IMG/VR virus record: IMGVR_UViG_3300045005_000251
Span: 1-30,374 of that record
Direction: 5' to 3' (one strand)
Origin: a virus
DNA length: 30,374 nt
Part shown: positions 1-30,374 of the stretch, piece after piece
Layout of the letters: the number at the start of each line of letters is the position of its first letter
Position numbering within the stretch: position 1 is the stretch's first letter
Program-made: the position numbers and the translations under genes
The notes under the pieces: model-generated
Database searches by the model: none
The model's input: only the letters and a program-made list of their open reading frames with translations
Told to the model about the DNA's origin: nothing

Positions 1-1
1 C

Positions 2-298
2 CGCCGATCGGGACTCGCGCCCGAGCTCGAGGACGGCGCGCACGCGGCGCTCCGCGAGTTGTCGCAATGCGGCCCGGTGATCCCGGCGCTGCGCGAGCGT
101 ACGCTGGCATTCCTCTCGATTGCGACCAAGCAGGGCTTCGTGCCCGCGCTGCCGAACGAGGTGCCCGGACCATACGGGGAGCGACGGACTCACGATCTGC
201 TGCGCGCGCTCTATCACCGGCGGTTGTCGCAGCTCTTCGAGTTGCAGCTCCGGCTCGCCGTCGACATCGCGAAGGGAGGTGCGCCGTGCGAGAGCTGA
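2..298 (+). CDS. Hypothetical protein, 3' part only
   Basis: This frame is open from the left edge of the window to a TGA at 296-298, so the start lies outside. The visible 98 residues have a normal amphipathic composition, with L/E/R-rich helices towards the C-terminus around RRLSQLFELQLRL, rather than the Arg/Ser/Ala-rich look of shadow frames in this GC-rich DNA. The next gene starts inside its last codons with a strong ribosome binding site, which supports both being real and co-translated. An internal ATG at 59 could be the start of a 79-residue version, but the frame remains coding-like before it. I recognise no family. The position upstream of a GIY-YIG gene and an HTH gene suggests an early or accessory region, but no function can be assigned. 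Confidence 0.55.
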   Translation, partial: RRSGLAPELEDGAHAALRELSQCGPVIPALRERTLAFLSIATKQGFVPALPNEVPGPYGERRTHDLLRALYHRRLSQLFELQLRLAVDIAKGGAPCES

Positions 299-1206
299 CC
301 TGGCGCTGGTACTGCCGCCACCTCGACGCGCTCGTGCCGCTGGCAACAGCCGAGTGCTGTCGGTGCGCGCCGGCGATCCAGCTCGAGCGAGCCCGAGCCG
401 CGTTCCACGGCATCGCGTTGGCGGTCGAGGCTGCCATCGACGCGGCCACGGCCAAACCCGCGCGAGCGCCCTGGCCCGCGGACGAGCTCGACGAGTCGGC
501 GATGCAGCCGCCGCGGACGCCCACCGTGCGCGGGCTGACCATCGACCAAGAGGACGACCTGCGCGGCTACTTCGGTGGCCTGCTCGAAGTAGTCGCCGGC
601 TGTCGCAGTCCGCTCGGGTCGATGCTCGACCGGATGAAGTACCAGCTGCCTCGCGACCTGGGCGGCTATCAGCGGACCTTCGCGGGGGTCGATGACGTGC
701 CGAGGGGTTTCCAAACCGACGTCGCCGGCGCCCAGGCTGGACGGCATGACGCGGAAGACAAGCTCATCCAAGCGATGGAGATCGTCGTGCGGCAGCGAAC
801 CATCCGCGCCGCGCTGCGCGCGATCGAGCCGGGCCTCGCCGGCGTCCTGCGCGTCGTCTACAGCCCGATCCCGGAGCAGCTCGTGCTCGGCCTCGTCAGC
901 GCGTTCGAGGACCGCGAAACCGCCGCGGTCGCGATGCTTGGCGTGCCCGTCCCGGCGCCCGGCGGGAGCAAACGCGAAAAATTGCGAGCCCTCATCGAGC
1001 GTGCCAACGGCGACAAGCGCCGAAAGATCGGGCCGAGCGACAAGGCATGCGCGGAGCTGAACGAGCGACGGACCGACGCCAAGGTGAAGATCCGAGCGGC
1101 GGTGGATGCGTACGTGAACGCCCTGCGCGACGTCCAGCGCCGGGCGCGAGAGGCCAAGCGCCGTCGTTTCGAGATGCTGCTCGCGCAGGCGCGGAGTCCC
1201 ACGTGA
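286..1206 (+). CDS. Hypothetical protein, 306 aa
   Basis: I chose the GTG at 286 because AGGGAGGT lies just upstream and because the frame before it reads as a non-protein shadow. The start overlaps the stop of the preceding gene by 13 bases. The N-terminus carries a small cysteine cluster (AECCRCAP, residues about 23-30). The middle is acidic and helical. The last third, from about residue 230, is very rich in Lys/Arg and predicted helical (KREKLRALIERA, then AREAKRRRFEMLL), which would suit nucleic-acid binding. No known family is recognised. Its stop overlaps the next start by four bases (GTGA), so it is probably one operon with its neighbours. Confidence 0.65.
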   Translation: MRELTWRWYCRHLDALVPLATAECCRCAPAIQLERARAAFHGIALAVEAAIDAATAKPARAPWPADELDESAMQPPRTPTVRGLTIDQEDDLRGYFGGLLEVVAGCRSPLGSMLDRMKYQLPRDLGGYQRTFAGVDDVPRGFQTDVAGAQAGRHDAEDKLIQAMEIVVRQRTIRAALRAIEPGLAGVLRVVYSPIPEQLVLGLVSAFEDRETAAVAMLGVPVPAPGGSKREKLRALIERANGDKRRKIGPSDKACAELNERRTDAKVKIRAAVDAYVNALRDVQRRAREAKRRRFEMLLAQARSPT

Positions 1207-1823
1207 CCGCGGACGACAGCTGCGGATCGTGCGGCGCGGCGTTCAAGCACCACGGAAACGGCGCCATCTGCGGCCACGAGGATTGGCACCCGGTATGGGA
1301 CCGCGATCGCCCCCCGCCGCGATGCGCGCTGTGTCTCGCAATGGATCGGCGAATCTGTCACGCGTGCTGCAAAGAGAGCGTTCGCGATGCCATGGAGCAG
1401 GGGTTCAGGGCGTACTTGACCACCATCGCCGCCGAGCCACCGAAGGTCGCTCAGGTCGTGTACCTCATCGAAGCCGCCGAGGTATGCCGCGTGAAGGTTG
1501 GCTCGTCGAGCATCGGTGCCGCAGCTCGCTTGCGCGCCCTCCAGACAGGATCGCCCGTGCCACTCAGATTGGTTTGCGCGGTGGCGGGCGACCAGGCGCT
1601 CGAGTTCGAGCTGCATCGAAAGTTCGCGCGGCACAGGACGAACGGCGAGTGGTTCGCTGATGCCCCCGAAATTCGCGATTGGTTCGCGCGGAGGCTCCAG
1701 CAGGATACGCGGCGACTGGCGGCGCAGAAAGCGGCCGCGCTCGTGAACAGCCACCTTCGCGATCTCTTCGGGTCCGACAGGCGGAGGATCTACTACGTCG
1801 AGCGTCAGTTCGAGGCCGCATGA
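1203..1823 (+). CDS. Zinc-finger plus GIY-YIG (T5orf172/Mug113-type) nuclease-like protein
   Basis: The GTG at 1203 overlaps the previous stop (GTGA) and starts a 206-aa protein. Residues 7-55 hold Cys/His clusters (C7-x2-C10, C23-x-H25, C41-x2-C44, C52-x2-C55) that look like one or two zinc-binding modules. Residues about 84-155 match the T5orf172/Mug113 branch of the GIY-YIG superfamily: VVYLIEAAEV, then KVGSS, an Arg after a short loop (RLRALQTGSP), the acidic/His pair in EFELHRKF (E136, H138), and the closing NGEWF (E149). Members of this family are found in phages and mobile elements and are presumed DNA nucleases. The C-terminal 50 residues are basic and helical. Function as a DNA-processing or selfish endonuclease is inferred; the family call is fairly firm. 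Confidence 0.8.
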   Translation: MTADDSCGSCGAAFKHHGNGAICGHEDWHPVWDRDRPPPRCALCLAMDRRICHACCKESVRDAMEQGFRAYLTTIAAEPPKVAQVVYLIEAAEVCRVKVGSSSIGAAARLRALQTGSPVPLRLVCAVAGDQALEFELHRKFARHRTNGEWFADAPEIRDWFARRLQQDTRRLAAQKAAALVNSHLRDLFGSDRRRIYYVERQFEAA

Positions 1824-2248
1824 GCGGCGACCAGATTCTGACGCTGCAGCAAGCCGCGAGGCTGATCGGTTGGCGCGGCCGGTGGGCGTGGCGCAAGTTG
1901 CTGCGCCTGCTGCGTTCGCTCGAGCGCCGGACCGGACGAAAGATCCTCATCGAAGGCGACGGTGAGGGCACAAGGCGCCGGTACCAGGTGTCGCGCGGCG
2001 CGCTGCTGCACCACCTGCCGTCGTCATGGCTCACCGACGCGCGGATCCGGGACCGCCTCGCCGACGAGATGGAACGATATCGGGATCGCGTCGCGCAGTT
2101 GGAGCTCAAGGTCGAGGAGCTGAGCGCGCAAGTGGGGCGGCTGCTGCGTTTCCTCCACGCGCCGCTACCGCCGAGCTCGGTTGCGGGCGCCGGCAATTTT
2201 CGCTCGGGCAAAGAACGCAAAGTAATCCCAGCGGTTCCGGATCGCTGA
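1820..2248 (+). CDS. Small HTH-like DNA-binding protein with coiled coil
   Basis: The ATG at 1820 overlaps the preceding TGA (ATGA). The 142-aa product begins with LTLQQAARLIGWRG, which resembles the first helices of excisionase/MerR-type winged-helix domains, continues through a basic helix with many Arg and Lys, and reaches a leucine/glutamate heptad stretch (residues about 85-118, VAQLELKVEELSAQVGRLL) that looks like a coiled coil for dimerisation. The C-terminal tail is low in structure. A role as a small regulator or DNA-binding accessory protein is inferred from this architecture; no specific family is recognised. It is the last plus-strand gene before the antisense peptidase gene. Confidence 0.65.
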   Translation: MSGDQILTLQQAARLIGWRGRWAWRKLLRLLRSLERRTGRKILIEGDGEGTRRRYQVSRGALLHHLPSSWLTDARIRDRLADEMERYRDRVAQLELKVEELSAQVGRLLRFLHAPLPPSSVAGAGNFRSGKERKVIPAVPDR

Positions 2249-2260
2249 CGAACCTTGGCT

Positions 2261-2290
2261 GTTGCCGCCAGTTGCCGCCAGTTGCCACAC
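2261..2290. repeat. Three tandem 10-bp repeats
   Basis: Two exact copies of GTTGCCGCCA (2261-2270, 2271-2280) are followed by a degenerate third copy, GTTGCCACAC (2281-2290). They lie in the 89-bp gap between two convergent genes. No clear rho-independent terminator is visible there. The repeat may be replication slippage. Confidence 0.7.
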
Positions 2291-2337
2291 GCCGAGGTGG
2301 TAGTGGGAGGACGCGGTGGCGCGTCGCTCGCGGCGTC

Positions 2338-2919
2338 TCAGCTGTCCCAATGCAACGCGGCTGCCCACGGCGGTCCCTTCGCCCTGGCGATGCGCCAGGC
2401 CGAGTCGAACTGCCGCAGAGCTACGCAGTAGACGGGTGGGTTCCATGGGTGCGGATCGGCGATGACGAGCGCGTCTCGGTCGGCGAGGTATTCGAGGACG
2501 AGCACGTAGTGCCGTTCGTCGCTCTCGACGCCGGTCGGAGCGGTGAAGTGCACCAGTGCAAACGCCATCCAGAGTCAGCCGGGCTCCTTGAACTGCTCGA
2601 CCTCGTGCGTGTTCGGCCGATAGACCGCCAGCCCCGCTGCCTTCGCCAGAGCGCGAACGTCCTGCTCGAAGAGGCCTGCATCGCGCACCCGAGCCTTGAT
2701 TCTGGCCGCATCTCGCGGTTCCAGTGTGCTCAGAAGGCGGCGGGGACCAGCTTTGCGTGGAATGGTGCCCGCGTGGCGAGCTGCGGTGACGACGCAATGC
2801 AGCCCGCACGCGTAGTCATCGTCGCCTTGCTTGCTGACGCGTAGCCGGCGCCAGCGCGTAGGAACGCCAACGTCCGATTCGGGCGGCACCAGCGCTCTCT
2901 CGATCGCGTCCAAGTTCAC
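2338..2919 (-). pseudogene. C39-like cysteine peptidase interrupted by an in-frame TGA
   Basis: Reading the minus strand from a GTG at 2919 (AGAGG upstream) gives a papain-like/C39-type peptidase fold. It has Gln31 and Cys38 in KQGDDDYACGLHC (oxyanion Gln and nucleophile), His137 in DERHYVLVLEY, and Asp155 in VIADPHPWN. This Q...C-G / H-Y-V / D-P pattern is the C39 family signature. The reading frame is broken once, by a TGA at 2577-2575 after EQFKEPG. Two codons later an ATG (2568) continues in the same frame, so Cys and His/Asp are on separate open frames. Options are a recent nonsense mutation (TGG to TGA is one base), a sequencing error, or re-initiation at the ATG, which has AAGGAG about 15 bases upstream. 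No signal peptide is visible. It lies antisense to the flanking genes and starts 15 bp from the HNH gene. Confidence 0.7.
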
Positions 2920-2934
2920 CGAGCCTCTTTTATC

Positions 2935-3558
2935 ATGCCAGCCGCCAGCCCCCCGCGTACCCGCTCGAAGGCCGGGGCCGACGCGGCGAGCGAAAAAATC
3001 GACTCGCGCGCGCGCGCGACCCCCGCCGCGGACGAAACAGCGGCGGTGTGGGTGCCGACGGCAGCTCAGCGTGAGAGGTTCCACCACAGCTATCGCATCG
3101 ACGCCGAGACCGGGTGCCACGTTTGGATCAAGTCCGCTTTCGCCAACGGATGTGGGTACGGGAGTTTCAGCGCCAACGGCAAACGTCGTCTTGCGCACCG
3201 CGTAGCGTTGTTGCTCGCTCACGGCGAAATCCCGCTTGGGCTCTTCGTCTGCCACAAGTGCGACAACCCACCATGCGTGAACGTGCACCATCTCTTCCTT
3301 GGGACCGCGGCCGACAACATTGCTGACCGCGATACGAAGGGGCGCACCGCTCGCGGCTTGGGGAATGGCATGCATACGCATCCGGAGGACCGCGCCCGCG
3401 GCGAACGCAATGGGTCGGCGCGCCTAACGCGCGCTCAGGCACTCGCCATCCGGCAGCTTCGCAACGAGGAGGGCTTCGGGGCCAGCAAGCTCGCCGAGCT
3501 CTTGGGCATCAGGCGCTGGATGGTGTGGCGCATCGCGACCGGACAGGCGTGGCAATGA
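2935..3558 (+). CDS. HNH endonuclease with C-terminal HTH
   Basis: The 207-aa protein has a classic phage/homing HNH_3 core at residues about 88-137: AHRVALLLAHGEIP, then C106-H-x-C109-D-N-P-x-C114-x-N-x-H118-H119, followed by FLGT and DNIADRDTKGR. The cysteines form the zinc site, and H118/H119 with N128 supply the catalytic centre. Residues about 164-205 (LTRAQALAIRQLR to WMVWRIATG) form a helix-turn-helix of the kind that positions free-standing homing endonucleases on DNA. The first 40 residues are low complexity, and no good ribosome binding site precedes the ATG at 2935, so the true start could be a GTG near 3046. The stop overlaps the methyltransferase start. Nicking or cutting of phage or competitor DNA is the likely role. 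Confidence 0.9.
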   Translation: MPAASPPRTRSKAGADAASEKIDSRARATPAADETAAVWVPTAAQRERFHHSYRIDAETGCHVWIKSAFANGCGYGSFSANGKRRLAHRVALLLAHGEIPLGLFVCHKCDNPPCVNVHHLFLGTAADNIADRDTKGRTARGLGNGMHTHPEDRARGERNGSARLTRAQALAIRQLRNEEGFGASKLAELLGIRRWMVWRIATGQAWQ

Positions 3559-4826
3559 GCGAAGAGGCTGCCGCGGTATGGGTAGACATTGCGTCGCTGC
3601 GCCCGTGGGTGAAGAACCCGCGCAAGAACGATCACGCCGTCGATCAAGTCGTCGAGTCGATCAAGCGCTTCGGGTTCGGCGCCCCCCTCGTTGCCCGCAA
3701 GGCCGATCGTTCGATCATCGCCGGGCACACGCGCCTGAAGGCCGCGTTGAAGCTCGGGCTCGAGGTCGTGCCCGTTCGCTACCTCGACCTGACCGAGGAC
3801 GAGGCGCACCGCCTCGCGCGCGCCGACAACAAGCTCGCCGAGCTCGCCGAGTGGGACTCGGTGGCGCTGCTCGCGCAGCTGCAGGGCGAGAACGAGGTCG
3901 ACCGGCTGTTGCAGGGGTTCACGCCCGCCGACATGCGCCGGCTCATGGGCGAGGTCGCGCGCGCCGACGACTCCGCCGTCGTCGAGGACGAGCCGGTCGA
4001 GCCGCCCGACGTCGCCACTACCAAGCTCGGCGATCTCTGGCTCCTCGGCGATCACCGCATCCTCTGCGGCGACAGTACCAAGGCCGACGACGTGCGGTGC
4101 CTCATGAACGGCGAGCGCTCAGCGCTCATGGCGACCGACCCGCCATACCTGGTCGACTACACGGGCGAGGACCACCCGCAATCCGCGAAGCGCAAGGCCG
4201 CCTTCGTGGCCGCGGGCAAGCCCGCCGCCGCGGCCGGCAACAAGAACTGGGACGAGTACAAGGACCCCACGGCGTCGGTCGAATTCTTCTCCTCGTTCAT
4301 CCGCGTCGCGCTCACCGAAGCGCTCATCGAGAGCCCGCCGATCTACCAGTGGCATGCGTCGCGGCGACAGGCGCTCGTCGAGACCGCCTGGACCGAAAAC
4401 GGGCTGCTCTGGCATCAGCAGATCATCTGGGTGAAGTCGCGGCCGATCCTGACGCACAGCCACTTCATGTGGCAGCACGAACCGTGTGCGTATGGTTGGG
4501 TCGAGGGCAAGCCCCCGGCGCGGAAGCCGCCGTGCAGCGGCGATTGCTCTACGGTTTGGCAAATCGACCAGAAGGGCGAGAGCGACGGCATCCACCCGAC
4601 GCAAAAGCCCGTCGAGATCTTCGCGCGACCCATCAAGTGGCATACGAGCCCGGGCGAGCTCTGCTTCGAGCCGTTCAGCGGCAGCGGCACGCAGATCATC
4701 GCCGCCGAGCAGCTCGGCCGTCGCTGCTACGCGATGGAGCTCGAGCCGCGGTTCGTCGACGCGGCGGTGCAGCGCTGGGAGAAGCTCTCTGGCAAGAAGG
4801 CGGAGCTGGCGCGCGCTGCGGCCTGA
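3555..4826 (+). CDS. ParB-domain / N6-N4 DNA methyltransferase fusion
   Basis: This 423-aa protein starts at an ATG overlapping the HNH stop (ATGA). Residues about 8-105 form a ParB/sulfiredoxin-like domain: LRPWVKNPRKNDHAV, SIKRFGF, then IIAGHTRLKAALKLG and ADNKLAELAEWD. Residues about 160-412 are the methyltransferase, with the catalytic DPPY tetrad at 195-198 and the AdoMet-binding FSGSG at about 374-378 after IHPTQKPVEIF. Motif IV before motif I marks the beta class of amino-methyltransferases (m6A or m4C). ParB-methylase fusions are common orphan methylases of prophages. No cognate restriction gene is evident here, so self-protection against host restriction or epigenetic control is likely. 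The partnership with the overlapping HNH gene is intriguing but unproven. Confidence 0.92.
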   Translation: MSEEAAAVWVDIASLRPWVKNPRKNDHAVDQVVESIKRFGFGAPLVARKADRSIIAGHTRLKAALKLGLEVVPVRYLDLTEDEAHRLARADNKLAELAEWDSVALLAQLQGENEVDRLLQGFTPADMRRLMGEVARADDSAVVEDEPVEPPDVATTKLGDLWLLGDHRILCGDSTKADDVRCLMNGERSALMATDPPYLVDYTGEDHPQSAKRKAAFVAAGKPAAAAGNKNWDEYKDPTASVEFFSSFIRVALTEALIESPPIYQWHASRRQALVETAWTENGLLWHQQIIWVKSRPILTHSHFMWQHEPCAYGWVEGKPPARKPPCSGDCSTVWQIDQKGESDGIHPTQKPVEIFARPIKWHTSPGELCFEPFSGSGTQIIAAEQLGRRCYAMELEPRFVDAAVQRWEKLSGKKAELARAAA

Positions 4827-4992
4827 TCACGGCACAGCGCGCCAGGTGCGGCGCCCACGTCGCGCCCCGTCGGGCCCGTGGTTGATCCAGGCCGTTGGGC
4901 TACCACCGGCGCGCCCCGCCGCGTCGTGGGCCAACGTGGCGCGAACGGGCCACGATGGCGCCCGCCTCGCCGACTTGCGCGCCCGGCCGCGC
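4827..4992. other. Noncoding gap between convergent genes
   Basis: This 166-bp stretch lies between the methyltransferase stop and the stop of the minus-strand 87-aa gene. I see GC-rich, weakly self-complementary sequence but no T-tract terminator and no convincing short gene. Confidence 0.5.
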
Positions 4993-5256
4993 CTACCTCG
5001 ATCGCGTGCGCGCGGGCGGATGGTGAGGCGCTGCGGCGGCGCTTCGTTCGGCCATCGAGCCGTTGCGCAACCCGCTCAGGTGTTCGAGCGCCAAGCCCAG
5101 GAACCATTGCTTGCGCTCTTCATCCGCGTCGAAGAGGAAATTGGCCAGCGCCTCTGCCGCGGCGTGCTGCCTCGAGATCATCATCGACACGTCGCCGCCG
5201 CAGACGTTGCGGATGCATGCCATCGCCCTGCGCAGATCCTTGCCGGAATACCTCAC
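4993..5256 (-). CDS. Hypothetical protein, 87 aa
   Basis: A GTG at 5256 overlaps the TGA of the DUF2924-like gene by four bases (GTGA on the minus strand), which fixes the start and implies translational coupling. The product begins VRYSGKDLRRAM and has helical segments around AAAEALANFLFDADEERKQWFLGLALEHL, then a basic, low-complexity tail. Amino-acid usage is ordinary compared with shadow frames. No family is recognised. It is the last gene of a three-gene minus-strand group. Confidence 0.65.
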   Translation of the reverse strand: MRYSGKDLRRAMACIRNVCGGDVSMMISRQHAAAEALANFLFDADEERKQWFLGLALEHLSGLRNGSMAERSAAAAPHHPPARTRSR

Positions 5257-5933
5257 GCGACATTCTCCCGCAGCGCCTCGATCGCCGCGGCGTGCTTCTT
5301 GATCGCGGCTCGGACCTGGCTGCGGTTGTCGTCGGTGATGCCGGTCTTCACGAGCGCCTCGGCGTTGCCGCGGTAGCGCTCCCAGGCACGATCCAGCGCG
5401 ATCATGGGATCGCGCTGCGCCCGCGCGGGCTTGGTGATGCCGAAGAAGGTCCATCCATTGATGGCACCCCCGCCCCCGCCAAGGTCTTTGGCCGCTGCCA
5501 TCGCCGCCGCCGACAGCGACTTGTAGAGCTGGCCCTTGTAGCGAACGCCGCCGTCTTCGACGGTGGCCTCGCATCGCACGGCGCCGTGGCGATCGCGTTT
5601 TTCGAGCACCGTGCCGACGGGCGGCATGCGCGGGTCGGTCGCGCGCGGTGGGCGCTCCGCCTTCGGCGCCTTGGGCATTGCCGGCGCCGCCGCGCTCTTG
5701 GCCGGCGGCTTTTTCGCGGGCGCCTTGGCCTTCGCGTCGGGCTCTGCTGCCGCGCCGTCCTTGCCGCCGTCGCGCTTGGTGAGCGCGCTCGAGATGGTCT
5801 TGATGAGGAAAGCGCGATCGTTGTTCGGCGCCTCCTTGCCAGTCACTTTGTGGAATAGCTCGCGCAGCGCCGCGCTCTTCATCTTCGTCAGGTTCTTGAT
5901 TGCGATGTTCAGTTGATCTGCCACGGTCTTCAT
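5253..5933 (-). CDS. DUF2924-like protein
   Basis: The 226-aa product starts with MKTVADQLN, a helical domain ending around residue 50. A Lys/Ala/Pro-rich linker follows at about 65-95 (AKAPAKKPPAKSAAAPA). The C-terminal domain is reminiscent of DUF2924: VGTVLEKRDRHGAVRC, then VRYKGQLYKSLSAAAMAAA and a Gly-rich turn followed by INGWTFFGI. The pattern of a short beta-hairpin, SLSAAA and N-G-W-T-F-F-G is the hallmark of the family, which is frequent in prophages and next to phage recombinases. Its biochemical role is unknown. The last 60 residues are a helical extension (DRAWERYRGNAEALV). It is followed by the coupled 87-aa gene. Confidence 0.75.
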   Translation of the reverse strand: MKTVADQLNIAIKNLTKMKSAALRELFHKVTGKEAPNNDRAFLIKTISSALTKRDGGKDGAAAEPDAKAKAPAKKPPAKSAAAPAMPKAPKAERPPRATDPRMPPVGTVLEKRDRHGAVRCEATVEDGGVRYKGQLYKSLSAAAMAAAKDLGGGGGAINGWTFFGITKPARAQRDPMIALDRAWERYRGNAEALVKTGITDDNRSQVRAAIKKHAAAIEALRENVA

Positions 5934-6017
5934 TAGCCTTCTCCGGCGCGACGCGATCGCGCGTTTGCCTCATCAGCGCCGGAGCGACCGGCGGACGGAC
6001 CCTGCGGTCCGTTTCGC

Positions 6018-6389
6018 CTACATCGCGTCGATGAGCGCCTCGGCGACGTCGTCGTCGCTGGCGCACAGCGCCTCCTCGATCCCGCGGCGCGCGACGGTCT
6101 CGCTGCCGTCGGGCCCGAGCGCGAGCCCGACCGCGATCGCCACCAGCCGCTCGCGCAGATCGGCGAGGTCGCCCACGCGGCTCCACGTGGGCTTGTCGGT
6201 CGCGAGCTTCGGGTGGCAGTCGACGGCGCCGGCGATGAGCTCGATCAGCGCCAGCACGTCGCGCTTGTTGGCGGCGAACTTCGCGTCCGGCGCGCCGCGT
6301 CCGCATCGGCCGCACGCGCACGCGTCGGTTCGCGTCTGAGTGCGCGGGCAGATGGCAGCGTTCTCGCGGGTGGTCGTTTCGATGTTCAT
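6018..6389 (-). CDS. Hypothetical protein, 123 aa, Cys-rich near N-terminus
   Basis: The ATG at 6389 is preceded on the minus strand by GGAGA at good spacing. The N-terminal 40 residues contain C-x-C-x2-C (ACACGRCGRG) and an upstream C-P, a possible small zinc-binding site. The rest is predicted helical (KRDVLALIELIAGAV, then LADLRERLVAIAVGLAL). No family is recognised. It is the first gene of the minus-strand group and is divergent from the terminase small subunit, with 125 bp between the two starts, so both may share a regulatory region. Confidence 0.65.
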   Translation of the reverse strand: MNIETTTRENAAICPRTQTRTDACACGRCGRGAPDAKFAANKRDVLALIELIAGAVDCHPKLATDKPTWSRVGDLADLRERLVAIAVGLALGPDGSETVARRGIEEALCASDDDVAEALIDAM

Positions 6390-6514
6390 GTCGGCGTCTC
6401 CGTTCGCGCCGCGCTCTTGCGGCGCTCGGACACATTGCGTCCGGTGCGCAGAGAAGCAAGTCGGAAAGCTGATTAATTTCCGCTAGTTATTGATTTTCGC
6501 GAGATGTCGCAGAC
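6390..6514. promoter_or_regulatory. Divergent control region before the terminase genes
   Basis: This gap separates the start codons of a minus-strand gene (6389) and the terminase small subunit (6515). It contains an AT-rich island (about 6469-6498, including GATTAATTT and TTATTGATTTT) that stands out in otherwise very GC-rich DNA. It also has a short inverted repeat, CGGAC/GTCCG (6427-6431 and 6439-6443). These fit a late promoter and an operator, but I cannot name clear -35 and -10 boxes. Confidence 0.4.
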
Positions 6515-7000
6515 ATGGCCGCGCGCGCCTTTCCCAAGCTGACCAAAGAGCGCACCGAGCGGCTCGTTTCGCTTTTGCGCGCGGGCCAGAACCGGGAGTC
6601 GGCGTGCGCCGCCGTCGGCATCGGCACCGCGACGCTGCGCCGCTGGCTCGCCGGTGCGGAGCAGGGCGACAAGCGGCTCCTGCGATTCGCGCGGCTCGTG
6701 CACGAGGCCGAGAGCGACGCCGAGACGCGCGCGGTCGCGCAGGTGCAGCTCCACGGCAAGAGCGATTGGCGCGCGCTCGCGTGGTGGCTCGAGCGGCGGT
6801 ACCCGAAGAAGTGGGGCGACCACAAGGTCGTAACGATGCGCGTCGAGGAGGAGCGCGAACAGATGCTCGACGTCCTGCAGCGCATTCTGCAGCAGCGCGG
6901 CCTCGACGATGTCCTCGAAGAAGTCCTCCGCGAGCTTGCCGATGGCGGCGAGGCGCCGACTGATGGCGCTCCGATCGGTGAAGCCACGACCCGACATTGA
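6515..7000 (+). CDS. terS: Terminase small subunit
   Basis: The 161-aa product has the usual layout of a small terminase. An N-terminal helix-turn-helix at residues about 12-45 (RTERLVSLLRAG, SACAAVGIGTATLRRWL) would recognise the phage packaging site. A helical central part follows with WRALAWWLERRYPKKWG, a motif very common in small terminases and related packaging proteins. The acidic helical C-terminal tail would contact the large subunit. The gene directly precedes and overlaps the large subunit frame. It opens the long plus-strand late operon. The start ATG at 6515 has only a weak ribosome binding site. Confidence 0.85.
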   Translation: MAARAFPKLTKERTERLVSLLRAGQNRESACAAVGIGTATLRRWLAGAEQGDKRLLRFARLVHEAESDAETRAVAQVQLHGKSDWRALAWWLERRYPKKWGDHKVVTMRVEEEREQMLDVLQRILQQRGLDDVLEEVLRELADGGEAPTDGAPIGEATTRH

Positions 7001-8288
7001 GCCGCTGCTCGACTTCATCCCACGGCTGACGCCGGCGTTCGAGAGACCCGAGCACCTCGCGCCCATCGCCGATGCCGTCGAGCAGGCGGTGCGTGGGCCG
7101 ATTCGCCTGCTATTCGGCGTGCCGCCCCAGCACGGGAAAACCGAGCTCATCAAACACGGCCTGGTCTGGTGGATGCTGCGCCGGCCGGGAAGCCGCAACG
7201 CGTACATCAGCTTCGAGACGACGCGTGCCGAGCAGATCTCGCGCGAGATCATCGACCTCGCGAAACTCGCCGGTCTCGAGCCGCAGGGCACGCGGGCCTT
7301 GTGGAAGGCCGCCAACGGTGCGTCTCTGCTGGCGCGCGGCGCCGACGGCTCGATCACCGGCCAGGGCATCGACGGCCTGTTCGTCGTCGACGATCCGCAC
7401 AAGAACCGAAAAGCCGCGGAGAGCCGCGTGCAGCGCCAGGACGTGATGAATCTGGTGCGCGCGACGGCCGAAGGGCGCATGCACCCCTCCGCGAGTTTCA
7501 TCGGCGTTCACACGCGTTGGCACCCGGACGACATGATTGGCCAGCTCCTGCGCGAGGAGGGCTGGACGTACATCAACCTCCCGGCCGTCAACGACGGCAG
7601 CGACGCGCGACGGCCGACGGGCGCCGCACTGTGGGAGGCGCAGCGACCGCTCGCATGGCTCGAGGACAAGCGCTCGCGCGTCCACGAGTACGAGTGGGCT
7701 TCGCAGTGGCAGGGGAGCCCGCGCCCGCGTGGCGATGCGCTCTTCGGCGAGCCGCACTACTACGACGCGCTGCCCGAGGGCTGCGCCGTCGGCTACGGCG
7801 TCGATCTCGCCTACACGGCGAAGACGAGCGGCTGCCATTCGGTCGCAGTGCGCCTGTGCCGCAGAGGCGACACCTTCTTCGTCCACGACGTGCAGCGCAA
7901 GCAGGTCGACGCGACGTCGTTCGCGCTGACGCTGAAGGCGCTGCAGGCCGCGCGTCCGGGCGTGATGCTCTGGCACTGCGCCACGAGCGAGCTCGGCGCC
8001 GGGCAATTCCTCCAGCAGCTCCTTGGCTCGCGGTGGTTTCGCACCGAACTGGCCAGCGCCATCGGCGACAAGTTCCTACGGGCGCAACCCGTCGCGGCGG
8101 CGTGGCGCGCGGGCAAGGTGCTCTTGCCGGCGAAGGCGCCCTGGCTCGACGCGTTCCTCTCCGAAGTGATGGCGTTCACCGGCATCAACGACGCGAGCGA
8201 CGATCAGGTCGACGCGCTCGCGAGCGCGTTCTCGCTGCTGACGCGGCAGCCGGTGCGGCGCGATCTCACCCACCTGCCGCCACGATGA
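6963..8288 (+). CDS. terL: Terminase large subunit (ATPase-nuclease)
   Basis: This is the packaging motor. I place the start at ATG 6963 (441 aa); an ATG at 6942 and an alternative at 6909 are in frame but overlap the small subunit more. The ATPase domain shows a Walker A-like GVPPQHGKT at about 52-60, Walker B LFVVDD at about 139-144, and a coupling segment FIGVHTRWHPDD. The C-terminal RNase H-like nuclease domain shows its first acidic residue in YGVDLAYT (about 281) and closing acids in DDQVDALASA (about 412). Length and motif order are normal. Its stop overlaps the phosphatase start (ATGA), so the phosphatase is translated with the packaging motor. Confidence 0.93.
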   Translation: MALRSVKPRPDIEPLLDFIPRLTPAFERPEHLAPIADAVEQAVRGPIRLLFGVPPQHGKTELIKHGLVWWMLRRPGSRNAYISFETTRAEQISREIIDLAKLAGLEPQGTRALWKAANGASLLARGADGSITGQGIDGLFVVDDPHKNRKAAESRVQRQDVMNLVRATAEGRMHPSASFIGVHTRWHPDDMIGQLLREEGWTYINLPAVNDGSDARRPTGAALWEAQRPLAWLEDKRSRVHEYEWASQWQGSPRPRGDALFGEPHYYDALPEGCAVGYGVDLAYTAKTSGCHSVAVRLCRRGDTFFVHDVQRKQVDATSFALTLKALQAARPGVMLWHCATSELGAGQFLQQLLGSRWFRTELASAIGDKFLRAQPVAAAWRAGKVLLPAKAPWLDAFLSEVMAFTGINDASDDQVDALASAFSLLTRQPVRRDLTHLPPR

Positions 8289-8749
8289 AGCTCTACGTCG
8301 CCAGACACGGCTACGCCGGGGAACCGATCGTCGACGACGAGCGCGCCGATGACGATCGCCCGCTCACTGAACAGGGTCGGCGACACGTGGAAGCCGTGGC
8401 GGGCGCGGCCGACATCTCGCCCGCGGTAATCTTCACGTCGCCGATCCGGCGCGCACGCGAGACCGCCGCGATCTTCGGGCGCGCCTTCGCGGCTCCTGTG
8501 AAGGTGACGTCGGCGCTCCACCGCCACGACGATCCCGAGCCGTGGCTCCGCCGCGCCGTGCTCGGCGGTGGCCTCAAGCGCGTGATGCTGGTCGGCCACG
8601 TCGACAACCTGCCCGACATGATGAGCGAGCTCGGCGACGATCAGCCGGTCGATCGGCTCAAGAAGGGCGAGCTGCGCGCGTACCGTATCGACCGTGACAC
8701 GGGCGCGTGGACCGAGCGCTGGCGCATCACTCCCGACGACCTCCCGTGA
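8285..8749 (+). CDS. SixA-like histidine phosphatase
   Basis: The 154-aa product is a full-length, small histidine-phosphatase-superfamily domain. It has the nucleophile motif V-A-R-H-G (R7, H8, G9), a second Arg in TSPIRRARET (55-58), and the second catalytic His in MLVGHVDNLP (H105). These are the residues needed for phosphohistidine chemistry, and the length fits the SixA group, which dephosphorylates histidine phosphotransfer proteins. It overlaps terL by ATGA and the portal gene by GTGA, with no separate ribosome binding site, so it is locked into the packaging operon. Such an enzyme is not a standard packaging component. It might act on host signalling or phosphorelay proteins, or on a nucleotide or sugar phosphate; the substrate is unknown. 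Confidence 0.88.
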   Translation: MKLYVARHGYAGEPIVDDERADDDRPLTEQGRRHVEAVAGAADISPAVIFTSPIRRARETAAIFGRAFAAPVKVTSALHRHDDPEPWLRRAVLGGGLKRVMLVGHVDNLPDMMSELGDDQPVDRLKKGELRAYRIDRDTGAWTERWRITPDDLP

Positions 8750-10362
8750 AGTACGCAGTCCTCGCGCAAACGCACCCCGAGTACGCGCCGAAGCTCTGGC
8801 GCGAGTACGCGCTGCTCTACCACGGGGGCCATCGTCTGCGCGCGGCGGCGGCGGAGTTCCTGCCGCAGATGCCGGGCGAGCTCGACGAACGGTACCGCCA
8901 GCGGATGCGGCTCGCTGCCTACGTGAACCACTTCAACTCGATCGTCGGCTTCTTCCTCAGCAACCTGTTCACGCAGGAGCTGACGGTGCGGCCTGCGGTC
9001 GACGCCAAGGATCCGACCACGGCCGGCGCAGCGCCGATCGACGACGGTTTCTACAGCCTGTTCGCGCGCGACATCGACCGGCGCGGCAGCACGCTCTCGC
9101 AGCTCATGCGCGAGGCGCTCAAGAGCGCGCTCATCCGCAAACGCGGGCTTGTCGGCGTCGACTTGCCCGCCGCGCCCGCGACCCCGGCGTCGAGCCTCGC
9201 CGACGAGGACAAACTCGGGGCACGGCGGGCCTACGCGTTCGCCATCCCGCTCGAGCAGCTCATCGACTGGGAGAAGGACGACGACGGCCGATTCACGCTC
9301 GCCGTGCTGCACCGCACCGTGTGCGAACGCCGCGGGCTATCCGGATCGCGCGCGACTTACGTCGAGGAGTTCAAGTGCTGGGAGCGCGACGACACCGGCA
9401 ACGCGCGCTGGCGGCTCTTCCGGACTCCGCCAATCCCGCTCGACGACAAGCCCAACCCCGAGGCGGACGTTCCGCTCGCCGGCGAGGGCCTGACAAGCTT
9501 CCGGCAGATCCCGATCGTCGAGCTCGAGGCGCCGAGCGGGCTGTGGGTCGGCGACCTCATCGGCGGGCTCGCGCGTGAGCATTTCCAGCGGCGCAGCGCC
9601 CTCAACAGCGCCGAGGCCGACTCGCTCTGCGCGATCCCTTACGCCAAGCTCGGCTCCGAAACGGGCTCCCCCGGCGGCGCAATGCCTGCCGAGGTTCAGC
9701 AGAATCCCAACCGCGGGCGCGATCCGGTGGGCGAATTCAAGGGCCGCGGCTGGACGATCATCGGCGCGGGCGACGATCTCGGGTTCGCGGAGCCGTCTGG
9801 GCGCGCATACGAGATCGTCGACAAGCAGCTCGACAAGCTCGTCGACGAGATGCTGCGCGTGACGCGGCAGATGGCCGCCAGCGTGACCGCAACGTCCACG
9901 TCCCTCGGACGGTCTGGTCTGTCGAAGCAGGAAGATCGGCACGCGACCGAGATCGTCCTCGGCGAGCTCGGCAGCGTAGTGCGCGCCTGCGCCAAGCTGC
10001 TCTACACCATCGTGAGCGAGGCGCGCGGCGAGGACGTGGTGTGGACGCCACACGGGCTCGACAAGTACGAGCTGGTGGACCGCGAGGCGCTGCTCGAGGA
10101 GGCAGACGGGCTCGATCTCGTCGCGATTCCGTCGCCGACCTTCCACAAGCTCCACAAGGTCAAGCTGGCGCTCGCGTTGCTCGGCAACGTGCCACCCGAC
10201 ACCCAGGACGCCATCCAGAAGGAGATCGAGGACGGCGTCGAAGAGCAGGAGAAACGCCGGAAAGAGCTGGCCGCTGCGCCACCACCGACCGCGCCGCCGC
10301 CAGCACCGGGGCTGAAGGAAGCGAAGGGCGCTCCGGCAGGGCAGCCGCGCCCCACGACCTGA
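8746..10362 (+). CDS. Portal protein
   Basis: The GTG at 8746 overlaps the phosphatase stop and yields 538 aa, a typical portal length. The N-terminus (HPEYAPKLWREYALLY, then FLPQMPGELDERYRQRM and NHFNSIVGFFLSNLF) resembles DUF4055/SPP1-type portals. An acidic stem/crown region and long helices (IVDKQLDKLVDEMLRVTRQMAA) follow at about residues 360-390. The C-terminal 40 residues are a Glu/Lys then Pro/Ala-rich tail. It follows the terminase and precedes the scaffold and capsid, the normal position for the dodecameric ring through which DNA enters the capsid. Some longer upstream starts exist in frame, but they would overlap the phosphatase domain. Confidence 0.85.
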   Translation: MKYAVLAQTHPEYAPKLWREYALLYHGGHRLRAAAAEFLPQMPGELDERYRQRMRLAAYVNHFNSIVGFFLSNLFTQELTVRPAVDAKDPTTAGAAPIDDGFYSLFARDIDRRGSTLSQLMREALKSALIRKRGLVGVDLPAAPATPASSLADEDKLGARRAYAFAIPLEQLIDWEKDDDGRFTLAVLHRTVCERRGLSGSRATYVEEFKCWERDDTGNARWRLFRTPPIPLDDKPNPEADVPLAGEGLTSFRQIPIVELEAPSGLWVGDLIGGLAREHFQRRSALNSAEADSLCAIPYAKLGSETGSPGGAMPAEVQQNPNRGRDPVGEFKGRGWTIIGAGDDLGFAEPSGRAYEIVDKQLDKLVDEMLRVTRQMAASVTATSTSLGRSGLSKQEDRHATEIVLGELGSVVRACAKLLYTIVSEARGEDVVWTPHGLDKYELVDREALLEEADGLDLVAIPSPTFHKLHKVKLALALLGNVPPDTQDAIQKEIEDGVEEQEKRRKELAAAPPPTAPPPAPGLKEAKGAPAGQPRPTT

Positions 10363-10462
10363 GCCGATCGATCCACCCGCACACCGCGGGCAGCCGCTCG
10401 CGCGCGGCATCAACGCGCGACACAGCCACCGGCGCTGAAATGCCGGCATCGGAGCCGCGAAC

Positions 10463-11188
10463 ATGGCAGACGCACCCAACGCACCGGACACCACCACTCC
10501 CACCCCGGCCGCACCGGGCCAGCAACCGCCGCCGACGCCGCCGCAACCCGACCCGGACAACGATGACGCGCCGATCGGCAACCGCGGCCTGACCAAACGA
10601 TTCAAGAAGTTCGAAAAGAACCTGCTCGGCACGATCGAGTCGCTGCTGAACAAGCGCGACGAGGGCTTGCTCGCGAAACTGAAGCCGGCCCCCGAACCTC
10701 CGAAGGAGCCCCAAGAGAACGAGCCCGCGGCCACAGGAACGGACCCCGTCATCGCCGGTTTGCAGCAGCAGATCGAAGAGCTGAAGGCCGACAACGCGCG
10801 CAAGGACGCCATCGCGGCGAACGAGCGCGACCAACGCCGAAACAGCGCGCTGCGGCAGCGCCTGACCGACGAGCTCATCAAGGGCGGCACCGACGCCACC
10901 CGCGCGCGCCACGCCGTGGGCTTCCTCGTCGATGTCGAGAAGCGCGTGAAGTACGCGGCAGACGACTCCGATGAGCTGGTCTTCGCCGCCGGCGACGAGG
11001 AGCTCGATGTCGGTGCCGGTATCAAGGCCTGGCTCAAGAGCGAGGACGGGAAACTGTATCTGCCGCCACGCGGTGTCGCCGGCTCGGGCGACCGCGGAGG
11101 CGGAGTGGCGCGACCCCCGGCGCCACCGGGGCAACCCGACCGCACCGCCGTCAGCCACGCGCTGTTGCGTGTGCTCGACGGCGGCTGA
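10463..11188 (+). CDS. Scaffolding-like protein
   Basis: The ATG at 10463 has GGAG eight bases upstream. The 241-aa product has the composition of a phage scaffold. It opens with a Pro/Thr/Asp-rich disordered N-terminus (residues 1-40) and a basic helix, TKRFKKFEKNLLG. A coiled-coil segment follows (GLQQQIEELKADNARKDAI, about 99-117), then helices rich in Arg, and a Gly/Pro tail. It lies between portal and major capsid protein, the standard scaffold position. No protease domain is visible, so head maturation may rely on scaffold release, or the protease lies elsewhere. The call rests on position and composition rather than sequence family. Confidence 0.7.
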   Translation: MADAPNAPDTTTPTPAAPGQQPPPTPPQPDPDNDDAPIGNRGLTKRFKKFEKNLLGTIESLLNKRDEGLLAKLKPAPEPPKEPQENEPAATGTDPVIAGLQQQIEELKADNARKDAIAANERDQRRNSALRQRLTDELIKGGTDATRARHAVGFLVDVEKRVKYAADDSDELVFAAGDEELDVGAGIKAWLKSEDGKLYLPPRGVAGSGDRGGGVARPPAPPGQPDRTAVSHALLRVLDGG

Positions 11189-11233
11189 CAACGGCAACGA
11201 CACCACCGAGCCGCCCACCGAAAGTAGGAGATC

Positions 11234-12280
11234 ATGGCAGGAGAGACCCTTTCCGATCTGAGCAATGCGCTCTCGACGCTGTTCGCGCCCAAATTGGCCA
11301 GACAGTGGAACCGCATGGCCATCGCCGCCGCGCTCATCGACGCCGAGCCGGGGTTTGGCAAGGCGGCGAACTTCGACGTCGAGTTCTCGAACGGCGAGGC
11401 GAGCAACGTCGCCGAGGGCTCGGATGTCGGCGACGGCGAGCTCAACAGCGACGTCGACGTCGCCGCCGTCTTCAACTGGTCGCACTACCGGCAGAGCTTC
11501 AAGGTCTCGGAGACCGAGGTCGACGCCGCCGCCGCGTCCATCGGCTCGGCCGAGGCGCTGATGAACATCTTCGGCAATCGCGTCTTCGGCGCGAACGCCA
11601 AGGTCATCAGCAAGATCAACAAGCACATCTACGCGGGCACGGGCAATGACGGCGGCAACCCGTCGCTCGTTGGCCTCCACGCGGGTGCGCTCGAGGAGTC
11701 GGGCAACTACGGCGGCCTGGCGCGCGCGACCTACGCCGAGTGGAAGGGGCACGCGCTCGCCAACGGCGGGCTGCCACGGCCGCTCAGCATCGACCTCTTG
11801 AACCAGCTCGACCAGGTCATCTACCAGACGAGCGGCCTCGACTGGGACTTCGCGCTCGCGAGCCCGGGCGTGTACCGCAAGTACACGGGGCTCTTCAACC
11901 AGGTCACGCGCCTGGTGCAAGACGGCCGCGGGCCGATGCCGCAGATGGACTTCGGTCCGGTCGGCGCCGAGCTCTTCTACCGCGGCAAGCCCGTCTACCG
12001 CGACAAAGACGCGACCTCGGGCACCATCACGTTCATCAACAAGAACGAGCTGAAGACCAAATGGCTGCCGCGGCGCGCGAGCCCGCAGGACGCCGTGCAG
12101 CAGAGCATCGAGACGCTGCAGGGCTCGAGCGGCGACTCGGTCACCATGACGCGCATCCCCGCGCGCGTGGTCGTGCTCGCCAAGACCGGCGACAGCATCA
12201 AGGCGAGCGTGAAGACCTCGATCGCGATGTGCGCCATCCGCCCGAACGCGATGGGCTACATCGCCGACATCCAGGAGTAA
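11234..12280 (+). CDS. Major capsid protein (HK97-fold type)
   Basis: A strong ribosome binding site (TAGGAG) precedes ATG 11234. The 348-aa product begins MAGETLSDLSNAL, with an early segment LARQWNRMAIAAALID. It has a Gly/Asp-rich E-loop-like region (EFSNGEASNVAEGSDVGDGE) and SFKVSETEVDAAA. An A-domain-like part with WDFALASPGVYRKYTGLF follows, and a C-terminal segment with MCAIRPNAMGYI. Length, position after scaffold and lack of membrane or enzyme features fit the major capsid protein of a phage with an HK97-fold head. No cleavable N-terminal scaffold domain is fused, which agrees with a separate scaffold gene just before it. Confidence 0.82.
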   Translation: MAGETLSDLSNALSTLFAPKLARQWNRMAIAAALIDAEPGFGKAANFDVEFSNGEASNVAEGSDVGDGELNSDVDVAAVFNWSHYRQSFKVSETEVDAAAASIGSAEALMNIFGNRVFGANAKVISKINKHIYAGTGNDGGNPSLVGLHAGALEESGNYGGLARATYAEWKGHALANGGLPRPLSIDLLNQLDQVIYQTSGLDWDFALASPGVYRKYTGLFNQVTRLVQDGRGPMPQMDFGPVGAELFYRGKPVYRDKDATSGTITFINKNELKTKWLPRRASPQDAVQQSIETLQGSSGDSVTMTRIPARVVVLAKTGDSIKASVKTSIAMCAIRPNAMGYIADIQE

Positions 12281-12283
12281 GCG

Positions 12284-12826
12284 ATGGCCCTAAGCGTGAG
12301 AAAAACCACCGATACGGTGCTGTTCGCGCTCGTCGCGTCGTTCAACGCGCTCAAGCGCGAGCTCGCCGCGCAGCTCACCACCATGCCGCACGCGGACGTG
12401 TCGAGCAAAGCGTCGACGGGCGACTACCACGCGCCGGTGGCAGGCGCGGCCGACATCGACGGCTCGGCGGCGGCCACGGATCTCGCGTCTACCATCGCCC
12501 GCGCGAACAGCCTCAAGGCCGTCTACAACCGCACCATCGCGGACGCGGACGCGCACAAAGCGGCCGACGCGGGCATCGTCGCGGTGGCGGACACCACCGA
12601 TCTCGCCAGCGCGGAGACGCTGCTCAACGCGATCAAGACGGCCTACGCCGCGCATCGCGTCTCGACGGCGTTCCACTTCACCGCGGACGACGTGAACGCG
12701 GTTGCCGCCCCAGACGCGAGCGATCTCGCTTCCGCCGAAGCGCTCGCGAACGATCTGCACGCCCAGATCAACGCGCACATCCAGGCCGGGTTCGCCGCAC
12801 CGAGCATCAAACTCATCGAGGCGTAG
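12284..12826 (+). CDS. Repeat protein next to the capsid gene, possible head decoration protein
   Basis: The 180-aa product has an unusual internal repeat. Three segments of about 22 residues share x-x-D-L-A-S-x3-L-x-N-x-[LI]-K/H, often ending Y-N/A-x-H/R, at about residues 64-85, 104-125 and 145-166. They are spaced by about 40 residues, with acidic Ala/Val/Asp-rich linkers such as IVAVADTTDLAS. It starts four bases after the capsid stop and is clearly part of the head operon. Such helix-rich repeats could coat the capsid surface or act as a spacer. I do not recognise a named family. Confidence 0.7.
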   Translation: MALSVRKTTDTVLFALVASFNALKRELAAQLTTMPHADVSSKASTGDYHAPVAGAADIDGSAAATDLASTIARANSLKAVYNRTIADADAHKAADAGIVAVADTTDLASAETLLNAIKTAYAAHRVSTAFHFTADDVNAVAAPDASDLASAEALANDLHAQINAHIQAGFAAPSIKLIEA

Positions 12827-12835
12827 GAGAGCACC

Positions 12836-13615
12836 ATGTCGAGCACCATCACCGTCCCCGCCCACGGCGAAGGCACGCCTGCCGAAGTCGTGACGCTGGC
12901 GACGCAGGCGAAGGCCGACGTCGAGGCGCTCCAGGCACAGACCGCGCGCACGGTGCAGAACGCTGCGACCGGCATCGCCAGCACCGACAGCGCGACCGCG
13001 GCCAACGCGGCCGCGCCGACCGGCATCTCGAACCAAAACGCGACACTCAAGCGGCAGGAGATGCTCGCGGCCCTGCCGGCGCCCGTGAACATCCACGCGC
13101 AGTTTGCCGCCGGAGCAGCCATCAACGCCAACTCGGGCTTCACGGTGCCCTTCCCGCGGCGGACGTGCCGCGTGGTCGTTGGCGCCATGGGCGTGGAGGT
13201 GAACTTCACGGTCACGGGCACCGACATCACGGGCGCACCGCTCACGGAGCCCATCCACGTAGCGGCCGGCGGCGGTACGGTAGACGGGACCAAGGCATTC
13301 GAGTCGATCACCTCGTTCGTCTCCGATGTCGATCCGGGCGACACCGTCGACCTGAAGACCGGCAAAGGCTTCGCTGTCTCGGCGCCGTTCGCCGCGCTCG
13401 ACGTGCTGAGCGTCGACGGCGCCGTCGAGACGGCCACGAGCGTGGCAGCGCAGGGAACGGTCACGCCGACCTCGACTCCCGATGGGACCAAGGTCTTCGC
13501 CGTCCGCTACAGCTACGCGCACACGCACGCGGTGACCGACCCGCAGCACAACCACACCCAGGCGGCGCACAACCACCCGATCACCGACCCGCAACATACC
13601 CACGCCCTAGCGTAA
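12836..13615 (+). CDS. Putative head fibre/decoration protein with C-terminal H-x-H motifs
   Basis: GTAGGAG precedes ATG 12836. The 259-aa product has an Ala/Thr-rich helical N-terminus (residues about 15-50), a beta-rich middle (TCRVVVGAMGVEVNFTV, about 121-137), and a histidine-rich C-terminus. The last 35 residues contain four H-x-H pairs at 229/231, 238/240, 245/247 and 254/256, two of them inside TDPQHxH. H-x-H strings of this kind bind iron along trimeric fibre tips, as in T4 gp37, and recur in phage collar or fibre proteins. Here the gene sits between capsid and neck genes, so a head fibre or receptor-contact protein is plausible. Function is inferred. Confidence 0.65.
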   Translation: MSSTITVPAHGEGTPAEVVTLATQAKADVEALQAQTARTVQNAATGIASTDSATAANAAAPTGISNQNATLKRQEMLAALPAPVNIHAQFAAGAAINANSGFTVPFPRRTCRVVVGAMGVEVNFTVTGTDITGAPLTEPIHVAAGGGTVDGTKAFESITSFVSDVDPGDTVDLKTGKGFAVSAPFAALDVLSVDGAVETATSVAAQGTVTPTSTPDGTKVFAVRYSYAHTHAVTDPQHNHTQAAHNHPITDPQHTHALA

Positions 13616-13623
13616 GGAGCCCC

Positions 13624-14007
13624 ATGTTCGACTCGAACGAGCCCCAAGAGCAGACCTTCACCACCTGGAAGAACCCGCTCGACCGCGACGTCTACCTCGA
13701 CCTCTACGTCGGCAGCCACATCGTGAACGGCAAGACCAACCACTCGCCGTTTCACCGCTACACGGTGCCCGCCGGCGCGACCAAGCAGATCCCGAGCGAG
13801 TTCGACGACGCCATCGCCAAGCTCGACGAGCGCGGCATGGTCGTGAGCGGCAAGGCGCCGTTCATGGTGCGCGTGGGCGTGCAGACCGAGGTCCACCCCG
13901 CCCTTGCCGTCGACGCGCCGCCCGTGGAGATCGGCGACGACAAGCCCGATGCCGGCGCCAAGCGCGCCGCGATCGCGCGCAAGGCCGACACCGCGCCGAC
14001 GAAGTAG
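13624..14007 (+). CDS. Small head/neck protein, hypothetical
   Basis: A clear TAAGGAG precedes ATG 13624. The 127-aa product has a beta-rich first half (FTTWKNPLDRDVYLDLYVG, then HRYTVPAGATKQIPSEFD), a middle segment with KAPFMVRVGVQTE, and a Lys/Ala-rich tail. Small proteins of this type occur between capsid and neck genes in many phages, but I cannot name the family. A longer frame extends far upstream through the capsid gene, but it is a shadow and the ribosome binding site supports this start. Confidence 0.65.
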   Translation: MFDSNEPQEQTFTTWKNPLDRDVYLDLYVGSHIVNGKTNHSPFHRYTVPAGATKQIPSEFDDAIAKLDERGMVVSGKAPFMVRVGVQTEVHPALAVDAPPVEIGDDKPDAGAKRAAIARKADTAPTK

Positions 14008-14010
14008 CTC

Positions 14011-14430
14011 ATGGCCTGGACGGAGACCGACCGGGCGAAGCTGCGCCATTATTTGGGCTTCGCGGCGATCTTCCTCCAGGCCGATCCGCGGCTCGAGAAC
14101 GCCCTCAACTCGGTGCAGTCGCTCGCCGACGGCGGCACGCGGCCCGACAACTCGACCGAGCTGCAAATTCGCGGCTGGATCGCCGATCTCGAGAGCGTCG
14201 AAGGCAAGCTCAAGGCGCTCTGGGACAAGGCGATGCTCACCGAGGCCGTCGGTGACGTGAAACTCGACACCCTGCGCGGCCGCGCGATGCTGCTCGCCGA
14301 GGGCCGGCGGCTCGTCACCAATCTCGCGACGGCGCTGTCGACGAGTCCGCGCCGCGACGTGTTCTCGGCGACCGAGCCACGCCCGCACGGCGACACCTTC
14401 GGCGCCTTCGCCGGCAGGCTGCCCACGTGA
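14011..14430 (+). CDS. Head-tail connector-like protein
   Basis: ATG 14011 lies three bases after the previous stop. The 139-aa product is predominantly helical: RAKLRHYLGFAAIFLQADPRLENALNSVQ, then ELQIRGWIADLESVEGKLKAL, and LDTLRGRAMLLAEGRRLV. This resembles small connector proteins that bind under the portal. Position between capsid and tail genes and the coupling to the next gene (GTGA overlap) support a neck role. It is not assigned to a specific family. Confidence 0.65.
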   Translation: MAWTETDRAKLRHYLGFAAIFLQADPRLENALNSVQSLADGGTRPDNSTELQIRGWIADLESVEGKLKALWDKAMLTEAVGDVKLDTLRGRAMLLAEGRRLVTNLATALSTSPRRDVFSATEPRPHGDTFGAFAGRLPT

Positions 14431-14840
14431 CCCTCCGCGACGATCTGCTGCCCGTCCTCGACGATCTGCGGCAGATCCCTGTCGATCTCGGTCTGCGGCT
14501 GAACCAGGTCTTCCGCGTCGTGCGCACCTGGTCGGGCGGGATGGTCGGCGCCGGCAACGGCGTCGGCGCCGACTACACCGACGACGAGCTCGAGCTGACG
14601 CCCCGACCGCGCGTGCGCGAGGAGGCGATGGGCCGGCGCCTGGTGGTGGAGCCCGTGAGCCAGCGCCTTCCGATCGCGACCGTCCACCCGAAGGACTCGC
14701 CGGCGACCGAGGTGCTCTACCGCGTTGCCGGGCCCAACGCGGGCTACTACCAACTCGTCGAGTACTCCGTGGCGAAGCCATTCCGCCAGCGGCTCGTGCT
14801 CCAGCGGCTCGAGCGCCGCCAGCCGCAGCCTGAGGCCTGA
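14427..14840 (+). CDS. Neck or head-completion protein
   Basis: GTG 14427 overlaps the preceding stop (GTGA). The 137-aa product begins with TLRDDLLPVLDDLRQIPVDLGLR, then carries a glycine-rich loop (WSGGMVGAGNGVGADYTD) and beta strands (LVVEPVSQRLPI, YYQLVEYSVAKPFRQRLVL). A short beta-barrel with a loop fits head-closure or head-tail adaptor proteins, and the gene is the last of the head block. It is followed at once by an antisense gene, so the operon is interrupted here. The family is not certain. Confidence 0.6.
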   Translation: MTLRDDLLPVLDDLRQIPVDLGLRLNQVFRVVRTWSGGMVGAGNGVGADYTDDELELTPRPRVREEAMGRRLVVEPVSQRLPIATVHPKDSPATEVLYRVAGPNAGYYQLVEYSVAKPFRQRLVLQRLERRQPQPEA

Positions 14841-14869
14841 GGGTGGCAGCGGACGGACGGACCAAACTT

Positions 14870-15373
14870 TCAGGGCGGCACTGCTTTTCCGTGAGCGTCA
14901 CACCTCGGTGGCCTTCGCTTGTTGAGCAGGGAACCCCGATTTTTCCAGGTCGGGGCGAGATAGGCGACAAGGTCGATCTCCGCGCAACGATCGCACCAGG
15001 GCCGTCGCGTCGCCCAGCCGATAAAGAGCTCTTGCGGGTTCACTTGCTGGGCTTGACACCAGATATGCAGCGACTGGCTTCCTGAGTGATGGCCGGTCCC
15101 GCCGTCCCAAAACCCGTGGAGATCGGCGATTAGGTCTCCGATCCGCGTGCAGAAGCGCGGAGAATTGCCGGTGTTCCCGCCGAAGTATAGCGGCTGGCAG
15201 GCTGAGCTCGGTGCGCCCTTCCACTTCCGGCGCGAGACCAGATAAACACCGCCTGACTTCGGGGGCCATGGCTGGTCGGCGCTCAGGCATCCGGCGAGTA
15301 GGTCTCCAATGCGAAATGGACCGACCCACGAGAACGCCGGAGTTGCCACGCGGCCAGCATATGGCGCCCGCAC
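14870..15373 (-). CDS. GIY-YIG-like protein, antisense cargo gene
   Basis: The frame runs from GTG 15373 on the minus strand, 167 aa. It shows the order of a GIY-YIG nuclease: GVYLV (42-46, the GIY triplet) and PLYFGGNT (61-68, the YIG triplet as YFG). These are followed by Arg77 in TRIGDL, a Glu in AEIDLVAYL (E132), and Asn151 in LLNKRRPP. Several Trp and Cys residues (WCDRC, 126-130) may add a metal site. The gene is antisense to the late operon, squeezed between a neck gene and the next tail gene with only about 30 bases on each side. This suggests a mobile or moron gene. Whether it cuts DNA at a homing site or acts against competing phages is unknown. Confidence 0.7.
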   Translation of the reverse strand: MRAPYAGRVATPAFSWVGPFRIGDLLAGCLSADQPWPPKSGGVYLVSRRKWKGAPSSACQPLYFGGNTGNSPRFCTRIGDLIADLHGFWDGGTGHHSGSQSLHIWCQAQQVNPQELFIGWATRRPWCDRCAEIDLVAYLAPTWKNRGSLLNKRRPPRCDAHGKAVPP

Positions 15374-15407
15374 GCGCGGCGTGAAGCCGCACCCCTAGGG
15401 ATTCGCT

Positions 15408-16157
15408 TTGCCATCGAACGCCCACTCCGTCGGCACGCTCTCGCTCCCGCTGCCCGCAGGCGCGGCGAACGAGCCGCTGCGCGATCCGCTGCTCGACGGG
15501 CTGCTCGACTATCTCGCGCTCTGGCTCAACAAGGATCTCAACGGCAAGCTCGGCACCATGGCGGGGTCGCCGGCGGAGGCGGTGCCCGCGGGGCGGCGCT
15601 ATCCGTACAACCCCGAGCGCACGTTCGTCCGCAACCCGATCCCGGCGCTGTACCTCTGGCGCGATGAGGGTCCCGACGGCGCGCGGCACGACGAGACGTT
15701 CACGATCCTGCGGCCGCGACGGATCTCGATCCTCCACGGCCTGTTCATCTTCTCGCAGCAGGTCGTGCCGACGGGCGCGGAGCTCCTCGCCGGCCTGCGC
15801 AACGCCGTCGACGAGATATTTCGCGCCGCCTACGAGTTCGGCTACCGCATCGACTACGGCTACAACGGCGACCCGCTGGGCACGCCGATCCGGAAATCGC
15901 TGAAGTTCGACGGCTGGCACTACTCGGGCTGCGAAGGCGGCATCCTCTGGAAGCTCCCCGGCGAGGCGGCAGCCACCGCGGCGAGTCCCGGCGCGCAGGG
16001 CGACGGCGCAGTCCAGCGCGGATTTCCGTCCGTGCGCTCGCACTGGGAGGTCCACGAGATGCCGAGCACACGAGCTCCCGACGCGGCACTCGGCGATCGC
16101 CACCTCACCGTCGACGGCGAGGGCATCGAGGTGTTTCAGCGACTGATCCATCCGTAA
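15408..16157 (+). CDS. Putative tail terminator/completion protein, TTG start
   Basis: The start is taken at TTG 15408, since an in-frame TAG lies at 15396-15398 and an AGGGA lies just upstream. This gives 249 aa. The sequence has RRYPYNPERTFVRNPIPALYLW, an aromatic segment ILHGLFIFSQQVVPTGAELLAGL, then YEFGYRIDYGYNGDP, and ends FQRLIHP. It follows the neck block and precedes the DUF2635-like and sheath genes, the slot of tail terminator/joining proteins in Mu-like phages (gp37/gpK region). The weak TTG start may be a scar of the antisense gene insertion just upstream. The family is unassigned. Confidence 0.65.
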   Translation: MPSNAHSVGTLSLPLPAGAANEPLRDPLLDGLLDYLALWLNKDLNGKLGTMAGSPAEAVPAGRRYPYNPERTFVRNPIPALYLWRDEGPDGARHDETFTILRPRRISILHGLFIFSQQVVPTGAELLAGLRNAVDEIFRAAYEFGYRIDYGYNGDPLGTPIRKSLKFDGWHYSGCEGGILWKLPGEAAATAASPGAQGDGAVQRGFPSVRSHWEVHEMPSTRAPDAALGDRHLTVDGEGIEVFQRLIHP

Positions 16158-16169
16158 CGAGGACATCGA

Positions 16170-16586
16170 ATGCACCTCTGGCACCACGTCAAAGGCGTTC
16201 CGGGCCGGCTCGTCGGCCATCCCGAGCAGGGGGCCGAACGCCGATTCATCGGCAAGCAGAAGAAGGATCCCGCGACGTGCGCAAAGCTACGCGCGGAGGG
16301 CGCCGACTTCGCCGACATTTTCGACGATGTCGAGGAGCTGGTGAAGGCCGAGGGCCACGAGCGCGTGCGGCTCGACCGCGCGATCGCCCGCGGCGACCTC
16401 GTCCGGCTCGCCAAGCCAGTGACCGCCCACTCGCACGCCGCTGCCATGGCGAAGCTCGAGGCGAAGCCCGCCAAGCAGTCGAAGGCCACGGCGCCCGCCG
16501 GCGACGCCAAGTCCGACCAGCCGGCCGCACCGGCCGCCGCCGACGTCCAACCGGCCACGAGCGCCACCGCGCGCAAGGGGAGCTGA
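16170..16586 (+). CDS. DUF2635-like protein preceding the tail sheath
   Basis: ACGAGGA precedes ATG 16170. The 138-aa product starts MHLWHHVKGVPGRLVGHP and has RRFIGKQKKDP and a late motif RLDRAIARGDLVRLAKP (about residues 67-83). The latter resembles the R-x3-x-G-D-V ending of DUF2635 (Mu gp38-type), which precedes the sheath in Mu-like phages. The last 55 residues are an Ala/Lys/Pro-rich disordered tail, longer than in the usual family. A role in tail assembly is inferred mainly from position. Confidence 0.6.
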   Translation: MHLWHHVKGVPGRLVGHPEQGAERRFIGKQKKDPATCAKLRAEGADFADIFDDVEELVKAEGHERVRLDRAIARGDLVRLAKPVTAHSHAAAMAKLEAKPAKQSKATAPAGDAKSDQPAAPAAADVQPATSATARKGS

Positions 16587-16589
16587 TCC

Positions 16590-18140
16590 ATGCCGACCGG
16601 CGTCGACCCCTTCGACCCTCGACCTGCCAACCGCCGCGAGTACAAACCCGGCGCGGGCGGCGCGCTCGGCGCATCCTCGCCGCTGCCGTACCTCATCCTG
16701 GCCAACCGAACCTCGTCCGGTAGCGAGACCGTCGATCAGATCAGCGACACGCCCCTCGGCGACGAGGCCGACGCGATCGCTCGCCTCGGCGCCAAGTCCG
16801 AGGCGTATTCGATCTACCGCAGGCTTCGCGCCATCGAGCAGGACGGCCTGATCTACGTTGGCCCGGTCACCGAGAGCGGCGGCGGTGCCGCGACCTTCGA
16901 CCTGACCATCACCGGCGCGAGCAACGCGCAGGGCACCTGGATGGTGACGGTGAACGGCGGAGACGTGCCCGTGAGCGTCGACAACGGCACGAGCGCCAAC
17001 GCGACCGCCACCGCCGTTGCGAACGCCATCGCCGGCGCCGACCAAGGCCGCCTGCAGGTGACTGCCGCGGCCATCATGAACGCCGTGACGTTCACGGCGG
17101 CCCAGAGGGGACCGCGCGGCGACCAGACTCTCGGCGACAGCGCGACGCGCGGCATCCGCTTCCGCTGGGTCGGCCCGCCCACGCAGACGCAGACCTTCGG
17201 CAAGGGCGCGCTGACGGCCGGGGCCACCGAGGACGACATGACCGCGGTGATCGGCCAGCTCGAGGCCGCGCTGAAGAAGGGCCACGGCTACTACATCGTG
17301 ACCGGCAAGACGGCTACCGGCGCGCCGTCGACCACCGACAACGGCCTCGGCGAGCTGGAGGCCGAGATCAAGCGCCTCCGCAGCCCCAGCATCGGCCTCG
17401 ACTGCTTGCTCATCTACGCGACCGTCGGCACCAACGCGCAGTCGGTCACCGTGGCCACCGCCTCGGCCATGAACGACTGGTGCACGCACGCGCCGCAGTC
17501 CAAGAACAACGACTGGACCACGGCCATGCTCGCCGGCCACGTCGCGGCGAAAGTGCGCGTGGCGCAGGTGGCGTACCCGGCGGCCAACATCAACGGCATC
17601 GCGCTCGACTGCCCCAAGCCGTTCGTCAACGCCGACAACCCCGGCTCGAGCGACGAGATCACGGCGCTCAACAACGGCGTCAGCATCATCGGCTTCCTGG
17701 ACGGCGCGATGCGCCTCGAGCGGCTCATCACCAGCCGCAGCCTCAACGAGCAGGGCGCGACCGACTACCGGACGCGCGAAGGCCACATCCCACGCTGCCT
17801 GCACTTCGGCTGGCAGCAGTTCTTCTCGATGCTGCGCGAGGACGAGCAGCCCAACGCCGACGCCGATCCGCCGGACGGCGGCGTGCCGCCTGCGCTGACC
17901 ACCACCCCGTCGCTGATCCGCTCTGTGCACAACCGCTTCCTCGACGAGATGTGCGGCGACCGCCCGTTCGGAAAGTACCCCGGACCCATCTTCAAGCCGA
18001 GCGCGCGCCAGACGATGAAGGACAACTTCGTGTGCGTCTACGACGGCGGCGGTAGCTTCACCATCACCGTCGACTGGCGCGTCATCGAGCATAAGATCAA
18101 GACCGCCACGACCATCGAGCAGGTCGGGGCGGGGTATTGA
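16590..18140 (+). CDS. Contractile tail sheath protein
   Basis: The 516-aa product fits a Mu gpL-type sheath. It carries an N-terminal FDPRPANRREYKPGAGG that would bind the tube or neighbour subunits, a domain with beta-rich and Gly/Ala-rich stretches (residues about 85-210), and a core domain with GHGYYIVTG, then LIYATVGTNAQSVTVATA. The C-terminal domain ends with SARQTMKDNFVCVYDGGGSF and FTITVDWRVIEHKIKTATTIEQ, typical of the interlocking sheath arm. The sheath then tube order, here separated by two cargo genes, is that of Mu-like myoviruses. It fixes the tail type as contractile. Confidence 0.9.
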   Translation: MPTGVDPFDPRPANRREYKPGAGGALGASSPLPYLILANRTSSGSETVDQISDTPLGDEADAIARLGAKSEAYSIYRRLRAIEQDGLIYVGPVTESGGGAATFDLTITGASNAQGTWMVTVNGGDVPVSVDNGTSANATATAVANAIAGADQGRLQVTAAAIMNAVTFTAAQRGPRGDQTLGDSATRGIRFRWVGPPTQTQTFGKGALTAGATEDDMTAVIGQLEAALKKGHGYYIVTGKTATGAPSTTDNGLGELEAEIKRLRSPSIGLDCLLIYATVGTNAQSVTVATASAMNDWCTHAPQSKNNDWTTAMLAGHVAAKVRVAQVAYPAANINGIALDCPKPFVNADNPGSSDEITALNNGVSIIGFLDGAMRLERLITSRSLNEQGATDYRTREGHIPRCLHFGWQQFFSMLREDEQPNADADPPDGGVPPALTTTPSLIRSVHNRFLDEMCGDRPFGKYPGPIFKPSARQTMKDNFVCVYDGGGSFTITVDWRVIEHKIKTATTIEQVGAGY

Positions 18141-18177
18141 CGTTGCGGTGGTCGTTTGGCTCGGGTAGCCATTCGGC

Positions 18178-18522
18178 ATGCTCACGCCGATGCCGGCCGA
18201 GGTTCGAAGCTGGGTCGACTCCGCCAAGTGGACCTTCGCGAAGACCTACGCCGCGACCTGGCCGCACGAGTACATCGTGCGCAACGACGAGAACGCCGAG
18301 ATGATCCTCGCGCTCGCGCGGCACATCTTCGATCACGGCACGCCCGGGCGGTTCTACTCGCAGGTGCGGCCGTACCACCATGAGGACGGCAAGGCGTACT
18401 GGTCGATGGACGACACGCCGGAGGACACCACGTTGATCAACCGCTGCGACGAGTCGGGCACCTACGAGGCGCGGCTCGCGGCGGGCACGCTTCCCTCGCA
18501 AACGCGGCCTGGCTCGCGATAG
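18178..18522 (+). CDS. Small conserved hypothetical (WTFAKT family), cargo gene
   Basis: The 114-aa product starts at ATG 18178 (or 18190). Its core reads RSWVDSAKWTFAKTYAATWPHEYIV, then FYSQVRPYHHEDGKAYWSMDD, and TTLINRCDESGTYEARLAAGTLP. I recognise this as a widespread bacterial hypothetical family in which W-T-F-A-K-T, H-E-Y, Y-W-[ST]-M and I-N-R are conserved. Its function is unknown. It sits between sheath and tube, where no such gene is expected, ten bases before a PD-(D/E)XK nuclease gene. The pair is thus likely to be co-transferred cargo and perhaps cooperates. Confidence 0.85.
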   Translation: MLTPMPAEVRSWVDSAKWTFAKTYAATWPHEYIVRNDENAEMILALARHIFDHGTPGRFYSQVRPYHHEDGKAYWSMDDTPEDTTLINRCDESGTYEARLAAGTLPSQTRPGSR

Positions 18523-18531
18523 GATCCGGCG

Positions 18532-19554
18532 ATGTCGGACACGCTCCTCGCCCACCTCGCGATCTCGCTCGTTGAGCAGAAAGAGAACCTGGCGACGGAA
18601 GCGGTTGCCTTCATCCTCAACCGCTCATCTGACGCTCGTGGAGCTCTGCACGGGCAGCTCACTCATTTGCTGGGTGAGACGAGGCCGTTCGCGAGGGTAG
18701 CCACGCAGACCGTACTGGGTGATGAAAGTCGGCCCGACGTCGCCCTGCTCGACGAGGACGGCCGGACGACAGGGTTCGTTGAGGCGAAGTTCTGGGCCGG
18801 CCTCACCGATGCGCAGCCCGTCGGCTATGTCACGCGTTTGGCAGCCGACGGCGGCGGCGTTCTCATCGTTCTCGCACCTGAACGTCGCCTACCGCTACTG
18901 CGTGTAGAAATTGGCGAGCGCTTGCGCCATGCGAGTCTACTCACCTCCGATGGCCCCCACACGATGACGGCCGGAAGTGTACGTGTTGGCTTGTTATCGT
19001 GGACAAGGCTACTCGCTGCGCTGCGGCATGCGGCCGCCAACGATCGTGCGGTGCTCTCGGACGTAGAGCAGCTCGCTGGGCTGGTTGCTCGCTTCGAGAC
19101 GGACGGCTTCGTCCCACTCACGCGAGCAGACCTCGACGATCTCGACGTTCCACGCCGAACCGTCGCACTCGCGAACCTCGGCAACGAGATCGTGGACAAT
19201 GCCGATGTTGAGGGCCTCCTCAGCGTGAAGGGCTTCAAACAAACACACTTCATGTACGGAACCGGCAGGTACTTCAGCATTCGATCGCTGGAATGCTGGC
19301 TGGGCCTCGACAACGAGGTCTGGGCGCTCCGAGGTCGCTCACCCTTGTGGATCTGTTTCAGGGGCGCGAGTGCAGACAAGGTTCGAAAACCGCTGCGGAG
19401 CTGGTTCACCACGGAACCGCCTCGTGCCTACGATTTCAAGGAAACTGTCTACGTCCCGGTGCTCATCGCCGTCGGAGCGGAAAAGGATCGCGTCGTGGGC
19501 GACGCGCTGCGGCAGGTTCGTGAGCTGCACGCTGCTTTGGCCGCAACAGCGTAG
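18532..19554 (+). CDS. PD-(D/E)XK nuclease-like protein, cargo gene
   Basis: AGGATCC precedes ATG 18532. The 340-aa product has a restriction-nuclease core at residues about 60-120: PD at 68-69 in ESRPDVALLDEDG, E84-A-K86 in GFVEAKFWAG, and a Q95-x3-Y99 pair (QPVGY), the layout of QxxxY-type PD-(D/E)XK nucleases. The following strand is GGGVLIVLAPERRL. Residues 200-340 form a second domain with FMYGTGRYFSIRSLECW and no recognised family. Stand-alone nucleases with a separate C-terminal sensor-like domain are frequent in phage defence loci. In this context it could be an anti-phage, superinfection or host-DNA-degradation gene. The base composition looks less GC-biased than the flanking phage genes. 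Confidence 0.85.
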   Translation: MSDTLLAHLAISLVEQKENLATEAVAFILNRSSDARGALHGQLTHLLGETRPFARVATQTVLGDESRPDVALLDEDGRTTGFVEAKFWAGLTDAQPVGYVTRLAADGGGVLIVLAPERRLPLLRVEIGERLRHASLLTSDGPHTMTAGSVRVGLLSWTRLLAALRHAAANDRAVLSDVEQLAGLVARFETDGFVPLTRADLDDLDVPRRTVALANLGNEIVDNADVEGLLSVKGFKQTHFMYGTGRYFSIRSLECWLGLDNEVWALRGRSPLWICFRGASADKVRKPLRSWFTTEPPRAYDFKETVYVPVLIAVGAEKDRVVGDALRQVRELHAALAATA

Positions 19555-19590
19555 GTCCGGCCCCCCGCGCCCCGAGGCCGCCTAGCAGCG

Positions 19591-19614
19591 ACGCAACCGC
19601 TGCAGCGTTGGCGT
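19591..19614. promoter_or_regulatory. Imperfect 24-bp inverted repeat before the tail tube gene
   Basis: An imperfect palindrome sits between the nuclease stop and the tube gene, centred on a perfect CGCTGCAGCG (19598-19607) with ACGC and GCGT outer arms. Two base pairs per half site mismatch. It could be a regulator binding site or part of a weak terminator after the cargo genes. No T-tract follows. Confidence 0.35.
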
Positions 19615-19647
19615 GCATCAGCGCCCGCGCATTGAAACGGAGCCACC

Positions 19648-20037
19648 ATGGCCAGGTACAACAACGTCGCCTTCGTCGTCGGCGGCAAGGTTCAGTATCA
19701 GAACTCGCAGTGGGAAGGCGGCCAGCCCGACACCGCCCAGGACGTGCCGACCATCGTCGGCGGGCACCAGGGCGTCGCGCTCGGGCCGCCGCAGACCAAG
19801 TTCACGCTGACGAACATGGTCGCGACCACGGGCAGCGAGTTCGACTGGGCGTCCGCCAAGCGTACGGCGACGCCGATCAATTTCACCGCCCTCGTCATGG
19901 GCACCAACCTCAAGCTCGACGGCAAGTTCATCGTGCGCGACATCGAGTGGTCGAGCTCGGCCGGCGCGCCCATCGCCGAGAAGATCATGCTGTCGAGCGT
20001 CCAGCAGCCAGGGCAAGAAGCGCCCTGGTTCAAATGA
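19648..20037 (+). CDS. Tail tube protein
   Basis: ACGGAG lies just upstream of ATG 19648. The 129-aa product reads as a Mu gpM-type tube subunit: NNVAFVVGGKVQYQNSQWEGG at the N-terminus, a beta-rich body (KFTLTNMVATTGSEFDWASAK, then PINFTALVMGTNLKLDGKFIV), and a short acidic/aromatic end. Small, beta-rich tube proteins of this length follow the sheath in contractile tails. Two cargo genes separate it from the sheath here. Confidence 0.85.
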   Translation: MARYNNVAFVVGGKVQYQNSQWEGGQPDTAQDVPTIVGGHQGVALGPPQTKFTLTNMVATTGSEFDWASAKRTATPINFTALVMGTNLKLDGKFIVRDIEWSSSAGAPIAEKIMLSSVQQPGQEAPWFK

Positions 20038-20060
20038 TGCGGCGCGGGTAACCTCGACGC

Positions 20061-20330
20061 ATGCAGGTCTTCCCGCTGTGGCACGCCTACGAGACTCGCG
20101 TCGGCGCCGGCGAAGACGAGATCGTCGTCGACCACGAGAAGCTCGTCGGGATCTACTCAACGCGCACCAACGCGGAGGAGGCCCAAGCGCGAACTGCGAA
20201 GCTGCCGGGCTTCCTCGACTACCCTGACGGCTTTGTAATTGACGAGTACAAGGTCGATGAGGACCACTGGCGAGAAGGCTTCGGCGACGCGAGCGTCACG
20301 GATCCCACCTCCGATCAGCCTCCCCGCTAG
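20061..20330 (+). CDS. Small conserved hypothetical (DUF7336-like), cargo gene
   Basis: The 89-aa product starts VFPLWHAYETRVGAGEDE, then LVGIYSTRTNAEEAQARTAK, and LPGFLDYPDGFVIDEYKVDEDHW. This is a widespread small bacterial protein family (W-H-x-Y at the start, G-I-Y-S, G-F-x-x-Y-P-x-G-F-x-I-x-x-Y near the end). Its biochemical role is unknown. It is placed between tube and chaperone genes and overlaps the likely start of the chaperone, suggesting insertion into the operon. Confidence 0.85.
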   Translation: MQVFPLWHAYETRVGAGEDEIVVDHEKLVGIYSTRTNAEEAQARTAKLPGFLDYPDGFVIDEYKVDEDHWREGFGDASVTDPTSDQPPR

Positions 20331-20880
20331 TCGCCTCTTTCGCCTGCTCCTGCGCTCGCCGCGCGCCTCGCTTCCGATCGCGATCCCCATCGCAGGCGCG
20401 CCTCGCGGAGCCTATCGCGCGCTCGCGCTGCATCCGGTCGACGAGGCCGAAGCCATCGAGCGACACACCGATATGCCCGATGTGTTGCGGCCCACGTTGA
20501 TCGCCGCCGAGCTGACGGCGCTCTCGCTGCACGACGGCGAGGCGCGCGTATTCGCTGACGGAGCGGAGATCCTGCGCCTGTTCACCGAGCGCGACGCGGT
20601 TGCGCTGATGCGCGCGACGCTCGAAGCGCTGGAGGTGATCTCACCGAGCTTTCGCCGGATCGACGAAGAAACGTGGGAGCGGCGGCTGGCGGAGGGCGCA
20701 AAGACCGGCGGCAACGCCGAGCAGGCGATCGCGCTGGCGCTGTGCATGGACGAGGGCGTCCGCACCGGCATTCCGCGACCGGAACGGTACTTCGGGCTGC
20801 CAGCGGGGCAGCTCACCGACGGCCAGCGGCTCGTGTTTCGCGCCGCGCGCCGCGCCGTTTTCGTAGAGGAGCAGGGATGA
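20257..20880 (+). CDS. Tail assembly chaperone candidate
   Basis: The protein (about 207 aa from ATG 20257) follows the tube gene and precedes the tape measure, the slot of tail assembly chaperones in Mu-like phages. Its start is unclear. The conserved-looking part begins near ISLPASRLFRLLLR (about 20310), but the nearest start codons are ATG 20257, which would overlap the small gene by about 74 bases, TTG 20239, and ATG 20473. The body is helical: EAEAIERHTDMPDVLRP, LIAAELTALSLHDGEARVF, then LMRATLEALEVI. Its stop overlaps the next start (ATGA) with GAGGAG upstream, so no programmed frameshift is needed, unlike many tail chaperone pairs. Confidence 0.6.
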   Translation: MRTTGEKASATRASRIPPPISLPASRLFRLLLRSPRASLPIAIPIAGAPRGAYRALALHPVDEAEAIERHTDMPDVLRPTLIAAELTALSLHDGEARVFADGAEILRLFTERDAVALMRATLEALEVISPSFRRIDEETWERRLAEGAKTGGNAEQAIALALCMDEGVRTGIPRPERYFGLPAGQLTDGQRLVFRAARRAVFVEEQG

Positions 20881-21542
20881 CCGAAGCGAAGAGCAAGCTG
20901 GTCGACTGGCAGGAGAAGCGCAACGCCGCGCGCTGGCACAAGGACATCGACATCTCTGGCGCGGGCTTTCGCAACCACGACGGCTCGCCCGTGGCGAAAC
21001 TGAGGTTCTGGACCAACACCAAGGCGGACGAGAACGACGCCCTCCTCTGCGCCTACCGCGACGCGGAGGCTGCCGCGCGCAAGTACACCGAGACGGCCGT
21101 CGCCGAAGCTCGGCGCGACCCTGACTTCATCGACGACATGAAGACGGTGCACGCGCTGTGGCGGGCGTGCCGCAACCCGGACAACGACCTGCCTGCGTTC
21201 CCCACGCCCGAGTGGATGCAGGCCAGCTTCAACGGCCACCAGATCGGCTACCTGCTCAACCTCTACAACGCCTGCAAGTTCGAGGAAGCGGGCCTCACGC
21301 CCAGCTACGATCGGGAGCGCGTCGATGCGTACCGCGACGGCGTCATCGCCGCCTGGGGAAGCGAGCTGCCGGAGCGGTCTCTCGCGCCGCTCCCGCGCGA
21401 GCACCTGACGACGTTGTGCCTCATGGCGATGCGCCACTGGCACGACGAGCGCGAGGCGCTGATCGCGCGCGTCGCCGAGCTGGAGGACGAGCATGCGCGT
21501 GCGGGTGTCGAGCCAAGCGGAGCGGAAGGCGCAGCGGGCTGA
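20877..21542 (+). CDS. Second tail assembly protein, hypothetical
   Basis: ATG 20877 overlaps the preceding stop and has GAGGAG upstream. The 221-aa product begins EAKSKLVDWQEKRNAARWHK and has LRFWTNTKADENDALLCAYRDAE, then WMQASFNGHQIGYLLNLYNACK, and a Glu-rich coiled end (REALIARVAELEDEH). The length and place between the first chaperone and the gp10-like gene suggest a second chaperone-type protein. The family is not recognised, and the call is by position. Confidence 0.6.
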   Translation: MTEAKSKLVDWQEKRNAARWHKDIDISGAGFRNHDGSPVAKLRFWTNTKADENDALLCAYRDAEAAARKYTETAVAEARRDPDFIDDMKTVHALWRACRNPDNDLPAFPTPEWMQASFNGHQIGYLLNLYNACKFEEAGLTPSYDRERVDAYRDGVIAAWGSELPERSLAPLPREHLTTLCLMAMRHWHDEREALIARVAELEDEHARAGVEPSGAEGAAG

Positions 21543-21828
21543 GGACGCGTTCGCGTGCGTACCGGCCGCGCTCGAAGCCATCGCCGAATTTCACGCGGAG
21601 TACCTGCGCGACACCGACGACTACCAGGACCGCTCGGGCGATCTTCGCGAGCACACGGTCGGCCGCATCGTCGACGCCGGCGCCGATACGGCCACGGTCG
21701 AGCTCGTGATGGACATGCCCTACGCGAGCTACGTGCGGCGGCTCGGCTTGTCGAGTTTCTACGACGTCGTGAAGGACATGTCGGCGAACTGCAACCGCGC
21801 CATGGCCGGCATCGGCAAGCGGATCTGA
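21493..21828 (+). CDS. HK97 gp10-like tail completion/neck protein
   Basis: A strong GGAGG lies nine bases before ATG 21493, inside the end of the preceding gene (50-bp overlap). The 111-aa product reads ALEAIAEFHAEYLRDTDDYQDRSGDLREHT, then GADTATVELVMDMPYASYVRRLG. The R-S/T-G-x-L-R segment and Y-A-x-Y-V-x-x-x-G are hallmarks of HK97 gp10-type tail completion proteins. That this gene lies directly before the tape measure, not in the neck block, is somewhat unusual. Confidence 0.65.
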   Translation: MRVRVSSQAERKAQRAEDAFACVPAALEAIAEFHAEYLRDTDDYQDRSGDLREHTVGRIVDAGADTATVELVMDMPYASYVRRLGLSSFYDVVKDMSANCNRAMAGIGKRI

Positions 21829-21829
21829 A

Positions 21830-24016
21830 GTGTCCGTCGAGCGTTACCAGTTCATCGCCTCCGGCCAGGGCGACGTCGTCAGCGCGTTCAAGTCGATCGG
21901 GCGCGCGGCGAACGACAGCAAGACGATCGTCGAGCGCAGCTTCGAGGGGGTTCCGCGCGCGGCGGCGAGGAGCGCAGTCCGCACCGAGGCGGTCGAGTCG
22001 CGCGCCCAGGCGCGCCGCATCGCCATCCTGGAGCGCGCCGATCAGCAGCGGAAGGCGCGGCTCGAACGATCGGCGCAGGCCGAGCTACGCGCGCTCGAGC
22101 GAAGGCTCGCCAAGGAGCAGGCCGGCGAGGAGCGTGCCGCCGCCAAGCGGGTAGCGCTCGCGGAAAAGACCGCCAAGGCGGAAGCGGACGCGCGCTCGCG
22201 GCGCGTGTCCGGCGCCGTCCGCGGGCTGGGCTCGATGGCGATCCGCGGCGCCACGCTGCTGGCTGCCGGCGCCGTGGGCATGACCGGGCTCGCCATGCGC
22301 GAGTCGCTCCAGCTCGACGAGCGCGCGCGCCGCGTCGCCATCCAAGGCTCGACGCTCACGCACCGCGAAGATCCGACCGGCCTTCGCCGGCATTTCGAGA
22401 ACACCGCTCTCGCCGTCCCAGGCGCGTCGGCTGCCGGCGTCGCCGGCGGCGCCGAGCGCTTCATGGCGAAGACCGGCGATATCGACGCCGCCAAGCGCTT
22501 CAGCCAAACGTGGGCCGAGGTCGCGGTCGCCACGAGCGCAAGCATCGAGGACATCGCCGACGCCTCCGCCGACTTGATGACGAAGTTCGACATCAAGAAA
22601 ACCGAGGACATGGCCGCGGCGTTGTCGACGCTGGCGGTTCAGGGCAAGCGCGGCGCGTTCGAGCTGAAGGACGCCGCCGTCGAGTACCCCCGCATCGCCG
22701 CGGCAGCGCAGCGGTTCGGCATCGGCAAGGGCGTCGGCGCGCTCACTACGCTGGGCGGGCTCACGCAGCTCGCGCGCAGCGCCACCGGCTCGAGCGCCGA
22801 GGCCGGCACGTCGGTCGAGCGCATGTTCTCGAACATGGGCGTCAAGGCCGGCAAAATCCGCGCGCTCACCGGCGTCGACGTGTGGAAGGGCGACTTCAAA
22901 GAGAACCTGGTCAACATCATCGGCAAGGCTGGCGGCAGCGACTACGGCAAGAAGTACAAGGTGCTCTCCGAGGTCTTCGGCGAGCGCGGCATTCGCGCGA
23001 TATCGCCCTTGATGAGCGCGTTCGCGGAGGCCGTGAAAGACGGCAAGGACGGCTTCCAAGCGATGCGCGACAAGCTCGCCGAAGCCACTGACGCGACCGG
23101 CGCCGACGCGGAAATTCAGCGCGACCTCGCCACCGCGCAGGAGGGCGCGAGCGCGCGCCTAACCGCCGCGTGGGAGAGCATCAAGGCGCAGCTCGGCGAG
23201 GCGACGCCCGAAATCGCCGACCTCGCCAAGCGCTTCGCCGACTTCATCTCGACGACCGACTTCGGCTTTCTCGCAACGGCGCTCGACAACCTCGCCGACG
23301 CCGCGGGCTCGGCCGCCGACTTCCTCGAATCGCTCGGCGTGCTGAAGAAAAAGCCGAAGACCGTCGAGGACCAAGTCCGCGACGCCGAGCGGCAGTACAT
23401 GCGCTACGCGCCCGAGCGCGAGAAGCTGCAGAAGCGGCTCAACGAGGTCGGGCCGGGCGGGCTCAGCAAGGAGGAGTTCGACCGGCTCGGCGAGCTCAAC
23501 CGCCTCAAGCGCGAGCCCGGCCGGCTGCGCATGGAGGAGGAGCGCCGCAAGCGCGACCTCAAGGAGATGGCCTCCGGCTACATGTCGCAGGGCGAGCTCG
23601 CCGATGCGCTCACCGGCGCCGACACGGGGCAGACGCTCTTCGGCCACAAGACACAGCTCACCCGCGAGGGCGCCAAGAGCGTCGCCGAAAAGCTCGCCGA
23701 GAACCCCGACATCCCGCTACGCGACCTCGGGCTCGATCTCGGCGAGGACTCACCGGCGCTCGCGAAAATCCGAAAGTTCGCGGGCACCGTGCACACCGCG
23801 CGCGGCGAGGGCAGCGGCATCACCGCCGACGAGCGCGCCCGCGCCGCCGACACCCTCAACCGCGGCAGCGCCGCCGCTGACGAGACCGCGGCCAAGCAGC
23901 ATGAGTTCGCGGCCAAGCAACACCAACAGGCAGCCCAGCAGCTCAAGGACGCCGCCGAGGCGCTGAAGCGGTCCATCCCCCGGTCGCACTTCGCCGGGGC
24001 GGATGCGCAGGGGTGA
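21830..24016 (+). CDS. Tape measure protein
   Basis: A GTG at 21830, one base after the previous stop, opens the longest protein of the tail block, 728 aa. It is helical with a long basic/acidic coiled-coil run at residues about 45-125 (ESRAQARRIAILERA to ERAAAKRVALAEKTAK). A hydrophobic Ala/Gly segment follows at about 135-160 (IRGATLLAAGAVGMTGLAM). The central domain (residues about 175-400) resembles phage TMP_2-type tape measures (VSTS-like SIEDIADASADLMTKF, then GAGTSVERM-type motif). The C-terminal third is again coiled coil. The length sets tail length. It is followed by a cargo island rather than by the gpN-like gene. Confidence 0.88.
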   Translation: MSVERYQFIASGQGDVVSAFKSIGRAANDSKTIVERSFEGVPRAAARSAVRTEAVESRAQARRIAILERADQQRKARLERSAQAELRALERRLAKEQAGEERAAAKRVALAEKTAKAEADARSRRVSGAVRGLGSMAIRGATLLAAGAVGMTGLAMRESLQLDERARRVAIQGSTLTHREDPTGLRRHFENTALAVPGASAAGVAGGAERFMAKTGDIDAAKRFSQTWAEVAVATSASIEDIADASADLMTKFDIKKTEDMAAALSTLAVQGKRGAFELKDAAVEYPRIAAAAQRFGIGKGVGALTTLGGLTQLARSATGSSAEAGTSVERMFSNMGVKAGKIRALTGVDVWKGDFKENLVNIIGKAGGSDYGKKYKVLSEVFGERGIRAISPLMSAFAEAVKDGKDGFQAMRDKLAEATDATGADAEIQRDLATAQEGASARLTAAWESIKAQLGEATPEIADLAKRFADFISTTDFGFLATALDNLADAAGSAADFLESLGVLKKKPKTVEDQVRDAERQYMRYAPEREKLQKRLNEVGPGGLSKEEFDRLGELNRLKREPGRLRMEEERRKRDLKEMASGYMSQGELADALTGADTGQTLFGHKTQLTREGAKSVAEKLAENPDIPLRDLGLDLGEDSPALAKIRKFAGTVHTARGEGSGITADERARAADTLNRGSAAADETAAKQHEFAAKQHQQAAQQLKDAAEALKRSIPRSHFAGADAQG

Positions 24017-24130
24017 AGCAACAGGCCGGGCTCAAGAGAAGACTCGAACCGCTCTCGGACATTCCGCCGGAGGTGCGGAAACGCGGGAAACGCCTCTTGC
24101 GGTTCTGTCGCTGCATCGGTACCATAAATT

Positions 24131-25009
24131 GTGCATTCCGCGTCACTAGCACCAGGCAGGGCGCCGGAGAAGCGCCATCTTGGTCGACGCACGCGTCACG
24201 CGATCGCGATCCTGGCTTGCTCTTGCGTGTTGGCCGTGTTCGACCTTGCGTGTGCCGCCGTGTCGAACTCGCAGCGGTGCGGCAGCGACGCGGATTGCAA
24301 GGGAACACGGATCTGCGTTAACGGATCCTGCGCCGACATGGCTGGCGTGACTGATGCGACGGGCCCAAGCGGAGGCGCCGGGGGAACGAACCAAGGCTCA
24401 AGCTCTCCGAGCGCAACAGGAACTGGAGGCGGCACACTCCCCGGCGCGTGTGGAGGTAAACACTCGTTAGGTGGCACCTGCGATTCGAACGCCGATTGCG
24501 CGGAGACATGCGTAGAAAGTGTGTGTGTTGCGTTCCCGGTCGCCGCGGGAAAACCGTGCGACGACGACGATGACTGCGGCGGTGGCCAGACCACATTCTG
24601 TCTCCAAGGTATGTGTCAAAATCGTCAGTACGACGGCAAGTACCCCTTGGAACCTCCGTTCTGCGACTCTGATTGCGATTGCGTCGACTGCCGCGGGTGC
24701 TACAAAAGCAAATGCGTTGGGTGGCAGCCACTTGGTGGTGGCTGTGACTCCGACCTCGATTGCTACTCGCTTAACGACGAGGTCTGCATTTCGGGCAAGT
24801 GCGCTCCGGCCCAAACTACTTTTGGCGCCTTTTGCGATTCCGATCGCGACTGCAGCGTCCTAGGGACATGTTTTGACAACAAGTGCCTTGAGAGTGGTGG
24901 AGGTAATTGCGATTCCGATAGAGACTGCGGCAGCATCGATGGATGTCATCCGATGCCCAATCGAAAGACCGGCGGCGAAACAGGAGATAGGGGAATAACC
25001 GGCGACTAA
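24131..25009 (+). CDS. Secreted cysteine-rich repeat protein, host-like cargo gene
   Basis: GTG 24131 is the only start after an in-frame TAA at 24125. The N-terminus has basic residues (KRHLGRRTRH, about 15-23), then a hydrophobic stretch ending near C41, so it is probably exported and perhaps lipid-anchored. The body has seven cysteine modules, starting near C50, C117, C143, C178, C205, C235 and C260. Each opens C-D/G-S-D-x-D-C or close to it, and most end with x-C-x4-C. A Gly/Ser/Thr-rich linker lies at about 75-105. This C-x-S-D-x-D-C repeat is typical of secreted or surface proteins of Myxococcota. Nothing like it is expected in a tail operon, and the base composition is less GC-rich than in the neighbours, so I read it as host-derived cargo. 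Confidence 0.85.
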   Translation: MHSASLAPGRAPEKRHLGRRTRHAIAILACSCVLAVFDLACAAVSNSQRCGSDADCKGTRICVNGSCADMAGVTDATGPSGGAGGTNQGSSSPSATGTGGGTLPGACGGKHSLGGTCDSNADCAETCVESVCVAFPVAAGKPCDDDDDCGGGQTTFCLQGMCQNRQYDGKYPLEPPFCDSDCDCVDCRGCYKSKCVGWQPLGGGCDSDLDCYSLNDEVCISGKCAPAQTTFGAFCDSDRDCSVLGTCFDNKCLESGGGNCDSDRDCGSIDGCHPMPNRKTGGETGDRGITGD

Positions 25010-25068
25010 ACTGTGAGTGCTAAACCGTGCGGAACGTCGCGCTGACTCCCTGTCATGCTCTGTCGTGA

Positions 25069-25779
25069 TCACGGACATTGCGGGCACTCCATGCCGGTGG
25101 GCGACGACTTGCAGGGGCCTCCCCCGAAATCGATAAACTGATGTTCTGATGTTTCCGCTGTTATTGGTGCAAGTTGCCCTTGCAAATCCCAGTGTTGCCA
25201 CTTGCCACATGGCACGCCGCAATGACCGTCAAGAACGGCGCTCGAAAACTTTCCCTCGGAACTCTTACAACCGAGTCCGTCAAGGCCCTTGGAGCCGGAA
25301 GAAGCATACTTCGGGTACCAGAAAGTAACTGTTCCGACTGGCCAGGTGCAGACGTTGGCGCATTTGTTTGGGTCTGGCCCGGTGAGAAACTGGCCGTAGC
25401 CTGCAGCCTTGTAGGTTCCGTCACTATAGCATTCGTAAATTGGCCCCGGCTTCTGCGGACAGGTGTATGGAGCAGGTGGTTTCACCTCCTCGCACGGCTG
25501 AGGGAGATCTGTAGCATCGGCGGGCTCCACGCTTGCCGGACACTTTGTAAAGCTGGAACCGCCGGTGGCCGAGCTGCTCGTTGCCCCGGCGGAGACGGAA
25601 GCAGATGGAGTCGGGTCGAGGCATCCCCCTTGAACGCACACACGTGCTCCCTTGCATTCGGAATCACGCGTGCAGGCGCGATTCGCATCACCGGCACTGC
25701 AAGCCGCGACGGCGGCAGGCAATGCGTAACACAGGGCAGGGAGAATTGCGCGCGCCCGAACCCTTGGTCGCACCGTCAC
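25069..25779 (-). CDS. Cysteine-rich lipoprotein, host-like cargo gene
   Basis: A GTG start at 25779 follows AGAGGAGAA. The 236-aa product has a basic n-region (RPRVRARA), a hydrophobic core and a lipobox V-A-A-C at 24-27, so it is probably a lipoprotein. One cysteine module follows immediately, residues about 36-53 (CTRDSECKGARVCVQGGC). It is close in wording to the first module of the convergent gene (CGSDADCKGTRICVNGSC), so the two share ancestry of this module. A Ser/Thr/Ala linker leads to a Cys-rich C-terminal domain with YTCPQKPGPIYECYSDGTY, VTFWYPKYASSG, CGVPCGKWQHW, ending near CPQCP. The function of this domain is unknown. It is antisense to the tail genes. Confidence 0.85.
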   Translation of the reverse strand: MTVRPRVRARAILPALCYALPAAVAACSAGDANRACTRDSECKGARVCVQGGCLDPTPSASVSAGATSSSATGGSSFTKCPASVEPADATDLPQPCEEVKPPAPYTCPQKPGPIYECYSDGTYKAAGYGQFLTGPDPNKCANVCTWPVGTVTFWYPKYASSGSKGLDGLGCKSSEGKFSSAVLDGHCGVPCGKWQHWDLQGQLAPITAETSEHQFIDFGGGPCKSSPTGMECPQCP

Positions 25780-25977
25780 GTCCGTTGTTCTCCTCTGCTC
25801 GCTCGCCGCTGGTCAGCGTTCTCGCGCCTCAACAAGTGCATGGTATCCCGACGGCGCGTGCTGCTGCAAGCCCTGCAAGCTGGCTGAGCTGGCTGCACGT
25901 CCCCAGCACTGGCCGCACCGACGCACACGCGCGGCCTCGGGCACGCGTGAGCCACTCGCCTCTTGTTGCGCGTCGCC

Positions 25978-26868
25978 ATGGTCGCCACAGCTGCCTCGAT
26001 CATCTACGGGCTGCCGCGGATGCGGTTCCGCGGGCTGAATGCGCCGCCATACGACGTTGCGGGGTTCGACTTCCAGCACAGCCACGGCGAGCGCGGCTAC
26101 CCGTTCGTCGACGGCGAGGCGCACGAGTGGACCGGCCTCAACGCCAAGCGGCTGCAGTTCACGCTCTACTTCGTCAACACGCTCGAGGCCGACAGCTTCC
26201 CGAAGGCGTGGAATGGCTGGCAGAAGGCGCTCTTCAACGGCGCGCCCGGCGAGCTGGTGCACCCGCTCCTCGGACCGGTCCAGGCGATCGTGCGCGGTGG
26301 ATCCGTCCAGCTCGCGGCGCAGCTCATCAGCGGGATCGTCGTCAACGTCCAGTTCTCGACGACCATCAAGGATCCATCCGAGAAGCGGCCCGACTTCGTC
26401 GTGAAGGCGAAGGCCGCCGGGGGCTTTGCCTCCGCCGCCGACAACGCGGCTGCCGCTGCAGGCATCCCGTACCCGGAAGACATGCCGGGTCCGTCGCTGC
26501 TCGACATGATCAAGCAGATCGACGGCCTCATTTTCTTGCTGAAGAACGAGGCGCTCGGCCTCATCGCGCAGGTCCAGGGGATCATCGACTTCATGGTCGC
26601 GTTCATCGACGAAAACCGGCCCGACCACCTCGCCATTCAGGCGCGCGACGCGCTCGTGTCGCTGTGGGTGAGCCTCAGCAGCCTGGCCGAGGCCATCGGC
26701 GCCAACGCCGCGCGCAAGGTCGGCAGCGAGTCGCTCGCCAACGCGACCACGCTGGAAGCCTTCGCCCGGCGCCACAACAACACCTTGGGCGACGCGGTCG
26801 ACCTCAACCCGTGGGCGCTCGGCGGCCCCGAGGTGCCGAAGGGCGCCACGCTGAAGTTCTACGTCTGA
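25978..26868 (+). CDS. Mu gpN-like DNA circularisation protein
   Basis: I choose ATG 25978 (296 aa); TTG codons at 25963/25966 are possible, and the ribosome binding site is weak. The first 120 residues resemble DNA_circ_N (Mu gpN): MRFRGLNAPPYDVAGFDF, HSHGERGYPFVDG, RLQFTLYFVNT, then FNGAPGELVHPLLGPV. This baseplate component binds the hub. A helical region follows (about 165-250), and the last 39 residues look like a LysM-type module (TLEAFARRHNNTLGDAVDLNP, ending VPKGATLKFYV). This suggests contact with peptidoglycan or with baseplate neighbours. The name from Mu reflects a historic phenotype; structurally it is baseplate. Confidence 0.8.
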   Translation: MVATAASIIYGLPRMRFRGLNAPPYDVAGFDFQHSHGERGYPFVDGEAHEWTGLNAKRLQFTLYFVNTLEADSFPKAWNGWQKALFNGAPGELVHPLLGPVQAIVRGGSVQLAAQLISGIVVNVQFSTTIKDPSEKRPDFVVKAKAAGGFASAADNAAAAAGIPYPEDMPGPSLLDMIKQIDGLIFLLKNEALGLIAQVQGIIDFMVAFIDENRPDHLAIQARDALVSLWVSLSSLAEAIGANAARKVGSESLANATTLEAFARRHNNTLGDAVDLNPWALGGPEVPKGATLKFYV

Positions 26869-26871
26869 GCC

Positions 26872-28083
26872 ATGAGCGGTGCGGGTCGCGGCGTCGTCGA
26901 GCTTCGCCTGGCGGACGGCTCCGTTCTGGATAGCTGGGAGACGTTCTCCCTCCACGAGTCGTTCACGGACCCGCTCGGCAGCTACCAGTTCACGTTGGCG
27001 CCGCCGGTCGAGCAGCGCGCGACGCTTCGCGACAAACTGCGCAAGGGCGAGCGCGTTTCGATCCGGATCGACGGCCGGCCGCAAGCCACTTGCCTGATCA
27101 CCACGCAGACGCAGGAGATCGGAGACAACGGCTACACGCTCGCCATCGAGGCTAAGAGCCTGCTCGTGACCGCCTGCGAGGCGAGCGTCGATCCGTACCT
27201 CGCCAGGCACTACACCGAGGACACGCCGCTCAGCATCGTCGTCGGCGAGGTGATGGTGACGTTCGGCTTCGAGGTCGTCGTCACCGACGCGACGGGCGAC
27301 GTCACGGCCATCAGCGGCAAGTCGCTGCGCGGTCGCCAGCCGCCCGTTATCCTGGACCAGATCACTCTGCGCGATGTGCAAGCGCAGCAGAACGAGACGG
27401 CCTACGGGTTTTGTTCGCGTCTGTTCACGCGGTACGGCCTCGCGCTCCGGGTGAGCGCCAACGGAGAGCTGCTCCTGTCGACCCCCGACTACAAGCAGGA
27501 GGCCGCGCACGCGGTGGTCGCCAGCGCGGACACCACGCTCGAAGGCGACCGCCTACTGCGCCCGCAGGGCATCCAGATCCGCGACACGAACGACCAGCAG
27601 TTCTCCGAGATCGTCGTCGCCGGCAAGAGCGTCGACGAGCGCGGCACCACGTCATCGGCGCAGCCGGCGCACGGCGTCTTCGTGAAGGACGTCGAGCGAC
27701 CGATGGTGGCGCCGTTCTCGACGGTGAACCTGGAGCCGCTCGAGCGCGGGCGGCACACGTACCGCGGACCGTGGAAGCCGAAGTACCGGGTCGACAAGAA
27801 GAGTCGCGACCGCAAGCTCTGCAAGGAGTTCGCGAAGCTCCTCCACGGCGTCCGCGCCGCCAACGCCTTCCAGGTGCGGGGCACCGTCGACGGGATCATC
27901 AGCAAGAGCGGCCGATGCGTTTGGGCCGTCGACACCGTGACGCACGTGCGCATCGACCAGGCCGGCATCGATGAGGACATGTGGCTCCTGGAGCGCCACA
28001 TGCAGGTGAGCCGCCGCGGTGGTCAGACCGCGACGCTCGGGTGGATCCCGCTCGGGTCGCTGCTGTTGGGCGAGGCGAGCTGA
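26872..28083 (+). CDS. Mu gpP-like baseplate hub protein
   Basis: The 403-aa product starts four bases after gpN. Early residues (VVELRLADGSVLDSWETFSLHESF, then YQFTLAPP) and the LRKGERVSIRIDGRPQATCLI strand match the hub family (Mu gp44/gpP, T4 gp27-like). The middle has LVTACEASVDPYLARHY and VILDQITLRDVQAQQNETAYGF. The C-terminal region has VRIDQAGIDEDMWLLERHMQVS. It forms the trimeric platform that would hold the puncturing spike. The spike gene, which normally follows, is not recognised in the window. Confidence 0.85.
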   Translation: MSGAGRGVVELRLADGSVLDSWETFSLHESFTDPLGSYQFTLAPPVEQRATLRDKLRKGERVSIRIDGRPQATCLITTQTQEIGDNGYTLAIEAKSLLVTACEASVDPYLARHYTEDTPLSIVVGEVMVTFGFEVVVTDATGDVTAISGKSLRGRQPPVILDQITLRDVQAQQNETAYGFCSRLFTRYGLALRVSANGELLLSTPDYKQEAAHAVVASADTTLEGDRLLRPQGIQIRDTNDQQFSEIVVAGKSVDERGTTSSAQPAHGVFVKDVERPMVAPFSTVNLEPLERGRHTYRGPWKPKYRVDKKSRDRKLCKEFAKLLHGVRAANAFQVRGTVDGIISKSGRCVWAVDTVTHVRIDQAGIDEDMWLLERHMQVSRRGGQTATLGWIPLGSLLLGEAS

Positions 28084-28084
28084 A

Positions 28085-28807
28085 ATGGGCGTCCTACTCC
28101 GCTACACCGACTTCCGCGCGCGCGCCGCGAGGCGAATCTCGGTGAGCGGCAGCTTCACGATCGCCAACAGCACCATCACGCGGGCGGCGGGGAACTTCAT
28201 CGCCGATGGCGTCAAGATCGGGATGAGCGTGCAGGCGTTCGGCAGCGCCGCCAACGACGGCGCGCTGTTCACCGTCATCTTCGTCTCGCAGCTTTGGATC
28301 CTGGTGGCGGAGACCGTCGCAGTCGAAAGTCCGACGGTGTGCACCCTCAAGTTCGTCTGGATGTCGACCGACAGCCTCGAGGAGTATCCCGGGCTGTTCG
28401 CCGGGCAGGCGGGCCATACGAACCTCGTCCGCGCGAACGGCTTCAACGCCGGGTTCACCGGTATCCCGACCGGCGCGGTCGGCCAGAATTTCTTCGTCAG
28501 CGTGAACGGCCAGGCGCCCGACGCGATCGCCGGCGTCGACGAGTACGACTGGTACCTGAGCCAGCGGAGCGACGATCCGGCCAAGCAGTGGCTGTCGTGC
28601 GCGACGGCGCACTTCTTCAGCAGCGACACCTACTCGGGCACGGTGCTGGTGGCCACGACCGCGCTGGCCAACGCCGAGCTCGGCCTCGGGCTCACGCTCA
28701 CCGTCGAGCAGCAGATCGAGGTCTTCCGGTTCTGCCATTTGTACTGCCGCCGCCGCAGCGACGGAGCGATCCAGTGGGTGGACCTGCTGAAAGCGATGTT
28801 CGCGTGA
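28085..28807 (+). CDS. Hypothetical structural protein in the baseplate block
   Basis: ATG 28085 lies one base after the hub stop. The 240-aa product has a beta-rich N-terminal half (RRISVSGSFTIANSTITRAAG, then IADGVKIGMSVQAFGS) and aromatic patches (DEYDWYLSQRS, QWLSCATAHFFSS). It ends with EQQIEVFRFCHLYCRRRSDGAIQWVDLL. It occupies the place of the Mu spike gene (gp45) but shows none of its usual features that I recognise. It may be a baseplate or fibre-attachment component. The stop lies two bases from the stop of a convergent gene. Confidence 0.6.
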   Translation: MGVLLRYTDFRARAARRISVSGSFTIANSTITRAAGNFIADGVKIGMSVQAFGSAANDGALFTVIFVSQLWILVAETVAVESPTVCTLKFVWMSTDSLEEYPGLFAGQAGHTNLVRANGFNAGFTGIPTGAVGQNFFVSVNGQAPDAIAGVDEYDWYLSQRSDDPAKQWLSCATAHFFSSDTYSGTVLVATTALANAELGLGLTLTVEQQIEVFRFCHLYCRRRSDGAIQWVDLLKAMFA

Positions 28808-28809
28808 GG

Positions 28810-29373
28810 TCATGCCGTCGGCATCTTGCCGCCCAGCGCGTCGACGGCCGCCGCGATTTGAGGCAGGAACTGCTCGTGCGCGCCCTTCGCCCCACGCGCT
28901 CTTTCTAGGGCCCAGAGCAGATCAATGATGCTCGTCGCACTTGAATCGGCGAGACGTCCCGCGTCCTTAAGGGACCGTGTCTTCCACACGCTCGATTCCG
29001 CCATGACCGAGCCGAATGGCGAGGGATGGGCTTGCTTTATCCTGTCCGACGCGTCGACGAGGGTCGCGACTAGTTGTTCCTGCGCGTCGTCCAGTTTTCT
29101 TGTAAGTGCCGCACTCTCGTCGTCGATAACCTCGCGCTTGCGGTACATCTTCTCAAACCACGAGCCGAGACCAGCGATGGCGACGCCTTGCGCAATGAGC
29201 TTCGCGACCTCGAAGCGAAATTCCTCTCGCTTGGTGCTTAGGTTGATGTAGAGCGCGAGCATCACGCCAAGGCAGGCGATTGCGCCGACTGCAATTTGAA
29301 TCGTCACACGCCTTGGAGAGCGTGCACGGATGAATGCAATGATCTTGTCGAGTCTGACGTTGGTGGTGGGCAT
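28810..29373 (-). CDS. Membrane protein with coiled coil, accessory
   Basis: ATG 29373 on the minus strand gives 187 aa. After a basic N-terminus (RLDKIIAFIRARSPRR), a transmembrane helix runs at about 23-45 (VTIQIAVGAIACLGVMLALYI) and a second hydrophobic stretch at about 55-72 (VAKLIAQGVAIAGLGSWF). Residues about 83-115 are coiled-coil-like (DESAALTRKLDDAQEQLVATL). A soluble C-terminal part ends with IIDLLWALERARGAKGAHEQF. No holin or other family is recognised. It is antisense to and convergent with the tail genes and follows the next minus-strand gene. Confidence 0.7.
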   Translation of the reverse strand: MPTTNVRLDKIIAFIRARSPRRVTIQIAVGAIACLGVMLALYINLSTKREEFRFEVAKLIAQGVAIAGLGSWFEKMYRKREVIDDESAALTRKLDDAQEQLVATLVDASDRIKQAHPSPFGSVMAESSVWKTRSLKDAGRLADSSATSIIDLLWALERARGAKGAHEQFLPQIAAAVDALGGKMPTA

Positions 29374-29385
29374 GGCGTCTCGATA

Positions 29386-29405
29386 GTGTTCAGACGTGTT
29401 CAGAC
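29386..29405. repeat. Tandem 10-bp direct repeat
   Basis: Two exact copies of GTGTTCAGAC lie end to end in the short gap between two minus-strand genes and run into the stop of the upstream one. It may be slippage or a small duplication; no function is implied. Confidence 0.7.
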
Positions 29406-30212
29406 GGGCGTCGGAAGGAAGATTCCCGGCGCGACCCACAGCATGCTGACGTACACGCCGCGGCCACGATTTACTCGCTTCGCGAGCTCGAATTCGGCGG
29501 CCAAGTAGGCGCCGGCGAGCCACACGAACGGAGCGGCGGGCCCGGTTTCTGGCGCAACCGCCGCAAGGACGGCACCGAGGCCGATACCCGCGGAAGTCCA
29601 GACTTCCATGAGCTCTTCTGGAACGACGAAATGAAAGCCCCACCAAAATGCTTGCGCGGTTATCTGCGCAGGCCGGGCGGCTACGCTAGGGTCGCCAAGG
29701 TCGTTCCACCTCCAGTGCCCGAACGGCCCGGCCAGGTACGGCATCACCAGCACGCTCGCCGCCGGTGTCCCATGCAGCATGAAAGATTGATCGTTGAGCT
29801 TCGCCTTTACTCGCACCAATCCATTTCCCTCATCAACGACAGTCCACATTGCACCTGAGTATTCGGGCGGTCGGATCGAGGTCTTCAACCCGAGCTGCAT
29901 GCCGGCCGGGTCCAAGAAGCGCGGAGCGCCATCTCCAGCGGCAAGATTCATCAGGAACGGAGACTCACCACTCGGCGGGCCCGGGAGAAGCCAATGAGCG
30001 CCGGGGTCGTTCGGCGCTTCCGTGAGGGCCACAGATCCGCTCCCGTCGGCGCGCAGGAACGGCGCTGCGAACGGATCGGAGGTCCGGAACGTGCCAACCC
30101 TCGGGGGCGGCGAGTCCTCGCGCGTGGGCACGGCCTCGGCAATTTGCTTCAGTTGGTTGAGCGCGGTTGGAGAAACTCGCTTCATCAGTTCGTCTAGTTC
30201 GTTCTGGCTCAT
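29400..30212 (-). CDS. Hypothetical protein with hydrophobic C-terminus, accessory
   Basis: ATG 30212 is preceded on the minus strand by AAGGGAGAA, which sets the start (270 aa). The N-terminal helix (QNELDELMKRVSPTALNQLKQI) precedes a Pro/Asp-rich linker. A beta-rich middle (residues about 98-170, with SGAMWTVVDEGNGLVRVKAKL and GPFGHWRWND) may be a beta-trefoil-like fold, which is only an impression. Hydrophobic stretches follow at about 205-240 (AGIGLGAVLAAVA, FVWLAGAYLAAEF), then a C-terminal GVYVSMLWVAPGIFLP. Binding or membrane-inserting activity is possible, but I recognise no toxin, lectin or lysis family. Confidence 0.7.
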   Translation of the reverse strand: MSQNELDELMKRVSPTALNQLKQIAEAVPTREDSPPPRVGTFRTSDPFAAPFLRADGSGSVALTEAPNDPGAHWLLPGPPSGESPFLMNLAAGDGAPRFLDPAGMQLGLKTSIRPPEYSGAMWTVVDEGNGLVRVKAKLNDQSFMLHGTPAASVLVMPYLAGPFGHWRWNDLGDPSVAARPAQITAQAFWWGFHFVVPEELMEVWTSAGIGLGAVLAAVAPETGPAAPFVWLAGAYLAAEFELAKRVNRGRGVYVSMLWVAPGIFLPTPV

Positions 30213-30374
30213 GGTTTGGTTCTCCCTTTCGGGTCTGTGGCTCAGCAAGCGGCGTGCCGCGTTCGTGCTCGCTCCTTGCCCACTGCAAGCCGCCGGAAGC
30301 GGATTGGCTCTCGAACGAAGTGCCGCGATTTCTCCGCACCGCGCACTGGGCGGCGGTCGAACCATTCACGCTCA
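30213..30374. other. Upstream region of the last minus-strand gene
   Basis: This 162-bp end of the window holds the likely promoter of the 270-aa gene (minus strand), with only a ribosome binding site visible near 30220. No other gene is convincing; open frames here are shadows or extensions of the same frame. Confidence 0.4.

Follow-up and report, generated by a model that had tools for sequence, protein, structure and literature searches.

A probable two-gene cargo insertion for predicted exported, cysteine-rich proteins in the tail module of a metagenomic myophage

The window, by which we mean the whole stretch of 30,374 bp analysed here, is an IMG/VR virus record of metagenomic origin with a GC content of about 68%. 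It contains the genes of a tailed phage, among them those for the small and large terminase, portal, major head, tail sheath and tape measure proteins, together with the gpN-like and gpP-like baseplate proteins of a Mu-like tail end. The phage is a contractile-tail myophage with this Mu-like tail end, and its closest named relatives are remote. Among GenBank phages, no terminase exceeds 33% identity to that of the window (the top match is Acetobacter phage phiAO1), and for the tail sheath no match was found there. Relatives were gathered from IMG/VR by terminase- and sheath-guided searches, and the tail regions were then compared. Common to these relatives is a late gene order of sheath, tube, chaperone-like genes, tape measure, gpN, gpP and baseplate genes, and the gpP-like hub of the window is 36% identical to its homologues in L107-L109, with the same gene order.

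Between the tape measure gene and the gpN-like gene of the window, two long open reading frames, here called P1 and P2, face each other (Table 1). This convergent placement had been described in a first-pass annotation, and it is confirmed by the extent of the reading frames and by the profile matches of both flanking genes. The true start of the gpN-like gene may be the ATG at 25978.

Table 1. Features of the tail region of the window (positions in nt of the window; residues where a protein is named).
Feature	Position	Strand	Remarks
Low-GC3 gene in tail module, 340 aa	18532-19554	+	Behind 18178-18522; GC3 0.70
Tape measure protein, left flank of insert	21830-24016	+	phrog_794, E=6.3e-18; homologues in L107-L111 and L002
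Whole insert, tape-measure stop to annotated gpN start, 1,946 nt	24017-25962		Gap compared with nine contigs
P1, Cys-rich, predicted exported, 292 aa	24131-25009	+	Seven modules; PF23416; GC3 0.62
P1 anchor and first-module region, paralogous to P2 26-55	24248-24337	+	14/30 identical; E=2e-8
Convergent intergenic gap, 59 nt	25010-25068		No terminator-like structure
P2, predicted lipoprotein, 236 aa	25069-25779	-	VAAC lipobox; one module; GC3 0.58
gpN-like protein, right flank	25963-26868	+	PF07157, E=2.2e-5; phrog_184, E=1.1e-8
gpP-like baseplate hub	26872-28083	+	phrog_177, E=3e-20
Antisense low-GC3 pair	28810-29373; 29400 to about 30218 (block to about 30365)	-	Behind 28019-28807; GC3 0.70

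P1 contains 33 cysteines (11.3% of its residues), and P1 and P2 have the two highest cysteine contents among the 125 open reading frames of at least 100 aa found in the six frames of the window. The motif C-x(2,3)-[DN]-x-[DE]-C occurs in P1 exactly seven times (at residues 50, 117, 143, 178, 205, 235 and 260), and within the same set of 125 frames it is otherwise present only in P2, with a single match. In 10,000 composition-preserving shuffles of P1, the mean number of matches was 0.11 and the maximum was three. Six of the seven modules extend to a fuller form that ends in a Cys-x(3)-Cys-like pair, as for example in CDSDLDCYSLNDEVCISGKC. The Pfam model DUF7107 (PF23416) matches four stretches of P1 with E=2.6e-12 and 47.3 bits, compared with a curated cut-off of 24.6. 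Module 1 also shows weak similarity to the WAP, Dickkopf_N, EB and squash inhibitor models, in all cases below the curated cut-offs, and a weak match to elafin (E=0.013). DUF7107, Dickkopf_N, WAP and EB are generic labels for small Cys-rich modules.

The predicted export signal of P1 (about residues 20-42) consists of a basic n-region and a hydrophobic core with a peak Kyte-Doolittle value of 2.51 (15 residues from residue 25), and it is followed by module 1 (residues 50-67), a Ser/Gly/Thr-rich linker (about residues 72-104) and six more modules. The motif scan against the shuffles and the architecture of the N-terminus are in line with the earlier description of P1 as a protein of seven modules with a likely export signal. 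The P1 cysteine that is aligned with the lipobox cysteine of P2 sits in the sequence DLAC, which deviates from the bacterial lipobox pattern [LVI][ASTVI][GAS]C. As DLAC is a poor lipobox, the lipidation of P1 is uncertain, and the protein may be processed by signal peptidase I instead. P1 starts with a GTG that is the first start following a TAA, and inspection by eye gave no clear Shine-Dalgarno sequence before it.

P2 has a cysteine content of 7.6% and carries what looks like a textbook lipoprotein signal, in which the basic stretch RPRVRAR is followed by AILPALCYALPAAVAAC, in agreement with the bacterial pattern of basic n-region, hydrophobic core and the lipobox given above. The lone module CTRDSECKGARVCVQGGC comes straight after MTVRPRVRARAILPALCYALPAAVAAC, and the order along the protein is lipobox cysteine (residue 27), module (36-53), Ser/Gly/Thr-rich linker (about 57-76) and an unrelated Cys-rich C-terminal domain. 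Both the VAAC lipobox and the one matching module near the N-terminus had been noted before and are present in the sequence; a single motif was reached in 116 of 10,000 shuffles of P2 and is, taken alone, only fairly unusual. A Shine-Dalgarno-like AGGAG was seen by eye 10 nt upstream of the GTG start. Both proteins follow the pattern C-x(2,3)-D-x-D/E-C...C..G.C that is found in DUF7107, Dickkopf_N, WAP and EB domains, but whereas P1 scores above the DUF7107 cut-off, P2 remains under it (15.2-19 bits against 24.6), and the Dickkopf_N, WAP and EB matches are all below theirs. Single-sequence AlphaFold2 models of P1 and P2 reached mean pLDDT values of 40.8 and 36.9, respectively, and are too poor to use.

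At their N-termini, P1 and P2 are relatives. Residues 40-69 of P1 and 26-55 of P2 are 47% identical, with an E-value that refers to a single pairwise comparison (Table 1), the lipobox cysteine of P2 aligns with a cysteine of P1, and the next cysteine follows eight residues on in both proteins. A trace of this likeness is found in the DNA as a 45-nt imperfect inverted repeat (24293-24337 and 25615-25659, 71% complementary). As both proteins have a Ser/Gly/Thr-rich stretch in addition to the homologous N-termini, they can be described as having a common start that consists of an export signal, one module and a spacer, past which they diverge into six further modules in P1 and an unrelated Cys-rich part in P2.

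The composition of the pair differs from that of its surroundings. GC is 0.60 in P1 and in P2 compared with about 0.68 around them, and GC3 is 0.62 and 0.58, respectively, compared with 0.81-0.95 in confirmed phage genes, so that the less GC-biased DNA remarked upon earlier is found again. For the terminase, portal, head, sheath, tape measure, gpN and gpP genes, GC3 amounts to 0.88-0.95 (0.92 for the tape measure and 0.93 for gpN). The codon fit of P1 (-1.47) and P2 (-1.61) likewise lies outside the range of -0.63 to -0.88 of the core virion genes, and the codon usage of the pair appears foreign to the phage core. GC3 by itself is insufficient to call P1 or P2 a gene. We regard both as coding because the PF23416 matches are confined to one frame and because the module residues are constant while their codons vary (TGC/TGT, GAC/GAT, TCT/TCC/TCG).

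In all nine other contigs that contain the junction, the tape measure and gpN genes are separated by -4 to +2 nt, as opposed to the 1,946 nt of the window, and in the first relative, L002, whose tape measure protein is 27% identical, the two genes overlap by one base. The nine contigs stand for about five lineages, as several of them are near-identical to each other. None of the nine, which have the same tail, carries P1 or P2 at this junction. Beyond the insert, the gpN gene, the gpP gene and the next gene (28019-28807) of the window keep the order found in L107-L111. As the phage synteny resumes past the insert, the best reading of the insert is an acquired cassette, or moron, and not a tail gene, and it is probably not a chimera. 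That the phage acquired this cassette recently, and that it serves for exported envelope proteins, has in our estimate a probability of roughly 0.85.

No terminal inverted repeats and no convincing duplication of a target site were found at the ends of the insert, and the best word common to both edges is an unconvincing 9 nt, so that a mobile-element origin was rejected. A GTG start that overlaps the tape-measure stop (GTGA) opens a frame of 102 aa (24013-24321, plus strand), whose GC3 of 0.65 does not support coding; this frame may be a remnant of an old translational coupling to gpN.

Morons are genes of foreign composition whose insertion sites lie between genes that are neighbours in related phages (PMC4378225). 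Of the three sequence features that define morons, the P1/P2 insert shows two, as it splits genes that are adjacent in relatives and differs in composition (PMC4378225). The third feature, an own promoter and terminator, was not recognised for P1 and P2. A search for sigma-70-type promoters, whose consensus may not match the promoter type of the host, found none, and the folding of the gap between the genes was on both strands no better than that of shuffled sequences (z -0.43 and +0.97), and no terminator was called there. The pair further differs from the usual single-gene moron in consisting of two convergent genes. Judged from the sequence features, the most fitting name for it is a convergent two-gene moron encoding putative anchor-sharing, multi-module Cys-rich envelope proteins. 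Proteins of this type were found in no other phage searched, while the insertion of genes itself is a known phage habit.

The late region of the window contains two more blocks of low GC3 (Table 1), and cargo therefore seems to have been taken up at three places. The product of the 340-aa gene contains RPDVALLDEDGRTTGFVEAKFW, which by eye resembles a PD-(D/E)xK nuclease core; the resemblance is unconfirmed by family models, and neither Pfam nor PHROGs gave a match for this product. Where the window has the antisense pair that starts at 28810, the relatives carry sense-strand baseplate genes. One protein of this pair is of a membrane type, the C-terminus of the other is hydrophobic and Gly/Ala-rich, and no confident family match was obtained for either.

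According to the first-pass annotation, P1 and P2 resemble surface proteins of Myxococcota, and a search against the genomes and phages of this group had been suggested. No relative could be confirmed. In GTDB genomes, two scans gave 51 and 59 pattern matches, none of which was confirmed by tblastn, and no relatives were confirmed in IMG/VR, GenBank phages or plasmids. Because the scans of GTDB and IMG/VR used short exact peptide patterns, their sensitivity is low, and the GTDB result is therefore weak negative evidence. With no confirmed relatives, the link to Myxococcota is thus unsupported, and in the literature nothing direct was found on Dickkopf-like or DUF7107-like proteins in myxobacteria. 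Matches of P1 and P2 in Pfam, PHROGs and NCBIfam are limited to Cys-module families. The pair occurs in a single record among those searched, so that its intact reading frames are the sole sign of maintenance by selection.

A DNA pattern for CDSDxDC had six matches over IMG/VR, of which only that in L014 lies within a clearly Cys-rich protein, whereas the others are chance matches or lie in unrelated frames. The L014 match belongs to an open reading frame of 598 aa with 75 cysteines and the motifs CDSDEDC and CEDDDDC (4171-5967, plus strand) on an unrelated viral contig. Near the tail genes of the distantly related contig L002, an antisense open reading frame that is cut by the contig end (12178-12606, minus strand) has 22 cysteines in 142 aa. 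Its similarity to P1 and P2 is not significant and it was rejected as a homologue; it may be independent cargo of like kind or host flank.

The best-supported place of action of P1 and P2 would be the cell envelope. The two proteins are unlike virion parts, because export signals and a total of 51 cysteines misfit cytoplasmic assembly and because the relatives make do with neither protein in assembling this tail. We propose that a cassette acquired between the tape measure and gpN genes of this Mu-like-tailed myophage would provide two proteins that are exported via the Sec pathway, with P2 being lipidated by the lipoprotein pathway and the disulfides of both probably forming outside the cytoplasm. 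Placed at the cell envelope, they would modify or obstruct a structure on the surface of the infected cell, and further phages or the phage's own progeny would then fail to adsorb. Such blocking would work in lytic infection, as is the case for the small phage lipoproteins Llp of T5 and Cor. Llp, which is encoded beside the receptor-binding protein gene, is a disulfide-containing lipoprotein of the outer membrane that jams FhuA from the periplasmic side (PMC9586334), and Cor inactivates FhuA and works like Llp (PMC11436027). P2 is comparable in being a phage-encoded predicted exported lipoprotein with cysteines whose gene lies beside tail genes, and the action of Llp and Cor needs no lysogeny. 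However, P1 and P2 are multi-modular and far larger than Llp or Cor, which is a point against exclusion, and no sequence or profile match to these was found; nor do Pfam, PHROGs, NCBIfam or PADLOC indicate a likeness to known exclusion proteins. By analogy, superinfection exclusion or surface blocking is therefore a tentative assignment that we give little more than one chance in three.

Lysogenic conversion, which had been suggested earlier, was not borne out by the gene content. Integrase, serine recombinase, rve transposase and ParA-type ATPase (AAA_31) genes were found neither in the window nor in the nine relatives of up to 58 kb, and as all ten records may be fragments, lysogeny is unproven. 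Of the idea that the pair is cargo, it stands that P1 and P2 are foreign to the tail module, have export features and are inserted where relatives have nothing, but the likeness to Myxococcota proteins and the lysogenic conversion are unsupported. We rank exclusion or receptor masking first, since it needs no lysogeny and no lysogeny genes were found, an unused host passenger second and conversion for the benefit of the host third.

As a passenger, the insert would be a piece of host chromosome that was caught by illegitimate recombination and has no phage use yet. The single known occurrence, the foreign composition, the lack of phage relatives in our searches and the presence of three such blocks in one late region are all compatible with such an origin. 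Both frames are, however, intact, and the insert lies exactly between two genes of which neither is damaged, as in functional morons, so that we regard a useless passenger as unlikely, although it ranks next after the exclusion reading.

Somewhat less likely still is a conversion cargo, in which surface proteins made by the prophage would alter adhesion, predation or kin recognition of the host. P1 and P2 are of an exported type and modular, a common anchor precedes their variable C-terminal part, and P2 runs opposite to the late genes, as expected of an independently transcribed gene. Precedents are known from Myxococcus, where SitA proteins are lipoprotein toxins encoded on Mx-alpha prophage elements (PMC5562445) and where TraA is an exported surface protein with Cys-rich repeats of the TIGR04201 type (PMC3325183). 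Like SitA, the pair includes a predicted lipoprotein with a variable C-terminal part that is tied to a phage-like element, but it has no sitI-like immunity partner or co-directional neighbour and is convergent instead of operonic. With TraA it has tandem Cys-rich repeats in a predicted exported protein in common, but P1 and P2 possess no PA14 domain, no MYXO-CTERM and no NCBIfam match, the TIGR04201 repeats included. No toxin-type domain was detected by Pfam, NCBIfam or PADLOC, searches that a divergent domain can escape, and no immunity domain was found. These points, the missing lysogeny genes in the window and its nine relatives, and a myxobacterial host that is unsupported by the GTDB scans speak against a conversion cargo. 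A bolder proposal, according to which P1 and P2 would form a two-gene, modular disulfide-rich set whose common anchor and exchangeable outer parts reprogramme the recognition of an infected or lysogenic bacterium by kin, prey, predators and phages, is in our opinion a long shot.

Still less credit can be given to an accessory of the virion, in which P1 would decorate the particle and bind host surfaces. P1 does lie in the tail module, in late direction and directly after the tape measure gene, and decoration proteins can be morons (PMC4378225), but the export signal and the 33 cysteines misfit assembly in the cytoplasm, P2 is antisense, no PHROG matches either protein, and all nine relatives with the same tail do without them. 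Just as improbable is another kind of exclusion or defence, in which the pair, instead of hiding a receptor, would be exported as a toxin or inhibitor directed against incoming DNA or predators; the WAP-, Dickkopf- and squash-inhibitor-like cysteine patterns are faintly suggestive of small disulfide-rich proteins with a binding or inhibitory role, but all these similarities are below curated cut-offs and are expected of any short Cys-rich module. An assembly chimera or misjoined contig, which the first-pass annotation had itself considered, is the least probable of all, because although the contig is metagenomic, was seen once, has three blocks of odd composition and junctions covered by no close relative, phage module order and orientation continue on both sides of the insert (tape measure on one, gpN, gpP and 28019-28807 as in L107-L111 on the other) and two independent precise misjoins would be needed.

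If P1 and P2 are indeed exported and change the cell surface, they would represent an exclusion or conversion factor that is built of repeated disulfide-rich modules, unlike the small lipoproteins of coliphages. The junction of the tape measure and gpN genes and the two other interrupted junctions would then be cargo slots in a little-known group of myophages, and as such they would be places to seek similar anti-phage or surface genes.

Outside the tail region, the window encodes a MUG113 domain protein (1047-1823, plus strand; PF13455, E=2.7e-7) and a ParB-like N-terminal domain fused to an N6/N4 DNA methyltransferase (3525-4826, plus strand). At 5959-6019 on the minus strand, just upstream of a DUF2924 gene (5253-5933, minus strand), the model RF02276 identifies a type II hammerhead ribozyme with 46.3 bits (E=1.2e-6), which exceeds the gathering score; hammerheads near phage genes are already known (PMC3088659).
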